Positions 1-64,000 of a stretch of 64,000 nt of DNA are shown here, piece by piece. A model generated the notes under the pieces. It searched no databases, was not told the DNA's origin, and worked only from the letters and a program-made list of their open reading frames with translations. The stretch covers positions 1,116,001-1,180,000 of the forward strand of contig NZ_AP019810.1 in assembly GCF_013394305.1 (NCBI RefSeq). Reading direction: 5' to 3'. Source of the stretch: Enterococcus mundtii (GTDB taxonomy: Bacteria > Bacillota > Bacilli > Lactobacillales > Enterococcaceae). Each line of letters opens with the position of its first letter. The stretch's first letter is position 1. A program made the translations under genes and the position numbers.

Positions 1-913
1 CTGATTCGATGCCTTCAACGATGCGTTTGTTAAAAACAGTAGCCCCTAGTGGAACATACCCAGAAGATAATCCTTTCGCTAGAACCATAGCATCTGGTTT
101 GATGCCCCAGCCACGACTACCAAAAAGATGTCCTGAACGGCCAAAACCTGTCACCACTTCATCTGCAATCAATAAAATATCATAAGTATCACAAACCTCC
201 CTTAAAGCTGGCCAATAAGAAGTTGGTGGAACGATGATACCGCCAGCACCTTGGATCGGTTCAGCAATAAATGCAGCAATATGATCTGCGCCAATCTGTT
301 CAATCGTTTCAACTAGTTCAGCGATACAGTGTTTTGTCAATTCTTCTGGATCTTGGCAATTCCAATTATTTTTCTTCAAATGCGGGGAAGAGACACGTAC
401 ACAATCTTGTAAACCTGGACCAATAAATTCCCGATAGATTGGGTTGCCACCTATCGACGTTCCACCATAATGCATCCCATGATAGGCTTTTTCCAATGAC
501 AGAAATACTTTCTTTGTCGGTTTACCTACTGCTTGCCAGTATTGTCTTGTGATTTTTAAAGCAGTATCTACTGAATCACTTCCTCCAGAAGTAAAGAATA
601 CTTTCGCCATCTCTTCTTCTTGCGTCATTTGAATGATTTTTTCTGCCAAGTCATATGCCTTGGGATGGGCAATATTCGTAAACAATTGATAGTAAGATAA
701 TTTTTCCATTTGATCAGCAATTGCTCGGTTCATTTCAGGGCGATTATGACCAACGTTCATACACCATAATCCACCAACACCATCGAGTAATTTTCTCCCC
801 GTATCATCATAGATAAAATTCCCATCTCCACGTTCGATAACGATTGTTTCTTCTTCACTTGCTCGAGTATCCGTCATCGGATGCCAAAAATACTTTTTCT
901 TGCGATTGTTCAT
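1..913 (-). CDS. Class III PLP-dependent aminotransferase, 3' end outside window
   Basis: About 304 N-terminal residues are visible, starting at the ATG at 911-913 (MNNRKKKYFWHPMTD) behind a GGAGAG ribosome site; the C-terminus lies beyond base 1. Fold-type I class III hallmarks are present: GGLWCMNVGHNRPEM near the N-terminus, FFTSGGSDSVDTALK (cofactor phosphate region), IAEPIQGAGG, ADEVVTGFGRSG (PLP-ring Asp) and AKGLSSGYVPLGA with the Schiff-base Lys. The closest families act on omega-amino donors (beta-alanine, taurine or putrescine with pyruvate as acceptor); the donor cannot be assigned. It is divergent from an AEC carrier, and both genes face a shared MerR-like control region, which suggests co-regulation. 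Confidence 0.9.
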   Translation of the reverse strand, partial: MNNRKKKYFWHPMTDTRASEEETIVIERGDGNFIYDDTGRKLLDGVGGLWCMNVGHNRPEMNRAIADQMEKLSYYQLFTNIAHPKAYDLAEKIIQMTQEEEMAKVFFTSGGSDSVDTALKITRQYWQAVGKPTKKVFLSLEKAYHGMHYGGTSIGGNPIYREFIGPGLQDCVRVSSPHLKKNNWNCQDPEELTKHCIAELVETIEQIGADHIAAFIAEPIQGAGGIIVPPTSYWPALREVCDTYDILLIADEVVTGFGRSGHLFGSRGWGIKPDAMVLAKGLSSGYVPLGATVFNKRIVEGIES

Positions 914-952
914 ATTATTCTCTCCTTTATCTGCTTTCCTGTTTACATGTTA

Positions 953-983
953 AGACTAAAGGGTAGAACAACTCTAAGGTCAA
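953..983 (-). promoter_or_regulatory. MerR-type promoter for the aminotransferase
   Basis: On the minus strand TTGACC (978-983) and TAGTCT (953-958) are separated by 19 bp, a spacing typical of MerR-activated promoters. The spacer contains the plus-strand dyad GTAGAACAACTCTAAG, matching the dyads at 1091-1109 and 4300-4318. The regulator itself is not visible in the window. Confidence 0.6.
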
Positions 984-1084
984 TCTTTTTTTTATTCTTT
1001 TAATAAAATCGCTTACATTAAAAAAGTAAAAAAATCACTTATATAGAAGAAAAAATACTTTTGTGATTTTATTTGTAAAGCATA

Positions 1085-1115
1085 TTGACCTTATAACGAT
1101 TCTAACCTCTAGGAT
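1085..1115 (+). promoter_or_regulatory. MerR-type promoter for the AEC carrier
   Basis: TTGACC (1085-1090), a 19-bp spacer holding TTATAACGATTCTAA, and TAGGAT (1110-1115). The over-long spacer with a central dyad is the MerR-family arrangement. The region between this and the divergent promoter (984-1084) is AT-rich and contains an AAATCAC/GTGATTT inverted repeat but no gene. Confidence 0.6.
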
Positions 1116-1199
1116 GTAATTGAGGAGGAGTGGTACACATGCACAGCTGATTAAATAAAAAAATTAAAACATTCACAAGAATTGAGGAGGAAAATTTAA

Positions 1200-2228
1200 A
1201 TGTCACTATCAGAAACATTAAGCAATGTCATCAACATGGAAATTATCAGTGCGATCACTTCCACACTGTTTATTATATTATTAGGTTACTTTTTAAGAAA
1301 GCGTGAGGTTTTCTCATCAGATGTCGGAAAGACTTTGTCTAAGGTCGTCTTAACTGTCGCAATTCCTGCATTAGCTTTTAATTCGTTTATGCAGGAATTG
1401 AATGATGAAGTATTGAATCAAGGAATCAACATTTTGATTCTCGGAATCTTAGTCCACGTTTTCTTGATTTTTCTAAGTAAATTCTTCTTTTTTAGATATG
1501 CACCAAATAAAGAAGACACATTGCGTGTACTCTCTATTTTCGGGTCAACAACATTCTTCGGTATTCCTGTCGTCGGTGCAGTTTTTGGCGCAGAAGGGAT
1601 TTTGTACGCATCGATTTTTAACATTGGTTATCGTATCTTTTTATACTCTTATGCTTATCTAAAGATGAGCGGATTGAAAATGGCACGCAAGAATATTAGA
1701 GAAATGATCTTGAACCCAATCGTATTGGCAACGTTTATCGGATTATTTATTTGGCTCTTCCAAGATAGCTTACCTCAAATTGCTCAGTCTAGTTCTGAAT
1801 CTGTTGCTTTTTTAAGAATCGATCAGACGTTGCCATGGCTATTTAAACCTTTGACGTTCCTCTCTAGTTTAGCCTCCCCACTCGCTTGGTTGGCAATCGG
1901 GATCACATTAGGCGATCTGCCATTCGGAAAAACCCTCAGCAGTCACACCTCTTGGTACTATTCATTCATCAAAGTCATTGTCTTCCCACTTGTGATTTTA
2001 CTTTCAATTTTACTGTTGAACGCAATGAATATTTTACCAGTGAATTCAGTTGGTCTAGGTACGATGATCATTATGATGGCTACTCCAGCTGCAACAGTTG
2101 CGGTTGCTTATGCCATCAATTTTGAAAAAGAAGCAGTACTTGCCTCTAACGCCTCTTTACTTTCTACACTCTTCTCGATCGTCTTAATCCCTATCTGGAT
2201 CATCGTCTTAAACTTGATTGGAAATTAA
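1200..2228 (+). CDS. AEC (auxin efflux carrier) family transporter
   Basis: A 342-residue polytopic membrane protein with the family's two clusters of hydrophobic helices. The N-terminal half contains VVLTVAIPALAFNSF and TTFFGIPVVGAVFG, typical of Mem_trans (malate/auxin carrier) proteins; the C-terminal half has ATPAATVAVAYAINF. Bacterial members move malate or other organic acids; the substrate here is unknown. The start is set by GAGGAGG seven bases upstream. A near copy of this ribosome site (TTGAGGAGGAG) lies at 1120-1130, ahead of a three-codon ORF. The gene is followed 39 bp later by a 2-hydroxyacid dehydrogenase in the same orientation, so transport of a 2-hydroxy or 2-oxo acid is plausible. 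Confidence 0.85.
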   Translation: MSLSETLSNVINMEIISAITSTLFIILLGYFLRKREVFSSDVGKTLSKVVLTVAIPALAFNSFMQELNDEVLNQGINILILGILVHVFLIFLSKFFFFRYAPNKEDTLRVLSIFGSTTFFGIPVVGAVFGAEGILYASIFNIGYRIFLYSYAYLKMSGLKMARKNIREMILNPIVLATFIGLFIWLFQDSLPQIAQSSSESVAFLRIDQTLPWLFKPLTFLSSLASPLAWLAIGITLGDLPFGKTLSSHTSWYYSFIKVIVFPLVILLSILLLNAMNILPVNSVGLGTMIIMMATPAATVAVAYAINFEKEAVLASNASLLSTLFSIVLIPIWIIVLNLIGN

Positions 2229-2267
2229 CCCACATTATATAATTAATTAACGAAAGGAAACTATACT

Positions 2268-3284
2268 ATGAAAAATTTAAATGTTGTATGTTATGGTGTT
2301 CGCCCTGCTGAAAGATCTCTCTTTCAGCAGTTGAATGTCCACGGATTCAACTTGAAACTAGTAGAAGATTTATTAAATGAGACAAATTACGCAGAAGCAA
2401 AAGGAATGGATGCCATCATCGTTCGAGGAAATTGTTTAGCAAATCGCATGAATATCGAACGCTTTGCCCAATTCGGGATCAGGTTCCTCCTCACGCGTAC
2501 AGTGGGGACAAATCATATTGATTTAATGGCAGCTCACGATCATGGAATGCAAGTCGCGTATGTACCATTTTATTCACCAAATGCAATCGCTGAATTATCT
2601 GTTACTTTAGCAATGATGCTTTTACGTAGAACAACTCATACAACGAATAAAACAGCTGCTTATAATTTTACGATTGATCGCTTTATGTTCAGTAAAGAAG
2701 TCCGAAACTGTACAGTTGGAATCGTTGGCGTGGGGAACATCGGACTAACAGAAGCAAAACTTTTCAAAGGATTAGGCGCAACGGTGATTGGTAATGATCT
2801 ATATCCAAGTGAAGAAGCAAAAGCATTCATCGAATTTAAGTCGCTTGATGACTTACTGGCAGAAAGTGATATCGTCAGTATCCATATTCCTTACATCCCC
2901 GGTAAAAATGAACGTTTCATTAATAAAGATTTTATCGAAAAAATGAAGGATGATGCGATTTTGATCAACACTGCTAGAGGGGAGTTACAGGATAATCAAG
3001 CAATCCTTGATGCGTTGACAAGCAAAAAACTATCTGGATTTGGTACAGATGTCTTGCCTAATGAAGCGCTGATTTTCAACAAAAATTTTGATGAAGATCC
3101 CTTATTGATCGATGCAACAGCTAAGGCGCTGATCGATATGTATCCGCGAGTGATCATTACTCCACATATTGGTTCGAACACCGACGAAGCAGTATCTAAT
3201 ATGATCGAAACAAGTTTTGACAATCTTTATAAAATGTTCAATCAATTGGACTGTGCCAACACGCTTCCCACTCAGGCTGGGTAG
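2268..3284 (+). CDS. D-2-hydroxyacid dehydrogenase (D-lactate/VanH-like)
   Basis: 338 residues, the normal length for NAD-dependent D-2-hydroxyacid dehydrogenases, which reduce 2-oxoacids to D-2-hydroxyacids in the cytosol. Visible motifs are the nucleotide-binding GIVGVGNIGLTEAKLFKGLGATVIGND, the INTARGE segment with the substrate-binding Arg, TDVLPNE in the catalytic-Glu region and TPHIGSNTDEA with the catalytic His. LLTRTVGTNHIDL in the N-terminal half is typical of D-lactate/D-hydroxyisocaproate and VanH-like enzymes. No vanA/vanX-type ligase genes are nearby, so a resistance role is not supported. It is probably co-transcribed with the AEC carrier (39-bp gap, AAAGGAAAC ribosome site). 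Confidence 0.9.
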   Translation: MKNLNVVCYGVRPAERSLFQQLNVHGFNLKLVEDLLNETNYAEAKGMDAIIVRGNCLANRMNIERFAQFGIRFLLTRTVGTNHIDLMAAHDHGMQVAYVPFYSPNAIAELSVTLAMMLLRRTTHTTNKTAAYNFTIDRFMFSKEVRNCTVGIVGVGNIGLTEAKLFKGLGATVIGNDLYPSEEAKAFIEFKSLDDLLAESDIVSIHIPYIPGKNERFINKDFIEKMKDDAILINTARGELQDNQAILDALTSKKLSGFGTDVLPNEALIFNKNFDEDPLLIDATAKALIDMYPRVIITPHIGSNTDEAVSNMIETSFDNLYKMFNQLDCANTLPTQAG

Positions 3285-3317
3285 TCGCCATCAAAGAATC
3301 AGCGATCCGATATTGCA

Positions 3318-3408
3318 CCGAAGTGTTTAGCCTCATGAAATAAGGCGATAGCTATAAAAATTGCTCTTCCAATTTTTGTAGCTGTTGCCTTATTTTCGAA
3401 GTGGTTTC
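3318..3408. repeat. Palindromic intergenic repeat, copy 1
   Basis: A long inverted repeat pairs 3337-3363 with 3370-3397 around a CTCTTC loop. It shares flanks with a second copy at 50401-50504 (GAAGTGTT-AGCCTC on the left, CGAAG-GGTT on the right). The stem bodies differ between copies but keep pairing, including G-U pairs, so the structure acts as RNA. Both copies lie between convergent genes, which fits a bidirectional terminator or a mobile palindromic repeat. The remainder of 3285-3595 contains no gene. Confidence 0.75.
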
Positions 3409-3505
3409 GTTAATTCTTCCCGTTGATTTGTTTGTATGGTGACAGACAAAAGTGAATCTTACGTTTGTCTTAACTACTTTCCTTTCGATCATCACAAAAA
3501 ATAGT

Positions 3506-3555
3506 AAGACAGAATCCCCAGAAAATCAAAGAATGCTTTCTGGGGGTCCTGCCTT
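3506..3555 (-). terminator. Terminator of the NAD(P)-binding protein gene
   Basis: CCCCAGAAA and TTTCTGGGGG form the core stem with imperfect AAG-CAG/CTG-CTT extensions; on the minus strand a run of six T follows (3495-3500 region). Confidence 0.75.
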
Positions 3556-3595
3556 ATTTCAAAGCTGAAAATTTCTGTCAAACCTCAATTATTTT

Positions 3596-4228
3596 TTACT
3601 CGTGTATTTTTTCCTTTGCTGTTAATGCAATAGAGTCATACATATGAGTAGTTGGCTCGTTGATCAAAGTTGCTAGGTATTTCCCTACAGTTTGTCGGCT
3701 GATTTCACCAATGTAACTTTTTCCGTTTCTATTCTCGATACGAATATCCTCAACAATCTCTTTATCGGTTAACCAATTAGGACGGATGATGGTAAAGTCT
3801 AGATGACTGTTCTCAATCAAATCTGCTGCAATACGCTGGTCCCCTAAATAAGTATCAGGATCGCGATAGTCGCTCAACTCTGCAACTGCTTCTTCGTCAT
3901 TGAAGTCAACTTCACCGTAGATCCCAAGTGTTGCCATCCAATATACGCGTTTGATCTTATTCTGGTTCATCGCCTTGATCACATGTTTAGCTAAAGGCAC
4001 CATATTGTAAGGACCTAAGCAAGAATAAACGATATCAATGCCTTTCATTGCATGAACCAAATCATCTAGATTCATCGCATCACCAATGATACTTCGCTCC
4101 TTATCAAAGACTTTATCCGGATTTCTCAAAAATAAAGTGACATTCACAGTAGGATCATTTTTTAAAAATTCATAGCTATATTTAGCAATTGGTGCTGATG
4201 CACCAAGGATCAATACGTTTTTTTTCAA
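3596..4228 (-). CDS. NAD(P)-binding Rossmann protein (NmrA/SDR-like)
   Basis: 210 residues with an N-terminal dinucleotide-binding motif, VLILGASAPIAKYSYEFL, then FLRNPDKV and a GDAMNLDDLVHAMKGIDIVYSCLG segment typical of atypical SDR/NmrA-like NAD(P)H-binding proteins. No full YxxxK catalytic pair is evident, so either a redox enzyme or a redox sensor is possible. The start is a TTG at 4226-4228, chosen because AGAGGTGG lies just upstream. Its promoter (4294-4324) has a 19-bp spacer with a MerR-type dyad. Such genes are often targets of NmlR/AdhR-like MerR regulators responding to electrophiles; that link is inference. Confidence 0.8.
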   Translation of the reverse strand: MKKNVLILGASAPIAKYSYEFLKNDPTVNVTLFLRNPDKVFDKERSIIGDAMNLDDLVHAMKGIDIVYSCLGPYNMVPLAKHVIKAMNQNKIKRVYWMATLGIYGEVDFNDEEAVAELSDYRDPDTYLGDQRIAADLIENSHLDFTIIRPNWLTDKEIVEDIRIENRNGKSYIGEISRQTVGKYLATLINEPTTHMYDSIALTAKEKIHE

Positions 4229-4293
4229 TCTATTTCCACCTCTAGTTTTGATTTTTTACTTGTACAACGCTCCTCCTTTGATAAGATGAGTAA

Positions 4294-4324
4294 AGTATAA
4301 GGCTTAGAACGACTCTAACCGCAA
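4294..4324 (-). promoter_or_regulatory. MerR-type promoter for the NAD(P)-binding protein
   Basis: On the minus strand TTGCGG (4319-4324), a 19-bp spacer and TATACT (4294-4299). The spacer contains TTAGAACGACTCTAA (plus-strand reading), the best dyad of the three in this region. Confidence 0.65.
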
Positions 4325-4399
4325 GTATTTATTCGCATCTTTTATTACAATCAGTATGATTCTCAAAAAAGCATCTATTCCAGAAAGGGTTTTAGTTAT

Positions 4400-5308
4400 A
4401 TGAAAAATACGCAAAAAATAAAAAAATTATTAACCGCCTCCATCATTGCAGGAACCGTTTATGGTCTTTTAGCGCTACTTACAGGATTGATGATCAATTA
4501 CAATGTCCTCTTGCTTGATGGTGTCTATACGATGGTCGGTGCGCTGATGTCTCTGATTGCATTATATATTGCTAAGTTTATCCAGACACAAGATTTTGAA
4601 CGTTTTCCTTTTGGAAAGGAATCACTGATGCCCTTGGTTGTTTTTATCCAATACAGTGTCATCCTATTGATTTCTTCCTATGGCCTGATTGAGTCTTTTT
4701 TCAGTTTGCTTTATGCAGATACCTACGTTGATTTAGCGATTGGTTTGCCTTTTTCTTTGTTTGGGACACTCTTTTGTTTTGTCTTTTATCTTTATTTGAA
4801 AAAAAATCCGATCAATCATTCCTTTTATAAGGTGGAGCTGGAACAATGGCGCTTCGGTTTTCTGTTCAGTTTAGGAGTCGTGGTCTCGATCATCGTCTCT
4901 GGTGTACTAGCAAAAACGCCATATCTTGCAATCGCCCAATTGATCGACCCTGTGATTTCCATTGGAATCACCATTTTCTATATTTATCTATCAGTGACTG
5001 AAATCAAAAGTGCCACATTAGAACTTACTTATGCACCCCCAAAATATGAATTGCGCGAAAAAATATTGTTAGTAGTTGATAAGCTCTTGCAAAATGTCGC
5101 TATCGAAACCTATGTCTTACGAATCGCAAAAGTCGGGGATCAAGTCATTCTTGAACTAGATATCGTGATTTTACCCGACAGTGAATTAGATAGTATCCGC
5201 GCGCAAGATCATCTAAGAGATAAACTCAACCACAAAGTAACTGAAGGTTTCTCTGACTATTCTTTATGGTTGAATATCAACTTTATCGGTGATCTCAAAT
5301 GGGCATAA
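4400..5308 (+). CDS. Cation diffusion facilitator (CDF) family transporter
   Basis: 302 residues with paired transmembrane helices from the N-terminus and a soluble C-terminal domain from about residue 210, as in CDF (Zn/Mn/Fe efflux) proteins. LLLDGVYTMVGALMSL corresponds to the helix-2 metal-site region (D-G/S-x4 spacing), and QLIDPVISIGITIFYIY to the helix-5 region with the second Asp. KFIQTQDFERFPFGKESLMPL is the conserved loop with FPFGKE. Substrate metal is not assignable. AGAAAGGG precedes the ATG. Its last codons and terminator reappear in diverged form at 8364-8480 (see findings). Confidence 0.85.
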   Translation: MKNTQKIKKLLTASIIAGTVYGLLALLTGLMINYNVLLLDGVYTMVGALMSLIALYIAKFIQTQDFERFPFGKESLMPLVVFIQYSVILLISSYGLIESFFSLLYADTYVDLAIGLPFSLFGTLFCFVFYLYLKKNPINHSFYKVELEQWRFGFLFSLGVVVSIIVSGVLAKTPYLAIAQLIDPVISIGITIFYIYLSVTEIKSATLELTYAPPKYELREKILLVVDKLLQNVAIETYVLRIAKVGDQVILELDIVILPDSELDSIRAQDHLRDKLNHKVTEGFSDYSLWLNINFIGDLKWA

Positions 5309-5400
5309 GAGAGCATATTTATAAAAAAACAGAAACTTCTCCAATAAGAAAACGTTTGGGAAGTTTCTGTTTTTTTTTCAATTGATCTGTATTTGACTAC
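5285..5400. repeat. Left flanking direct repeat of bacteriocin-like cassette
   Basis: This segment covers the last codons of the CDF gene (IGDLKWA-stop), its terminator and the following CAATTGATCTGT. It aligns with 8364-8480 at roughly 80-85 percent by eye, with the same codon frame at the start. Confidence 0.8.
5329..5378 (+). terminator. Terminator after the CDF gene
   Basis: ACAGAAACTTC pairs with GAAGTTTCTGT and is followed by nine T. This hairpin is part of the left copy of the 5285-5400/8364-8480 direct repeat. Confidence 0.9.
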
Positions 5401-5538
5401 ATGCTTTAAGATCCCTATATTCTCCTCACCGAATACAGATAAATTAGTTTATGATTCTCATTGTTTTAAAATCACGTTACTTAGTCATATTTAATCACAA
5501 AAAAATTATCCTGTATGCTAGATTTATTTCAGCTAACC

Positions 5539-6405
5539 TTATTTAGAAGAATTCCCTACTAAATGTCGGCTGATCTCTTTTTTCAATTCGGTAACAATAG
5601 CTTCTTCACTCGCCATAGATAAAAATTCTAGCCACTTAGTCACTTCTTCCGACTTTTGTTCACAGATAGATTTTCTAACCATAATAACCCCAAGGTAATC
5701 ATATCTTTTCGCATTTTCAGCAAAACTATGTGCATAATCTAGTATATTTTTGCATTCAGTATACATAGCGTTCTCTAAAAATATTGTTGAAAAATTAGTT
5801 AATATTGACAAACGTAGAATTGATATTTCATTTAATTTATTATACTTCTCTAAACTTCGTAACATTTTTGGAACAATGCTTTTGATTGTTTCTAAAGGTA
5901 AAAAGTAAAAAATAAAATTGATGGTCCTGATATCATCGTATGTCCAAGTATCAATCAAAGAAATCCTATCCCATACAATAGTTGCCAATTTCATACTTAT
6001 GTCTGAAAAATTTAATTTATTTAGTTCATTTAGTTCTATAAAAATATGTAAAATATGATTTATCTCGTTAATTTTATAATCATTATTATTTTTTAAATAT
6101 CTTTCACATCGTTTAATTAACATATCTATCTTACTTCGTTGCGCATTAGATACCAAGGAATAAAAATCAACTAATATTTCTTGTCTTTCACTATTATTAT
6201 ATTCATTACAAATATATTCAAATTCATTAAACGATACATTGACTTGTTCTAATAGATACTGCATTGTATCGAATGACGGTACTCTATTCTTGCTCTCAAA
6301 CTTAGAGAGGGTTGAACGTTCTAGATTTCCATTGCATATATTATTTTGTGAGATACCTTTAGATTTTCTTATCATTCTATATACACTTCCATAATTCCAA
6401 ATCAT
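5539..6405 (-). CDS. Rgg/GadR/MutR-like transcriptional regulator
   Basis: An N-terminal XRE-type helix-turn-helix (YRMIRKSKGISQNNICNGNLERSTLSKFESKNRVPS) is followed by about 220 mostly helical residues, the layout of Rgg-family peptide-responsive regulators. The open frame extends to a GTG at 6456, but a TATAAT lies at 6463-6468 on this strand, only a few bases upstream of that GTG; the ATG at 6405 (MIWNYGSVYRMI) is therefore the likelier start, giving 288 residues. Very AT-rich compared with its flanks, which suggests transfer. It is divergent from the bacteriocin-like operon and is the obvious candidate to control it; a cognate peptide gene was not identified. Confidence 0.8.
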   Translation of the reverse strand: MIWNYGSVYRMIRKSKGISQNNICNGNLERSTLSKFESKNRVPSFDTMQYLLEQVNVSFNEFEYICNEYNNSERQEILVDFYSLVSNAQRSKIDMLIKRCERYLKNNNDYKINEINHILHIFIELNELNKLNFSDISMKLATIVWDRISLIDTWTYDDIRTINFIFYFLPLETIKSIVPKMLRSLEKYNKLNEISILRLSILTNFSTIFLENAMYTECKNILDYAHSFAENAKRYDYLGVIMVRKSICEQKSEEVTKWLEFLSMASEEAIVTELKKEISRHLVGNSSK

Positions 6406-6660
6406 GATTTTCTTCTCACTTTCTCTGAATTTTCTAACTATGTGACTTTGAGCCACATGATAAATTATACCATTTTTTTAATATATTATGTATTTGTAGA
6501 AAAAAAGGGAAAGGAGAATTGTTGGGAGTGATCGATATAGGTTGATTATGTTGAATTAATAAAAGTGAAATTTTTAGATTATGTGATTTAGATTATTATG
6601 AAAAGTAGAATACAACCTTTTCAGAAGAAAAAGAAGTCCAAAGAATGGTGGATAAAACTC

Positions 6661-7522
6661 ATGATAAAGAAAAAAATTAAAACAAAATTATTAACAGGAA
6701 TGGTATCGCTCATAATTATAGGAACATTCTTTTTACCAGCTGCAGTAGAAATTACTAATGCTTCAGATATCACTATTTCGACAAATCAGAGTACCAATAG
6801 CACTGAGACTACAATTTAACGATTACTTTGCCAAAAATCCAATCAATATCCCTGGCATGAATTCAAATGAGGCAACTAAAATTGTTAAAAGCATGGTAAC
6901 CTTGTCCGATACAGCAAAAGGTGTAAGTGATAATGAAAAATCTAGTATTACTAATGCGTTTAAAGCTAATCTAGGGAATACATTTTCATTACACGCAAAC
7001 AATTTTATGCTGGATTTCACTAACGTGACTGTCTTGCAAGTTTCTGGCGAAACTGGAACAGAAGATTACTATACAATCACTGTACCAATAGTTGACAGTA
7101 ATCTCAATTTCTTTAGTAATGTCACTGCTGTATACGACATGAATAAAAATTTAAAAGGTTATCAAGAAACTCTTATTTCCAAATCAGTAAAAGATACCTT
7201 TGAAATCAATTTGTATTCTAATGGGACTCAAACAAATCATCAAATTCTTGAAGAAAAATTTGTTAGTAATGAAGACTTACAGCAAGAACTTCAAGATGTT
7301 CAAAAAGAAGCAAGGCAATTACAGCAAACAAGAGGTTTAGTAGAGAAAGTTGCTTGTCTAATGATTGTTTTAAATATTAGTCGCACAATCGCAAATATTC
7401 TTGCTCCAGTCTGTGCAGCTGCTTGCTTATCAGTAGTTCCAGTATGTGTTGCTTGTGTAACAGGTTTTGTTGCTTTAGGTGGTGCATCAATTACAGGTGT
7501 TATCGGCTGTTTTAAATTATAA
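6661..7522 (+). pseudogene. Bacteriocin-like Cys-rich secreted precursor, frameshifted
   Basis: Two overlapping frames make one protein of about 286 residues if one base is skipped near 6805-6820. The first frame starts at ATG 6661 (GGTGG upstream) and encodes a signal peptide, MIKKKIKTKLLTGMVSLIII then GTFFLPAAVEITNAS. The second runs to 7522 and ends in a hydrophobic tail of about 60 residues with six Cys (VACLM, APVCAAAC, VPVCVAC, VIGCFKL). Total length, central polar domain and Cys-rich C-terminal hydrophobic peptide resemble halocin C8-type preproproteins, where the tail is the bacteriocin. That family assignment is inference. An upstream ATG at 6598 lacks a ribosome site. Whether the shift is real, programmed or an error is open. 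Confidence 0.65.
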
Positions 7523-7551
7523 AAAAATTTATTTTGATCGAGGACTTACAA

Positions 7552-7983
7552 ATGAAAGGCATTGTAAACAAGAAATTTACTATCTATTCAATTATGAGCA
7601 TCCTTTTAATACTAATTGGGTTCTTCTTTTATTCAAAGCCATTAGAACCTAAAAATACATTAACTCTAATCAGTAATTCTCAATTGCAGGCAATGGTAGA
7701 CAAGAAGGAGGATGCTATTATCTATTTTGGTAGGCCCACTTGTCCTCAGTGTCAAGAATTTGAACCTTTATTAAGAGAAATACTAGCAAAAAATAAAACC
7801 TCTATTTATTATTACAATACTGATGAAGCTCGAAAAGACAACTCAGACACACTAAGTAATTTTTCAGCTAACTTAGACGTGGATACAGTGCCAACAGTCA
7901 TTAAACTTTCAAAAGGAAAGACCATAGATAAAATAGTAGGTCTAAAGACTACAGATGCTATATATGAATTTATTATAAAATAA
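7552..7983 (+). CDS. Membrane-anchored thioredoxin-like protein (bacteriocin accessory type)
   Basis: The start is placed at ATG 7552 because GAGGA sits nine bases upstream; an in-frame TTG at 7534 would overlap that site. The 143-residue product has one N-terminal membrane helix (FTIYSIMSILLILIGFFFY) and a thioredoxin fold with the redox motif RPTCPQCQEF and the cis-Pro segment DTVPTVIKL. The domain would face outside the membrane. Similar proteins sit beside bacteriocin genes and are thought to form or isomerise disulfides; the six-Cys precursor 30 bp upstream is the natural client. Same operon as its neighbours. Confidence 0.8.
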   Translation: MKGIVNKKFTIYSIMSILLILIGFFFYSKPLEPKNTLTLISNSQLQAMVDKKEDAIIYFGRPTCPQCQEFEPLLREILAKNKTSIYYYNTDEARKDNSDTLSNFSANLDVDTVPTVIKLSKGKTIDKIVGLKTTDAIYEFIIK

Positions 7984-7995
7984 GTAGGTGGACAT

Positions 7996-8271
7996 TTGGT
8001 ACACGATAAAAACTGGACTAAAAATGAAATGTTTTTAGCGCTATTAAAACTATCAATTATTATAAATATTGTCGGAAATTTAGTTACTAATCTGAAAGAT
8101 AGTGGCGGATTACTTTATCTCAATCTATTATTCGGTGTCTGCTTTCTTCATATTCTTAGATATTACAATCTGAAAGTTATAGAAAAGTATTTTTATATAA
8201 CTTTGGAAATATTATTATCACTAATAGCAATATTTTACTTTATATCATCTACAGTCAATTCTCTCAAATAA
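7996..8271 (+). CDS. Small membrane protein, candidate immunity protein
   Basis: 91 residues starting at a TTG (7996) behind TAGGTGG, 12 bp after the thioredoxin-like gene. Three hydrophobic stretches are visible (FLALLKLSIIINIVGNLV, LLYLNLLFGVCFLHIL, ITLEILLSLIAIFYFI). I recognise no family. Position as the last gene of a bacteriocin-like operon and its size fit an immunity protein, but that is inference only. Confidence 0.65.
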   Translation: MVHDKNWTKNEMFLALLKLSIIINIVGNLVTNLKDSGGLLYLNLLFGVCFLHILRYYNLKVIEKYFYITLEILLSLIAIFYFISSTVNSLK

Positions 8272-8303
8272 GGAATATGTACTGAAATATTAAAAATACA
8301 GCT

Positions 8304-8352
8304 TCGCTAATGGACCATGAGTGATTTTCTCGTGTTCCATTAGCGATCTTTT
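8304..8352 (+). terminator. Terminator of the bacteriocin-like operon
   Basis: CGCTAATGGA (8304-8313) pairs perfectly with TCCATTAGCG (8336-8345); ATCTTTTCTT follows. Confidence 0.8.
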
Positions 8353-8363
8353 CTTATGCAGAC

Positions 8364-8480
8364 ATCGGCGATCTCAATTGGGCTTAAGAAAGAGCGTACT
8401 TTATAAAAAAATAGAATCTCCTCCAATACGAAAACGATTGGGAAGCTTCTGTTTTTTTCAATTGTTCTGTGTTTAATTAT
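8364..8480. repeat. Right flanking direct repeat, relic of a CDF gene end
   Basis: Starts with codons for IGDLNWA-stop, matching IGDLKWA-stop of the CDF gene, then repeats its terminator and downstream sequence with scattered substitutions. Its hairpin (about 8407-8455) can also terminate the minus-strand lyase gene, since T runs lie on both sides. Confidence 0.8.
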
Positions 8481-8497
8481 GACTTAGAAAGGTAGAG

Positions 8498-11400
8498 CTA
8501 TTTGACAACGATCTCTTTGCTTTCGAATTGACCGAAATCAATGGTAAACGTATTGGTTTGACTATCATAGACAATCCCTTCACTCGTAGACACCACGTCA
8601 GTAAAATCACTTGGTAAAGTAAGTGTTACTGGTTCAGTTTGTTGCGTTGGATTGGCAATTGTATAAACTGTTTGTTCTGCCTTCGTTTGTTTTAGTAAAG
8701 AAATTGGTTTATTCGTTTTGATCCCTGCCATTTCTCCGCCTTGTTCTTGCCAAAAATTGATGCCTAAGTAACCAGAGGTTTTCACTTCGACTGCTTGGAT
8801 TTCTTTGGTATTTTGCAAAATAGCAACTGGCTGTTTTGCTGCATAATCTGCTAATTCCGATTGAGTTTTGCCGGGCAACATCACATAAGCATATTCTGCA
8901 TCTTTTGGTTGCTGTCCATGATTGATTGAGAAGGTGCGGTAGTCACCTGTATAGGGTGTATCACTAGGAAATGCTTCATTGATTTCTCGATAAGTACCTG
9001 TACGTGTCTCACTGATCACATCGACTGTTTCCTTTTGTGGGAAATAATAACCGATCGACGCATGTTGATGATCTGATTCTAACAATAACCAAGATGTCTC
9101 CTTCGTTTGTTGTGACTGATCAATCATTCCTGTATCCGAAAGTACTTGATACGTATACGAATCATTTAATAAACGATTATCGACAATTGTTTCGATTGAA
9201 GCAGTTGTATCTCCTGTAATACCGGCACCTAAGGCAATGATTTGCCCATCCAATGTAAACCATGACTTCTTCCCTTGTACATTCATCGGTAAGGTCGTTC
9301 CATTATTCTTTGTTCCTTCTTTGTTAAGAGCCATTCCTACTACACCTTGATCTCCAGCAACGGCACCGCCTACCCATGTTTCATTTGAAGTCACTGTAGT
9401 AAATGCTGAAATTTCATCTGCTAAAGGTACTGTATCGATGGTCGTACCAGGTAAACGATAAGGATCGATTGTTGGCCAATAACTCGGACCGAATTGGACT
9501 TGGTCATCATTGTAAAGATAGATCATCCCGTCAGACGTATGCCAGCCTCGTTGATTTTCCAGATTTCCTGCTTCAAATGAAGAGATTCGCTTCGAATACA
9601 TGCTTAATCCTAAATGGTAACTCTCTGTTCGTTGGACAAACCGATCCATTGCATGGTACATCTTTGTTCCGATGAACGGTAGTTGCTTACCCATCACCGT
9701 GGTATTAGCCAATAGCTCCGTTGTCATCATCAAATCATTGTAATCTCTCGTATTTGTCAAATAATAGTTAGGATTAGACAACATCCAATATTTCACTGCT
9801 TCTTGTAAAGCTTTTTGCTGTGTTTCAGGTGCAAATTTCGCCACGATCATTAAATTGTACATCGTTGTCGATCCGTAACCCATTTTTGTCGCTGCTGGTA
9901 CTCGAGAAATGGAACGACCATTGACTAAAGGCAACATTTCACCTTGATACACTAATGGGATAAATGCCGATTGTACGTTATCAACAAAGGACTTTATTTG
10001 ATCAGCTGTCAACGTATAGCGAGATTCTTTGACGATCGATAAAATTTGGCCTACGCCTTTGACTAGTACATTGCCATAAGAGCCTGTATAAGGGATCGTT
10101 TCATGCTGGATAAATGAACCATCTTGATAAAATCCATCTCCATGGGTCACCAATTTAAAGGCATCTGTGATACTTTCAACTGCTTGTGTAACTTTCGCTG
10201 GATCATTTTGTAAGAGACCTAGTCCTAAAACAGTTTGCGCTAAATCTGTGCGATTCGCACCAGTTGTTGAAAAATTTGGTATAAAATCAAGCGCGACAAA
10301 AGTTCCTTGTGGTTTTGTGTAGAGTTGTTTAAATGGATCGGGTACATATCTACTCAACACAGCCGTATACTTTTGAAGTTTCTCCTCTGGTACGTCTTCA
10401 TCCAGCACCATCAAAATTGCCACAAATTTTTGAGCTACTCCGATTTGCCAATCCCACCAATTGCCATGATACTTTGTTCCATCATAGCCTTTTTTTGTGA
10501 TCATAAAATCTAATCCACTTTGAATCGCTTGACTGATGACTTCATCTTGATAAAAACTTGTCCCATTCGTTCCATATGCTAACGCTAGTTTTTGCAACTT
10601 TGTAAATTGCGTGGTTAAATCTGCCGAAGCGGTATTCCCAGATTCTAATGGCCACAGATACGTGCGATCAGGATCTTGATTCATTGTCTCGTAAAGTTTT
10701 TCTGCTTCGTCAGAAAGAGCGTTTACATAATTGGCAATCGCTGGATTAGCTAAATCGGTCGTTGTTGACACAAGTTGATCTTTCCAGTTTGCTTTCATTG
10801 TTTGAAATTCTTCTGTCGGTTCTTCCACTTGCAGACTATTGACCGCTCCACTACGCATGGAATAAATAGTTAATTTACTCTCATTCCCAAATAACCGAAT
10901 CCCTGAATAACCTGACCAGTCCCCATTGATCGTTGTCCCATCAGAATAAAGAACTTCTTGATTTTCATACAACAAACGGTCGTTCAAATATGCTTGGAAC
11001 GATGTTCCTTCATATCTTAGTAACAATTTATAGGTTTGTCCTGAAATCAGTGTAGGACCTTTGATGGCTGTCAACCATTTCCCCCCAGGCTGCCCCAATT
11101 GCCATTCACCATCGCGCATATAGGCAAACGATTGCCAGTTCGATGTCGTCTGATCGTTTCCTCGAAAAACTAGTCCAAAATTGGTCTGTCCCTCATATAG
11201 AAACGTGTATTCTAGATCACCTGAGCTACGGACACCTGCATCTAATAATAACGACACAGACTCAAATTGTTGATTGACTTTCTGGTTTGCGATCTGTAAC
11301 CCATTCTCGTTGGTATATTTATCTGCTTTTCCAACAATGTCTTGCCAAGTACCCAAATGCTGCGAAAAATCTGACTCATAGTTCCCTGATGTCGTATTTT

Positions 11401-11515
11401 TTTGCATGTCAGTCTGTGTTCCTTCTGCACCGACTTGTTGACTGTACCCTAACCCAATACCAACGAATAAACTACACCCTAATGTCACCACTAATTTTGT
11501 TGACCAACGCTTCAT
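8498..11515 (-). CDS. Secreted polysaccharide lyase family 8 (hyaluronate lyase type)
   Basis: 1005 residues from ATG 11515 (AAGGAG upstream); the open frame continues upstream without a better site. A signal peptide (MKRWSTKLVVTLGCSLFVGI, cleavage near residue 30) precedes a jelly-roll-like domain (about 45-225), then the PL8 alpha/alpha toroid and beta domains. The catalytic triad is visible as Asn421 (GANRTD), His471 (FIQHE) and Tyr480 (GSYG); its spacing of 50 and 59 residues equals that of pneumococcal hyaluronate lyase Asn349/His399/Tyr408. The enzyme would cut hyaluronan and/or chondroitin outside the cell to unsaturated disaccharides. No LPXTG motif, so it should be released. It is the last gene of the GAG PTS block, separated from it by a terminator-like hairpin. 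Confidence 0.92.
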   Translation of the reverse strand: MKRWSTKLVVTLGCSLFVGIGLGYSQQVGAEGTQTDMQKNTTSGNYESDFSQHLGTWQDIVGKADKYTNENGLQIANQKVNQQFESVSLLLDAGVRSSGDLEYTFLYEGQTNFGLVFRGNDQTTSNWQSFAYMRDGEWQLGQPGGKWLTAIKGPTLISGQTYKLLLRYEGTSFQAYLNDRLLYENQEVLYSDGTTINGDWSGYSGIRLFGNESKLTIYSMRSGAVNSLQVEEPTEEFQTMKANWKDQLVSTTTDLANPAIANYVNALSDEAEKLYETMNQDPDRTYLWPLESGNTASADLTTQFTKLQKLALAYGTNGTSFYQDEVISQAIQSGLDFMITKKGYDGTKYHGNWWDWQIGVAQKFVAILMVLDEDVPEEKLQKYTAVLSRYVPDPFKQLYTKPQGTFVALDFIPNFSTTGANRTDLAQTVLGLGLLQNDPAKVTQAVESITDAFKLVTHGDGFYQDGSFIQHETIPYTGSYGNVLVKGVGQILSIVKESRYTLTADQIKSFVDNVQSAFIPLVYQGEMLPLVNGRSISRVPAATKMGYGSTTMYNLMIVAKFAPETQQKALQEAVKYWMLSNPNYYLTNTRDYNDLMMTTELLANTTVMGKQLPFIGTKMYHAMDRFVQRTESYHLGLSMYSKRISSFEAGNLENQRGWHTSDGMIYLYNDDQVQFGPSYWPTIDPYRLPGTTIDTVPLADEISAFTTVTSNETWVGGAVAGDQGVVGMALNKEGTKNNGTTLPMNVQGKKSWFTLDGQIIALGAGITGDTTASIETIVDNRLLNDSYTYQVLSDTGMIDQSQQTKETSWLLLESDHQHASIGYYFPQKETVDVISETRTGTYREINEAFPSDTPYTGDYRTFSINHGQQPKDAEYAYVMLPGKTQSELADYAAKQPVAILQNTKEIQAVEVKTSGYLGINFWQEQGGEMAGIKTNKPISLLKQTKAEQTVYTIANPTQQTEPVTLTLPSDFTDVVSTSEGIVYDSQTNTFTIDFGQFESKEIVVK

Positions 11516-11549
11516 TTTGTTCTCCTTTTTGATTATAGATATTTTTTGA

Positions 11550-11604
11550 ACTAAAAAAATCTGCAAGAAAGGCGCATTCTTATTTCGAACGATTCTTTCT
11601 TGCA
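11550..11604 (-). terminator. Terminator/attenuator between PTS EIID and the lyase
   Basis: ATCTGCAAGAAAG and CTTTCTTGCAGAT form a 13-bp stem with a run of seven T on the minus strand. The lyase lies 35 bp beyond, with only a weak promoter candidate, so partial read-through may set lyase expression. Confidence 0.85.
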
Positions 11605-11652
11605 GATCGGATCACGACCTTGCGATCACTTCATTCATTTTTTATGAATCAT

Positions 11653-12459
11653 TTAAGCTAAGATCCCGGCAGCACTTAATGCAATCGAAAGAATCAAAAT
11701 GATCCAGATCACGCGAGTTGAATTCAATTTCTTCTGACCTAACATCCAGTAAGTCAATAAGACTAATAAAACCGGTACTAATGAAGGTAAGATCGCATCT
11801 AATGTATCTTGAACAACTAACTCCACCCCATTTTGTTTGTAAACGAAAGGAACCGTTGCTTTGATAACTGACGGAATCAAGGCACCAATAACTGTGATCC
11901 CTAAAACAGTTGCTGCGTTGGTGAATTCTGTTAGTTTATTTTTCAGAGTCGTAACTAATTTAACTCCTTGCTTATAGCCAAGTGGTAATAATGCTGCTCG
12001 TCCAAAAAGTAAAGCGATATTGGCAATGATCCAGATCACACAGCCAACGACTGATCCGCTTTGTGCCAATGTACCTGCGATTGAACCAAAAATCGTTCCC
12101 CAGATGACATGGAATAATGAATCGCCTACCCCTGCCAATGAACCCATCAACGCTGTTTTCAACGCGACAATCGTATCTTTTGCTTTGTAACCATCTTCTT
12201 CTTCAATTGCCACATCGATCCCCATGATCAAGTTCCCAAAAATTGCATTCGTATTGAAAAATTGATTATGAGTATTCATCATATCTTGTAATTGTGATTT
12301 GTCTTCCCCATAGAATTTTTTCAGTACAGGTAAAATACCATAGAGATAACCGGTACTCATCATACGCTCATAGTTCCAATTCAATTGGCTACCAAGGATA
12401 TAGCGCCAACTGATGACATTCAATTCTTTTTTCGTTAACTTTTGATTACTCATCGCCAT
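11653..12459 (-). CDS. PTS mannose/GalNAc-family EIID
   Basis: Start set at ATG 12459 (MAMSNQKLTKKELNVIS) behind AAGGAGG, overlapping the 3' end of the EIIC gene by 14 bp, which implies translational coupling. About 268 residues with the EIID hallmarks SWRYILGSQLNWNYERMMSTGYLYGILPVLKKFYG at the N-terminus and ALMGSLAGVGDSLFHVIWGT, then C-terminal membrane helices. With EIIC it forms the permease. Context (PL8 lyase, GH88) indicates import of unsaturated GAG disaccharides, as for streptococcal GAG PTS. Confidence 0.9.
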   Translation of the reverse strand: MAMSNQKLTKKELNVISWRYILGSQLNWNYERMMSTGYLYGILPVLKKFYGEDKSQLQDMMNTHNQFFNTNAIFGNLIMGIDVAIEEEDGYKAKDTIVALKTALMGSLAGVGDSLFHVIWGTIFGSIAGTLAQSGSVVGCVIWIIANIALLFGRAALLPLGYKQGVKLVTTLKNKLTEFTNAATVLGITVIGALIPSVIKATVPFVYKQNGVELVVQDTLDAILPSLVPVLLVLLTYWMLGQKKLNSTRVIWIILILSIALSAAGILA

Positions 12460-13243
12460 CAAAACCTCCTTCAAGTGTTCCAGTGGTTGTCACTGTTTGA
12501 GCAGTTGCTTCTTTTTCGTTATCTCGTTTGAATACTAACAATGCAGCAATAACACCAACGATTGAAATACCAAGCATTGGTACTTGTAGATATGCTGATA
12601 AGAAGAAACCTAAAAGTAAGTAAGGAATATACTGTTTTGCTGGTAAATAATGTAAAAGGATGGCCACACCGACAACTGGTAGTACGCCACCTGCTGTACG
12701 CAATCCATTCATCAACCATTCAGGTGTATTTTCTGTGATTGTTGAAACTGCCGCATCACCGACTAGTAACATCAATAAGATCGGGATTGCTCGAGAAAGC
12801 CCCCATAGGAATGAACCAGATAATACTAACCGTGGGATACTGTTGATACGCATATCTTCAATCGCACGATCGACACGGTGAAGCAAAAAGACATTACAGA
12901 AGCGAGCAACGACATCAAGCTGTAGCATCAGTAATGATACTGGTACAGCTAGACCGATCCCATATTCCGCCCCTTTACCAGAAATAACAGCAAACGCCGT
13001 TCCTAATACAGCGCCAGTAAAGAAGTCGGGTACAGATGCACCTCCAAAAGCCGCAATCCCTAAACGCATCAATTGAAGGGTTCCCCCTACCATCAAGCCA
13101 GTTTCTAAATCTCCCATGATCATCCCGGAGATCATTCCCGCAATGGCTGGTTGTGTCAACGTATTTGAAATAAGTGAATCATTGATTGCAATAAAAGCAT
13201 AAACTGTAATAAGAATAATTTGATACATGGCTAAATGTTGCAT
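12446..13243 (-). CDS. PTS mannose/GalNAc-family EIIC
   Basis: 265 residues, multiple membrane helices, ribosome site AGGAGG eight bases upstream. ISNTLTQPAIAGMISGMIMGDLETGLMVGGTLQLMRLGIAAFGGASVPD is the standard EIIC N-terminal signature of the mannose/sorbose family. It lies between EIIAB (18 bp upstream) and EIID (overlapping). The hydrophilic C-terminal tail ends GGFDGDE. Confidence 0.92.
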   Translation of the reverse strand: MQHLAMYQIILITVYAFIAINDSLISNTLTQPAIAGMISGMIMGDLETGLMVGGTLQLMRLGIAAFGGASVPDFFTGAVLGTAFAVISGKGAEYGIGLAVPVSLLMLQLDVVARFCNVFLLHRVDRAIEDMRINSIPRLVLSGSFLWGLSRAIPILLMLLVGDAAVSTITENTPEWLMNGLRTAGGVLPVVGVAILLHYLPAKQYIPYLLLGFFLSAYLQVPMLGISIVGVIAALLVFKRDNEKEATAQTVTTTGTLEGGFDGDE

Positions 13244-13260
13244 GATTATTTCCTCCTAAA

Positions 13261-14184
13261 TCACTTTCTTAGTTTTTCCATAAAATCGATGACTGGATCA
13301 TTTGGTACCAGTTGAGCGGTCACTTTTATGTCTTTGGCTGCGATTGCTTCAAACACTGCTTCTTCTTCTTTCATGACCTTGATGCTTTTCGTGATTTCTC
13401 TCGCACCTTCTTTATGACTCATGTTTCCTACATTAATTGCAGCCAGCTCACCGCCCGCTTCTAAATACCGCAAGACATCTGTTGGATTTTTAAAAAGTAA
13501 AAAAATACGTTGCTTGCCATATTTGCCAGATTGAACATTTTTTGCCGCCGCAGCAACAGTTAAAACGGATAGCCGCATAGATGTAGGCGCTGCCATTCTT
13601 AATGAAGATTTTTGTAAAGAATCCATTGCTGCCTCATCATTGATCACGATGATCCGTTGTGTATTCAAACTTGTGGACCAAATTCCTGCAACTTGACCAT
13701 GAATCAAGCGTTCATCAATCCTTACATTGACAATATTCGCTTTGCCTTTAAATTCCTTATATTGTGCTAGATCTCCCTCTGCGGCTTGCGTTTCTTCCGC
13801 TTCCGTTGCGATCATCTTGTTTTTGACATCTACGATACCCCCGCGTGCCAAATCGATCAACGCCTCGATCGTTGCTTGTGGATTAAGGGTCGCTTCCATG
13901 ACTAAAGGTAAAGACATCCCAGCAATAATTGTAACTTCTTCATCTTCTAGGTAATTTTTTAGCGCTGTGTTACATGGTGTCCCACCTAGCAGATCTGCAA
14001 TAATCAAGGTCGAACCGTTAAGGGCTTTCATTTTCTCAGTTAATTCATGTTCAAATTGTAAATTATCGCCATCTGGTCTTAAAGAAAGTGTGTGGACATG
14101 TTCTTGCACGCCAACGATCATCTCTAAACTGGCTTTGACTCCATCGGCCATGCTACCATGACTGACCAATAAGATATTTCTCAT
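13261..14184 (-). CDS. PTS mannose-family EIIA-EIIB fusion
   Basis: 307 residues joining two cytosolic domains. Residues 1-125 are EIIA-Man with phosphorylated His9 (LLVSHGSMADG) and IADLLGGTPCN; residues about 150-307 are EIIB-Man/Sor with His162 (VRIDERLIHGQVAG). A short Ala/Glu-rich linker joins them. In streptococcal GAG systems these domains are often separate genes, so the fusion is a useful marker. It is the first gene of the minus-strand operon EIIAB-EIIC-EIID. A TAACATGTTA operator lies at 14219-14228. Confidence 0.92.
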   Translation of the reverse strand: MRNILLVSHGSMADGVKASLEMIVGVQEHVHTLSLRPDGDNLQFEHELTEKMKALNGSTLIIADLLGGTPCNTALKNYLEDEEVTIIAGMSLPLVMEATLNPQATIEALIDLARGGIVDVKNKMIATEAEETQAAEGDLAQYKEFKGKANIVNVRIDERLIHGQVAGIWSTSLNTQRIIVINDEAAMDSLQKSSLRMAAPTSMRLSVLTVAAAAKNVQSGKYGKQRIFLLFKNPTDVLRYLEAGGELAAINVGNMSHKEGAREITKSIKVMKEEEAVFEAIAAKDIKVTAQLVPNDPVIDFMEKLRK

Positions 14185-14217
14185 CTCTCTTCCCCCTTAA
14201 ATAAACATCTAAGCTAC

Positions 14218-14229
14218 TTAACATGTTAG
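14218..14229. promoter_or_regulatory. GntR operator O1 upstream of EIIAB
   Basis: Contains the perfect palindrome TAACATGTTA. A promoter candidate for EIIAB (TTTACG, 17 bp, TATAGT on the minus strand) lies just upstream, placing the operator downstream of the start site. Confidence 0.7.
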
Positions 14230-14282
14230 CTATTGATTACGTACACTATATCACATATCAACTCAAACGTAAACCTAACATC

Positions 14283-14293
14283 TTAACATATTA
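14283..14293. promoter_or_regulatory. GntR operator O2 (degenerate)
   Basis: TTAACATATTA, one mismatch from the O1/O3 palindrome, midway between the divergent genes. Confidence 0.5.
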
Positions 14294-14331
14294 TATTTTT
14301 TCTTAAAAAATTTAGATCCAAAATTAATCCA

Positions 14332-14360
14332 TTGCCACAAACAAGTTAACATGTTATGGT
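14332..14360 (+). promoter_or_regulatory. gntR promoter overlapped by operator O3
   Basis: TTGCCA (14332-14337), a 17-bp spacer, TATGGT (14355-14360). TTAACATGTTA (14346-14356) covers the spacer end and the -10, so the regulator should repress itself. Confidence 0.7.
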
Positions 14361-14397
14361 AAGATTAATTGAATACCGCAAAAAAAGGAGGTCTCAT

Positions 14398-15108
14398 GTG
14401 GTGATTCCCAAATATGAACAAATTAAGCAAGAATTATTAGCTGAAATCAAAAATCATTTATTTGTTCCTGGAGATAAGTTTTACTCAGAAGCAGATATCA
14501 AGAAAAAATATTCTGTCAGCTCGATCACAGCCGTTAAAGCATTGAATGAGCTTACAACCGCTGGCTATCTCTATCGCGTCCAAGGGAAAGGGACCTTTGT
14601 TTCTAAATCAAAAGTCTCTCAATCAGTCAAATTCTCAGATATCGAATTACATTCATTAGATAAAGAGAAGGTCAAGGTCGTTTCGATAGAAGAAGCGCAA
14701 GAACCTGAAATTTTAGAAGAACTTGGACTACCAAAAAATGGTTCTTATTATCGCATCAAACGAGTGCGATATTTTGAGGATATCCCTTTCCTTGTGCATA
14801 TCACTCATCTGCCAAAACGTTTGGTCAAGGAACCTATTAGTAAAGACTTATCTCAATACTCCAGTATCTACGAGAGAGTGAGAAAAGATTTTGGGATCGA
14901 CCTCTTCTCTCTTTCATCTGTTGAGACGAATGAAATTGTCTTTCCCGATGATCCAGAATTATTGAACTTGTTAAAGTTAAGCTTTCGCGAACCAGTCGTC
15001 AAACAAGTCAAGCATTCTTTTCTTGCCGATCGAAGCGTAGCCGAATATATCATTAGTTATAAGCACTGGAAATATTTCAAAACAAAAATCGAAGTAGAAG
15101 CAGAATAA
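14398..15108 (+). CDS. GntR-family (UbiC-type) transcriptional regulator of the GAG locus
   Basis: The frame opens at an ATG (14356) that lies inside the -10/operator, so translation should begin at GTG 14398 or 14401 behind AAAAGGAGG. About 236 residues: N-terminal winged helix (YEQIKQELLAEIKNHLFVPGDKFYSEADIKKKYSVSSITAVKALNELTTAGYLYRVQGKGTFV) and a C-terminal effector domain with YYRIKRVRYFEDIPFLVHITHLP. Operators at 14218, 14283, 14346 and 15343 flank all transcription units of the locus. The inducer is likely a GAG-derived sugar phosphate; this is inference. Confidence 0.9.
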   Translation: MVIPKYEQIKQELLAEIKNHLFVPGDKFYSEADIKKKYSVSSITAVKALNELTTAGYLYRVQGKGTFVSKSKVSQSVKFSDIELHSLDKEKVKVVSIEEAQEPEILEELGLPKNGSYYRIKRVRYFEDIPFLVHITHLPKRLVKEPISKDLSQYSSIYERVRKDFGIDLFSLSSVETNEIVFPDDPELLNLLKLSFREPVVKQVKHSFLADRSVAEYIISYKHWKYFKTKIEVEAE

Positions 15109-15158
15109 GTAGAACGGTAATAGCCGTAATTTCGCACCCATTGAATTAAATAAGCAAA

Positions 15159-15209
15159 ACCAGAAGGAATCCATCAGACCGTTCTTTGAACGTTTTGTGG
15201 ATTCCTTCT
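15159..15209 (+). terminator. Terminator of gntR
   Basis: AGAAGGAATCCA pairs with TGGATTCCTTCTT; the loop itself contains a small ACCGTTC/GAACGTT pairing. The T tract is poor. Confidence 0.6.
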
Positions 15210-15342
15210 TAACTATATATATCTATCCATGATCGGAGTTACTTACTTTAAAAAATAAATAAAGTTATTTATTTTCCGATCTTTCTGTTTTTTTATTTTG
15301 CCATTCGCTTTTTCTGATTATTTAGGTTATACTAGTTTAAAG

Positions 15343-15354
15343 TTAATATGTTAA
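15343..15354. promoter_or_regulatory. GntR operator O4 upstream of GH88
   Basis: TTAATATGTTAA, one base from the locus consensus TTAACATGTTAA, placed 19 bp before the GH88 start and just after a TATACT (15329-15334 region) -10 candidate. Confidence 0.6.
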
Positions 15355-15372
15355 CAAATTAAGAGGAGTGGT

Positions 15373-16539
15373 ATGATGGGATTACAACAAACAAAAGATT
15401 CCCTTATTTCCATAAGTCAGTCTGTCGATAGCGCCTGGCTAGCGAAGCAAATTGATTGGTGTTGCCAAAAAATCGAACATAATATGACACGCTACGGTCT
15501 AGATTTTCCGTCGGCTTGCGCAACAAATGGGATCTATCGGATCAAACCTAATGATGACTGGACGAATGGCTTTTGGACTGGCATGTTATGGTTGGCTTAT
15601 GAATGGACTGGCAAAGAGAAATTTCTCGTACGTGCCATGGAAAATATCCATAGTTTCAAAGAGCGTTTAACCACACATCACGTGCTAGATCATCATGATA
15701 TTGGTTTCTTATATAGTTTATCTGCTGGTGCAGGCTATCGGTTAACCAACAGCTTATTATGCAAAGAAGAATTGCTTCAAGCCGCAGATGTCTTACTTGC
15801 ACGTTTTCAAGAAAAAGGACAATTTATCCAAGCCTGGGGCGCGTATGGCGATCCAAAAGAATATCGCTTGATCATCGATTCATTGATCAACTTACCTTTA
15901 TTGTTCCAAACTTCTGAGATTTCAGGTAATGATCATTATCGAGAAGTAGCAAAGAAACATTACGAAACAGTGTTACGTACCGTTGTTAGAGAAAACGCAA
16001 CAACTTTCCATACGTATTATTTTGATCCTTCAACCGGTACACCAACTCACGGTGCCACACATCAGGGAAATAGCGATGAGTCGATTTGGGCACGTGGCCA
16101 AAGTTGGGCTGTTCTTGGGATTCCTTTAAATGAAAGTTATTTAAAAACTTCGTCTTTACCTACAAATTATGAAGCAATCGTGGATGTCTTTTTGGCACAT
16201 TTGCCAGAAGACCTTGTTCCTTATTGGGATTTTGATTTCACAGATGAACATCCTTCTGACAAAGATAGTTCAGCCTTAGCGATCACCGCCTGTGGATTAT
16301 TAGAAGCCGCAAATATGGAAGCGTATCCTCAGTCTGAAGAATTAGCGAAAGGAATGCTCTACCAATTAGGCGAACATTACACATCTTTGTCCGAACCTGA
16401 TAATGAAGGTCTATTACTACATGGCGTATATGCCCATGCAGAAGGTAAAGGAATCGATGAACCTAATCTTTGGGGCGATTATTTCTATCTAGAAGCTCTG
16501 ATGCGTTTAGCAAAACCCTCGTGGAAAAAATATTGGTAA
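15373..16539 (+). CDS. GH88 unsaturated glucuronyl hydrolase
   Basis: 388 residues, family-typical length, alpha/alpha-barrel. The two catalytic-site Asp residues are visible as Asp109 (DHHDIGFLYS) and Asp169 (RLIIDSLINLPLL); DDWTNGFWTGMLWLAYEWTG is the N-terminal hallmark and WARGQSWAVLG also matches. It releases the 4,5-unsaturated uronate from lyase-made disaccharides in the cytosol, and lacks a signal peptide accordingly. RBS GAGGAG supports ATG 15373, though ATG 15376 is equally possible. Operon with GH35, 12 bp apart. Confidence 0.93.
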   Translation: MMGLQQTKDSLISISQSVDSAWLAKQIDWCCQKIEHNMTRYGLDFPSACATNGIYRIKPNDDWTNGFWTGMLWLAYEWTGKEKFLVRAMENIHSFKERLTTHHVLDHHDIGFLYSLSAGAGYRLTNSLLCKEELLQAADVLLARFQEKGQFIQAWGAYGDPKEYRLIIDSLINLPLLFQTSEISGNDHYREVAKKHYETVLRTVVRENATTFHTYYFDPSTGTPTHGATHQGNSDESIWARGQSWAVLGIPLNESYLKTSSLPTNYEAIVDVFLAHLPEDLVPYWDFDFTDEHPSDKDSSALAITACGLLEAANMEAYPQSEELAKGMLYQLGEHYTSLSEPDNEGLLLHGVYAHAEGKGIDEPNLWGDYFYLEALMRLAKPSWKKYW

Positions 16540-16551
16540 GGAGAAACCAAC

Positions 16552-18339
16552 ATGCAAACTTTTGAAATAAAAGAAGACTTTCTTTTAGATGGGCAGCCAA
16601 TTAAATTGATCAGTGGCGCCATCCACTATTTCCGTCTTCCTCAATCGCAATGGGAAGATAGCTTATATAACTTGAAAGCATTAGGCGCAAATACTGTCGA
16701 AACCTATATCCCTTGGAATATCCATGAACCCAAAGAAGGACAATTCAACTTCGAAGGAATGAATGATTTCACTGCTTTTGTTGCACTTGCTCAACAACTT
16801 AGCTTGATGGTTATTTTACGCCCTTCTGTATATATTTGTGCAGAATGGGAGTTTGGCGGTCTACCCGCTTGGTTGTTAAAAGAACCAGGTATTCGTTTGC
16901 GGTCGACGGATGAACGATTTATGACAAAAGTCAAAAAATACTATGATGTCTTACTGCCCAAGATCCTCCCTTTACAAATTTCAAACGGTGGCCCTGTTAT
17001 CATGATCCAAATCGAGAATGAATATGGTTCTTATGGGATGGAAAAAGCGTATCTACGTGAAACGAAACAACTACTAGAGAATGCCGGCATCACTGTTCCT
17101 CTATTTACTTCCGATGGCGCTTGGAATGAAGTATTGGATGCTGGAACGCTGATTGAAGATGATGTATTCGTCACTGGTAATTTTGGTAGTCATTCTAAAG
17201 AGAATAGTGCGGTCTTGCAAACCTTTTTTGAGAAACATGGGAAAAAATGGCCCTTGATGTGTATGGAATATTGGGATGGTTGGTTTAATCGCTGGGGCGA
17301 GCCGATCATCAAACGAGATGCTCAAGACCTAGCGAATGAAGTCAAAGATATGTTAGAAGTCGGTTCTTTGAATCTGTACATGTTCCATGGAGGCACCAAT
17401 TTTGGTTTTTATAATGGCTGTTCCGCACGTGGAAATACCGATTTACCACAATTGACAAGCTATGACTACGATGCGTTACTCACTGAAACGGGTGAACCTA
17501 CAGAAAAATATTATGCTGTCCAACAAGCAATCAAAGAAGTTTGCCCCGACGTATGGCAAGCAGAACCACGTACAAAACAATTAGAGTCTCTTGGTAGTTA
17601 CCCAATTGATACTAGCGTTTCTTTACTAAACACAAAAGAAACACTAGCAAAAGCGGTACCTACCGCATATCCTATGACGATGGAACAAGTCAGTAATGGG
17701 TATGGTTACGTCTTATATTCTTTGGCATTGAAAAACTATCACCATGAAAACAAAGTGCGGATCATCGAAGCAAGTGATCGAGTTTCTGTTTATGTGGACG
17801 AAACCTATCAATTGACGCAAGACCAAACAACGATCGGTGAAGAGTTCATGATCCAAGGAAAGACAGAAAATGAAGAAATCCAATTAGATGTACTAGTAGA
17901 AAATCATGGAAGAGTCAATTATGGCTCAAAATTGAATAACCCGACCCAAACAAAAGGGATTCGTGGCGGAATCATGCAAGATATCCATTTCCATCAAGGC
18001 TATCTACATTATCCTTTGCCACTATCAGCCGAGCAACTTCAGCTGATCGACTATCAAGCTGGCAAAAATCCAGCTCATCCTTCGTTTTATCACGTATCAT
18101 TTGATGTAGCCGAGCCGATAGATACGTATATCGATTGTTCCAACTATGGTAAAGGAGTGATTTTTGTCAATGGGATCAACCTTGGCCGCTATTGGAATCG
18201 TGGACCGATCTATTCACTTTATTGTCCAAAAGATTTCCTTAAAAAAGGGGAAAATGAAGTGGTGATTTTCGAAACAGAAGGCGTCGAGATCCACTCTTTA
18301 GATTTTCTCGCAGAACCGAAAGTTGAGCAAAGTGTTTGA
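16552..18339 (+). CDS. GH35 beta-galactosidase (BgaC-like)
   Basis: 595 residues without a signal peptide. N-terminal TIM barrel: acid/base Glu157 (IQIENEYGSYG) and nucleophile Glu239 (MCMEYWDGWFNRWGE); the C-terminal half has beta domains ending in the family's GKGVIFVNGINLGRYWNRGP. Length and architecture match the cytosolic pneumococcal BgaC, which cleaves Gal-beta-1,3-linked sugars and also sits beside a mannose-family PTS. In this operon it suggests that galactose-containing host glycans are used with GAGs, but the true substrate is not shown. GGAG ribosome site 9 bp upstream. Confidence 0.93.
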   Translation: MQTFEIKEDFLLDGQPIKLISGAIHYFRLPQSQWEDSLYNLKALGANTVETYIPWNIHEPKEGQFNFEGMNDFTAFVALAQQLSLMVILRPSVYICAEWEFGGLPAWLLKEPGIRLRSTDERFMTKVKKYYDVLLPKILPLQISNGGPVIMIQIENEYGSYGMEKAYLRETKQLLENAGITVPLFTSDGAWNEVLDAGTLIEDDVFVTGNFGSHSKENSAVLQTFFEKHGKKWPLMCMEYWDGWFNRWGEPIIKRDAQDLANEVKDMLEVGSLNLYMFHGGTNFGFYNGCSARGNTDLPQLTSYDYDALLTETGEPTEKYYAVQQAIKEVCPDVWQAEPRTKQLESLGSYPIDTSVSLLNTKETLAKAVPTAYPMTMEQVSNGYGYVLYSLALKNYHHENKVRIIEASDRVSVYVDETYQLTQDQTTIGEEFMIQGKTENEEIQLDVLVENHGRVNYGSKLNNPTQTKGIRGGIMQDIHFHQGYLHYPLPLSAEQLQLIDYQAGKNPAHPSFYHVSFDVAEPIDTYIDCSNYGKGVIFVNGINLGRYWNRGPIYSLYCPKDFLKKGENEVVIFETEGVEIHSLDFLAEPKVEQSV

Positions 18340-18354
18340 TAATGATAACTAAAC

Positions 18355-18394
18355 AAAGACGAGGGTCATCATCTGATGACCCTCGTCTCTTTTC
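18355..18394. terminator. Bidirectional terminator between GH35 and AI-2E gene
   Basis: GACGAGGGTCATCA pairs with TGATGACCCTCGTC; TCTTTT follows on the plus strand. Genes on both sides converge here. Confidence 0.85.
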
Positions 18395-18402
18395 GTTGAC
18401 AG

Positions 18403-19539
18403 TTATTCATGTTCTAATTCAATTTTCTTGGGTTGTTCTTCTGCTGGAACTTGTTCAAACTTCCGCAATAAATAAATCTTACGAATATTCAATACTAATG
18501 TTTTGATCACCGCATACACAGGGATACAGATCAACATTCCCATGATGCCAGCAACACTTCCTGCACCGATCAATACTAAAATGATCGTTAGTGGATGAAT
18601 GTTCATTGTTTTTCCGAAGAGTAATGGCTTGATCACATTGCCATCCAATTGTTGGATAACAAGAATGGATAACGCCATGTAGAGTGCTTGAAATGGCGAA
18701 ATAAACAGTCCGACAATAATAGCTGGTACTGCACCAATAAAAGGGCCAACGTACGGTATGATATTCGTCACTCCGCAAACGACTGCCAGCAACAAACTAT
18801 ACGGCTGCTTGAAAATCGTCATTGCAATAAAACTCATCACGCCAATGATCACTGCATCCACAATCGTGCTACTGATATAAGCAGATAGTGTTTCATTCAA
18901 CTCTCTGACCGTTTGGCGTAATTCTCCTCGAATTGCTTGAGGAAAGAAAGGCGATAACGCATCGATAAATTTATGTCCATCTTTGAACATAAATAATAAG
19001 ATGAATGGGACAGTAAACAATAAAATAAAGAATTGCATCATAAAAGAAAGAATTCTTGAAACGCTCCCTGTCAGACTAACCAACAAGATATTGAACAAGT
19101 TGCTCAACGACAAGTTGGCAGACGCAAACTGTTCTTCTAGATTCAATGAACGAAACTCTTCTCTTTGCATGATCTCAGTCAACCAACGACTTGTTTCGTC
19201 TGCATATGCAGGGATACTTCTGGTTAATTGCACTGCTTGATCAACCAATTGAGGCAAGATGTTCATGATGGTCAAAAAGACGATCACTAATAAAACGATC
19301 AATGTCAATAGATAGCCCAACACGCGTGGTACTCGATGTTTTTCTAAAAACAAGACAACTGGATTAAACATGTAATAGAAAAATCCAGCAATGATCAACG
19401 GCATAATGATTGCAGATGCCATTCTTAAAATCGGGTGAAACACATTTGGCATACGTAAAATAAAGAAAACGCCAATAATCGTTAAGACTAATTCCACTGT
19501 CCAAAATAACAATTTTGACTCTTTGAACCTTGAATACAT
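18403..19539 (-). CDS. AI-2E family transporter (PF01594-type permease)
   Basis: 378 residues, about eight membrane helices. The family pattern is clear: paired N-terminal helices (ILRMASAIIMPLIIAGFFYYMFNPVV), a long amphipathic region, then GVTNIIPYVGPFIGAVPAIIVGL and LDGNVIKPLLFGKTMNIHPLTIILVLIGAGSVAGIMGMLICIPVYAV. Members export AI-2 or act as ion antiporters; the substrate here is unknown. Charged cytosolic tail at the C-terminus. Ribosome site GAGGATATCT. Stands alone. Confidence 0.88.
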   Translation of the reverse strand: MYSRFKESKLLFWTVELVLTIIGVFFILRMPNVFHPILRMASAIIMPLIIAGFFYYMFNPVVLFLEKHRVPRVLGYLLTLIVLLVIVFLTIMNILPQLVDQAVQLTRSIPAYADETSRWLTEIMQREEFRSLNLEEQFASANLSLSNLFNILLVSLTGSVSRILSFMMQFFILLFTVPFILLFMFKDGHKFIDALSPFFPQAIRGELRQTVRELNETLSAYISSTIVDAVIIGVMSFIAMTIFKQPYSLLLAVVCGVTNIIPYVGPFIGAVPAIIVGLFISPFQALYMALSILVIQQLDGNVIKPLLFGKTMNIHPLTIILVLIGAGSVAGIMGMLICIPVYAVIKTLVLNIRKIYLLRKFEQVPAEEQPKKIELEHE

Positions 19540-19646
19540 AGATATCCTCCAAATTTCATGCTTACAGATACTCTTATTTTATCATTTATTCATCGGTAAA
19601 GCGCTATTTTTTCTTTTATTTCTTGTTATTTAAAAAAAGTGGTTAC

Positions 19647-20360
19647 TTAGGTAGATAAACTAACCAGATGTAAGTTAGTAATATTTTTATACGTGGATAA
19701 TTCTTCGATCACTTCTGCATACGTCAATCCTTTTGGTAAATCGATCGTATAAACATTTTTATAAATACGGTAATCATCCACAAATTTTACATCAAAATTG
19801 ACATCCTCGATCGTAATGTTTCTTTTTTCAAAATAATCATTCAAGAAATCCTTGGTTTCTTTTCGATGAATAAATTGGATCACTAATTTTTTCGTTGTTG
19901 GTACATGGATGATGCGCTTCACTACAGTCAATGCAAACACAATACCGACGAAACTAGTGAGTGCAATGGCATAAAAACCCATTCCGATTGCAATACCCAA
20001 TCCTGCGATTGCCCAAAGTGAGGCTGCGGTCGTTAACCCAGTCACTGATTGTTTCGTAACAATGATCGTACCTGCTCCTAAAAAGCCGACGCCACTGACA
20101 ACTTGTGCAATCAAGCGAGCTTCATCTGAACGGAGGGTCCCAACTAATTCAGGATACTCTAATGCATTTCTCAACGCACCACTGGCAATTTCCACTTGGA
20201 TCAAGGCAATAATACAAGCCCCCATACAAACCAAAATATGTGTACGCATCCCTGCTGGACGGTTTTTATATTGTCGCTCAAAACCAATTGCTCCGCCAAA
20301 AAGCAATGCGATACTCAATCGTATAATAATTTCTGGTATGGATAAAACCATATCCTCCAT
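19647..20360 (-). CDS. MgtC/SapB family membrane protein
   Basis: Start placed at ATG 20360 (MEDMVLSIPEIIIRLS) behind AGGAGGGGGG; 237 residues. The N-terminal MgtC membrane domain is evident (LLFGGAIGFERQYKNRPAGMRTHILVCMGACIIALI and RLIAQVVSGVGFLGAGTIIV then TGLTTAASLWAIAGLGIAIGMGFY), and the C-terminal ACT-like domain is cytosolic. The family is linked to Mg limitation and membrane energetics, but the role in commensal Firmicutes is unclear. No Mg riboswitch seen upstream. Confidence 0.88.
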   Translation of the reverse strand: MEDMVLSIPEIIIRLSIALLFGGAIGFERQYKNRPAGMRTHILVCMGACIIALIQVEIASGALRNALEYPELVGTLRSDEARLIAQVVSGVGFLGAGTIIVTKQSVTGLTTAASLWAIAGLGIAIGMGFYAIALTSFVGIVFALTVVKRIIHVPTTKKLVIQFIHRKETKDFLNDYFEKRNITIEDVNFDVKFVDDYRIYKNVYTIDLPKGLTYAEVIEELSTYKNITNLHLVSLST

Positions 20361-20433
20361 GAATATCCCCCCTCCTATCAAATATAGCACGACTAAAAAA
20401 AACAAACAAAATATAACTATTTTTTATGACCTA

Positions 20434-20496
20434 AAAAAAAGCCACTGTGCCAGATCATCTGATAAAAACCAGATGATCTCCAGTGACTGAAATCTT
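20434..20496 (-). terminator. Terminator of nagB
   Basis: AGATCATCTG and CAGATGATCT form a perfect stem extended by CACTG/CAGTG; a T run follows on the minus strand. Confidence 0.85.
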
Positions 20497-20501
20497 TTCT
20501 A

Positions 20502-21203
20502 TTATAATTTGCTTGTTGCTGCTTCATCAACAATGACTATCACGTCATCATGATTTTGCAAAGCACTTGCTGGCATATCTGTGGTAACAGGTCCGTTGAT
20601 CATTCCATTGATTGCTTCTGCTTTACTTTCGCCATAAGCCATCAAGACGATTTTTTTACCGTTTAGAATTGAGCCGATTCCCATAGAAACTGCTTTCGTT
20701 GGGACGTCTTCCACTTTATCAAAGAAACGTTTATTGGCATTGATTGTTGATTCAGTTAAATCGACAACACTTGTTTTTCCATCAAATGGAGCACCAGGCT
20801 CATTAAAACCGATGTGACCGTTTTGACCGATCCCTAAAATTTGGATATCGATTGGATGTTCTTCAATGATTTGGTCGTAGGATTGACAAGCTTGATCTAA
20901 ATCAGCTGCTTTTCCATCAGGTACGAATGTTTCTTTAAATGGTTTCTTGTCAAATAATTCAACATTCATAAAATGGCGGTAGCTTTGATCATCTGAGCCA
21001 CCTAATCCAACATACTCATCCAAGTTAACAGAAGTCATGTTACTGAAATCCATGTCGCTTGAAGTCATTTCTTTATATAAAGTGATTGGCGTACTCCCTG
21101 TTGCTAAACCTAGAACTTTCGCACCATTTTCCATTCCATTTTTAATTATCTCAAAAGCTTTTTTTCCGCCTTCTTCAGCATTTTTCACACGAATGATTTC
21201 CAT
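20502..21203 (-). CDS. nagB: Glucosamine-6-phosphate deaminase
   Basis: 233 residues from ATG 21203 (AAAGGAG upstream). Converts GlcN6P to Fru6P and ammonia. Signature residues: [12 protein letters not shown] phosphate loop, Asp62 in NLDEYVGL, His130 and Glu135 in [14 protein letters not shown]. Monocistronic with its own terminator. Two palindromes matching NagR/YvoA (dre) operators cover the promoter, so amino-sugar induction is expected. It would also handle hexosamine released from GAG disaccharides after deacetylation, a link to the neighbouring locus. Confidence 0.96.
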
Positions 21204-21222
21204 AACGATTACTCCTTTTGTT

Positions 21223-21280
21223 TTGGTATAGCCCAATTATAGCACCTTTATTTCAAAATAACAATATCTGTATAGACCAA
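21223..21280 (-). promoter_or_regulatory. nagB promoter with two NagR-type (dre) operators
   Basis: Minus-strand promoter TTGTTA (21259-21264), 17-bp spacer, TATAAT (21236-21241). TTGGTATAGCCCAA (21223-21236) and TCTGTATAGACCAA (21267-21280) resemble the dre consensus TTGGTATAGACCAA; one overlaps the -10/+1 and the other lies just upstream of the -35. Confidence 0.7.
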
Positions 21281-21348
21281 ATATGCCATAATTATCAAAA
21301 TATTATTGATTTCATCAAAACGTAACTAAAAGTTCCAGAATCAAAAAA

Positions 21349-21386
21349 ACTATAAAAGTCATCCATCTCTAATGGCTTTCATAGTT
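21349..21386 (-). terminator. Terminator of the MFS gene
   Basis: ACTATAAAAGTCAT pairs with ATGGCTTTCATAGT; runs of seven T or A on both sides make it potentially bidirectional. Confidence 0.8.
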
Positions 21387-21421
21387 TTTTTGTCAATTCA
21401 TAGTACTAGCCTTATTCCTAT

Positions 21422-22636
21422 TTAGGAATCTAGTGATTGTTGGATGTTTTTTCTGCGAGTAGAGAAATAGTATTGAAAAATAAACGCGCACAATTGGAAA
21501 ATCAGTCCCGTAACAGTCACACCTACCCAACCATAATGCTGCCACATCATTGAGCCTAATAAAGAGCCTGTTGCTCCACCGATAAAGTACATAAACATAA
21601 AAATCGTGTTGTTGCGGTTACTTGTTGCTTCGCCAAGACCTTGTACTCTGCTTTGATTCGCTACTTGCCCGAACTGGTTCCCAACATCTAATAAAATGAT
21701 TGCAACTAATAGGACAGCAACATAATCACCAGCAATGAATAAGGCTAGGAAACTGATTGTCTGCATCACTAAGCCCATGCCAACGATTCTTCTTTCTGAA
21801 TAACTATCCGCCAAGCGGCCCACGATCGGCGCAGCTACTGCTCCCGACAAACCAAAGATTGCCAAGATCCCTGCTTCAAAAGTTCCCCAACCATAGGCTG
21901 GACTACTGATATAAAAGATCAGCGTTGACCAAAAAAGCGAAAACGTTCCAAACATAAAAAAGCCATTGATTGCAGCTTCACGCAACAATCGTTGCTCTTT
22001 GACGAGTTTCGGTAAGCTTTTTAGTGAAGCAAGATAAGAGACTGTTGACTCTTTTTCCAACGTTCCTTGTGTTCTCGGTAATTTTAAATAGAGTAGCACA
22101 GTGAGCGCTCCAACTAGGCAAAGGGCAAATAGGTAAACACTACGCCAAGAAAACCAACTGGCAAGAAGTCCTGAAACAGTTCGAGAGAGCAAGATGCCCA
22201 TTAGTAAACCACTCAATAAGATCCCCATGGTTTTTCCTCGCGCTGCTGGTCCTGCAAGTACGGCGCCGTAAGGAATAATGATTTGCGGAACGATCGATAG
22301 TAGACCAATCAAGAAAGAAGCAACTGCAAATAGAGCAAAGTTTGGTGCGAAAAAGGCTGCTAATAAGGATAGTGCAGATAATCCCGCCATGCGAATGATC
22401 AATTTAGGTCGATCGACAACATCCCCTAATGGAACTAAAAATAATAATCCTAATGCATAGCCTAACTGAGTCAGCATCGTCAACAAACCCACAGCACTCG
22501 TATTGACTGATAAATTTGCCGCTACTTTTGTGCCAATTGGTTGGATATAATACATATTTGCGACGACTACTCCACAGGTGATCGCTAATAATAAAATCAA
22601 TGATTTCGAAAGCGGTGTTTGCTTATTCATTTCCAT
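21422..22636 (-). CDS. MFS transporter, drug/sugar efflux (DHA1/AraJ-like)
   Basis: 404 residues with 12 hydrophobic helices. GYALGLLFLVPLGDVVDRPKLIIRMAGLSALS is the motif-A loop between helices 2 and 3, and GRLADSYSERRIVGMGLVMQ its C-half counterpart. TMGILLSGLLMGILLSRTVSGLLASWFSWRSVYLF corresponds to motif C of antiporters, arguing for efflux. Substrate not assignable. No adjacent regulator. Confidence 0.87.
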   Translation of the reverse strand: MEMNKQTPLSKSLILLLAITCGVVVANMYYIQPIGTKVAANLSVNTSAVGLLTMLTQLGYALGLLFLVPLGDVVDRPKLIIRMAGLSALSLLAAFFAPNFALFAVASFLIGLLSIVPQIIIPYGAVLAGPAARGKTMGILLSGLLMGILLSRTVSGLLASWFSWRSVYLFALCLVGALTVLLYLKLPRTQGTLEKESTVSYLASLKSLPKLVKEQRLLREAAINGFFMFGTFSLFWSTLIFYISSPAYGWGTFEAGILAIFGLSGAVAAPIVGRLADSYSERRIVGMGLVMQTISFLALFIAGDYVAVLLVAIILLDVGNQFGQVANQSRVQGLGEATSNRNNTIFMFMYFIGGATGSLLGSMMWQHYGWVGVTVTGLIFQLCAFIFQYYFSTRRKNIQQSLDS

Positions 22637-22716
22637 CGGATTCCCCCATTTCCTTTCTTAGTTTACAACTTCTTAGAATAATTGAAAACAGGGAGGCTCA
22701 AATAAAATAAATAAAG

Positions 22717-23394
22717 TTATTTAACTAAATGTTTTCTTCGATCTCGATAGATAATGACCACCAATACTGTTAAAACTAACACACTAGCGACCAAAACAAG
22801 TGCTTTTATATGTTCCCCATGAAACAATGCTTCTCCGCCACACGCATATAAAAGGGAAGATGGCACTACGCCGATAAGGATCGATAATAATAACTCACGA
22901 ACCGAAAGATTTAAGGAGGTTGCGGCAAAGTTCACGACAGAAGACGGAATCACCGGTACCATATAGCCGATCATGACTCCTATTTTTGGATGCTTCATCC
23001 GACGTATTGCTTTGACCCAACGATTCTCTTTTTTACTATGATCCATAAAGGATAAATGTTGCATCAAAACGATCGATAAGATATTTCCAAGTGCATTGCC
23101 TGTTACATTGATAACTGTTCCTAGAAATGGACCATAACTTAGGCCGACGACCACACCGATCACAGAAGTAGGAATACCTGGCACCGCACACATCAAACCG
23201 ATCAATAACGTCAAAATAAACGCAGCAGATACTCCGTGTGAACGAATTTCTCGCATCCATTCTTTGCGACTTGCCCGTGGATCTAGCAATAAGTGGATAT
23301 CTGGTCGATACTCTAAATAAAGTTGATAGCCAACAAACAAAATCAGCAGTAATCCTAAACCAATCAGTGTATTACGTATATATTGCTTTTTCAT
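22717..23394 (-). CDS. TVP38/TMEM64 family membrane protein
   Basis: 225 residues, about six helices, with the VTT/SNARE-associated Golgi domain signature: GLMCAVPGIPTSVIGVVVGLSYGPFLGTVINVTGNALGNILSIVLMQHL and GVMIGYMVPVIPSSVVNFAATSLNLSVRELLLSILIGVVPSSLLYACGGEAL. DedA-like superfamily proteins are implicated in lipid scrambling and membrane homeostasis. Positively charged C-terminal tail (IIYRDRRKHLVK). Confidence 0.87.
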   Translation of the reverse strand: MKKQYIRNTLIGLGLLLILFVGYQLYLEYRPDIHLLLDPRASRKEWMREIRSHGVSAAFILTLLIGLMCAVPGIPTSVIGVVVGLSYGPFLGTVINVTGNALGNILSIVLMQHLSFMDHSKKENRWVKAIRRMKHPKIGVMIGYMVPVIPSSVVNFAATSLNLSVRELLLSILIGVVPSSLLYACGGEALFHGEHIKALVLVASVLVLTVLVVIIYRDRRKHLVK

Positions 23395-23743
23395 AGCGAC
23401 TTCTTCTCCTCCTCAGACTTACTCACTGTTAGTGTATCATTAGATGAGGAAACAGAACAAACGTGATACTTAAAATACCAGACTTTCAATCACTATTATT
23501 CTAAACATGCTGAAGGCAATACAATTCGCTCAAAAAATACCGGAACTACTCATGTTAAAGTTTCGGTTCATAATCATGAATAGAAAAGATTTAATTACTT
23601 TTATTTTGCAATAATTCACTGCTTTTAGTTTACCTTGGTGGCTTTAATATCTGGCTTTCTAATTTTTCATTTATTAATATTTCCTATTTCTTTCTACATC
23701 GTAAGAGGATTTTTTCGATTCATCAGACTTTACATCAGAGGAT
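23395..23743. other. Intergenic stretch with a possible gene relic
   Basis: No complete gene seen. At 23500-23580 a plus-strand frame reads KHAEGNTIRSKNTGTTHVKV and further polar residues to a stop, with no start or ribosome site, so it may be the tail of a lost secreted protein gene. A hydrophobic frame at about 23630-23770 lacks a start signal. Confidence 0.3.
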
Positions 23744-24004
23744 TTATTGTACATGAAGTCTATAGCTACGTTTAAATTCAATATTTGCCATTTTCATCAC
23801 TGCTTTTATTGCTTCATCTGAAGAGTCGAATTCATACTTACTCTTTTCGAATCCCTCTTCAACTATTGTATATCGTTCTTGATCATAACTGATAAGTAAA
23901 TAGCGATCTTTTTTGAACGTAAGAATTTTTAACTTAAAACAATCCTTCGATTTAAATTTTCTTTTCAAAAATTGCTTTAATTGCTTTTTACAAATCATGT
24001 TCAT
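23744..24004 (-). CDS. Hypothetical 86-residue basic protein
   Basis: Starts four bases after the stop of the upstream RelE-like ORF, with GAGG inside the end of that gene, so the two are translationally linked. Rich in Lys and Phe at the N-terminus, then an acidic middle (YTIVEEGFEKSKYEFDSSDEA) and a helical end. No helix-turn-helix or known antitoxin motif is visible. It occupies the antitoxin position of a toxin-first pair, but that role is a guess. Confidence 0.55.
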   Translation of the reverse strand: MNMICKKQLKQFLKRKFKSKDCFKLKILTFKKDRYLLISYDQERYTIVEEGFEKSKYEFDSSDEAIKAVMKMANIEFKRSYRLHVQ

Positions 24005-24008
24005 TTTA

Positions 24009-24359
24009 CTATGCCTCTACTTTCTTCATAGACTTAGTAATTCTGTGATTTTTATTGAATCGATGGACAAATCTATTTACTTCTTTATCAAATAATTCTT
24101 TTTTTAACGTTCGACTAATATAAAAAACTTGTACCTTCTTATCCTCTATCATAAAAGCAATTCGAAAATTTTCTTTTCCTAAGCGGATTTTCATTTCATA
24201 AATTGATTGTTTTACAGGTGTAACAACAAGTTTGATTCGATAAAAGTTGTGTGTCAAATACTCATTCACTTTATATAAGATTATTTCTTGATACCTTTTT
24301 GATTGATTCTCAGAAAATATATTCAGAATTTCTTTACTGACTTTAACTTCATATGTCAT
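24009..24359 (-). CDS. RelE/ParE/Gp49-like putative toxin
   Basis: 116 residues from ATG 24359 (AGAAGGGAT upstream). The central part, YEMKIRLGKENFRIAFMIEDKKVQVFYISRTLKKELFDKEV, has the strand pattern of RelE/HigB (phage Gp49-like) mRNA interferases, where the E-x-R and R-I-x-F/Y blocks recur. The N-terminal helix region is longer than usual. Family assignment rests on this pattern alone. Paired with the 86-residue ORF downstream; lies in an AT-rich accessory segment. Confidence 0.55.
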   Translation of the reverse strand: MTYEVKVSKEILNIFSENQSKRYQEIILYKVNEYLTHNFYRIKLVVTPVKQSIYEMKIRLGKENFRIAFMIEDKKVQVFYISRTLKKELFDKEVNRFVHRFNKNHRITKSMKKVEA

Positions 24360-24482
24360 GCCTATCCCTTCTTACATATATTTTTAAAGTCTATCTATCC
24401 ACACTTTCTCACTGATAACCTTTATAAAATTAAGCATGTGTTGTCCTTCTATTGCTTTGTCTGATTAAAGTTTCAATCATTT

Positions 24483-24677
24483 TCACTTTTCTATGATAGT
24501 GATATTTGCTTTTCCACAAGTTAATTCTTGTTCTAATATTGACTTTATTTGCAATGCACATTCTTTTGAAAATGGTTCAGCCTCTTCCCATGATCCTAAT
24601 AATGGATAATTATGGCGTACCGTTTTAACATACTGTTTATTTTTTACTCCTCGCGTTTGGACTTCTACATAATACAT
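24483..24677 (-). CDS. Hypothetical 64-residue protein
   Basis: ATG 24677 with AAAGAAGG nine bases upstream supports translation. Sequence begins MYYVEVQTRGVKNKQYVKTV and has no hydrophobic segment; two Cys at positions about 41 and 54. No family recognised. Same strand as the RelE-like pair, 120 bp upstream. Confidence 0.5.
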   Translation of the reverse strand: MYYVEVQTRGVKNKQYVKTVRHNYPLLGSWEEAEPFSKECALQIKSILEQELTCGKANITIIEK

Positions 24678-25237
24678 AACTATACCTTCTTTGTTAAATT
24701 ATTTATGTAAAGGCTACTCTTTCAAGCAGCTGAGAAAAAGTGGCAGAAAACACAGAAGCTCTGGTGAGACTAATTGAGGGTTGCAACAACAAGCCTTTTG
24801 TCCTAAAAGTTGGATAGAAGATCATGCACCACAACATAATTATAGTCTATAAAAACAAGGCTTTCTATTCGTTTTAATTATATATGTTATAAAAAATGCC
24901 ATCCGAAGATGGTTAGCGCATAAGCTTTTACCTGTATTATAATTTTATAATTATTGATGACTTCTATTCACTTCAACCGCTTTAATATCAAGCTTTTAAT
25001 ATTACTAATAGTTTCTGTGCTTTAATGAAAATTACTATCATTTTTAGTTACTCCACCAAAGTATAGCTCAAAAACCCACCACTTTTTCAATCAAATAATC
25101 CTATGGAGGGGATAAACTATCAATTGTTGAGTTCTTCTACTCCTTTATGCAAATAAGCATATATAAGGGTTTTATTTTGAAGAATTTATGGCAACGTCCT
25201 ATACTTAAATTATCAAATAAAAAGGACGTGAAGATAA
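24678..25237. other. Intergenic, AT-rich, no gene seen
   Basis: No ORF with a plausible start was found in about 560 bp. An ACGTCC/GGACGT inverted repeat (25194-25199 with 25224-25229) flanks the promoter-proximal end of the next gene and includes part of its ribosome site. Confidence 0.4.
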
Positions 25238-25495
25238 ATGTCAGATTTAGAACACAAAGAAGAAAAAGCTTTAGACAAAATTGTTGCTACAGTCAATAAA
25301 CTGGATAAAGAATTAAATGAACTTGATACGTTATCTGAAAATCCAGAAAAAAAACACAACCTAAAAAAATGGTTAGTTGAACGTAAGGCGATTCATGAAA
25401 TCAAAAAAATTCTTCATGAAGCTGATAAATACGAAAAATATGATGAAAAAGAACTTGATAAAGAATTTAAAGAAATTAATGATCTATTACAATAA
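25238..25495 (+). CDS. Small charged coiled-coil protein
   Basis: 85 residues, about half Lys/Glu/Asp, no hydrophobic segment; heptad-like spacing of Leu and Ile (LDKIVATVNKLDKELNELDTL) suggests a helical coiled coil. AAGGACGTGAAG precedes the ATG and a strong terminator follows, so it is a complete transcription unit. No family recognised. Confidence 0.6.
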   Translation: MSDLEHKEEKALDKIVATVNKLDKELNELDTLSENPEKKHNLKKWLVERKAIHEIKKILHEADKYEKYDEKELDKEFKEINDLLQ

Positions 25496-25502
25496 TCTGT
25501 TT

Positions 25503-25532
25503 AAACGACTCATTTTGAGTCGTTTTTTTTAT
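25503..25532 (+). terminator. Terminator of the coiled-coil protein gene
   Basis: AACGACTC pairs with GAGTCGTT and eight T follow. The remaining 25533-25775 shows no gene. Confidence 0.9.
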
Positions 25533-25778
25533 ACAAAAAAACGACCAGAACGAGTCTGGATAATAGTTGAGTTACAAGAAGATTGTACACGTACCCAAAT
25601 TCCTTTTAGCTACCGTCATCTATCGCCAACTATATCTAATTACGAATAAGTTTTAGTAATATACTTGATGAACACCTTTCTTTTCTGCAACTCCTCATGG
25701 TCAAATGGTTTTTATGTTTTTACTTGTGTTGCTACGGTTTAGAACTAGAAATAAAAAGCATTTCAAAAAACAAAAAAA

Positions 25779-25811
25779 GGCTAAAAACCTTAATCAATAA
25801 GGTTTTTAGCC
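25779..25811 (-). terminator. Terminator of rplJL
   Basis: GGCTAAAAACCTT and AAGGTTTTTAGCC form a perfect 13-bp stem with a T run on the minus strand. Confidence 0.9.
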
Positions 25812-25829
25812 AATCAAAAATCAATAAAA

Positions 25830-26198
25830 TTATTTAACTGTTACAGAAGCGCCAACTTCTTCAAGTTTAGCTTTTAATTCTTCAGCTTCTTCTTTAGAAA
25901 CGCCTTCTTTAACTGGTGCAGGAGCGCCATCAACTACAGCTTTAGCTTCTTTCAAGCCTAAGCCAGTTGCTTCACGAACTGCTTTGATAACTTTAACTTT
26001 TTGGTCTCCAGCTGCAGTTAATTCTACAGTGAATTCAGTTTGTTCTTCAGCAGCAGCACCGCCACCAGCAGCAACTGCAGCTACAGGAGCAGCAGCAGAT
26101 ACGCCAAATTCTTCTTCAATAGCTTTAACTAGGTCGTTAAGTTCTAGGATAGTTGCTTCTTTTAACTCAGCAACGATGTTTTCAATGTTCAATGCCAT
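25830..26198 (-). CDS. rplL: Ribosomal protein L7/L12
   Basis: 122 residues from ATG 26198 (GGAGG upstream). N-terminal dimerisation domain ([33 protein letters not shown]), Ala/Gly hinge and the factor-binding C-terminal domain (EKTEFTV-like, [26 protein letters not shown]). Forms the ribosomal stalk with L10. Last gene of the L10 operon, 58 bp after rplJ. Confidence 0.98.
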
Positions 26199-26256
26199 TT
26201 TTGTTTCCTCCATTTTAAATGTTCTTTTTTTATTTATTGTTTATGCTATGCGGCGA

Positions 26257-26760
26257 TTAAGCTGCATCTCCATCTTCTTTGTCTGCGACTGCTTTGACAG
26301 CGTAAGCCACGTTGCGGACTGGCGCTTGTAGTACAGATAGCAACATAGATAGAAGTCCTTCGCGGTTTGGCAATTTTGCCAATGCTGTGATTTCTTCCAA
26401 TGTAGATACTTTACCTTCGATAATACCGCCTTTGATTTCTAATGCTTTTGCTTCTTTAGCAAATTCGTCCATGATTTTCGCTGGTGCTACTACATCTTCG
26501 TTACTGAATGCAACGGCTGTAGGGCCAGTGAAAACTTCGTCCATGCCTTCTAGGCCGGCTTTTTTCGCTGCACGTGAAAGGATTGAGTTTTTGATAACTT
26601 TCATTTCAACGTTAGCTTCACGAAGTTGTTTACGTAAGCGAGTTACTTCATCAACAGTTAATCCACGGTAGTCAACTACGACTACAGAAGCTGCTTCAGT
26701 AAATTTTGCACTTACTTCGTCAACGATTGCTGCTTTTTTTGCGATAATTGCTTCACTCAT
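26257..26760 (-). CDS. rplJ: Ribosomal protein L10
   Basis: 167 residues; [61 protein letters not shown] is the L10 N-terminal rRNA-binding domain, and the C-terminal helix binds L12 dimers. CAGGAGGTG precedes the start. L10-L12 autoregulates through the leader at 26941-27050, where an L10-type aptamer is followed by an intrinsic terminator. Confidence 0.98.
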
Positions 26761-26815
26761 TTTTGAGTTTCACCTCCTGAATTTTGATGGAAGAGTTTTT
26801 TACGACTGAATCGTT

Positions 26816-26935
26816 TGTTCATCATCTAATCACTGCGTTCTTAGTGATTCTACTCGCTTGCGCTCGAAAGGAGACTCCTTTCGCTCAACTCAATGAGTAT
26901 TGTTCATCATCTAATCTCTTCGTTCTTAGTGATTC
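26816..26935. repeat. Two 35-bp direct repeats between L10 attenuator and rplJ
   Basis: TGTTCATCATCTAATC...GTTCTTAGTGATTC occurs at 26816-26850 and 26901-26935 with about three mismatches. Each copy contains an AATCACT/AGTGATT type stem. Between them is a CGAAAGG-CCTTTCG palindrome (about 26865-26884). Confidence 0.8.
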
Positions 26936-26940
26936 ACAAC

Positions 26941-27050
26941 AAAAAACTCTATGCCACCGTAGACATAGAGGGACTATTGAATATATTCAATAAACGTCCT
27001 CGGTAGGAAATTAAGGCTACGCCACCTACTGTCTTCGGTACAAGTTAATT
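26941..27050 (-). promoter_or_regulatory. L10 leader with transcription attenuator
   Basis: On the minus strand the leader contains CCGAAGACAGTAGGTGG...CCTTAATTTCCTACCGAGGA, matching the conserved L10-leader core. It is followed by CTCTATG/CATAGAG and six T (26941-26970), an intrinsic terminator. The repeats at 26816-26935 lie between this and rplJ. Confidence 0.8.
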
Positions 27051-27063
27051 ATTAACCTCAACT

Positions 27064-27092
27064 AGCTTAGCACGCTAAACTAGTTGAGTCAA
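27064..27092 (-). promoter_or_regulatory. Promoter of the rplJL leader
   Basis: TTGACT (27087-27092), a 17-bp spacer and TAAGCT (27064-27069) on the minus strand, embedded in a CTCAACTAG/CTAGTTGAG palindrome that could also end the rplKA transcript. Confidence 0.6.
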
Positions 27093-27135
27093 GAATTATT
27101 TTTCAGTTGGATCAATCAACGTTCTAATCGTTGGA

Positions 27136-27825
27136 TTAGAAAGAAGCTTGGTCTACATGGATACCAGGTCCAAATGTTGTTGTTACAGTAATGTTTTTCA
27201 TGTATTGACCTTTAGCTGCAGATGGTTTAGCTTTCACTAATACATCATGGATCGCAGCAAAGTTTTCAACTAATTTTTCGTTGTCGAAAGAAACTTTACC
27301 GATTGGTACGTGGATGTTTCCAGCTTTGTCAACGCGGTAAGTTACTTTACCAGCTTTTACTTCGTTGATTGCTTTTGTTACGTCCATTGTTACAGTACCA
27401 GTTTTAGGGTTTGGCATTAAGCCTTTAGGTCCTAATACACGTCCTAGACGACCAACAGTAGCCATCATGTCAGGTGTTGCAACAACTACGTCAAAGTCAA
27501 ACCATCCGTTTTGGATTTTTTGAACCATGTCGTCGTCACCAACGAAGTCTGCACCAGCTGCTTCAGCTTCTTTTGCTTTGTCTCCTTTAGCAAATACTAA
27601 AACAGTTTGTGTTTTACCAGTTCCGTTTGGTAATACAACAGCTCCACGAATTTGTTGGTCTGCTTTTTTAGGGTCTACGTTTAGACGGTATGCAACTTCA
27701 ACTGTTGCATCAAATTTTGCAATGTTTGTTTCTTTCGCTAATGCTACTGCTTCAGCGACAGAATAAACTTTACTTGAATCCACTTTTTTCAATGCTTCTT
27801 GCATTTTTTTGCTCTTTTTAGCCAT
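27136..27825 (-). CDS. rplA: Ribosomal protein L1
   Basis: 229 residues, full length. [32 protein letters not shown] at the N-terminus and [27 protein letters not shown], the L1 signature, are present. Binds 23S rRNA at the L1 stalk and usually represses the L11-L1 operon. GGAGG ribosome site; 101 bp after rplK. Confidence 0.98.
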
Positions 27826-27926
27826 TTTGGTTCCTCCTTGATTGTGGTTATAACGGTTGTACCTCCCACGTGTCCTATACCTTTCAATACAGGGCCAACT
27901 GAGAAGCTACTTTCTTAGGGTGTAGA

Positions 27927-28349
27927 TTATTCTACAGTGATCCCCATGCTTCGTGCAGTTCCTTCAACCATGCGCATTGCTGCTTCAACGTTAGCTGCGT
28001 TTAGGTCTTCCATTTTTAATTCAGCGATTTCTTTTACTTGATCGCTAGAAACTTTAGCAACTTTATTTTTGTTTGGTTCGCCTGAACCTTTTTCGATTTT
28101 CGCTGCTTTTTTCAATAATACTGCAGCTGGTGGTGTTTTTGTAACGAATGTGAATGAACGGTCTTCGTATACAGAAATCACAACTGGAATGATCAAACCT
28201 GCTTGATCAGCTGTACGAGCATTGAATTCTTTTGTGAATCCCATGATATTGATACCCGCTTGACCTAGTGCAGGACCTACTGGGGGAGCTGGAGTTGCTT
28301 TACCTGCAGGAATTTGCAATTTAACGATTTTTTCTACTTTCTTTGCCAC
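27927..28349 (-). CDS. rplK: Ribosomal protein L11
   Basis: 140 residues; [36 protein letters not shown] and the C-terminal [20 protein letters not shown] are standard L11. Component of the GTPase-associated centre. AAGGAGGT precedes the ATG. First gene of rplK-rplA. A CTCCCACGT motif (plus strand) recurs upstream of both rplK and rplA, probably in leader structures. Confidence 0.98.
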
Positions 28350-28472
28350 GAGACATACCTCCTTAAGTCCGTGATGTGGTTAATTGGAGATGCATATTTC
28401 TCCTCCCACGTATTGTCAGTTGATCTTAAAACCAATTGACATATCATGTACATAACGAATGCACACTGATAC

Positions 28473-28500
28473 AGTATAGCAAATTTTTCTCTTTTTTCAA
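28473..28500 (-). promoter_or_regulatory. rplK promoter
   Basis: TTGAAA (28495-28500), 16-bp spacer, TATACT (28473-28478) on the minus strand; leaves a leader of about 115 nt. The 28501-28669 part carries the divergent serine dehydratase promoter region. Confidence 0.7.
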
Positions 28501-28669
28501 CAATTTTTTCTGATTATTTTCACCTTTATCCAAAAAAAAGCTAAATATCTGGTTAAAACGTGAAGAAATCTCTTTATAAATCGCTTATTTATGCTAAACT
28601 TACGCCTGTATGAACCTAATACATATTATATATAACAAATAAGTTCTTCTATTCTAATGAGGTGAAATA

Positions 28670-29338
28670 ATGAAAGATCTAAAATACAGAAGTGTATTTG
28701 ATATTATTGGTCCTGTCATGATTGGACCGAGCAGTTCGCATACTGCTGGAGCAGCAAGAATCGGAAAGATCGTCCGTAGTATTTTTGGTGATCAACCAGA
28801 TTCTGTTGACATCTACCTATATGAGTCTTTTGCCAAAACCTATCGTGGACATGGTACTGATATTGCCTTAGTTGGAGGATTATTAGGCATGGAACCTGAT
28901 GATTCTCGTTTAGCAGATTCGTTAAGGTTGGCTCATGAAGCAGGTATGGAAGTATTATTCGTACCTAAAAGTGAAAAAGCCGATCATCCTAATTCCGTCA
29001 AAATGTTGTTGAAAAAAGGCAGTCGAAAGCTTTCGGTTACAGGCATCTCAATTGGTGGGGGTAACATCCAGATTTCTGAATTGAACGGCTTCAAGATTTC
29101 ATTAAGCATGGGAACACCAACCTTGATCATCGTCCACCAAGACGTTCCTGGCATGATTGCTAAAGTCACCAATATTCTTTCAGAAACCAACACCAATATC
29201 GGTACAATGACAGTTACTCGTGAGTCAAAAGGCGAAAATGCCATTATGATCATGGAAGTGGACGATCCTCAAGTAGAAGATACCGTAAAAAAACTAAAAC
29301 AGTTACCAAATATTGACAGTGTCAATTATTTCGAGTAA
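28670..29338 (+). CDS. sdaAB: L-serine dehydratase, beta subunit
   Basis: 222 residues. The N-terminal domain contains FDIIGPVMIGPSSSHTAGAARIG, the SDH beta hallmark, and the C-terminal 75 residues form an ACT domain (LIIVHQDVPGMIAKVTNILSETNTNIGTMTVTR). With the alpha subunit it deaminates L-serine to pyruvate using a 4Fe-4S cluster. GAGGTG ribosome site; 15 bp before the alpha gene. Confidence 0.96.
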   Translation: MKDLKYRSVFDIIGPVMIGPSSSHTAGAARIGKIVRSIFGDQPDSVDIYLYESFAKTYRGHGTDIALVGGLLGMEPDDSRLADSLRLAHEAGMEVLFVPKSEKADHPNSVKMLLKKGSRKLSVTGISIGGGNIQISELNGFKISLSMGTPTLIIVHQDVPGMIAKVTNILSETNTNIGTMTVTRESKGENAIMIMEVDDPQVEDTVKKLKQLPNIDSVNYFE

Positions 29339-29353
29339 AGGAGCAGACGAGGT

Positions 29354-30226
29354 ATGTTTTTATCAATTGAAGAATTAGTCCAACAAGCACAAGACTACCC
29401 TAGCGTTGCCGAATTGATGATCGCAGTTGAGATGGAGATGAGCGGTCGTTCTCGTGAGCAGATCATCAAGATCATGGAAAAGAATCTACTCGTGATGGAA
29501 CAATCTATCGCAGAAGGAAATGCCGGCGTAACTTCTGTCACAGGAATTACTGGCGGCGATGCCAAAAAGATGGACAACTATCTTTCTAACGCTGATTTTC
29601 TTAGTGGCGAAACAATCTTGACCGCGGTTCGTAATGCGATTGCTGTGAACGAAGTCAATGCCAAAATGGGATTGATCTGCGCAACGCCTACTGCGGGCAG
29701 CGCAGGAGTTGTCCCAGGTGTCTTGATGGCCGTACGTGATCGTTTGCAATTAACCCATGAACAACAACTCGACTTCTTATTTACAGCTGGCGCTTTTGGC
29801 TTGGTCATTGCAAACAACGCATCAATCAGCGGGGCTGAAGGTGGCTGTCAGGCAGAAGTTGGATCGGCGAGTGCGATGGCTTCGGCTGCCTTGGTTTGTG
29901 CGAAAAACGGCACAGCTCACCAAGCCGCCCAAGCGGTGGCAATCACGCTTAAAAATATGATGGGTTTGATCTGCGATCCTGTAGCTGGTCTCGTCGAAGT
30001 CCCTTGCGTTAAAAGAAATGCTTTAGGTTCGTCACAAGCATTCATCTCAGCTGATATGGCTTTAGCTGGCATCGAAAGCGTGATCCCACCTGATGAAGTA
30101 GTCGCTGCCATGTACCAAGTGGGCAGACAAATGCCTTCGATTTTCAAAGAAACAGCAGAAGGCGGACTTGCAGTGACACCTACCGCGAAACGACTAACGA
30201 AAGAAATCTTAGAAAAACAATCATAG
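29354..30226 (+). CDS. sdaAA: L-serine dehydratase, alpha subunit
   Basis: 290 residues. Fe-S ligands are visible as Cys in GGCQAEVG, GLICDPVAGLVEVPC and the N-terminal GLICATPTAGSAG region; the family TGGDAKKMDNYL (SGGD-type) segment is present. Two-subunit iron-dependent form typical of Gram-positive bacteria. Supplies pyruvate from serine. Confidence 0.96.
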   Translation: MFLSIEELVQQAQDYPSVAELMIAVEMEMSGRSREQIIKIMEKNLLVMEQSIAEGNAGVTSVTGITGGDAKKMDNYLSNADFLSGETILTAVRNAIAVNEVNAKMGLICATPTAGSAGVVPGVLMAVRDRLQLTHEQQLDFLFTAGAFGLVIANNASISGAEGGCQAEVGSASAMASAALVCAKNGTAHQAAQAVAITLKNMMGLICDPVAGLVEVPCVKRNALGSSQAFISADMALAGIESVIPPDEVVAAMYQVGRQMPSIFKETAEGGLAVTPTAKRLTKEILEKQS

Positions 30227-30289
30227 TTACTTCTTATATCAAAAGCTGAATCAGACAATGCACAAAAATTCGTTATCGCCAAAGATATG

Positions 30290-30331
30290 CCGAATAACCA
30301 TGGCAGCAAATTTGCTGCCATGGTTATTCGG
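30290..30331. terminator. Bidirectional terminator, perfect 42-bp palindrome
   Basis: CCGAATAACCATGGCAGCAAA is followed immediately by its exact reverse complement, between convergent sdaAA and the amidohydrolase gene. Confidence 0.85.
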
Positions 30332-30339
30332 TTTGTTTC

Positions 30340-31650
30340 TTACATCCTCTGCTTTACTTCAAACACAAATTGCCCCATTTGTTCATAGAGATCCGCTTTG
30401 ATTTGTTTAAAATCATGATGGACTAACTGATGATCACGTACGAGTTGTCTGCCATCCACCCATACATGGGCCACATTGGAAGCATTCGCTGAATAAACTA
30501 AGGCAGAATATGGATCAAAAATCGGAAACATATTCACAGACTGCGTCTCAACTACAATAAAATCTGCCTTGTTCCCTACAACAAGCTGACCAGTCTCTTT
30601 AAAATCTAACAATTCCGCCCCACCTCTAGTGGCTAAACGGACAATTTCCTTCGCTGGGAAAAGCGCACGATCTTTTTCAAAGGTTTTATGGAAATTGGCA
30701 AAGAGCTTCATTTGTGCAAAGAGGTCTAAAGTGTTGCCACTACTTGGACCGTCTGTACCTAACCCGACAGTTAACCCTGCAGACAGCATGGCTTTAACTG
30801 GTGCTATACCTTTCGCTGATTTTGTGTTCGCGCCGATACAGTGCGCAATTCCGACTTGCTCTCCTGCTGTAGCGACCAAGGCAATATCTGCTTCTGTCAT
30901 ATGGATACAATGGGCCATGATCAACGGTCTGTTCATAAAACCTAAGTCTTTTAATAACTCGAATGGCGTTTGTTGATACTGCTTCACTAATTCCTGCATT
31001 TCATAGTCCATTTCTGCCACATGCAAGGTGATCGGCACATCGAATCGTTCACTCAATTCAACTGTTCGCTTCAGCCCTTCATAGGTATTGGTATTCGGCG
31101 CATGAGGAGCCAACGCAGGCGTAATCAATGGATGATCTTTCCACTTTGGCAGGAATGTCTCACAATAAGTCAAGCCGCCAGAAGGCTCTACATTATCACA
31201 CACAGGCATATCAATGATCGTTTCACCAAGAATCGCACGAATCTTAAACTGATCACATACTTGCGCGACTTGATCTTCAAAATAATACATGTCACAAAAA
31301 GCTGTCACACCACTAAGCAACATTTCACTAATTGCATATGCTGTACTTGCTGCCACTAGCTCTGGCGTCATGAACGCTTCTAATGGAAATAAGAACCGTC
31401 GTAACCGATCTGGCACATCGTCTCCTAAAGATCGAAAAGGAATCATCCCAGCATGGGTATGTGTATTCACAAAACCTGGCAACAAGATGCCGCCTGCTCC
31501 ATCGATGACTTCCTCCGCAGAAGCTATCCCTTCCTGCCATTCTCCTATCTCAATGATACGATTTTCTTCAATCCGTACATACCCGTTTTTGTATTCAGTC
31601 AGTTGATCATCCATCGTTAGAACGTGGACATTTTTTATCAGTGTACTCAT
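30340..31650 (-). CDS. Amidohydrolase, MtaD/SsnA-like nucleobase or nucleoside deaminase
   Basis: 436 residues with the metal-dependent amidohydrolase fold: [13 protein letters not shown] (metal His pair), [15 protein letters not shown] (substrate/metal His), [12 protein letters not shown] and [16 protein letters not shown] (metal Asp). This ordering matches 5-methylthioadenosine/S-adenosylhomocysteine deaminases and related chlorohydrolases. Its ATG overlaps the adenine deaminase stop (ATGA), so the pair is co-translated and a purine-derivative substrate is likely. Exact substrate unknown. Confidence 0.87.
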
Positions 31651-33371
31651 AACAAAACACCATCACTTGGAAAAACCAGCGGATAAAATTCCTGTGTTTT
31701 CGTATTCATCATTCCTTTATCTGTCATTTTGATTGCAGGTGAAACTGGTAGTGACAACGTAGAAAACGACATGATCTCATTCATGTTTTTATAGCCTAGA
31801 TTTTGCATTTCTCTACGCACAGTTTTTAAGTCTTGGCCTAACTCTTCAATTGGCGCTTGTGAAACGATCCCGCCAATCGGTAGCGGGCAAGTTGCTGTTA
31901 ATTTGCCCTCTTTAACTACCACATAGCCACCTTGTAATTCCAACAATTTTTGCTGAGCCAGCAGAATGTCTTGGCAGTTATTCCCCATCACCATCACGTT
32001 ATGATGATCATGCGCCCAAGTCGTCGCAATACTTCCTGGTTTTGAAATGGGTTCTTCCATCAAAGCATACGCCACATTGCCATTCTTTCCATAACGTTCC
32101 ATCACGAGCAATAAGGCGCAATCTGAATTTTCCCAATCGAGGTACCCATCTTTCACCGGAATTTTCTTCGTGATCCGTTCTGTAAATGTACCAACCTCAT
32201 GTTTACGAATAACATTACAACGAACACTTGCCAAATCCGTTTTGACTGGCAACCTTAGATCGTCTAAAGAAAGCTTTTTACAATGGACCGTTTGACTGTA
32301 TGAAGTAGGAAATTGTTCGATTTTTTCTGGATAAGTGATCGCCTTACCTTGCCTGTAGACTTCTTTGCCCGATTTAAAGACCGCAGAAATAGCGAATGTG
32401 GATAAATCATCTAACAAAATAAAATCAGCCATTCGTCCAGGTCCAATCAATCCACGATCATTCAAACCCATTCTACGTGCAGGCGTATAAGTCGTCATAT
32501 AGATTGCTTGTTCGATCGGCACCCCCGCCTCTACTGCCTTTTTCAAATTTTCATTTAAGTGACCAGTGAGTAAATCGTCTGCCATCACATCATCAGTGAT
32601 GAGACAAGCATAGTCATAATATTCATTTTCTGTGATCACCGCCATATTTTCCGGTGTGATCGACTTGTTTTGGAATTGGATGAACATGCCGTTCTCAATT
32701 TTTTCTGCTAAGGATTCCGGAAACTGATGCGTATGATCAGAAGAAATCCCGCTATACATAAATGCTGCCAATTCTTCTTCGTAAATTTTAGGACAATGTC
32801 CTTCTAACGGCATGGTCGGACGTTTTTCTTTACATAGGTCAATAATTTGGCGAATCAGCGAAGTTGGTTCATGGGCAATGCCGTGAAAATTCATGGCTTC
32901 GCCTAAACAAATCACTTTTGGATTGTCTAACAACTTTTCTGTTTCAGCTAACCCAATGATGCCACCGGTAGTTTCTAGTTCAGGTGTAGTGGAAGGAACG
33001 GACGATGGGATTGCATGGAAAATATCTAATTCCGTTTCTGCAGCCATAAATTCAGTCAACCCTTCAAGCCCAAAAACATTTGCCATCTCATGCGCATCCG
33101 CAATCACTGTAGTCACACCAAATGGTAAAACGGCCTTTGAAAAAATACTTGGCGTAGTCATTGAACTCTCAATGTGCATGTGGCTGTCAATCAAGCCAGG
33201 AATCATGTATTTCCCTCGGCCATCAATTTCTTGAAGGATCTCCAAGTGACTCAGATCCTTTGTTGTGATGTAATAAAATTTTTCACCGCTGACTGTGACA
33301 TGTTTCTTCTCAAAACATTGTTTGGCTGTGTTATACACTTGTGCATCTCTAATCAGTAAGTCAATCTTCAC
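31647..33371 (-). CDS. ade: Adenine deaminase
   Basis: 574 residues, starting at GTG 33371 with GAGGGAAAAAT upstream. Two-metal amidohydrolase: [42 protein letters not shown] and SGISSDHTH segments, with the family's C-terminal half ([45 protein letters not shown]). Converts adenine to hypoxanthine and ammonia. Sits downstream of an ABC transporter in one predicted operon controlled by a PurBox promoter. Confidence 0.96.
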
Positions 33372-33480
33372 ATTTTTCCCTCACTTTTATTGTCCTTAGA
33401 CAAGAATAGGGGGCTGTGCGCTTCCGACACAACCACCCCAATGTTTATTTTTTCAATGATTTCCCGTTATAGGAAAATGT

Positions 33481-34542
33481 TTATTGGTTGATCAAACGAT
33501 TCCAACGATCGATCCAGTCAGTCATTTGACTATTCACGAAATCAAAGTCAATATTTTTTGCGCGATCAGCAACTGCCCCATACGTCATATTACCAGCTTC
33601 TTCTTCACTCAACTCCACTTTATCATTCGTCGGTGCTTCATTTAATGAAAGTGCCTTTGTTTTTTGTGATTCTTCGCTAATTCTATAGTTGATGAATGAG
33701 TAAGCCAATTCTTTATTCGCTGCTTCTTTTGGAATATTGATCGTGTTGTAGTTCGCATATGTGCCACTTTCTGGTACAACATACTCGATCGTATCAGAAT
33801 CTCCTTTGACGATATCATAAGCAAAATCCATCACGATCGCTGCTTCGATTTCTCCTGCTTGGAACATGTTTGCTAAGTCAGAAGATCTTGCATAGGTCTT
33901 AACGATATTTGGTTTCAATTCTTCTAAGGCTTCAAATGCTGCCTCACCATTGTCATCTTCAATCGCTACACCCGCATGATCACTTGCAATATACATCATC
34001 AAAGGACCGGCAGTCGTAGTAATTTCCGGGATCGAGATTTTTCCTTCTAATGCTGAATCCCAAAGATCTGACCAGCTAGTAATTTCTTTTCCAACTTTTT
34101 CTCTGTCGTAAACGATACCTACACTGTTTACAGCAATCGGAACACCCGCACCACTATCAAAGACTTCCTTCGCTCCTTCAGTTAAGTCCGCTAAATTCGG
34201 GATTTTTGATTCATCTAGTTTTTCAAATAATTCTTGAGAAGCGCCATCCGCTGAGTTCGCTTGCGCTAACTCAATCACGTCGATTCCTCTAGGATTACTG
34301 ATTAATTTGTTGAAGCGATCGCCACTGTTCCCTAGATCCATTGTGATCTTCGCATCGAATTCTTTTTCAAAAGGATCCATTACATCGCTTTTCACGATAT
34401 CTTCACTTAAACCAAATGTTGATACAACTAGATCTTTTGACTCTTTCGCTTCGGATGAATTAGTTTCAGATCCTCCACCGCAAGCTGTCAATACAAACAT
34501 ACTCGCTAAAACTACTGAACTTACTAGAAAGCCTTTTTTCAC
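33481..34542 (-). CDS. ABC transporter substrate-binding lipoprotein (PotD-like)
   Basis: 353 residues from GTG 34542 (GGGGAAAA upstream). Lipoprotein signal MKKGFLVSSVVLASMFVLTACGGGS with the lipobox Cys, then a type-II periplasmic-binding fold (LVVSTFGLSEDIVKSDVMDPFEKEFDAKITMDLG). Related to spermidine/putrescine and iron(III) binders, but context with two deaminases suggests a nitrogenous base or nucleoside analogue. The 109-bp gap to ade contains a GGGGTGGTTGTG/CACAGCCCCC hairpin that may adjust downstream expression. Confidence 0.88.
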   Translation of the reverse strand: MKKGFLVSSVVLASMFVLTACGGGSETNSSEAKESKDLVVSTFGLSEDIVKSDVMDPFEKEFDAKITMDLGNSGDRFNKLISNPRGIDVIELAQANSADGASQELFEKLDESKIPNLADLTEGAKEVFDSGAGVPIAVNSVGIVYDREKVGKEITSWSDLWDSALEGKISIPEITTTAGPLMMYIASDHAGVAIEDDNGEAAFEALEELKPNIVKTYARSSDLANMFQAGEIEAAIVMDFAYDIVKGDSDTIEYVVPESGTYANYNTINIPKEAANKELAYSFINYRISEESQKTKALSLNEAPTNDKVELSEEEAGNMTYGAVADRAKNIDFDFVNSQMTDWIDRWNRLINQ

Positions 34543-34564
34543 TGATTTTTCCCCTTTTCTTTGC

Positions 34565-35605
34565 TTATTTATCTTCCAAAAGAACGATTTTATCTTTTGG
34601 GAAATGCAGGTTGATTTGATCCCCTGCTTGGTAAATTTGTTTATCCGTACCGTTTACTAAGAACTTACCTAAAGCCGTTGTCACTTCATACTGGTAACTT
34701 TTCCCTAAAAATGTTCTGACTTTCACTTCACCTTTTACAACGTTATGTGTCGCATCAGAGGCAATCTCGATATCTTCGGGACGGATCGTCGCTACTAATC
34801 GTTCTGCTATCGGTTGCTCATAAGGTGTCTCAATGACATTCCCTGCTGCTTGATAGCGGATGCCTTCGATTGGTTCAACTGGAAAGAAATTTTCAAAACC
34901 GATAAAATGTGCAACAAAACGAGTTTTGGGATGCCGATAGATTGTTTCCGGTGTATCATATTGCTCGATAACGCCATTATTCATGACCGCGACTTTATCC
35001 GAGATCGAAAAGCATTCTTCTTGATCGTGGGTCACAAAAACTGTTGTGATACCAAGTTGTTGTTGAATACGTTTGATCTCGATCCGCATTTGGACACGTA
35101 GTTTAGCGTCTAAATTACTTAATGGTTCGTCTAAGAGTAGTAACTTAGGTTCAATAACCAATGCTCGAGCCAATGCCACTCGTTGACGTTGCCCACCTGA
35201 TAGTTGTTTCGGGTAACGATCACCCAACTGTTCTAAGCCACAGATTGCTAACATATCTGCTACTTTCTTGGCGATATCCGCTTTATTTTCTTTACGCAAT
35301 TTCAAACCGAAAGCAACATTCTCAGCAATCGTTAGATGAGGAAACAACGCATAGCTCTGAAATACCATACCAAAATTACGTTTATGCACAGGAACTTTCA
35401 CTAATTCTTGATTTTCCAGAACAAAAGAGCCCTCATTCGGCGAAATCAATCCAGCAATCACACGTAGCGTCGTTGTTTTACCGCAACCACTGGGGCCTAA
35501 TAAAGAAACTAGCTCTCCTTTTTCCATTGAAATAGACAAATCTTCTAATATATTTTGTTTTCCGTCATAACTCACACGGATATTGTTCAAATTTACAAAA
35601 CTCAC
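34565..35605 (-). CDS. ABC transporter ATP-binding protein (PotA-like)
   Basis: About 346 residues from GTG 35605, preceded by GAGGGGGAGAAC, the same leader as the first permease gene. Walker A GPSGCGKTT, signature LSGGQRQRVALARAL, Walker B LLLLDEPLSNLD and H-loop VFVTHDQEE; C-terminal TOBE-type beta domain (about 240-345). Energises import with the two permeases. Confidence 0.93.
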   Translation of the reverse strand: MSFVNLNNIRVSYDGKQNILEDLSISMEKGELVSLLGPSGCGKTTTLRVIAGLISPNEGSFVLENQELVKVPVHKRNFGMVFQSYALFPHLTIAENVAFGLKLRKENKADIAKKVADMLAICGLEQLGDRYPKQLSGGQRQRVALARALVIEPKLLLLDEPLSNLDAKLRVQMRIEIKRIQQQLGITTVFVTHDQEECFSISDKVAVMNNGVIEQYDTPETIYRHPKTRFVAHFIGFENFFPVEPIEGIRYQAAGNVIETPYEQPIAERLVATIRPEDIEIASDATHNVVKGEVKVRTFLGKSYQYEVTTALGKFLVNGTDKQIYQAGDQINLHFPKDKIVLLEDK

Positions 35606-35666
35606 GGTTCTCCCCCTCATAGTTTCCAGTCATTCTCAAGTACGGTTCGATTTCTTCACTCAATAG

Positions 35667-36446
35667 TTAAGCGATTGAAGCCAATCCTAACGTTTTCTCA
35701 ATAATAAACATCAAGAAAACGGTTAATACCATGATCATTACTGAAATCGCCGACACAGTCGGGTCATACGTATATTCAATGTAGCTCAACAATGAAGTGG
35801 GCAACATCGTTACTCCTGGTCCAGATAAAAACATTGAAACTGGTACATTATTGAATGAGTTGACAAAAGCCAGCATAAACGCCGCAAATATTCCAGAAGA
35901 AACATTTGGTAAGACGACTTGCATAAAAGCGCGGGTTTTGGTACAACCCAACGTCCAGGCAACTTCTTCAATCGAAAAATCTAATTGCTCCATGCTTGAA
36001 CCTACGACGCGAATGATATACGGTAGGCTGATCAAAAAATGACCAATCAATAAAGCTTGGATCACCGGCAAGTTAAACTTGATCACAATGTATTGGAACA
36101 AGGAATAGCCGACAACGATACCCGGAATCATCGTTGGTGACAAAAAGAAATTTTTAAAAAGCTGTTTACTCTTCATGTGGTAACGAGAAAGTGCGTAAGA
36201 AGTCGGCACGCCTACTAATAAAGCTAACAGAGTAGCCCCTACGCCAATACTTAAACTCAATTTAAAGCTATTCATAAATGTTTCAGAACTTAGTGCTTTC
36301 TTGTACCATTCTAATGAGAATCCATCAATCGGAAATTGTATCGTCGATGATTGTCCAAAAGACGTTACAACAATAATCACTAATGGTAAAAACAAAAACG
36401 CAAAAACTAATACTGCGATGATCGTCATCCCTTTTTGCTTACGCAT
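35667..36446 (-). CDS. ABC transporter permease (PotC-like)
   Basis: 259 residues, six membrane helices, with the EAA-type loop SMEQLDFSIEEVAWTLGCTKTRAFMQVVLPNVSSGIFAA. GGAGGG ribosome site. Overlaps the upstream permease gene by 8 bp, indicating coupling. Confidence 0.9.
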   Translation of the reverse strand: MRKQKGMTIIAVLVFAFLFLPLVIIVVTSFGQSSTIQFPIDGFSLEWYKKALSSETFMNSFKLSLSIGVGATLLALLVGVPTSYALSRYHMKSKQLFKNFFLSPTMIPGIVVGYSLFQYIVIKFNLPVIQALLIGHFLISLPYIIRVVGSSMEQLDFSIEEVAWTLGCTKTRAFMQVVLPNVSSGIFAAFMLAFVNSFNNVPVSMFLSGPGVTMLPTSLLSYIEYTYDPTVSAISVMIMVLTVFLMFIIEKTLGLASIA

Positions 36447-37275
36447 GATTCATTTCCCTCCGATCTAAACGTGCAGCAATCATATTCAATCCTTTATTCA
36501 CCATCAGAGTCGTGATGATCATGATCAATGCAATGACACTTGCTGAAGTCCAATCACCTAAAGTCGATGCTTTCTGGTATAAGAAAGTCGCCATCATCAT
36601 ATTTTGGTTCCCACCTAAAAGTTGTGGTGTCGTATAAGCCGTCAATGTGCCTGTAAATACTAAAATACTGCCAACGATCACTCCAGGTATACAAAGCGGC
36701 ATGACAATTTTATAGAACGTTTTAAACGGACTCGCACCTAACGTTTCGGCAGCTTCCAGTGTTTCTTTCTCAATATTTTCCATCACGCCAACAAGTGTCA
36801 TGACCATGGTAGGTAAGAATAAATAGACAGACCCGATAATAATTGCAAACTCCGTATATAGTAAGGCGATGGGTTGTTCGATCAGTCCTATGCGAATCAA
36901 AAAATTATTGATTACTCCTGTCCTTCCTAAAATGTTGATCCAAGCAAAACTACGGATGACTGAATTGGTCAATAATGGAAACATCGTCATTGCCATCAAT
37001 AAACTTTTCCACTTTTTACCCACACCTGCAATAAAATAAGCAGTTGGAATACCTAAAACGGCAGAAATCAACGTCACAATGACAGAAACGCGAATTGTTC
37101 GAAGAAAAATCTTCAAATTGAAATCATCTGTCAAAAAACTGGTGTAAGCACTTAGACTAGCACCTGTTTCAGTAAAAATAGTTGGCCATATAATATTGAC
37201 CAATGGCAAAATCATAAAAAATAGTAATAAGATCGTTCCTGGCGCAATGATCAAATACGGAACATTCTTCCTCAT
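36439..37275 (-). CDS. ABC transporter permease (PotB-like)
   Basis: 278 residues from ATG 37275 with GAGGGGGAGAAC upstream. Six helices; EAA-type loop ENIEKETLEAAETLGASPFKTFYKIVMPLCIPGVIVG. First gene of the operon permease-permease-ATPase-binding protein-ade-amidohydrolase. Confidence 0.9.
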   Translation of the reverse strand: MRKNVPYLIIAPGTILLLFFMILPLVNIIWPTIFTETGASLSAYTSFLTDDFNLKIFLRTIRVSVIVTLISAVLGIPTAYFIAGVGKKWKSLLMAMTMFPLLTNSVIRSFAWINILGRTGVINNFLIRIGLIEQPIALLYTEFAIIIGSVYLFLPTMVMTLVGVMENIEKETLEAAETLGASPFKTFYKIVMPLCIPGVIVGSILVFTGTLTAYTTPQLLGGNQNMMMATFLYQKASTLGDWTSASVIALIMIITTLMVNKGLNMIAARLDRREMNHA

Positions 37276-37304
37276 TGTTCTCCCCCTCATTCGTGTTCTG
37301 TCTC

Positions 37305-37333
37305 ATTATAAGAAAAAATACGAACATTTTCAA
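37305..37333 (-). promoter_or_regulatory. Operon promoter with PurBox in the spacer
   Basis: TTGAAA (37328-37333), 17-bp spacer, TATAAT (37305-37310) on the minus strand. The plus-strand AATACGAACATT (37317-37328) matches the PurR box AWWWCGAACWWT at every position and covers the spacer, a repression geometry. The rest of 37334-37557 shows no gene. Confidence 0.7.
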
Positions 37334-37557
37334 GAAAACTTTGTAATATATTCAGAAAAAAACATGAGTTATATGAAAAACATCGTAAAAAACCTGCGTT
37401 TATCCGTTTTATACAAAAAATACTCGTATTCATTTTATTTTTTTTAGTTATCTATGTTTATCCGCCAAACGATTATTAGTAATTAATGCGAGTTAATTAT
37501 CAAAAGTGTCGAGGAATACATCTCATACGAAACAGAAAATCGGTTTTCTGGAAACCC

Positions 37558-37612
37558 AAAAAGAGCAATTACCGAACATTCACCCAAAAACGTTCGTTAA
37601 TTACTCTTTTTA
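37558..37612 (-). terminator. Terminator of the lipoprotein hydrolase gene
   Basis: AAAAAGAG-AATTA-CGAAC pairs with GTTCG-TAATT-CTCTTTTT; T tracts lie on both strands. Confidence 0.8.
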
Positions 37613-37618
37613 TTCGAC

Positions 37619-38509
37619 TCAACTATTCCATAAAAACTGACTAACTTCTCGATCCACTTCTTCATTTTCATGAAGCATACTATGTGAAGCACCTTCACCT
37701 TCTTCGACCTTTTCCATTACAGGGTTACCATGTTGTTTCAATAAGGCGTAAACTGCCAATGCACTATTCAGCGGAACAGTTCCATCACTTAGCTCTACTT
37801 CACTCAACTGCCCTGCAACTAATAAAAATTGTGTGTCGGTAGGGAGATTCCCTATCATTGTTTGATAATCTTGATACCTTGAAGACACCACTGTTGGCCC
37901 ATTTTCGAGTAAATCAGCTAAATTCTGACCGCTATCATCCACAAAGTCATTGAACGGTGCGCCTAGTGCTACAAACTTTTCAACTTGCGGTAAAGTTGTT
38001 TCTTGGCCATACGTGACTAGATAACGGAGGCCGCTGACTCCACCCATCGAATGTCCGACAATGTTCACTTTGTTGATTTGATCAGTTGTCTGCAAATAAA
38101 CCAGACATGCACGAATCCATTCTGCTTGATTCCACTCATTATTTTCATTGTCTTCGAAAAGCACTTGGATCATTGGATTGGTTGCTTCTTTTGATAACTC
38201 CCCTTGCGCTTGAACGTTCCCATTAGTATCTACAGTCAATGTCAATTCTTGTTGCCCTTTGCTTTCTCCTTCTAACCGATCGATCATTCCTTTGAATGAA
38301 TTCACTGTTCCTTTATATCCGTGAACAAATAAGGTAGGCACACTCCCCTTTTCTACGGATTCTACTTGGCTTGTCCTCGTTGTTTCAGTAGAGGCAGTTT
38401 CTTTTTGGCTCTTGTTTTCTTGCGTTTGACAACCAGAGAGGATTAGCAGTACCAGCAACACCATGCCACTTAGCACCCGATTAAAATTCACTTCATTTTG
38501 TTTTATCAC
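37619..38509 (-). CDS. Alpha/beta-hydrolase lipoprotein (DUF915-like)
   Basis: Start at GTG 38509 (VIKQNEVNFN) behind AAAGGAG; about 296 residues. Lipoprotein signal MVLLVLLILSGCQTQ with lipobox Cys, Ser/Thr-rich linker, then an alpha/beta hydrolase: LFVHGYKGTVNSFKGMIDRL (oxyanion region), nucleophile elbow NIVGHSMGGVSGLRYL, and C-terminal GASHSMLHEN with the likely catalytic His. Matches the DUF915 cell-surface hydrolases of Lactobacillales. Ester substrate unknown. Lies just downstream of nusG but beyond its terminator. Confidence 0.85.
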   Translation of the reverse strand: MIKQNEVNFNRVLSGMVLLVLLILSGCQTQENKSQKETASTETTRTSQVESVEKGSVPTLFVHGYKGTVNSFKGMIDRLEGESKGQQELTLTVDTNGNVQAQGELSKEATNPMIQVLFEDNENNEWNQAEWIRACLVYLQTTDQINKVNIVGHSMGGVSGLRYLVTYGQETTLPQVEKFVALGAPFNDFVDDSGQNLADLLENGPTVVSSRYQDYQTMIGNLPTDTQFLLVAGQLSEVELSDGTVPLNSALAVYALLKQHGNPVMEKVEEGEGASHSMLHENEEVDREVSQFLWNS

Positions 38510-38540
38510 TTTTCTCACTCCTTTCATTCAAGACAAAAAA

Positions 38541-38568
38541 GAGCTGAGATGACTAGGCATCCCAACTC
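38541..38568 (-). terminator. Terminator of nusG
   Basis: GAGCTGAGATG pairs imperfectly with CATCCCAACTC; six T follow on the minus strand. Confidence 0.7.
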
Positions 38569-38589
38569 CTCCATTATTCTGATCACTGT

Positions 38590-39135
38590 TTAGTCGATTT
38601 TATCTACTTGATCAAAATCAAGCTCTGTACTTGTTTCACGACCGAACATGTCAATGTTTACTTTTAGTTTTTCTTTTTCTTCATCGACTTCTGTCACTTG
38701 ACCTTCTAATCCAGCAAAAGCTCCTTCGATGATCTTAACAACTTCGCCAACTTCTACTTTCAGTTCGTTTTGACGTAAACTCATACCGATTGAACGTAAG
38801 ATATGATTTACTTCTTCCGGTAATAAAGGTGCAGGCTTACTTCCTGCTCCGTGAGAACCAACAAAACCTGTAACGCCCGGTGTGTTACGGACAACATACC
38901 ATGAAGCATCTGACATGATCATTTCTACTAAGACATATCCAGGGAATGTTTTATGAACGATTTCTTTTTCTTTCCCATTTTTCACTTCAGTTTCTGTTTC
39001 TTCAGGAACAACGACACGGAAAATAAAATCAGCCATTTTCATACTTTGCGCACGTGACTCGATATTTGCTTTTACTTTGTTTTCGTATCCAGAGTATGTA
39101 TGCAATACATACCAATTTTTTTCAAAAGATTCCAT
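38590..39135 (-). CDS. nusG: Transcription termination/antitermination protein NusG
   Basis: 181 residues: NGN domain (WYVLHTYSGYENKVKANIESRA, FPGYVLVEM, VRNTPGVTGFVG) and KOW domain (GEVVKIIEGAFAGLEGQVTEVD). Binds RNA polymerase and modulates pausing. It normally follows secE directly; here 1.7 kb of accessory DNA separates them, and nusG has its own promoter. Confidence 0.98.
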   Translation of the reverse strand: MESFEKNWYVLHTYSGYENKVKANIESRAQSMKMADFIFRVVVPEETETEVKNGKEKEIVHKTFPGYVLVEMIMSDASWYVVRNTPGVTGFVGSHGAGSKPAPLLPEEVNHILRSIGMSLRQNELKVEVGEVVKIIEGAFAGLEGQVTEVDEEKEKLKVNIDMFGRETSTELDFDQVDKID

Positions 39136-39201
39136 TGAAGGCTCCTCATTTCATTTGTAAAATAAAAAAACCTCAGTTCCCCGAAGCTTTTCCTCTCTTT
39201 G

Positions 39202-39230
39202 ATTATAGCACCGTTTGCTGGTTTTTACTA
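39202..39230 (-). promoter_or_regulatory. nusG promoter with extended -10
   Basis: TGCTATAAT on the minus strand (TATAAT at 39202-39207) gives an extended -10; the -35 (TAGTAA) is weak. The leader has a short AG-TTC/GGAA-CT stem followed by seven T, a possible attenuator. No gene is seen in 39231-39507. Confidence 0.55.
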
Positions 39231-39507
39231 GTGACTTATTTTTAGTTCTCTAGTAATTTAAAAAGCGTTATTTATTCTTATTTTGGTGCAGAAATTATAT
39301 TATCTACTGTTTTTTTGAAAAAAAATAATTCCTTAAAAAGCTTATTTTATAAAGATGAATCAATAAATTTTTTTATTTTTTGTTATTCAGCGAAAAGGCA
39401 TAGGAAAATACATACCCATGTCAATATTATTTATTCCTACAATGTACAATTATAGTCATAAGGCATCTTATTGAGCTTTAAAGAACTTTACGAGAGGAGG
39501 TATCCCC

Positions 39508-39669
39508 ATGGAAACAATTAGACAACTCATTGCAACGGTTTTTGATTGGTTAGATTCTCTCGCCTTGATTCTCTCCTGTCTCACTGTTTTCTTTTTAAGT
39601 TTAAAAGTCTCATCTTTAGAAAAAGAAGTAAAAATACTAAAGGATACTTTTGAAAACCATTCAAAATAA
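39508..39669 (+). CDS. Small membrane protein, 53 residues
   Basis: ATG 39508 is preceded by GAGAGGAGGT with ideal spacing, strong support for translation. METIRQLIATVFDWLDSLAL is followed by a membrane helix (LILSCLTVFFLSLKV) and a short charged helix. No family recognised. It faces tail-to-tail the Rgg-like gene inside the nusG-secE insert. A type I toxin or bacteriocin-like role is possible but unsupported. Confidence 0.65.
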   Translation: METIRQLIATVFDWLDSLALILSCLTVFFLSLKVSSLEKEVKILKDTFENHSK

Positions 39670-39766
39670 GAGTCATGTTGTATGAATCAATACATATCTA
39701 CATTTTCAGATAGTCCGATCAGTTCAAACTCTCCCTAAATAAGCAAACAAGAAATCTCTTTTATCC

Positions 39767-40660
39767 TCATATATTAAAAATATGTTCAATCTCGTATTGT
39801 GTTTCAAATCTATGTAAATCAGCTAAAAATTCATTCTTCAACTTGCTCGCTCCAATCAATTCTAATCCCATAATAAAATCCTTTATTTTATTACTGACAG
39901 CCTCTCCTTCGATGTGCGCAAGTACAAGTTGATAAAACCGATGATATATTTCAGTTTCTCGCTGAAAAATAATTCTACGTCGAGTCTCACATAGTTTTTC
40001 CAAATAATACTTAGCTAATTTTAGCTCTTCTCTTTCAATCATCAGTAAAAACACATTATTATAAATACCTGATAATATGGAATGGAAGCTCTCCAACTCT
40101 CCTTTTTTCATCACATTCTTTTCTACTTCTTTCAATCGCTGTTTGATGTAACTTGTTTCAAATAAATAGATGAGAGTAGCAAAAGTCGTCATTTCAAATC
40201 TTCCCCACTCATCGATTTTCTCTAAATAATCAGATAATCTTTTCAGATAGTTAGTATCTTTTTTATTTAATTTTTTTACACCACCGATTCCCTCATACCA
40301 CTTATAAGTTTTGACAGCAAGATAATTTCTTATGACGACTAAATCATCTGAGTATTCTACTTCTTGGGCTAGTTTTTTTAATTGATAATTGATTGCACCA
40401 CTATTTTTTTTCTAGATTCCGGAATATTTTCTTCAAACTCAAATTTTTTTGAGATACTTTATCTCCATCAAGATAAAACATGAATTCATCGATCGTCATA
40501 TTCAAGCGTTCTAATAATTCTAAAAAGACTAATAATGGTAAATGATTTTTCCCATTCTCATATTTAGCTAACGTTTCCCGCGAAACAATTCCATCGGCTA
40601 GCTTTTTTTGAGAGATGCCTCTGTCAACACGCATTTTTTTAATAATTCATGAACTTCCAT
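39767..40660 (-). pseudogene. Rgg/GadR/MutR-like regulator with two homopolymer frameshifts
   Basis: The best start, ATG 40660 behind GGAGG, reads MEVHELLKK and then must shift at a 7-A tract (40634-40640) to enter the helix-turn-helix frame (MRVDRGISQKKLADGIVSRETLAKYENGKNHLP). After RNLEK it must shift again at an 8-A tract (40404-40411) to continue as NSGAINYQLKKLAQEVEYSD and on to 39767. Restoring both (one A added, one removed) gives about 291 residues, the Rgg length, with an N-terminal XRE domain and helical C-terminal domain. Either inactivated, phase-variable, or an assembly error in A tracts. Confidence 0.75.
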
Positions 40661-40755
40661 ATGTTCCTCCTTACTTATCAACTAGCAAAGCAAAAGAATG
40701 ATCAATAATTCACAAAAAACTTGTTGAAATTTCACGGTTACTATCAAAAAAAATA

Positions 40756-40795
40756 GAGCTTCCAATTGATTGATAATCATGGATAGCTCGCCTTT
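40756..40795 (-). terminator. Terminator after secE
   Basis: GAGCTATCC pairs with GGAAGCTC around an AT-rich loop, with a TATTTTTTTT tract on the minus strand (40744-40755). Confidence 0.75.
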
Positions 40796-40816
40796 TATTT
40801 AGATAAACTTATTGAA

Positions 40817-40987
40817 TTATTGCAAGATCCATGCAAACAGACTTTGGATCGCTGTATCCATCACGAAAAACATTAGTCCGAAGATGATCGACGTTTCGAT
40901 AACGACTAGTGTATCTTTACGTAATTGTTTTTTACTTGACCAAGTCACTTGTTTCATTTCATCTTTTACACTTTTAAGAAATTTCAT
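40817..40987 (-). CDS. secE: Preprotein translocase subunit SecE
   Basis: 56 residues: MKFLKSVKDEMKQVTWSSKK is the conserved cytosolic helix of short SecE proteins, then one membrane helix (LVVIETSIIFGLMFFVMDTAI). AGGAGG ribosome site upstream. Part of the SecYEG channel. Follows rpmG by 17 bp and ends in its own terminator rather than running into nusG. Confidence 0.95.
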   Translation of the reverse strand: MKFLKSVKDEMKQVTWSSKKQLRKDTLVVIETSIIFGLMFFVMDTAIQSLFAWILQ

Positions 40988-41004
40988 CGTAAGCCTCCTC
41001 CTTG

Positions 41005-41157
41005 TTATTTTGTCTCTTTATGTAATGTGTATTGATTACAATATTTACAAAATTTGTTGATTTCCAAACGCTCGCCGCTTTTTCCTTCACTAATCGACTT
41101 AGTATAGTTTCGAGAACCACAAACGGAACATGCTAATGCCGCTTTTTTCTTTGCCAT
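41005..41157 (-). CDS. rpmG: Ribosomal protein L33, zinc-binding type
   Basis: 50 residues, [22 protein letters not shown], with both CxxC pairs (CSVC and CKYC), so the zinc-containing form. GAGGAGGGG ribosome site. First gene of rpmG-secE. Promoter at 41199-41227. Confidence 0.96.
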
Positions 41158-41198
41158 CCGTTTCCCCTCCTCACTGAAAACCAAATTTATACCATACT

Positions 41199-41227
41199 AC
41201 ATTATCATGTAAATTATTTTATGTCAA
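41199..41227 (-). promoter_or_regulatory. rpmG-secE promoter
   Basis: Consensus TTGACA (41222-41227), 17-bp spacer, TAATGT (41199-41204) on the minus strand. Confidence 0.65.
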
Positions 41228-41315
41228 TTAGTGATCATACGCTCTACTGTTTTTATTTTAGTTATGATATGATTACTTAAAGGATTTTAAAAATGAACAA
41301 TCTGGAGGTATGACT

Positions 41316-41960
41316 ATGCTATTAAAAACTCTTGTTTACAAGAAAAAAGATTTGACTACCGTCTCTGAGACAAGCAACTTGGAAGAAGCACTAGAAATTT
41401 TAGAAACATCCGGTTACCGTTGTGTACCGATTCTTGATACTTCCGGAAATATTTTCCGTGGGAATATTTATAAAATGCACATCTATCGTCACAAAGCAAA
41501 TGGCGGCGATATGACTTTACCAGTCACTCATCTATTGAAAAACGCAACAAAATTCATTTATTTAGATACTTCTTTCTTTAAAGTATTCTTTACGATCAAA
41601 GAGCTTCCATACATTGCTGTACTTGATAGCCAAAACCATTTCTATGGGATTTTGACACACAGTACCTTACTTGGTATGTTGTCTCAGTCTTGGAGCGTAG
41701 AACAAGGAAGCTACGTCTTGACGATTGCTTCGACAGGTAAACAAGGTGACTTAGCGGCGATTTCAAAAATCATCGCAAAATATAGTAGCATTGCTAGTTG
41801 TATCACTTTGGATATCGAAAAAGATGAATACATCCGTCGTACCTTGATCACTCTACCAGCTCATACAGAAAAAAGTGTCTGTGATTCGATCGTCAATCAC
41901 TTAGAAAAGAAAAATTACAAAGTGATCGAAATTGAAAATTTACAAGATACTGATAAATAA
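41316..41960 (+). CDS. cbpA: CBS-domain protein, c-di-AMP-binding CbpA-like
   Basis: Start at ATG 41316 (MLLKTLVYKKKDL), six bases after GGAGGT; the ATG at 41310 abuts the ribosome site. 214 residues: two CBS motifs (about 15-65 and 75-130; GYRCVPILDTSGNIFRGNIY, ELPYIAVLDSQNHFYGILTHSTLLGML) and a C-terminal ACT-like domain (VLTIASTGKQGDLAAISKIIAKYSSIASCITL). This architecture matches Listeria CbpA, a c-di-AMP receptor. Binding here is inferred from architecture. Confidence 0.8.
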   Translation: MLLKTLVYKKKDLTTVSETSNLEEALEILETSGYRCVPILDTSGNIFRGNIYKMHIYRHKANGGDMTLPVTHLLKNATKFIYLDTSFFKVFFTIKELPYIAVLDSQNHFYGILTHSTLLGMLSQSWSVEQGSYVLTIASTGKQGDLAAISKIIAKYSSIASCITLDIEKDEYIRRTLITLPAHTEKSVCDSIVNHLEKKNYKVIEIENLQDTDK

Positions 41961-42013
41961 AAACCTGTTTAGTGGTTGATATTTACTAACTATTTTTCGA
42001 AAAATCATATTTC

Positions 42014-42068
42014 AAAAAAGCCAGAAATCCCAAAATCATTTACGACTTTTGGAATTCCTGGCTTTTTT
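42014..42068. terminator. Bidirectional terminator between cbpA and queT
   Basis: AAAAAGCCAG-AAT-CCAAAA pairs with TTTTGG-ATT-CTGGCTTTTTT; T tracts on both strands and convergent genes. Confidence 0.88.
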
Positions 42069-42084
42069 ACTCGATTAAAAACAA

Positions 42085-42588
42085 TCATACACGATCGTTG
42101 AATTTCACTGCTTGGTCTAGATAATACATCAATGGCGCAGAAACAGCCATCACGATAAATTCACTTAACGCAAGTGTACCATACGTTGTCCAAAACGCTT
42201 GACCGCCAGTTGGTACTAACATATAAGCAATCATAAACATACTGATTGTAAAGAACGCTGTATTTAATGCTAAGCGCACTTTGACATTTTTCACTTTATT
42301 TTGGATAAGTGCCGTTAGTCCTAATGCAAGTAGTGTTTGACCACCACCGAAAATCACATCCATGACACCAAAACCATAAATGGCATTATAAACAATCACG
42401 CCACCTAAGACACCCCATAATAATTTTCGATTGAATACAACTAAATGATTCAAACTTTCTGAAATACGAAATTGGATTGGCCCCGAAGACACAGGTGCTA
42501 CCAAAATCGTTAACGCTAGATATAAGGCCATGATCAACCCATTAATAACGACTACCATCAGTCGTTGCCTACTCTTTGTTCTCTCCAT
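42085..42588 (-). CDS. queT: QueT-family queuosine precursor transporter (ECF S component)
   Basis: 167 residues, about five or six helices. ALTILVAPVSSGPIQFRISESLNHLVVFNRKLLWGVLGGVIVYNAIYG is the QueT hallmark. Imports preQ1/preQ0-type precursors for tRNA queuosine together with an ECF module encoded elsewhere. The preQ1-I riboswitch in its leader confirms the substrate class. Confidence 0.93.
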   Translation of the reverse strand: MERTKSRQRLMVVVINGLIMALYLALTILVAPVSSGPIQFRISESLNHLVVFNRKLLWGVLGGVIVYNAIYGFGVMDVIFGGGQTLLALGLTALIQNKVKNVKVRLALNTAFFTISMFMIAYMLVPTGGQAFWTTYGTLALSEFIVMAVSAPLMYYLDQAVKFNDRV

Positions 42589-42603
42589 ATTCTATTCCTC
42601 ATT

Positions 42604-42645
42604 TCTCCTAGTTTTGTTAATGCGGGATGGTTGATGAACCGCAAG
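42604..42645 (-). promoter_or_regulatory. preQ1-I riboswitch
   Basis: On the minus strand P1 is TGCGG/CCGCA enclosing TTCATCAACCATC, followed by TTAACAAAACTAGG, the A-rich strand that makes the pseudoknot. It parallels the T. tengcongensis preQ1-I aptamer closely. A TATAAT (42650-42655) with TTGTAA (42672-42677) lies directly upstream, so the aptamer begins almost at the transcript 5' end. The GAGGA ribosome site follows within 15 nt. Confidence 0.88.
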
Positions 42646-42983
42646 GCGTATTATAACATAACAATTCTAGATTACAACCTTCCCTCCACCCCACCATTTC
42701 AGCATTTTTACCTTACCCTGAAAAGATTGTTATAAAAAATAAAAGAAATAAAAACAAGCAAGACACCTCGAGTAGTTAGCGCAAGACCTTATTGAACAGC
42801 CTCATTGAGAGATTGAGGCTTGATAGATAAAGGAATCGCACTCTTCTTATCAAAAAAATGAGTGTCGCTGTTGACTAATACTCTCCAGACAATTCTTTGT
42901 TTCTATCTTTTACCTACGTTTTTTCGTTTGTTCTTTATTGTATTTTCTAACTTAACTTCTTTTTCATTTCCCCAAACCTCTGC

Positions 42984-43290
42984 TATAATAACCAAGATTG
43001 TAATTCTTTTGACAATAATGACGAGATGCTTTGTTGAACCTTCAGTGGTTGACTCTATTATTCAACCACTGCTTACTCAGGGTGAGACGATTTAGTAAAG
43101 CATCGTTGATCTATTTACATGACTAAAACCACAAGTATTCACAGCTGTTGATTAAATCTGACACTGCTTGCTCTCCTTTTGACTATGTCGCCTTGCTATC
43201 GTATGTTAATGAGAACTCATGAAGGAGCCCGACAAGACTTGTTTTCTCAACTCAGGTACACGATACTTTGGTGCATTCCAGGAGGAAAAA
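42984..43290 (+). promoter_or_regulatory. Extended -10 promoter and structured leader of the lipid kinase gene
   Basis: TGCTATAAT (TATAAT at 42984-42989) gives a strong extended -10, leaving a leader of about 295 nt. Inside, GATGCTTT (43025-43032) pairs with AAAGCATC (43097-43104), enclosing a perfect 10-bp hairpin CAGTGGTTGA/TCAACCACTG (43043-43071). It matches no riboswitch class I know. Upstream, 42680-42980 holds hairpins such as AGCCTCA/TGAGGCT but no gene. Confidence 0.55.
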
Positions 43291-44337
43291 ATGAATTTTC
43301 ATTATCACCTATTAATCAACCAAGCTGCTGGTAGCGGAAACGGAAAGAAAACAGCGGATAAGATTTTACCAATTTTGGATCAAAAGAAACTTTCCTATAC
43401 GGTTCACTATAGTGAATATAAAGGGCACGATGCCCTTATAGCGGAACATTTAGCCGAAGATACCCTCATTGAATGGGAAGAGGATATCGATGCTGATACT
43501 ATCGGATGGTACCCACTTCTCATCGTCATTGGAGGAGATGGTACGCTTCATCAAGTCCTGAATACGTTTCATCATTTATGTGTATCTTTTCCTGTCGGCT
43601 TCATACCAGCCGGCTCAGGCAATGACTTTGCTCGTGGAATTGGGTTAAGTAGAGATCCAGAAAAAGCTTTAGAAACGATTTTAGCAACCAAAGAACCACA
43701 AAAAATAAATGTGTTGCATTATGAAGAAAAAGTAAACGATCGCGAAGGGCTGGCACTCAATAATTTCGGGATTGGTTTAGATGCAGCAATCGTTCATACT
43801 ACGAATCATTCCAATGCAAAAAAACGATTGAATAAGTATAATTTAGGCTCGCTTTCTTATATTTTTTCTTTACTATATGCTCTTTTCTCACAAAAAGGCT
43901 TTCCGATTCTTGTAGATATTGGTGGGAAACGTGTGAATTTTAAAAAAGCCTTTCTATGTACGGCAACTAATCATCCTTATTTTGGTGGAGGAGTATCGAT
44001 TGTTCCTACTGCAGATGTGACCAAGCCAACTATCGACTTCGTGGTTGTTGAACGAGTAAATCTATTTAAAATCGCTTGGTTGCTTCTTTTATTATTACAG
44101 AAGAAACAAATGCACTCGAAGTATTTCCATCACTATACAACAAGCAAACTTCGAATTGTTTCTACTATTCCCCAATATGGTCAAGAAGATGGGGAAGATT
44201 TAGAAAAACAATCGTTTGATTTACAACTAACAAATAAAACACAGTTATTGTGGTGTGAAAAAATAGTAATGAGGGAGGAACAGTCAGCCTCTTTATCTGT
44301 GGAAGTTCTTCAGATGGAGCATCTACCTTTCCAATGA
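43291..44337 (+). CDS. Diacylglycerol/lipid kinase family protein (DagK/YegS-like)
   Basis: 348 residues from ATG 43291 (AGGAGG eight bases upstream); the open frame extends upstream without a ribosome site. Catalytic nucleotide motif LIVIGGDGTLHQVLN and substrate-site GFIPAGSGNDFARGIGL are present, followed by the beta-sandwich domain. Recycles diacylglycerol or phosphorylates another lipid; undecaprenol is an alternative. Confidence 0.9.
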   Translation: MNFHYHLLINQAAGSGNGKKTADKILPILDQKKLSYTVHYSEYKGHDALIAEHLAEDTLIEWEEDIDADTIGWYPLLIVIGGDGTLHQVLNTFHHLCVSFPVGFIPAGSGNDFARGIGLSRDPEKALETILATKEPQKINVLHYEEKVNDREGLALNNFGIGLDAAIVHTTNHSNAKKRLNKYNLGSLSYIFSLLYALFSQKGFPILVDIGGKRVNFKKAFLCTATNHPYFGGGVSIVPTADVTKPTIDFVVVERVNLFKIAWLLLLLLQKKQMHSKYFHHYTTSKLRIVSTIPQYGQEDGEDLEKQSFDLQLTNKTQLLWCEKIVMREEQSASLSVEVLQMEHLPFQ

Positions 44338-44376
44338 AAAGACACCCGAAACGTTAGCGTTTCGGGTGTCTTTTCT
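44337..44376. terminator. Bidirectional terminator between lipid kinase and recD2
   Basis: GACACCCGAAACG (44341-44353) pairs exactly with CGTTTCGGGTGTC (44358-44370), with AAAA and TTTT flanks. Confidence 0.92.
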
Positions 44377-44413
44377 GGGCTGATACTTCACACTTCCAAC
44401 TGATGTTGCCTGT

Positions 44414-46960
44414 TTATGGTCGAATGTTCTCCATACCGATCATTGGATCAATCCATTGCTGTTCCACAGCTTCGGTTGTGAGAATGTAATTATCAGGTAA
44501 TTTTGGCGTTTCAGCTTCTTTCACTTCATTTTTTTCTTCTTCGATGGCAAAAAGCGAAACTTCCTGCGCTTGGTCAGTTGCCTCTTTACGGTCCTCTATT
44601 TGTTTTGTTGGCTCAGACACTTGTTCAATGGCTGCCGAATACGTTCCTTCTTCAAATGGATCATCACCTGTCAAGGAATCTTCATAAGCGGCTAATTTCG
44701 TACGCAGATTAAGAGTCATTTCGTTATCTTCGATCCGCTTCTTCAGTGTCGTCAATCGAACAGCGGATTCGTTTTTTGCACATGTCAAATATGCTTGCTC
44801 TTCCCCTAACAAAATCAATAATTCCTTACTACGAGTAACCGCTGTATACAACAGATTCCTTTGGAGCATTCGTTGGTATTGATGAACCATCGGCAAAATC
44901 ACCATCTTAAACTCGCTACCTTGGGATTTATGGATCGAGCAACAATAAGACAGGGTGATCTTATTCCATTCATTTCGTTTGTAACTCACTTCATTGGCAT
45001 CAAATTGGATGACGAGTTCGTCCACCTTATCTTCCGAATCTTTTGCTAAAACAATTCCCGTGATTACCCCCATGTCACCATTGAACACATTTAATTCTGG
45101 CGTATTGACCAAATGGAGTACTTTATCCCCGATTCGATAAACTGTATCATTCCAGTGAACTTCTTTCCGATTCCCACCGCCTGGATTGAAAATATTTTGC
45201 ATCATTTTATTCAAGGCATCGATACCAGCTGCACCGCGATACATCGGTGCCAACACCTGAATATCTTGTGCAGTAAATCCTTTGTTTTTCGCCTTTTCCA
45301 CGATTTTAGAAATCAATGGTTCGATTTGATACGCATCACTTGCAAAGAAAGAGCGATCCTTTTGATTTTTCGTAAAATCTGCTGGCAATCTTCCTTCTTT
45401 GATCTCATGAGCCAAAGGAATGATACTTGAGCCATCGCCTTGACGATAGATCTGATTCAATTCGATTTTAGGGATTTGATCGATTTCTAATAGATCATGC
45501 AAGACTTGCCCAGGACCTACTGATGGTAGCTGATCCTTGTCCCCTACTAAGATCACTTGCATATTCGTAGGGATCGCCTTGAACAGTGTATTGGCCAACC
45601 ATGTATCAACCATCGACATTTCATCGACGATCAATAAGCCACCGTCTAATTCCTTCGTGCTGATTGAAGGGGTTTTTTCACGACCATTCAAACCTAAAAG
45701 CCGGTGGATCGTACTAGCTGGCAAGCCAGTCGTTTCATTCATCCGTTTAGCAGCCCGTCCTGTGGGTGCAGCTAAGAGGATCGGAAAAATCTCTTGTGTA
45801 TATTTCGTCGGATCAAGATCTAAGCCGTTTAACTCTGCAAACAGATGAACGATGCCATTGATCACTGTAGTTTTTCCAGTTCCTGGACCACCAGTCAAGA
45901 TAAATAGTGGTGAGCGAATCGCTTCAGAAATCGCTTCTTCTTGTGAATCCCCATACTGGATACCAAACATTTTCTCAATTCGTCGAATATTCTTTTTAAT
46001 TTCTTTTGGTTCGTACTTGATTTCCTTTTTTCGACTCAACAAGCGTTGGATCGAATTGCCAATCCCCCATTCAGAAAAATACAAACTATTTTCATATAGA
46101 TTCGTTTCTTCTTGTTGGATCTTTCCCTCTTCCACTAACTGAATAATGACAGTCGCTACTTGATCCGGTTCGATTTCGATTGGACGACTTGATTCCAAGA
46201 TTTTGATCGTCTGCTGCAATAAAGATTCAGCAGGCACATAGGTATCACCGGTTTGGATCGCCTGTTGGAAAATCTGGTGCAAGATCGCTGCTCTGATGCG
46301 TCGTGGCGAGTCAGCAGCAATGCCGATTTGTTCAGCTAAGTTATCTGCACGTTTAAAGCCGATTCCTTCAATCTCTTCGACTAATTGGTAAGGATTTTCT
46401 TGAATGATATCCAACGCTTCATTTTTGTAAGCTTGATAGATACTAAAGGCTAATTGACTCCCAAATCCGTAACGGTTCAACCCCATGATCACTTGATCCA
46501 TTCCATGATTCAAACGGATCGTTTCAGCAATCATTTCTCTTTTTGGCTTCGTTAAACCTGAAATCTGTTGCAATTGCGCAGGATCTTCGATGATTTTTTC
46601 AATCGCATCTTCACCAAGCAGTTCCACGATTTTCTCTGCGGTTTTTTTTCCGATACCGGGAAACTTGTCACTTGATAGGTAGTTGACGATCCCGTTGGCT
46701 GTCGTCGGCTTTTCCTGTTCGTAACGCTCTACCTTCAACTGTCTGCCATATTTAGGATGATCAACTAGCTCACCATAAAAACGATACACTTCGTTCTCTT
46801 GGATATCGCCAAAACTACCAGTTGCGACAATTTCTTTTTCCCGATAATCAACACTTGTTTCACTGACTTGGATGAGCAATACTTTATAAAAATTACTAGG
46901 ATTTTGAAAAAAGATAGCGGCAACTGTGCCGACAAAATAAGGCATTTCTTCTGGCTCCAT
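44414..46960 (-). CDS. recD2: RecD2-type ATP-dependent DNA helicase
   Basis: 848 residues. N-terminal OB-like and helix-hairpin-helix region (FPGIGKKTAEKIVELLG, IEGIGFKRADNLAEQIG), then SF1B motor motifs: Walker A TGGPGTGKTTVING, Walker B LLIVDEMSMVD, VILVGDKDQLPSVGPG, and the C-terminal SYCCSIHKSQGSEF / LLYTAVTRSKELLILLG motifs. The last about 100 residues are an acidic tail. RecBC-independent RecD in Gram-positives, acting in replication-fork and mismatch repair. Confidence 0.95.
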   Translation of the reverse strand: MEPEEMPYFVGTVAAIFFQNPSNFYKVLLIQVSETSVDYREKEIVATGSFGDIQENEVYRFYGELVDHPKYGRQLKVERYEQEKPTTANGIVNYLSSDKFPGIGKKTAEKIVELLGEDAIEKIIEDPAQLQQISGLTKPKREMIAETIRLNHGMDQVIMGLNRYGFGSQLAFSIYQAYKNEALDIIQENPYQLVEEIEGIGFKRADNLAEQIGIAADSPRRIRAAILHQIFQQAIQTGDTYVPAESLLQQTIKILESSRPIEIEPDQVATVIIQLVEEGKIQQEETNLYENSLYFSEWGIGNSIQRLLSRKKEIKYEPKEIKKNIRRIEKMFGIQYGDSQEEAISEAIRSPLFILTGGPGTGKTTVINGIVHLFAELNGLDLDPTKYTQEIFPILLAAPTGRAAKRMNETTGLPASTIHRLLGLNGREKTPSISTKELDGGLLIVDEMSMVDTWLANTLFKAIPTNMQVILVGDKDQLPSVGPGQVLHDLLEIDQIPKIELNQIYRQGDGSSIIPLAHEIKEGRLPADFTKNQKDRSFFASDAYQIEPLISKIVEKAKNKGFTAQDIQVLAPMYRGAAGIDALNKMMQNIFNPGGGNRKEVHWNDTVYRIGDKVLHLVNTPELNVFNGDMGVITGIVLAKDSEDKVDELVIQFDANEVSYKRNEWNKITLSYCCSIHKSQGSEFKMVILPMVHQYQRMLQRNLLYTAVTRSKELLILLGEEQAYLTCAKNESAVRLTTLKKRIEDNEMTLNLRTKLAAYEDSLTGDDPFEEGTYSAAIEQVSEPTKQIEDRKEATDQAQEVSLFAIEEEKNEVKEAETPKLPDNYILTTEAVEQQWIDPMIGMENIRP

Positions 46961-46978
46961 CGAGGCCGCCTCCTTTAT

Positions 46979-47632
46979 TTATAGTAAAGGCTCTGGCTGT
47001 CCATTACCTAAAAAATCCACCTGATTCCATACTTTAAGGTCATATGGTAACAGATTGTTTGGTTCTCCTGTTTCTAAAATCGTCAAGCTACTATTGAATA
47101 AACCGCCCATTTCTCGTAACTGACCTAATTCTTTACCAGTCATCCACTGGATCGCAGCAGTTAAAGAGGCACCATGCCCTACAAATAGAATAGGCCCTTG
47201 ATGTTGACAGACTGCATCCGCAACAACGGCTTCGATCCGCGTGATTGCTTCGGTGATCGGCTCTCCTTCAAAAGGTGTTGGATCATATTTATCTAAATGA
47301 TTTCGTAAATTAGGTAAGTTCTCTGGAAATTTTTTGTACATCTCTTCGATCGACTGTCCTTCCAGTTTTCCTAAACCTAATTCTCTTAATTTATCTGTAT
47401 AAATGATTTCTGTCGGATGGTCCAATTCTTGATTGATCCCTTTTGCTGTATCTCTTGCACGTTTTGCCGTACTGCAATAAATAGCTTCAAAAGGAACAGA
47501 CTTGACCATTTGGCCGAATGTCTTGATCTCCTCATAGCTTTGAGGTAACAACGGTGAGTCTCCTTGGCTTCCTTGAAAGCGTCTTTCAAGATTCCATTCC
47601 GTTTTACCATGTCTTGTAAAGTATAGTTCCAT
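46979..47632 (-). CDS. Histidine phosphatase family protein
   Basis: 217 residues from ATG 47632 (MELYFTRHGKTEWNLE) with GTGAGGAG upstream. The catalytic RHG motif is at residues 7-9, and LFVGHGASLTAAIQWMTG carries the second His. Matches the phosphoglycerate-mutase-like phosphatase branch; substrate not known. Located 18 bp upstream of recD2, so co-transcription is likely. Confidence 0.9.
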   Translation of the reverse strand: MELYFTRHGKTEWNLERRFQGSQGDSPLLPQSYEEIKTFGQMVKSVPFEAIYCSTAKRARDTAKGINQELDHPTEIIYTDKLRELGLGKLEGQSIEEMYKKFPENLPNLRNHLDKYDPTPFEGEPITEAITRIEAVVADAVCQHQGPILFVGHGASLTAAIQWMTGKELGQLREMGGLFNSSLTILETGEPNNLLPYDLKVWNQVDFLGNGQPEPLL

Positions 47633-47699
47633 AGATGTTAGACTCCTCACTCCGTACTTGTATATATATACTATCATATAGGATTTTCCTGTTGGACCG

Positions 47700-47957
47700 T
47701 GTAGAAAAGCTTGTTTCTAAAAAATAGAGGCTTTCGCCAATTGAATATCGCTAAAAATCGACTGTAAAAAAACTGTGCTATCGTTTATGTAGTCTTGTTT
47801 TCGATCAGCGATGTTCACGAAATATACTTCATCCACACCCTCGATCAAGGAAATGCAAAAGGAAGCTCCTACTCTATCAAAACGAAGGTTGAGCAGCAAG
47901 AGAAACTATTTTCTCAACTTCGTCTTCTTAATAGGAGCGAAACCTCTCTTTACAACC
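47700..47957 (-). other. Region with long imperfect hairpin
   Basis: GCTCCTATTAAGAAGACGAAG-TTGAG and CTCAACCTTCGTTTTGATAG-TAGGAGC (about 47867-47940) can form a long stem. A 60-codon frame overlaps it (47717-47899) but lacks a ribosome site and family resemblance; I do not call it a gene. Confidence 0.35.
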
Positions 47958-47958
47958 T

Positions 47959-48462
47959 TTAGTCTAGCTTATCATTTTCGTAATGATGTGTTAACTCTAA
48001 ATTTGGGAAACCTTGTTGACGCAATGCCTCATACACGATCATTGCCGCTGTATTCGATAGATTCAATGAACGGACGTGTGTATCATTCATAGGGATACGT
48101 AAGCATTTTTCTTCATGCTCGCGCATAAAGGGTTCCGGTAATCCAGTTGTTTCTTTCCCAAACAAAAAGAAATGCTCTTCGCCATCTGCAAAGTTTTCAT
48201 CACTGTATACTTTATTCGCAAATTTGGAGATCAAATGTAACTTTCTATCGCCTAAGTAAGCCATAAATGCTGGTAGATCTGCATGATACGTGATATCCAC
48301 ATCATGCCAATAATCAAGCCCCGCTCGTTTCAGCTGTTTATCATCTGTTGAAAATCCTAGTGGTTCGATCAAGTGTAACGGTGTGTTGGTCGCTGCACAT
48401 GTTCGTGCAATGTTTCCTGTGTTTGCAGGAATCAAAGGTTCAAATAAAACGATGTGGTTCAT
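47959..48462 (-). CDS. trmL: tRNA (cytidine/uridine-2'-O-)-methyltransferase TrmL
   Basis: 167 residues from ATG 48462 ([37 protein letters not shown]) with AGAGG upstream. SPOUT fold: the trefoil-knot SAM site is visible in [44 protein letters not shown]. Methylates the wobble ribose of tRNA-Leu. Confidence 0.94.
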
Positions 48463-48691
48463 ACTATTCATCCTCTCATGTATATGTGAAATCCATTTTA
48501 GACTAAATCTTGATTTTTGCATAAAAAAAAACGTATCAACTCGGTGTCAGTCACTGCGAGTCGTTACGTTAGTGAAGCTCTTTTCACTATCTTTTATCAG
48601 AACAGGAACCTGATAAAAACCAATGAAAAAACAACTTGTTGCTACTATATCACCATTAAACGCTTTTTGCAACCTTAACTCTATAATATTC

Positions 48692-49549
48692 TTATTGGAA
48701 TCGTTTTCTCTTATTTCCTTTTAACAATTCTACGTCAATTGTAATTTTTCTAAGGGGTTCTTCCATCAGAGCCTCTTTTATTTCTTTTGCTACTTGCCAT
48801 TCCAGTGGCGACATTGCCAAGAGATCACGGCGATTTTCTTCAGGAATCGTAAATTCATACGTCACACGTTGACGTTCCACTGACGCCATTGATTCCATGA
48901 ATTTGTCAACAACACGTTCGTTAGAATAATGGTGTTTTTCTGGCTGATCTGGATAAAAAGCTTGGCGTAATTCTTTTAAATAGCCTGATTGTGGAACGAC
49001 TTTTAATACCATGCCGTCATCTGCAAGTACTCGCTGAAACTCTTGATAGTGAGAAGGCGAGAAAATATTCAATATCGTCGAAAATTGTTGATCCGCAAAA
49101 GGCAAATTCGTTAAATCCGCGACACACCAAAATGCTTGCATCGGCTGTTCAGTGGCTGCATAGACACCTTCTTTCGCGATATCAAAGCCAATTGCTTGTT
49201 TTAATGGTTGTAATTGATCGATGGCCGCCAAAAAGCTCCCTTCTCCACAACCGACATCTAGAACAGTCGCATCACTTGGTAGATGCTTAGCTAACTGTTC
49301 GATCAATGGTTGATACATACCTGATTGGATCATTCGTCTTCTTGGAGCAAACATACCTTGATCATATTCGGTTTTGATTGCGTGAGATAAAAAATACAAC
49401 GTTCCCTTTTTAGATAAATCAAAACGATGATTCTTTTGGCAAATAAGCCCATTCGTGGTCGATAAAAAGGATGCTTGACATAACGGACAGCGGAACATTT
49501 GGGCATTCTCTGATAAAAATAGTCGACTCTGGTCTATTTTCTTTAACAT
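48692..49549 (-). CDS. rlmA: 23S rRNA (guanine-N1)-methyltransferase RlmA-like
   Basis: 285 residues. N-terminal zinc finger FRCPLCQ...LICQKNHRFD, then the KKGTLYFL and RRRMIQSGMYQPL segments typical of RlmA, and a class-I SAM motif ATVLDVGCGEGSF. Methylates G745 or G748 of 23S rRNA; which one (RlmA-I or -II) cannot be told. AAGGAATG lies 11 bases upstream of the ATG. Confidence 0.9.
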   Translation of the reverse strand: MLKKIDQSRLFLSENAQMFRCPLCQASFLSTTNGLICQKNHRFDLSKKGTLYFLSHAIKTEYDQGMFAPRRRMIQSGMYQPLIEQLAKHLPSDATVLDVGCGEGSFLAAIDQLQPLKQAIGFDIAKEGVYAATEQPMQAFWCVADLTNLPFADQQFSTILNIFSPSHYQEFQRVLADDGMVLKVVPQSGYLKELRQAFYPDQPEKHHYSNERVVDKFMESMASVERQRVTYEFTIPEENRRDLLAMSPLEWQVAKEIKEALMEEPLRKITIDVELLKGNKRKRFQ

Positions 49550-49742
49550 AGTGATTATTCATTCCTTTAAAATACGTAGTGAGATAGTCATATAAAGATA
49601 AAAAACTTTCTTTAAAAACATTCGTTATCCGATGTTGCCTATCATGCTATCCCCTTCATCTTACCGTTTGAAGAGCGCTTTAGCAACTGTAAAAACTATG
49701 GTATAATTTCAACAAAAGTAGACATAATAAAGGAGCAAGAAT

Positions 49743-50384
49743 ATGATCAAAGAATTTTGTGCGGAGAATTATACATCGATCCCGTTAGCCATCGCAAATG
49801 GAGCCAATCGGATCGAATTATGTGACAACCTAGCAGTAGGTGGCACTACACCAAGTACTGGTGTCATTGAAGAAGTATTGAGCTACGCTAATGAAAAAAG
49901 TGTACCTGTCATGACGATCATCCGACCACGTGGTGGCGATTTTGTTTATAATGATATCGAATTGAAAATCATGCACACTGACTTGATTGAAGCCAAAAAA
50001 CTAGGAACTGATGGTGTAGTGATCGGTTGCTTGACTCCTTCTGGTTGGTTAGATGAAGAAGCACTGGAAGTCTTGATCGACTCCGCAGAAGGCCTACAGA
50101 TCACCTTCCACATGGCGTTTGATGCGATTCCTCAAGAACGTCAATACGAAGCCATCGATTGGTTGGTTGAACATGGCGTTCATCGTATCTTGACACATGG
50201 CGGTGTTGCCGGTACAAACATCGAAGATAATTTTGCACACTTAAAGCAGTTGATCGCTCATGCAGACGGTCGAATCATCATTTTACCTGGTGGTGGTATC
50301 ACTTCAGAAAATGCACAAGTAGTTGCTGATGCTTTAGGAGTCCACGAAGTCCACGGCACCAAAATCGTTCCTTTATCTGAATAA
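49743..50384 (+). CDS. cutC: CutC family protein
   Basis: 213 residues, TIM barrel. MIKEFCAENYTSIPLAIANGANRIELCDNLAVGGTTPS, VMTIIRPRGGDFVYN and ITFHMAFDAI are the CutC signatures. Long described as copper homeostasis protein, although the biochemical role is unsettled. AAAGGAGC ribosome site; TATAAT at 49702-49707. Confidence 0.93.
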   Translation: MIKEFCAENYTSIPLAIANGANRIELCDNLAVGGTTPSTGVIEEVLSYANEKSVPVMTIIRPRGGDFVYNDIELKIMHTDLIEAKKLGTDGVVIGCLTPSGWLDEEALEVLIDSAEGLQITFHMAFDAIPQERQYEAIDWLVEHGVHRILTHGGVAGTNIEDNFAHLKQLIAHADGRIIILPGGGITSENAQVVADALGVHEVHGTKIVPLSE

Positions 50385-50400
50385 ACAAAAATAAGAGGTC

Positions 50401-50504
50401 GGAACAGAAGTGTTCAGCCTCGAGAAATAAGGCGCCATCCACGAAAATTGTTCTTCAAATTTTTGTGGATGGCGCCTTATTTCCGAAGAGGTTACTTCTG
50501 TTCC
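50401..50504. repeat. Palindromic intergenic repeat, copy 2
   Basis: Outer stem GGAACAGAAGT/ACTTCTGTTCC (50401-50411 with 50494-50504) and inner stem GAAATAAGGCGCCATCCAC/GTGGATGGCGCCTTATTTC (50424-50442 with 50465-50483). Shares loop and flanks with copy 1 at 3318-3408; lies between convergent cutC and mgtE and may terminate both. Confidence 0.8.
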
Positions 50505-50571
50505 CGCCGTTTATTCGGTTTTAGGTGGTACAGAGGACTAATGTCCCAGACACTATTTTAGCTCTATTATC

Positions 50572-51933
50572 TTACATAAAATACCCCATAAACAACGAAG
50601 CGATATTGAAATAGATCAATACACTGGTCAAGTCACTCAAGGTCGTAATAAATGGCCCGCTGGCAACGGCAGGGTCAAAGCCTAAACGATCCATCAACAT
50701 CGGGATCAAACTTCCCGCAAGATTTGCCACTGTGATCGCAAATAGCATCGCAATACCAATAACAAAGCCTAGAATAAAGTTCTGCTTCCAAAATCCTACG
50801 ATCAAGAAGATCGTTAGGCCAGTCACAGCGCCGGTCACTAAACCCGTCAATACTTCCGCCACGATCAACCGAACAAAGCCCTGATCTTTTTCATCTGAAA
50901 TCGCTAGGCGACGTACAGCGACCGCTAACGATTGTGTACCGGCGTTTCCAGCCGTCCCTGTGATCAAAGAAATAAAGACAGCTAAAATACTTGCTTCACT
51001 GACCAATTCTTCATAATGACTGATCAAAGAGGCAGTTGACATACCTAAAAATAATAAAGTGATCAACCAAGGTAAGCGGCGAGAAGCTGATTTTACTGGA
51101 TTCTCATTGATTTCTTCGACGTTGACCCCCGCCAATCCAGAATAGTCACTCGCGGCTTCATCATCGATAACGTCAATGATATCATCGACAGTCACGATCC
51201 CTAATAAATGATCATCATAATCCGTGACAGGCAACGCAAGAAAGTCGTAGTCACGGAAAGTTTGTGCCACATCTTCTTGGTCATCGCCTACGTGAACAGA
51301 TAATACCCGTTCACTCATCAAATCAGAGATCATCGCATCATCATCATTGACGATCAAATCACGCAACGAGATAACCCCAACAAGTTGATTGTCCTGATTG
51401 ACTACATAAATGTAATAGATCGTTTCTGCCACATCTGCTTCATTTTTCAAGACATACATCGCCGAACGAACGGTTTGGTTCGCAACGATCGAAATAAATT
51501 CGGTCGTCATGATCGCCCCAGCCGTTTCATCTTCATAATGCAAGAGGTCTTTGATCTCGCTCGCATCTTCTGCTGCCATCAAGCTAAGATATTTCGCCAC
51601 TTGTTTCTTATCTAATGTATTCAACAAATCGACCGCGTTATCGGTATACATCTCTGAGAGCATTTCCGCAGCATAACTAGGACGCATTTCTGCTAAATAT
51701 TCCTTCATATATTCGTTATCTTCTTCAATGACATCGAACATATCCGCCAATTCCTTTGGCGAAAGATAGGTATAAATCTGTTGACGATCTGCTTCCTTAA
51801 GGGATTGATAGAATTGCCCCTGTTCGTAGATATGCATCTCCAAGAAGTTATTTCTAAAATCTTGAATATTGTTTTCTCTTAGATCTTGAGCTAACTGGGC
51901 AAATCTTTCCTCTAATTCTTGATTTTCGTCCAA
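50572..51933 (-). CDS. mgtE: Magnesium transporter MgtE
   Basis: 453 residues starting at TTG 51933 (AGGTGAG upstream). Cytosolic N domain (about 1-130), two CBS domains (about 135-260; AGAIMTTEFI, DDHLLGIVTVDDIIDVIDDEA), a connecting helix and five membrane helices with TAGNAGTQSLAVAVRRLA and VASGPFITTLSDLTSVLIYF, the pore Asp region. Mg2+ channel gated by the cytosolic domains. Last gene of relQ-nadK-rluD-mgtE. Confidence 0.95.
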   Translation of the reverse strand: MDENQELEERFAQLAQDLRENNIQDFRNNFLEMHIYEQGQFYQSLKEADRQQIYTYLSPKELADMFDVIEEDNEYMKEYLAEMRPSYAAEMLSEMYTDNAVDLLNTLDKKQVAKYLSLMAAEDASEIKDLLHYEDETAGAIMTTEFISIVANQTVRSAMYVLKNEADVAETIYYIYVVNQDNQLVGVISLRDLIVNDDDAMISDLMSERVLSVHVGDDQEDVAQTFRDYDFLALPVTDYDDHLLGIVTVDDIIDVIDDEAASDYSGLAGVNVEEINENPVKSASRRLPWLITLLFLGMSTASLISHYEELVSEASILAVFISLITGTAGNAGTQSLAVAVRRLAISDEKDQGFVRLIVAEVLTGLVTGAVTGLTIFLIVGFWKQNFILGFVIGIAMLFAITVANLAGSLIPMLMDRLGFDPAVASGPFITTLSDLTSVLIYFNIASLFMGYFM

Positions 51934-51950
51934 ACCAATCTCACCTCACC

Positions 51951-52850
51951 TTAATCTTCAAATCGTTTCACTATTGTTGCCATATCTTTTGCTAAAGGCT
52001 GTTTGAATGCTAATAATTTTTCTGTAAACGGATGATAGAACTGTAAGTCATAACAATGCAACGCCTGTCTAGCTATGTCTTGATCCATCCTTCCCCCATA
52101 CATGTCATCGCCTAAAAGAGGACACCCGATCGCAGAAAAATGCACTCTGATCTGATGCGTGCGCCCCGTATGCAATTGGATATCAACGAGTGCAATCTCT
52201 GCTGATCTGTTTTCTAACCAGTATTCCGTTTGCGCACTTTTCCCCGTAGAAGAAACTTTACGTTTTAATAATGATGTCATATCACGAGCAATTGGTAAAT
52301 CGATCTGCCCATGCGCTTTCAACGTAGCCACATCGCCACTGACCAAGGCTTGATATTTTTTGACGAACTTCTTTTCGCGAAGCTGTACGTCCAATTTTGC
52401 ATGCGCAAAACCATGCTTTGCAAAAAGCATCAATCCTGAAGTATCTCGATCTAGTCTAGTCACTACGTGGATCACCTGATTTTCATAGCCTTGTTGTTTA
52501 TAATAAGCTTTCACTCGATTCGCCATCGTACCGGTAGGATGGTATTGTGCCGGTATCGAGGATACTCCAGCTGGTTTATTGACGACTAAGAGGTGTTCAT
52601 CTTCATAAACGATCTCGATCGGTGTTTCGTCTAAAAGAACCGTTTCATGCTCGCCTTCTGCTGGAATCACAATGGTTACCTTATCATTTTGAGCCAAAGA
52701 AAACAAGACGTTCTCAACCTGATCATTGACCATGATCGTGCCGCCTTGAAACTTGATTTTCGCTAGTAGCCCTTTGGAGATCCCTTTTTCTTTTAAAAAA
52801 TATTTTACTTGTTGCGCTTGCTCTTTTTCATAGATCCATGTAAACTCCAT
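51951..52850 (-). CDS. RluA/RluD-family rRNA pseudouridine synthase
   Basis: 299 residues. N-terminal S4-like part, then the catalytic HVVTRLDRDTSGLMLFAKH with Asp, and THQIRVHFSAIGCPLLGDDMYGG. B. subtilis YjbO-like position after NAD kinase. Starts 2 bp after the nadK stop. Target uridine not assigned. Confidence 0.93.
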   Translation of the reverse strand: MEFTWIYEKEQAQQVKYFLKEKGISKGLLAKIKFQGGTIMVNDQVENVLFSLAQNDKVTIVIPAEGEHETVLLDETPIEIVYEDEHLLVVNKPAGVSSIPAQYHPTGTMANRVKAYYKQQGYENQVIHVVTRLDRDTSGLMLFAKHGFAHAKLDVQLREKKFVKKYQALVSGDVATLKAHGQIDLPIARDMTSLLKRKVSSTGKSAQTEYWLENRSAEIALVDIQLHTGRTHQIRVHFSAIGCPLLGDDMYGGRMDQDIARQALHCYDLQFYHPFTEKLLAFKQPLAKDMATIVKRFED

Positions 52851-52852
52851 TG

Positions 52853-53650
52853 CTAAACCTCACCAATAAAGGCATCTTTCACACGGTGCCAAAAATGCAT
52901 ATGTCGATAAGAAGCAAAGTGGATTCTTTCTTCTGCAATCCGATAATAAATGGCTCGTATATTATTTTTTGAAACGTCCAATTGATCAATCGTCACCAAA
53001 TAATCTGCGGTATTCTCTAAACGAATTTCCACCCATTCATCTTGAGCAATGACCATCGGCGCACCTAGCGTACGAAAAACGCGGTTATTCAATGAAGCAA
53101 TCTCTGCTAATTGAAATGCATTGATACTTGGATGGATCACAGCCCCACCAACACTCTTATTATAAGCAGTCGATCCGGTAGGCGTAGATAATGCCAAACC
53201 ATCACCACGGAAGCTTTCAAATAGTTCGTTTTTGATATACACATCTGCTACCATCGTTCGGTTAGAACGCTTGATTGTCGACTCGTTCAAAGCAAAAAAA
53301 TGTTGATCAGGCTTATCATCTAAATAGCTGATTCGAACGTCCAGCAACGGGTAGCTGACACTTTGCTCACGATTAGTTTTCAGGCTATCGACTAGTTCTT
53401 CTAATTCATAGTCCCGCCAGTCCGTATAAAAGCCTAGATGCCCTGTATGGACGCCTAAAAAACGCACATCGTTCAAAGCATGGCTAAATTGATGGAACGC
53501 TGCTAATAGCGTCCCATCCCCACCAACTGAAATCACTAACTCTGGCTGTTGATCGTCGATTTTGATATTTGCTTGAGCCAAAAGATTTTTCAATCGTTCG
53601 GTGACTGCTAATGTTTTGGGCTCCTTGTTATGAACGATCGCTACCTTCAT
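52853..53650 (-). CDS. nadK: NAD kinase
   Basis: 265 residues from ATG 53650 (GAGGAGG upstream), overlapping relQ by 23 bp. Catalytic VISVGGDGTLLAAFH (GGDG) and the NE/D motif FFALNESTIKRSN, plus the G-D-G-L-A-L-S-T-P-T-G-S-T-A-Y motif. Makes NADP from NAD. Confidence 0.96.
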   Translation of the reverse strand: MKVAIVHNKEPKTLAVTERLKNLLAQANIKIDDQQPELVISVGGDGTLLAAFHQFSHALNDVRFLGVHTGHLGFYTDWRDYELEELVDSLKTNREQSVSYPLLDVRISYLDDKPDQHFFALNESTIKRSNRTMVADVYIKNELFESFRGDGLALSTPTGSTAYNKSVGGAVIHPSINAFQLAEIASLNNRVFRTLGAPMVIAQDEWVEIRLENTADYLVTIDQLDVSKNNIRAIYYRIAEERIHFASYRHMHFWHRVKDAFIGEV

Positions 53651-54332
53651 CTTTTGCCTCCTCATGTTTATTCTCTTGATTGATCAATGAGCGATAATAG
53701 GCATCTTCAGATTTGCCTCTGCCATGTGAGAATAACCGTTGTGCTTCTTGGATTTCTTCACGAATATTCGACATTTCTTCGTCGAGTTGATACGCGGCTT
53801 CCGCTGCACGTTGTAATCGTTCACTCATTTCTTCCGGAAATACACCTTGATATTTATAATTCAACGAATGTTCGATCGTTGCCCAAAAGTTCATCGCTAA
53901 CGTTCGAATTTGAATTTCTGCTAAAATTTTCTTTTCACCACTGATCAATTGGACTGGATATTCGATCACTAAATGATACGAGCGATACCCACTCGCTTTT
54001 TTATTGGTGATATAATCTCGCTCTTGTAATACTTTCATGTCTTTTCGGTTACGGATGATCTCAACCACCTGATGGATATCTTCTACAAATTGACACATGA
54101 TTCTTAGCCCAGCAATGTCTGACATTTCTTCCTCTAAACGCGCCATTGGGATATGACGCAATTGAGACTTGGTAACGATGCTTTCTACCGGTTTGACCCG
54201 CCCCGTCACAAACTCGATTGGGACATGGCGATTTTGTTCTCTAAATTGTTTACGTATTCCTCTTAGTTTTACTTTTAATTCTGATACTGTTTGTTCGTAA
54301 GGTGCTAAAAACTCTTCCCAGTCTCGTTCCAT
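53628..54332 (-). CDS. relQ: Small alarmone synthetase RelQ
   Basis: 234 residues, synthetase domain only (no hydrolase, TGS or ACT). Motifs: PIEFVTGRVKPVESIVTK, MSDIAGLRIMCQF, KKASGYRSYHLVIEY and EIQIRTLAMNFWATIEHSLNYKY. Makes (p)ppGpp/pGpp; in Enterococcus it supports basal alarmone levels and cell-wall stress tolerance. First gene of the four-gene operon, divergent from the CYTH gene. Confidence 0.95.
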   Translation of the reverse strand: MERDWEEFLAPYEQTVSELKVKLRGIRKQFREQNRHVPIEFVTGRVKPVESIVTKSQLRHIPMARLEEEMSDIAGLRIMCQFVEDIHQVVEIIRNRKDMKVLQERDYITNKKASGYRSYHLVIEYPVQLISGEKKILAEIQIRTLAMNFWATIEHSLNYKYQGVFPEEMSERLQRAAEAAYQLDEEMSNIREEIQEAQRLFSHGRGKSEDAYYRSLINQENKHEEAKDEGSDRS

Positions 54333-54462
54333 AATCTATACCTCTACTTTGTTAACATTCATAGATATTCTAACATATAAACATAGTTTTTTTGCACCTT
54401 CTGTCTTTGAAGTTGACCAAAAACAAAAAATTAGGCAAAATAAAAGAAAAGGGGCGAAGCCA

Positions 54463-55038
54463 ATGACTGAAATGTTAGAGATCGAATTTAAAACATTGCT
54501 AGCTAAGGAAGATTACACGCGTTTGCTTTCGCACTATCAACTTACAACGGAATCCTTCCATATCCAAACCAATATTTATTATGACACGCCTGATTTCCAA
54601 TTAAAACAGCGTGGTTGTGGCTTACGTATCCGCTTATTAGATACCTATGCGGAGTACACGTTAAAAACGCCAGCTGCAGAAGGAAAATTGGAAACAACAG
54701 ACACCTATACGCTCCAAGAAGCCACTAAAATGATCGAGGATCAGACACTGCCACGAACGGGCGCTGTTTTAGAAAAACTTCATGAGCTATCGATCGACTC
54801 CAATCAATTGTTCGAAATCGGAGAACTGACGACTAAGCGTGTTGAATTTCCTATTGATGAAGGCTTGTTAGCCATTGACGAAAGTTGGGGGGAACAACTT
54901 CACGACTATGAATTAGAATTAGAAGTCACTGATGCTGCCAGTGGAAAAGTAGCATTTGAGCGCTTCCTTCAACGTCAAGGAATTCCTTATCATCCTTCAA
55001 AAAATAAAATCCAACGAATGTTTGAGGCCAAAAATTAG
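54463..55038 (+). CDS. CYTH domain protein (YjbK-like)
   Basis: 191 residues from ATG 54463, AAAGGGGC upstream. N-terminal LEIEFKTLL (ExExK-type CYTH signature), then IYYDTPDFQLKQRGCGLRIR and YTLKTPA; acidic C-terminal strands ELELEV. Triphosphate-tunnel fold; B. subtilis YjbK occupies the same relQ-linked position. Substrate probably inorganic polyphosphate or a triphosphate. Confidence 0.9.
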   Translation: MTEMLEIEFKTLLAKEDYTRLLSHYQLTTESFHIQTNIYYDTPDFQLKQRGCGLRIRLLDTYAEYTLKTPAAEGKLETTDTYTLQEATKMIEDQTLPRTGAVLEKLHELSIDSNQLFEIGELTTKRVEFPIDEGLLAIDESWGEQLHDYELELEVTDAASGKVAFERFLQRQGIPYHPSKNKIQRMFEAKN

Positions 55039-55152
55039 AACTCTATCATTTTCATAAGGCACATGAGTTCATTTTTTCGGGATTTTCTGGTAAGTTATAC
55101 GTTGTGAATATTATTCATGATTTGCATAGAATCTAATTTGGGGGAGATTCGT

Positions 55153-55821
55153 ATGATCGAAATCTATTTTTTTGTTAATCCATTGGGGAAAAACTGCTTT
55201 CATTTAGAGCAACAGCTCGTTCAATTTATTGATGAGGAATATGGAAAGAAGCCGAAAGACAAAGTACAATTTCGTTTTCTACCACTAGTTAACTTGCAGA
55301 CAATCGGGGATGTCATGCAGACTAACGGGATTTCTCAAACTAATCTTGAAGAGCGCAACAAACTATTTTCCATTACTTATTCAGCCGCATTAGATTGCAA
55401 AGCTGCGCATTTTCAAGGAAAGAAAAAAGGAAGACAATTTCTTAGCCGTTTACAAGAAGCAGTCAGTTGTAAAAAAATTCCATATTCTCAACAGCTTTCT
55501 GAATCGATTTTTTCAGAAATTGGAGATCTAAACATGTTCAAAGAAGATCGCCAATCTGAATTTGTCAAAGAAGCATTTTTCTCAGACCAAAAAATGGCCC
55601 GTGAAATGGGAATAAAGAAACATCCATCTGCTGTTGTTTATAATTATAATCGTGAACAAAATTTTGGAGTATTAGTTGAAGGCATGAACAGTGTTCGCCA
55701 AATCATGGCGATCTGTCAAGGAAAAGAAGACAGCTATCAGCTGTTTGAAAGCCATCCATTGCAAGCAACGAATCCACAACTTCATTCCGGAAATAGCCAT
55801 TTATCTTTGCTTTCAAATTAA
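55153..55821 (+). CDS. spxH: ClpXP adaptor protein SpxH (YjbH family)
   Basis: 222 residues from ATG 55153 with GGGGGAG upstream. DsbA-like thioredoxin fold; the N-terminal IYFFVNPLGKNCFHLEQQL aligns with the active-site region of B. subtilis YjbH, but the first Cys of the CxxC is Gly, leaving one Cys. MGIKKHPSAVVYN is the cis-Pro loop. Targets Spx for ClpXP degradation; synteny with relQ/CYTH supports the call. Confidence 0.88.
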   Translation: MIEIYFFVNPLGKNCFHLEQQLVQFIDEEYGKKPKDKVQFRFLPLVNLQTIGDVMQTNGISQTNLEERNKLFSITYSAALDCKAAHFQGKKKGRQFLSRLQEAVSCKKIPYSQQLSESIFSEIGDLNMFKEDRQSEFVKEAFFSDQKMAREMGIKKHPSAVVYNYNREQNFGVLVEGMNSVRQIMAICQGKEDSYQLFESHPLQATNPQLHSGNSHLSLLSN

Positions 55822-55849
55822 ATAATAGATGTGTGTATCACACAAAATA

Positions 55850-55888
55850 AAAAGACACAAAACAAGGTAAACTGTTTTATGTCTTTTT
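55850..55888 (+). terminator. Terminator of spxH
   Basis: AAAAAGACA-AAACA pairs with TGTTTT-TGTCTTTTTT. Confidence 0.88.
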
Positions 55889-55922
55889 TACTATTTTTTC
55901 AAATCAAATATATTGTATATGG

Positions 55923-56523
55923 TTAAACATTTCCTACAATATGAATACGGAACCTTTGACTTGACGTACCACGACCCTCTCCTTCGGTAGCAACTAATTT
56001 CTGACCTTGTGAAGGAGCCCCATTTTCAATATCCAGTACTTTACCTGTTTCAGTATTTTGTAATACAAAAAGTCCATCACCTAAAAGTTCATCTACACCT
56101 ACTTTATACAATCGCCAATTTGAATTTAGACCTGTCGTTGCAATTCTTGGATTTCCTTTGCTATCAAAAGATTTTTCGGATACAGATAAGGATGGCTGAT
56201 TTGATAAACCCGTTGAACTGATGAGGATCAGTTGAGAGAGTGTACGTCTCAGTAGCAAAATTATAAAACATATTCCATTTTTGATTCCATGAGTTAGCAC
56301 TATTATATATAATCACTTGGTCTAAATTGCTTTGATCCCAATCCAATACCATTCCTCTATTCATTTCACTTTGAATCTTTACAACTTTGTTGTTAAAGTA
56401 GTTAGCAACATTAGATCCTGGTATATTTTCTTCTATGCCTGCCGAGACTGTTTGATTTCCTCCTACTACTCCTAATGTCGTTACTACAAACGCTCCTACC
56501 ATTAACTTTGTGAACACTTTCAT
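55923..56523 (-). pseudogene. Secreted ricin-type lectin protein, frameshifted
   Basis: ATG 56523 opens MKVFTKLMVGAFVVTTLGVV, a signal peptide, then a beta-trefoil segment with MVLDWDQSNLDQVIIYN and the QxW motif NQKWNMFY. After FNGFIKSA the frame is lost; the continuation (LSVSEKSFDSKGNPRIATTG to SQRFRIHIVGNV) lies in another frame. Alignment with the paralogue places one extra base at about 56190-56193. Without it the protein is about 199 residues. Carbohydrate binding is inferred from the fold; no toxin domain is present. Confidence 0.75.
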
Positions 56524-56596
56524 TTTTTATTCCCCTTTTTTGTTTTTGTCTTTTTTCGTTTTTCTTCGATTTAAATGAAATACAGCTAGCGAAGGA

Positions 56597-57190
56597 TCAA
56601 AGGTTACCTACTACTCTAAGAATAAATCGTTGACTAGCAGTTCCAGTACCCTATCCTTCACGTGCGACTAGGCCTTTCGTGTCGTACGGGCTACCATTTT
56701 CCAGATCCAATACTTTACCTGATTCAGCATTTTTTAAAACATAAACACCAGCACCCACAGCATCGCCTACTCTGTACAGTTTCCAATTTACTTTTAATCC
56801 AGTCGTAGCAATCTTTGGATTTCCTTGACTATCAAAAACTTTGTCAGATACAGCCAATTCTGCTGATCTGATATAGCCGTTGATCTGGTGAGGATCAGTT
56901 GAGATAGTATATGTATCAGCACTAGAATCATAAAACATATTCCATTTTTGATTCCATGAGCCAGTATTATTGTACATGATTACTTGGTCAAGATTAGATT
57001 GATCCCAATCCAACGCCCTTCCCAAATCCATTGCACTTTCAATTCTCACCACTTGATTTTTAAAGGTGTCCGCAACATTAGAACCTGGTATGTTTTGATC
57101 CAAATCTGCCGAGACTGTTTGACTTCCTCCGACTACTCCTAACGTCGTTGCTACAAATGCTCCTAAAAATAATTTTGTGAACACTTTCAT
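56597..57190 (-). pseudogene. Secreted ricin-type lectin protein, premature stop
   Basis: Tandem paralogue of the preceding gene. ATG 57190 (AAGGGGAAC upstream) starts MKVFTKLFLGAFVATTLGVV, then ALDWDQSNLDQVIMYNNTGSWNQKWNMFY with the QxW motif. A TAG at 56651-56653 interrupts LVAREG; the same frame continues GTGTASQRFILRVVGNL to 56597, matching the paralogue's end. The loss of about 18 residues removes the last trefoil strand with its QxF motif, so the truncated product may or may not fold. Confidence 0.75.
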
Positions 57191-57550
57191 TTTTTTGTTC
57201 CCCTTTTTGTTTTTTTGTTTGATACAAATCGATTTGTTGAACACAGTATGCCATGTTTTTATTTAGTAAATTTATTTTGAGTGGTAATACAACACTATTT
57301 ATTTTTTATTTAATAAGTGCGTTAATTATAATAAAAAGCACTTATTTTATAGGCTTTCTTGCTTTTTCACGCACAATGAAAAGTAAATTTACTATGAATT
57401 TTTTCATGTTTTTTATTTTTATTATTAAACATAAAAATATATTGTTTTTCAACTGTATAAAAAAGAGAATCATCGGTTACTTGAAACACCTACAATTCTC
57501 TAATTATTTCTGTTAAATTATAAATGATACACACTGCCGGACTAATTTCC
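57191..57550. other. AT-rich intergenic region
   Basis: Very AT-rich, no gene supported. A plus-strand frame at 57253-57516 lacks a ribosome site and is Phe/Ile-rich in the way random AT-rich DNA is. Confidence 0.4.
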
Positions 57551-57833
57551 TTAAACAGCAGACTGATCCTTCTTTCTTTTTTTATTGACAACAACTAGTA
57601 AAACCAAGCAGATAAGAAGACTAATGATTCTCAGTGCAGGAGTAAATAATAGGAAGATCATCAAATTAGCAAACCCTTGAACAATGGTAGAATCCGATTG
57701 ATACAATTTGATCCAAAGGCTCTGCAAACACGCTCACATGGCGATAGACATATGCAGTAAATAAATACATAGCCACACCTACTCCTACTATAAGGATATT
57801 TTTTATTGATTTCGACAATTTCTGTTCCTCCAT
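57551..57833 (-). pseudogene. Small membrane protein, frameshifted
   Basis: From ATG 57831-57833 (or TTG 57818 behind GGAGG) the frame reads LSKSIKNILIVGVGVAMYLF then TAYVYRHVSVFAEPLDQ. Removing one base of the TTT at 57707-57709 joins it to LYQSDSTIVQGFANLMIFLL and FTPALRIISLLICLVLLVVV ending NKKRKKDQSAV, about 93 residues with two or three membrane helices. No family recognised. Another accessory ORF with a one-base shift. Confidence 0.55.
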
Positions 57834-58097
57834 CTAGTGTTTATTGATCGGATTTCTCTTTTTGTTTCCATAATCGATCAATAAAAATTTCTTTGCTCTA
57901 ACTAGAAATCCATTTTATCTTTAAATAACAAATCATAAAAAATATGTACATGTTTCTTTCTAATTAGAAAAGCTGTAGACATTCATATATCATCTCCTAA
58001 TTCGTTAATCAACATTCTTCATCTCCTCACATTTATAACATAAGACAACATATTTATCCTATAAAAATCCATTGTACTACTAATAGATCACCCACTC
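57834..58097. other. Intergenic, no feature recognised
   Basis: AT-rich, no ORF with start signals and no clear repeat. It separates the lectin/membrane-protein cassette from the ascorbate operon terminator. Confidence 0.4.
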
Positions 58098-58140
58098 AAA
58101 AAAGGAGTAAAAAAGGGTTACCCTCTCATTACTCCTTTTC
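58098..58140 (-). terminator. Terminator of the ascorbate-PTS/transketolase operon
   Basis: AAAAGGAGTAA pairs with TTACTCCTTTT around an AGGGT/ACCCT inner stem; T run on the minus strand. Confidence 0.85.
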
Positions 58141-58171
58141 GCTATCAAATAATCGTAGTCAATACGCTGAC

Positions 58172-59119
58172 TTATTCCATCATCTGCTTTTTGATCCCCG
58201 CAACATCCAACCCAAATTCTTGTTGCAAGAAATCTGGTGTGCCAACTTGACCAAAACGTTCATTGACACCGATTCGTTTCAGAGGAACGCCAATCCCTTC
58301 TTCTGCAAGAACTTCAGCGACTGAACTACCTAAACCGCCAGTAATCGAGTGATTCTCAATGGTTACGATTTTTTTCTTACCAATTGCTTCACTGAGGATC
58401 AACTCTCGATCAATCGGTTTGATGGTAAACATATCGATCACTTCACAGCTGATTCCTTCTTCCATCAATTGTTCGGCTACTTGCAATGTTTCAGAAACGA
58501 GTTGCCCTGTTGCAATCAGCAGATAATCCGTCCCTTTACGCAAAACATTTCCTTTGCCTAATACAAATGTTGAACCTTTCTCATAAACAGGCGTGACGCC
58601 TTTACGATTTCCTCGTACATAATGGATTCCTGACATTTGATGAAATTCTTTGATGATCCATGCCATTTGTACGTCATCTGCCGCATCACATACTACGGAA
58701 TGAGGGATGGCTTTCATTAAGGCCACGTCCTCCCAAGTCGTATGAGTTCCCCCATTGTGCCCTGCAGCAAATCCCGGATCTGAACCATAAATATTGATGG
58801 TATTCCCGCCGTAGCCACCTGAAATAAACAGTTGATCAAATACCCGGCGTGTCGCAAATGGACCAAAAGTATGGATAAATGGTGTGTACTCCGTCAAACT
58901 TAATCCTGCTGCGACGCCAACCATATTGGCTTCGGCAATTCCCATATTGATAAAGCGGTCAGGGTGTTCCTTTCCAATCGCTGTCCAACCACTTGCAGAT
59001 CCTAGATCAGCATCTAACGCAATGACTTTCTCGTCTTTTTCCATCAATTCATTGATGGTTTCCACGACACAAGTTCGTAATTCTTTTTCGATCGCTGTCG
59101 ATTTAGTTAAATGGAACAT
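58172..59119 (-). CDS. Transketolase, C-terminal subunit
   Basis: 315 residues with the pyrimidine-binding and C-terminal domains: VIALDADLGSASGWT, NMGIAEANMVGVAAGLSL (the catalytic Glu), FATRRVFDQLFISGGYGGNTINIYGSDPGFAAGHNGGTHTTWEDVALMKAIP, and the final VTIENHSITGGLGSSVAEVL. Works with the N-terminal subunit 3 bp upstream. In PTS operons split transketolases handle pentose phosphates from ascorbate or related sugars. Confidence 0.93.
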   Translation of the reverse strand: MFHLTKSTAIEKELRTCVVETINELMEKDEKVIALDADLGSASGWTAIGKEHPDRFINMGIAEANMVGVAAGLSLTEYTPFIHTFGPFATRRVFDQLFISGGYGGNTINIYGSDPGFAAGHNGGTHTTWEDVALMKAIPHSVVCDAADDVQMAWIIKEFHQMSGIHYVRGNRKGVTPVYEKGSTFVLGKGNVLRKGTDYLLIATGQLVSETLQVAEQLMEEGISCEVIDMFTIKPIDRELILSEAIGKKKIVTIENHSITGGLGSSVAEVLAEEGIGVPLKRIGVNERFGQVGTPDFLQQEFGLDVAGIKKQMME

Positions 59120-59122
59120 CCC

Positions 59123-59980
59123 TTATCGCATCCTCTCGATTTTTTCTTCTAATGTTCGGATTGCTTGATCTGCTGCTTGATTGACTTGTTCCGTATTGAA
59201 TTTTACGGAATGATTCGCGCCTAAAGTTTCAAAATATGGAACCCCTTGTCCCTTCACGCTATCAAGTACAAGACAAACTGCTTGATCAGTCACTTCTTTA
59301 CATTTGTTGATTGCAGCATCAATCGCTTGTATATCGGAACCTTTTACTTTTAAGGTATAGAAACCGAATGCTTCCATTTTTTTCTGTAAATCGAACGGGT
59401 CAAGGATGTCCTTTGTTTCTCCATCTAATTGCTTTTTATTATCATCGATGATCACGATACAATGATTTAATTTAAAATGAGCGATATATTGGAATGCTTC
59501 CCAACACTGGCCTTCATTCAACTCTCCATCTCCCACGATCAAGTACACATAGTTGTCTTTGTTAGCCTGCTTAAAACCTGTAGCGATCCCCGCAGCTATT
59601 GAAGTCCCTTGACCTAAAGAACCCGTAGTTGCATCAACACCAGGTGTTTTTTGGCGATCCGGATGAGAAGGCAGTCTTGTTCCACCTTCATTGATCGTCA
59701 GTAACCATTCTTTGTCAAAATAACCAACATTTGCTAAAGCACTGTATAACCCAGCTCCTGCGTGTCCTTTAGATAAGACCAACCGATCGCGTTCTTCCCA
59801 TTGTGGATTTTTAGGATCGACCTTCATCTGCTTACCGTATAAGACGGCTAACAACTCAACGATCGAAAATGAACCACCTAAATGCCTTTGCCCCATATGT
59901 TTGATACTGATTAATGTATCTAATCGTATTTTAGTTGCTAATAATTCCAGTTCTTTTAGCTGCTCTTCCTTGATGGTCAA
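59123..59980 (-). CDS. Transketolase, N-terminal (ThDP-binding) subunit
   Basis: 285 residues. GQRHLGGSFSIVELLAVLYG, LVLSKGHAGAGLYSALANVG and the ThDP/Mg motif YLIVGDGELNEGQCWEAFQYIAHFKLNHCIVIIDDN are present. Ends DQAIRTLEEKIERMR. Separated from EIIC by 12 bp. Confidence 0.93.
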   Translation of the reverse strand: MTIKEEQLKELELLATKIRLDTLISIKHMGQRHLGGSFSIVELLAVLYGKQMKVDPKNPQWEERDRLVLSKGHAGAGLYSALANVGYFDKEWLLTINEGGTRLPSHPDRQKTPGVDATTGSLGQGTSIAAGIATGFKQANKDNYVYLIVGDGELNEGQCWEAFQYIAHFKLNHCIVIIDDNKKQLDGETKDILDPFDLQKKMEAFGFYTLKVKGSDIQAIDAAINKCKEVTDQAVCLVLDSVKGQGVPYFETLGANHSVKFNTEQVNQAADQAIRTLEEKIERMR

Positions 59981-59992
59981 AATGATCCCCCC

Positions 59993-61357
59993 TTACTCTG
60001 CGACTGTATCTGATTTTTTACTTTTCTTTAAAAGTGTCAAACCGATCAAAACAGCAAGCACAGCGACCACACCAGAAATAACTGCAATTTGTCCGCCCAT
60101 ATTTGCTAAGTTTCCTAAAAAGATTCCTGAAACACCATAATCTGTATCTGAGAAAGTCGAACCTTGGAACCCGAGATCGCCCATTACTGGCATCAACAAG
60201 ATCGGCATGAAACTAATGATGATCCCGTGGATAAAGGAACCGATGACCGCGCCACGTACGCCCCCAGTGGCATTTCCATAAACACCGGCTGTCGCGCCAC
60301 AGAAGAAATGAGGAACTACGCCAGGAATGATCACTGTTGTCCCGGTAAAGACCATAATCACTAAACTAACTAATCCACCAACAAAACTTGTTAAAAAGCC
60401 AATCAATACGGCATTTGGTGCATAAGGGAACACGATTGGACAATCCAACGCTGGAATCGAATTCGGTACTAATTTTTCAGAAATTCCTTTAAATGCAGGA
60501 ACGATTTCAGCTAAAATCAAACGTACACCGGCTAAGATCACAAAAACACCTGCGGCAAATGAACCCGCTTGTTGTAACGCATAAATAATATAATTCGTGC
60601 CATCGCTCAATGTGGTAGTAATATAGTCACTTCCGGCAAACAACGCAACGATCACATAGACGATTGCCATCGTAATCGTGATACTTACTGTTGAGTCACG
60701 TAAAAAAGCTAACCCTTTAGGAAAATTGATGTCTTCTGTTGATTTTTCTTTATTTCCAACATATTTACCGATCAAGCCACTCAATGCGTAGCCAAAGTTC
60801 CCTGTATGACCTAAAGCTACAGAGTCATTTTTTGTGATTTGACGTGTAAACGGTTGTGCGATTGCTGGAAAAATCGTATTACAGATGCCTAGCGCTAACC
60901 CACCGAATAAAATCAGACTAAACGTACTCATTCCTGTTACACTTAAAATGACTGCAATCATACATGCCATGTATAACGTTGCATGCCCTGTCAAATAAAT
61001 GTATTTGTACCGAGTGATTCTCGCAATCAAAATATTGAATGCCATCCCCGCTAACATAATAAGTGCTGTATATGTTCCATAGGTAGTTAGAGCTAACGCT
61101 ACTATCGCTTCGTTATTAGGAACAACTCCTTGCATATTGAATGCGACTTGAAACATTTCTCCAAATGGCGCCAACGAACTTTCTATGACCCCTGCACCAG
61201 CTGTCACAACCAGAAATCCTACAAAGGTCTTGATTCCGCCTTTAACAGTCGTTGCCACATCTTTTTTCTGCAACATATTCCCCAATACAGCAATCAATGC
61301 CACTAAGATTGCTGGTGTACTCGCAATATCGATCAATAGATCTAAAATACTATTCAT
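59993..61357 (-). CDS. ulaA: PTS ascorbate-family EIIC (UlaA/SgaT)
   Basis: 454 residues, about 11 helices. VALIAVLGNMLQKKDVATTVKGGIKTFVGFLVVTAGAGVIESSLAPFGEMFQ and HATLYMACMIAVILS match UlaA/SgaT. Lys/Ser-rich C-terminus. Substrate is ascorbate or a related acyclic sugar acid; without ulaD/E/F nearby the exact substrate stays open. Confidence 0.9.
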   Translation of the reverse strand: MNSILDLLIDIASTPAILVALIAVLGNMLQKKDVATTVKGGIKTFVGFLVVTAGAGVIESSLAPFGEMFQVAFNMQGVVPNNEAIVALALTTYGTYTALIMLAGMAFNILIARITRYKYIYLTGHATLYMACMIAVILSVTGMSTFSLILFGGLALGICNTIFPAIAQPFTRQITKNDSVALGHTGNFGYALSGLIGKYVGNKEKSTEDINFPKGLAFLRDSTVSITITMAIVYVIVALFAGSDYITTTLSDGTNYIIYALQQAGSFAAGVFVILAGVRLILAEIVPAFKGISEKLVPNSIPALDCPIVFPYAPNAVLIGFLTSFVGGLVSLVIMVFTGTTVIIPGVVPHFFCGATAGVYGNATGGVRGAVIGSFIHGIIISFMPILLMPVMGDLGFQGSTFSDTDYGVSGIFLGNLANMGGQIAVISGVVAVLAVLIGLTLLKKSKKSDTVAE

Positions 61358-61384
61358 TTATTTTTCCTCCCCCAAAAAAATTTT

Positions 61385-61666
61385 TTATAGTAATCCTTTT
61401 TGTCTACATGTCTCCGCTACTTTTTCTTTCAATTCATCTAGATCGATGATACTCTCCAACACGACGATTTCACCTAAATGTTGTGCGCTATCTGCTAAAT
61501 CTCTACCGATAAAAAAGACATCTGCTAATTCTGGTGCTGCACTTCCTAGATCGTAATGAGCAACTTCCACTCCACTTACCCCTAGATCATTTAATACTGA
61601 ATTGATATTCATCTCCACCATAAAACTGGATCCTAATCCTGAACCACATACTGCTGCAAATTTCAT
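61385..61666 (-). CDS. ulaB: PTS ascorbate-family EIIB
   Basis: 93 residues; MKFAAVCGSGLGSSFMVEMNIN has the phosphorylated Cys7 in the CGSGLGSS loop. Starts overlapping the regulator stop (ATGA), so coupled translation. EIIA is supplied by the regulator's C-terminal domain or another gene. Confidence 0.9.
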   Translation of the reverse strand: MKFAAVCGSGLGSSFMVEMNINSVLNDLGVSGVEVAHYDLGSAAPELADVFFIGRDLADSAQHLGEIVVLESIIDLDELKEKVAETCRQKGLL

Positions 61667-63702
61667 TTTTCATCTTCCCCTTCTTTGATTACATGGATGA
61701 TTTCTTCTACATCTTTCGCTTCGAGTAATGACGCTAAACGTTCTTTATTCGACAAAATTTTCGTCAAGCTAGCTAAAGCTTTCAAGTGCATCTCGTTGTC
61801 CACTGCTGCTAAACAGATAAATAATTGGATGGGATGCTTTTCATCGTCGCTCAATAAGACTGGATCAGTTACCTTCAGTAATGACATCCCAATTTCTTTC
61901 ACTCCATCTTCTGGTCGTGCATGAGGCAAAGCAATTCCTTTTCCGATATGGATAAAGGGCCCATGTTCCATGACCTTTTCGATCATCGCCCCCACATACT
62001 TTTCTTCGATTTTATTGGTCGTTAACAAAGGCTGAGCTGCCTCGGTGATGGCTTCTTGCCATGTCAGTTGTTTGTCCGTAAATTGTATGGTTTCTTTTGT
62101 TAATAATTCTGATAACATCGGCCGTTGATCTTCCCTTCTGTTCAATTCTTTGTTTATTTTTCTCTCGACGATCTGTCGCAGTTTCCTCTTTGTCATTCCC
62201 TCTTTCAAATCAATATATGGAAAAATCACTTCCAAAATTTCTTCGATCGAATGCACACCTCTTTCTGAAACATAAAATGCTTGTTGGACCTTTTTAACTA
62301 ATTCATTTTTTTCTAAAGGAGTCATGATGGGTTTCACAACATAACTGGTCACCGGTGTTTTTAGTGGGACACTGGAAAACACCATATCAATGTCTTCCGA
62401 AAAACGAAGCATCTGATATTCTTCTGTTGATCGTGCTGGCAAAAATTCGATTTGTGGAAATAGCTCTTGTAATTCCGATTCCATGATCAAGCCAGAGCTG
62501 ATGCCACTCGGGCAGACGATCATCGCCTTTAATCGTTGGTAATGATGTCGCTCCTTTTGTTTTCTGATCTCTCCACCAAATAAAATCGTAAAATAACCAA
62601 TTTCTGTATCCGGAATCTCGCCAACTAATTGTTTGAGTGGATAAAGCGCTAAACGAGTCAATTCAAATAATTCTCGATATTGGGTTTTGATTTCATCGAT
62701 CAACACATTATTCAATGTGAATCGATAGCGGATACGAAAATAAGCGGGAACAAGATGATAAAAGAAATTCATCAATAATTTCCGATAGTCAACAAACCGG
62801 ACAGCGGATAAACGTTCCATCTCATGGATGACCTCTCTTGCACATTCCAATAAAAATTCTACAGAGTGATCCTCGATATCGCCTTGTAAAACAGTTTTTA
62901 ACAGCACAGTCAAATAGCATTCTTCTTCTACTTGATTTTTGATTTGACCAAAATCTGTTAAAAATTTTTTGCTTGCTTGATAGACATTCAAAGAGGTCAG
63001 CATCTCTTTATCTTTTTCAGTTAGAAAAACTGCTTTTTTTGTGATCCGTGACAATAAAAAACTAATAAAATACAACATTTCCTCAAAACGACTAGGAACG
63101 ATGATTAAATCAAATTCCTCTAAAATACGAAGCAGGCGGTCTCTCACCACAACATAATTCGTTCTAGAAATGCCATAGATCCCTTCAAAAAGTAACCAGT
63201 GGCCGTTCTTGGTGTCTGTTAGTACTCCCACAGTTGAATAAGCTACGCGGCGAACATCAAGTTCAGCGCCATCTATGTAGAAGCCTTTTTTTCTCGAATA
63301 AATCAGTCGAATGTCTTCCTCTTGGAGTTTCATTCTTAAATTTCTGACATCTTTTAAAACTGTATTCTTACTTACATTGAATAATTCTTGAAAATAATAA
63401 ACAGATAAGTCATCAACCATCGAAAAAGCAAGAAGATAGATCATGGCTTGTCTTTCCTCTTCAGAAAAATATAGTTCCTGTTTTGACACTTCGAAGAGGA
63501 CTTCAGACCATCGTCGTCGAATCGCCTCTGGAACCAGTATCTCCTCTCCAGAGATATTTATTTTTTGCCCTAGCTTTTTTTCACAAAAATGATTGATTTT
63601 TGTTAATTCTATTTTTAGAGTCTCTTCCTCCAAGTTCGTCAGTCTTATCAATTTTTGTCTGTTCGTTTCCTCAAACAGATAACTCAAGCGGTAATTGATC
63701 AT
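61663..63702 (-). CDS. BglG-family PRD regulator with EIIB/EIIA domains
   Basis: 679 residues. N-terminal helix-turn-helix regions (about 1-150; YYFQELFNVSKNTVLKDVRNLRMKLQ), two PRDs (about 185-400), an EIIB-like domain (MIVCPSGISSGLIMESELQELFPQ) and a C-terminal EIIA of the fructose/mannitol type (IHIGKGIALPHARPEDGVKEIGMSLLKV, phosphorylated His in LPHARP). DNA-binding activator type (MtlR/UlaR-like) rather than RNA antiterminator. First gene of the operon; a cre site precedes it. Confidence 0.92.
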   Translation of the reverse strand: MINYRLSYLFEETNRQKLIRLTNLEEETLKIELTKINHFCEKKLGQKINISGEEILVPEAIRRRWSEVLFEVSKQELYFSEEERQAMIYLLAFSMVDDLSVYYFQELFNVSKNTVLKDVRNLRMKLQEEDIRLIYSRKKGFYIDGAELDVRRVAYSTVGVLTDTKNGHWLLFEGIYGISRTNYVVVRDRLLRILEEFDLIIVPSRFEEMLYFISFLLSRITKKAVFLTEKDKEMLTSLNVYQASKKFLTDFGQIKNQVEEECYLTVLLKTVLQGDIEDHSVEFLLECAREVIHEMERLSAVRFVDYRKLLMNFFYHLVPAYFRIRYRFTLNNVLIDEIKTQYRELFELTRLALYPLKQLVGEIPDTEIGYFTILFGGEIRKQKERHHYQRLKAMIVCPSGISSGLIMESELQELFPQIEFLPARSTEEYQMLRFSEDIDMVFSSVPLKTPVTSYVVKPIMTPLEKNELVKKVQQAFYVSERGVHSIEEILEVIFPYIDLKEGMTKRKLRQIVERKINKELNRREDQRPMLSELLTKETIQFTDKQLTWQEAITEAAQPLLTTNKIEEKYVGAMIEKVMEHGPFIHIGKGIALPHARPEDGVKEIGMSLLKVTDPVLLSDDEKHPIQLFICLAAVDNEMHLKALASLTKILSNKERLASLLEAKDVEEIIHVIKEGEDEK

Positions 63703-63720
63703 TCCCGTCCCCCCATTTCA

Positions 63721-63752
63721 ACTATAATGACTTTTTACTGGAAACGCTATCA
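63721..63752 (-). promoter_or_regulatory. Ascorbate operon -10 and cre (CcpA) site
   Basis: TGGAAACGCTATCA (63739-63752) fits the cre consensus except for one base. TATAGT (rc of ACTATA, 63721-63726) is the -10, so the cre overlaps the -35 position: catabolite repression expected. Confidence 0.6.
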
Positions 63753-63887
63753 CACTTCAGCCCAATTTGACTCGTGCTTTTTCCATTTTGATGGACCGAA
63801 CAGAGTCAACGACGCAGCCGTGTATTAAAATTAAAATAAAAAAAGTAAGTCACCAGAAAAAAATCTTGCAAAAAGAAACAGCGAAAT

Positions 63888-63925
63888 CCCAAAATAGGAA
63901 AAACGATTTCCGGATTTCACTGCTT
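63888..63925 (-). terminator. Hairpin, possible terminator of an upstream minus-strand gene
   Basis: CAG-GAAATCC pairs with GGATTTC-CTG; TTTCTTTTT follows on the minus strand. The gene it would serve lies beyond the window. No gene is supported in 63753-64000. Confidence 0.55.
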
Positions 63926-64000
63926 ATTCAGTTGCCTATTTTGGCACTCCCTTTAACTCTCACTTAGCAACAATAGCAAGCTCGTTTTACGCTGATTCAA

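What the first reader, a model, noticed from the sequence alone, without database searches (positions are those of the whole stretch)
6661..8271. Candidate disulfide-rich, halocin C8-like bacteriocin system in a Firmicute
The reconstructed precursor (about 286 residues) has a signal peptide, a polar middle domain and a hydrophobic 60-residue C-terminus with six Cys, similar in size and order to halocin C8 preproproteins. The next gene encodes a membrane-tethered thioredoxin fold, a logical disulfide catalyst, and the third a small immunity-sized membrane protein. A divergent Rgg-like regulator suggests peptide-controlled expression.
Basis: partly seen in the sequence, partly recalled or inferred. 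Interest (0 to 1): 0.8.

Follow-up and report, generated by a model that had tools for sequence, protein, structure and literature searches.

The report
Candidate disulfide-rich bacteriocin cassette, precursor broken
An Enterococcus genome carries a small inserted set of genes that probably makes, folds and protects against a cysteine-rich antibacterial peptide; the peptide gene is broken in this copy but whole in a close relative, and the two protein-family libraries searched have no model for it.

Summary
The precursor family (signal peptide, polar middle, C-terminal ~60 aa with C-x18-C-x3-C-x6..11-C-x2-C-x17/18-C) occurs in 10 of 16 genus genomes and, one non-member set aside, 16 of 396 sampled order genomes. 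A membrane-tethered thioredoxin-like gene lies beside it at 16 of 20 loci; a short membrane ORF follows at 15 of 19. Close relatives show an empty site, an intact cassette, this break, and a deletion leaving regulator and small membrane gene. Best reading: a Sec-exported precursor releases a disulfide-bonded bacteriocin, the thioredoxin-like protein oxidises it, the small membrane protein gives immunity. Activity is untested. It is not a halocin C8 member: neither TIGR04449 nor TIGR04450 (Gram-positive immunity/bacteriocin fusion) hits it. Profile comparison with shuffled controls links it remotely to TIGR04450 proteins through one intermediate. The window's regulator is Rgg-like but below cut-off. 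A new variant of a known kind.

The parts
5318..5376 (+). left copy of a direct repeat (just after the cation-efflux gene) flanking the cassette; similarity extends over about 113 bp
   Evidence: 59 nt, 90% identical to 8400-8458; single copy at the empty site in G012
5400..8363 (.). inserted cassette (approximate limits)
   Evidence: absent in G012, whose DNA aligns to window 2898-5399 and 8364-9887; GC 29.5% against 38.0% for the whole window; 1 of 245 sampled windows of that size was as low (its position was not printed)
5539..6456 (-). divergent HTH regulator, Rgg-like, 305 aa
   Evidence: TIGR01716 24.6 bits (cut-off 36.9), PF21259 24.4 (27): below both cut-offs; related divergent regulators at 11 of 20 loci
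6661..6819 (+). first piece of the broken precursor: signal peptide (by eye) and start of the linker (within ORF 6598-6819)
   Evidence: family profile 1e-6; intact counterpart L004 5815-6675
6827..7522 (+). second piece of the broken precursor: rest of linker, middle domain and Cys tail (within ORF 6758-7522)
   Evidence: family profile E 8.4e-109, profile positions 52-275; 97% identical to L004
7337..7519 (+). predicted mature peptide: C-terminal 61 aa with six Cys, after a conserved Arg(-Gly); the cut is inferred
   Evidence: Arg at the junction in 14 of 16, Cys spacing in 15 of 16; 0 nonsynonymous and 3 synonymous differences from the intact sister over 62 codons
7552..7983 (+). thioredoxin-like protein with N-terminal membrane anchor (by eye) and CPQC motif; TTG start at 7534 also possible
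   Evidence: PF00085 39.0 bits (cut-off 23.5); best NCBIfam hit TIGR01295 PedC/BrcD 56.8 bits (cut-off 120)
7996..8271 (+). 91-aa protein with three predicted transmembrane segments (simple hydropathy), candidate immunity protein
   Evidence: no Pfam or NCBIfam family; 98% identical copy kept in G007 without precursor
8400..8458 (+). right copy of the flanking direct repeat

Best explanation
The cassette encodes a Sec-exported, disulfide-rich bacteriocin. Proposed steps: (1) the precursor leaves by its signal peptide; (2) outside the membrane the tethered thioredoxin-like protein oxidises the Cys tail; (3) a protease cuts at the conserved Arg(-Gly) before the tail and releases a ~61-aa hydrophobic, probably helical peptide held by about three disulfides; (4) the peptide kills related cells, probably at the membrane; (5) the small membrane protein made from the last gene, perhaps helped by the polar propeptide, protects the producer; (6) a divergent Rgg-like regulator controls expression. 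Shown: gene content, conserved Cys spacing and Arg, synteny, insertion and decay. Inferred: export, oxidation, cleavage, killing, immunity, regulation. In the window genome the precursor reads as broken, so this copy probably makes no peptide; an apparently intact paralogue lies elsewhere in the same genome.
For: Intact homologues keep signal peptide, middle domain and Cys tail. Thioredoxin-like gene adjacent or near at 16 of 20 loci; its best NCBIfam hit is a bacteriocin-maturation disulfide isomerase (PedC/BrcD; window and four relatives 36-57 bits, below the cut-off of 120). A short membrane ORF follows on the same strand at 15 of 19 loci scanned, in several sequence types. One close relative (G007) lost the precursor and most of the thioredoxin-like gene but kept the small membrane gene, 98% identical, and has no precursor elsewhere. 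The tail is the most conserved region: 0.43 mean pairwise identity against 0.18-0.32 elsewhere. Discrete AT-rich insertion with an empty site in G012; other copies sit next to guaA and integrase-family ORFs or beside a TcpC conjugation gene. Precedent seen in abstract and passages: in E. faecalis EntV, DsbA oxidation and GelE cleavage are needed for activity, in a model with Sec export (PMC6606811).
Against: No antibacterial activity, cleavage or disulfide was measured. Four of 20 loci have no thioredoxin-like gene nearby: L005 Arthrobacter, L006 Pseudalkalibacillus, L055, and L054, a fragment 0.5 kb from a contig start. Thioredoxin-like relatives at 28-31% also occur in genus genomes without a precursor (G003, G013). 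Relatives of the window's own small membrane protein are in 6 of 16 genus genomes, fewer than the 10 with precursor. Three of 19 loci have no convincing small membrane ORF downstream (L048, L050, L051) and L006 is doubtful; no null was run for how often short one-segment ORFs occur by chance in AT-rich DNA. The deletion in G007 may be too recent for the kept gene to have decayed (1 nonsynonymous, 2 synonymous differences). Predicted structures are weak (pLDDT 43 whole, 71 tail) with no PDB match for the tail.
Confidence: 0.75

Rival explanations
1. Halocin C8-type self-immunity: the polar middle domain of the precursor, freed by cleavage, is the immunity protein, and the small membrane gene is accessory.
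For: Same layout and size as ProC8 (283 aa, exported, giving an immune peptide HalI and a 76-aa toxin; PMC11509114 passages). NCBI names the remote Gram-positive kin 'putative immunity/bacteriocin fusion bifunctional protein'. The middle domain is conserved (0.32 mean pairwise identity), and loci L048 and L051 lack a clear small membrane ORF.
Against: G007 kept the small membrane gene and lost the middle domain, though the deletion may be recent. A small membrane ORF follows at 15 of 19 loci. Conservation of the middle domain could instead serve folding of the tail.
Confidence: 0.3
2. The product is not a bacteriocin but a secreted signal, adhesin or envelope protein with a membrane-inserting disulfide-bonded tail, folded by its partner thioredoxin-like protein.
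For: No activity is known; no Pfam or NCBIfam model names it; an Rgg-like regulator could belong to a signalling circuit.
Against: Patchy presence, insertion as a cassette, linkage to mobile genes and several broken copies (window, L047, L049, L050, the fragment L054, and L006 by ORF layout) fit an antagonism gene better than a housekeeping one; the nearest oxidoreductase model and the nearest precursor model (weakly, through L057) are both bacteriocin ones.
Confidence: 0.15
3. The window copy's break is only a sequencing or assembly error and the cassette is functional here (compatible with the best explanation).
For: The other three genes are open; the mature part has 0 nonsynonymous and 3 synonymous differences from the intact sister, the larger precursor part w 0.28.
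Against: Other family members are broken too (L047, L049, L050), so decay is not rare; so few differences say little either way.
Confidence: 0.35

Closest known systems
TIGR04450 Gpos_C8_like, 'putative immunity/bacteriocin fusion bifunctional protein' (Staphylococcus and Bacillaceae plasmids)
   Same: signal peptide (by eye, in two of the three members read), polar middle part, short Cys-rich hydrophobic C-terminus; a 68-aa ORF with two predicted segments follows in Rossellomorea
   Different: seven window-family members gave no hit to the model at E<=10; different Cys spacing; no thioredoxin-like gene annotated beside the three members read
Halocin C8 (ProC8/HalC8, TIGR04449)
   Same: overall layout and size of the precursor
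   Different: no match to the model; Tat export and a 76-aa mature peptide are reported for halocin C8 (passage), here a Sec-type signal judged by eye and ~61 aa; halocin's ten Cys is recalled, not checked; no halocin sequence was compared directly
EntV of Enterococcus faecalis
   Same: predicted Sec-exported precursor, disulfide made by a thioredoxin-fold DsbA, C-terminal peptide cut free by a protease (PMC6606811 abstract and passages)
   Different: EntV's disulfide is between two Cys and dsbA is not near entV; sequences were not compared here
PedC/BrcD bacteriocin disulfide isomerases (TIGR01295)
   Same: best NCBIfam hit of the thioredoxin-like gene
   Different: 56.8 bits against a cut-off of 120; PedC-type clusters use an ABC exporter (recalled), none is in this cassette

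Membership tests
Halocin C8 domain (TIGR04449) | match to the family model | tested here: not met
   0 of 21 close genomes at E<=0.001, own included; 0 of 398 phylum genomes over cut-off, one sub-threshold fragment in G246; no hit for 14 precursor proteins at E<=10; control Haloferax volcanii positive
TIGR04450 Gram-positive C8-like immunity/bacteriocin fusion | match to the model over 27 bits | tested here: not met
   no hit for 7 family members at E<=10 nor for 6 more distant ones; L057 11.5 bits; own genome no match at E<=0.1
TIGR04450 Gram-positive C8-like immunity/bacteriocin fusion | remote common origin (profile-profile) | tested here: inconclusive
   16-member family vs 3 TIGR04450 sequences: score 34.5, probability 42.8%, best of 60 shuffles 29.8; family vs L057 61.5 vs 26.7; TIGR04450 set vs L057 43.4 vs 25.3
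Disulfide-bonded Sec-exported bacteriocins (kind) | signal peptide, about six Cys in a short C-terminal peptide, oxidoreductase gene beside it | tested here: met
   six Cys in 14 of 16 and seven in two, Arg junction in 14 of 16; oxidoreductase gene at 16 of 20 loci; signal peptides judged by eye from the alignment, no signal predictor was run
Disulfide-bonded Sec-exported bacteriocins (kind) | growth inhibition, released peptide, immunity | not testable with these tools
   needs bench work
PedC/BrcD disulfide isomerase (TIGR01295) | score over 120 bits | tested here: not met
   56.8 bits; four relatives 36-54
Rgg/GadR/MutR regulators (TIGR01716) | score over 36.9 bits | tested here: not met
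   window 24.6; of 5 relatives' regulators, 3 pass (45.5, 67.3, 116.9), one scores 36.3, one has no hit at E<=0.01

The most novel reading that the evidence does not exclude
An undescribed family of bifunctional precursors in lactic acid bacteria: one exported chain carries a six-Cys bacteriocin and a propeptide that neutralises it, folded by a dedicated extracytoplasmic thioredoxin-like enzyme, with a second, separately evolving membrane immunity gene; together with Staphylococcus plasmid proteins and perhaps halocin C8 it would form one wide superfamily of immunity/toxin fusions.
Probability: 0.3. Interest if true: 0.65.

Novelty: new variant of a known kind. Interest (0 to 1): 0.55.

Why it matters
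[quoted passage not shown] A precursor that travels with its own candidate disulfide catalyst and without an ABC exporter in the cassette would be a simple, testable secretion-and-folding unit. Pfam and NCBIfam have no model for it, yet members occur in several families of the order, with remote ones on Pseudalkalibacillus and Arthrobacter plasmids. Four close genomes hold four states of the locus (empty, intact, broken, immunity-like gene only), a natural series for testing how such weapons are gained and lost.

Tried and rejected
Halocin C8 membership: rejected on TIGR04449. Fetching a halocin record for direct comparison: three recalled accession numbers are not in the collections; dropped. 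Phage origin: no match in the phage collection and no relative in viral contigs. Plasmid carriage in enterococci: only one Arthrobacter and one Pseudalkalibacillus plasmid matched. Solved relatives: best E 0.025 to a ribosomal protein and 0.27 to another chain, taken as chance. Structure: whole precursor model too poor to use (pLDDT 43.4, two near-identical rows); tail alone, single sequence, pLDDT 71.4, four helices, no Foldseek match. A weak order-level hit, G805/L056, is a lipoprotein and was left out of counts; G277/L057 is a distant member, left out of the 20-locus count but used as intermediate. A membrane protein beside the L057 precursor looked VKOR-like by eye, but its 142-aa part had no Pfam hit. 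Promoter-like sites were at chance level, 15 found against 18.6 expected, and one terminator-like site against 0.7; no Rfam match in 4000-9000.

Papers: searches listed no description of this family (listings only; one search was too broad to tell). Passages were read in PMC6606811 (with abstract), PMC11509114, PMC8628083 and PMC9504619; the last describes a Carnobacterium glycocin cluster with two thiol-disulfide isomerases and an ABC transporter, a different system by its text. PMC11509114 gives HalI as 243 aa, which with 76 aa exceeds the 283-aa precursor it states, so that figure was not used.

Full report
What is there. The window region of about 5400-8363 is a discrete, AT-rich insertion (29.5% GC against 38.0% for the window; 1 of 245 sampled windows of that size was as low) holding four genes: a divergent regulator (5539-6456, -), a precursor (6661-7522, +), a thioredoxin-like gene (7552-7983, +) and a small membrane protein (7996-8271, +). 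The precursor does not read as one ORF here; it lies in two frames. A natural copy in E. mundtii NZ_PUAP01000021.1 is intact, 286 aa, with the same gene order. The window belongs to a 3.3-Mb genome in 4 contigs, by this similarity an E. mundtii relative.

Family. The same genome holds a second, apparently intact copy of the precursor (281 aa, 41% identical) with thioredoxin-like gene, short membrane ORF and divergent regulator, near guaA and an integrase-family ORF. Relatives occur, own genome counted, in 10 of 16 genus genomes, 12 of 106 family genomes, 17 of 396 order genomes of which one, G805, is a lipoprotein and not a member, and 3 of 398 phylum genomes: own, the fragment in G112, and the very distant G277. 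Plasmids of Arthrobacter agilis and Pseudalkalibacillus carry remote members. Among 16 aligned members the tail is 59-65 aa and hydrophobic (GRAVY 1.37-1.91) after a polar middle (-0.18 to -0.76), with six Cys in 14 and seven in 2; the spacing C-x18-C-x3-C-x6..11-C-x2-C-x17/18-C holds in 15 of 16 (the own-genome paralogue differs); an Arg precedes the tail in 14 of 16. The tail is the most conserved region (mean pairwise identity 0.43; middle 0.32; junction 0.28; signal 0.25; linker 0.18). No Pfam or NCBIfam model covers the proteins scanned.

Neighbours. Of 22 loci examined, two (L056, L057) were set aside as non-member and distant member. Of the other 20, 16 have the thioredoxin-like gene next to the precursor or, in L051, 0.8 kb away; in L052 and L053 it is upstream. 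Missing: L005, L006, L055, and L054 (a fragment near a contig start). A related divergent regulator stands at 11 of 20; L042 has a GHKL kinase instead. A short membrane ORF (35 aa or more, at least one predicted segment, same strand, within about 200 bp; judged from the list) follows at 15 of 19 loci scanned (L054 was not scanned): proteins alike in window, L004, L041, L042 and more weakly L043 (E 6.5e-4); a 54-aa type in L044, L045, L047; others elsewhere, two of them only 38 aa. Differing small membrane genes at one position are what immunity genes look like, but no chance rate was computed, and relatives of the window's own protein are in only 6 of 16 genus genomes.

Natural series. In close relatives the same site is empty with a single copy of the flanking repeat (G012; DNA aligns to window 2898-5399 and 8364-9887; G012 has no precursor, thioredoxin-like or small membrane gene match), holds the intact cassette (G008, the contig of L004 by length and sequence), holds the broken precursor (window), or lacks window positions about 6604-7912, that is the precursor and most of the thioredoxin-like gene, while regulator and small membrane gene remain open (G007). 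G007 has no precursor elsewhere (best E 0.017 to the start of the profile in a 472-aa frame). The flanking repeat is 59 nt at 90% within about 113 bp. Broken copies also occur in L047, L049, L050, the fragment L054 and, by ORF layout, L006. The kept gene in G007 differs from the window's by 1 nonsynonymous and 2 synonymous changes: too few to prove selection.

Mechanism. Best supported: export by signal peptide, oxidation by the tethered thioredoxin-like protein (CPQC; Pfam Thioredoxin 39.0 bits; best NCBIfam hit PedC/BrcD 56.8 bits, under its cut-off of 120), cleavage at the conserved Arg, release of a ~61-aa disulfide-bonded peptide, immunity by the small membrane protein. Gene content, conservation and gain/loss are shown; every biochemical step is inferred. 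EntV of E. faecalis is a tested precedent for DsbA oxidation plus protease release of an exported peptide (PMC6606811; abstract and passages).

Relation to halocin C8. Layout is alike (ProC8 283 aa; PMC11509114 passage) but the halocin model TIGR04449 finds nothing here. The Gram-positive model TIGR04450, named immunity/bacteriocin fusion, also misses the enterococcal proteins; one of its members matched 475 plasmid records, 470 of them Staphylococcus. Profile-profile scores: family to L057 61.5 (60 shuffles, max 26.7), TIGR04450 set to L057 43.4 (max 25.3), family to TIGR04450 set directly 34.5 (max 29.8). I read this as a probable remote kinship, not membership; the direct link is weak and rests on three TIGR04450 sequences.

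Limits. Structure models are poor to moderate and the tail matched nothing in the PDB. Rgg assignment is below cut-off for the window's regulator, above for 3 of 5 relatives. Signal peptides and the thioredoxin anchor were judged by eye. Literature searches covered open-licence papers only.

Noticed in passing
G000:C1:1642077-1642919 (L058 5575-6420): Second, apparently intact cassette in the same genome near guaA and an integrase-family ORF; relatives in G011 (guaA end) and G001 (integrase) have similar neighbours, suggesting a shared insertion site.
   Followed up: partly
L048 3330-5261: This family member lies beside a TcpC conjugation gene and a lysozyme-like NlpC/P60 gene, so it may be cargo of an integrative conjugative element.
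   Followed up: partly
L041 4199-4534 and 4750-5025: Two related small membrane genes on opposite strands at one locus, as if an extra immunity-type gene had accumulated; part of the G015 region reads N.
   Followed up: no
L102 4874-5314: G014 carries a second thioredoxin-like gene of this type on contig C9 with no precursor match on that contig; its precursor match is on C12. Possibly a remnant.
   Followed up: partly
L104 (G003 contig C44): Two thioredoxin-like genes around a peptidase-C39 ABC transporter; looks like a different bacteriocin cluster.
   Followed up: partly
plasmid records: A TIGR04450 'immunity/bacteriocin fusion' protein has relatives on 475 plasmid records, 470 of them Staphylococcus; one paper search for the model's names found nothing.
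   Followed up: no
8498-11566 and 11653-14184: Polysaccharide lyase family 8 gene beside PTS-like genes (the latter judged by eye), right of the cassette.
   Followed up: partly
L057 5106-5591: The distant precursor in G277 is followed by a membrane protein with paired Cys that looks VKOR/DsbB-like by eye but whose 142-aa part has no Pfam hit.
   Followed up: partly
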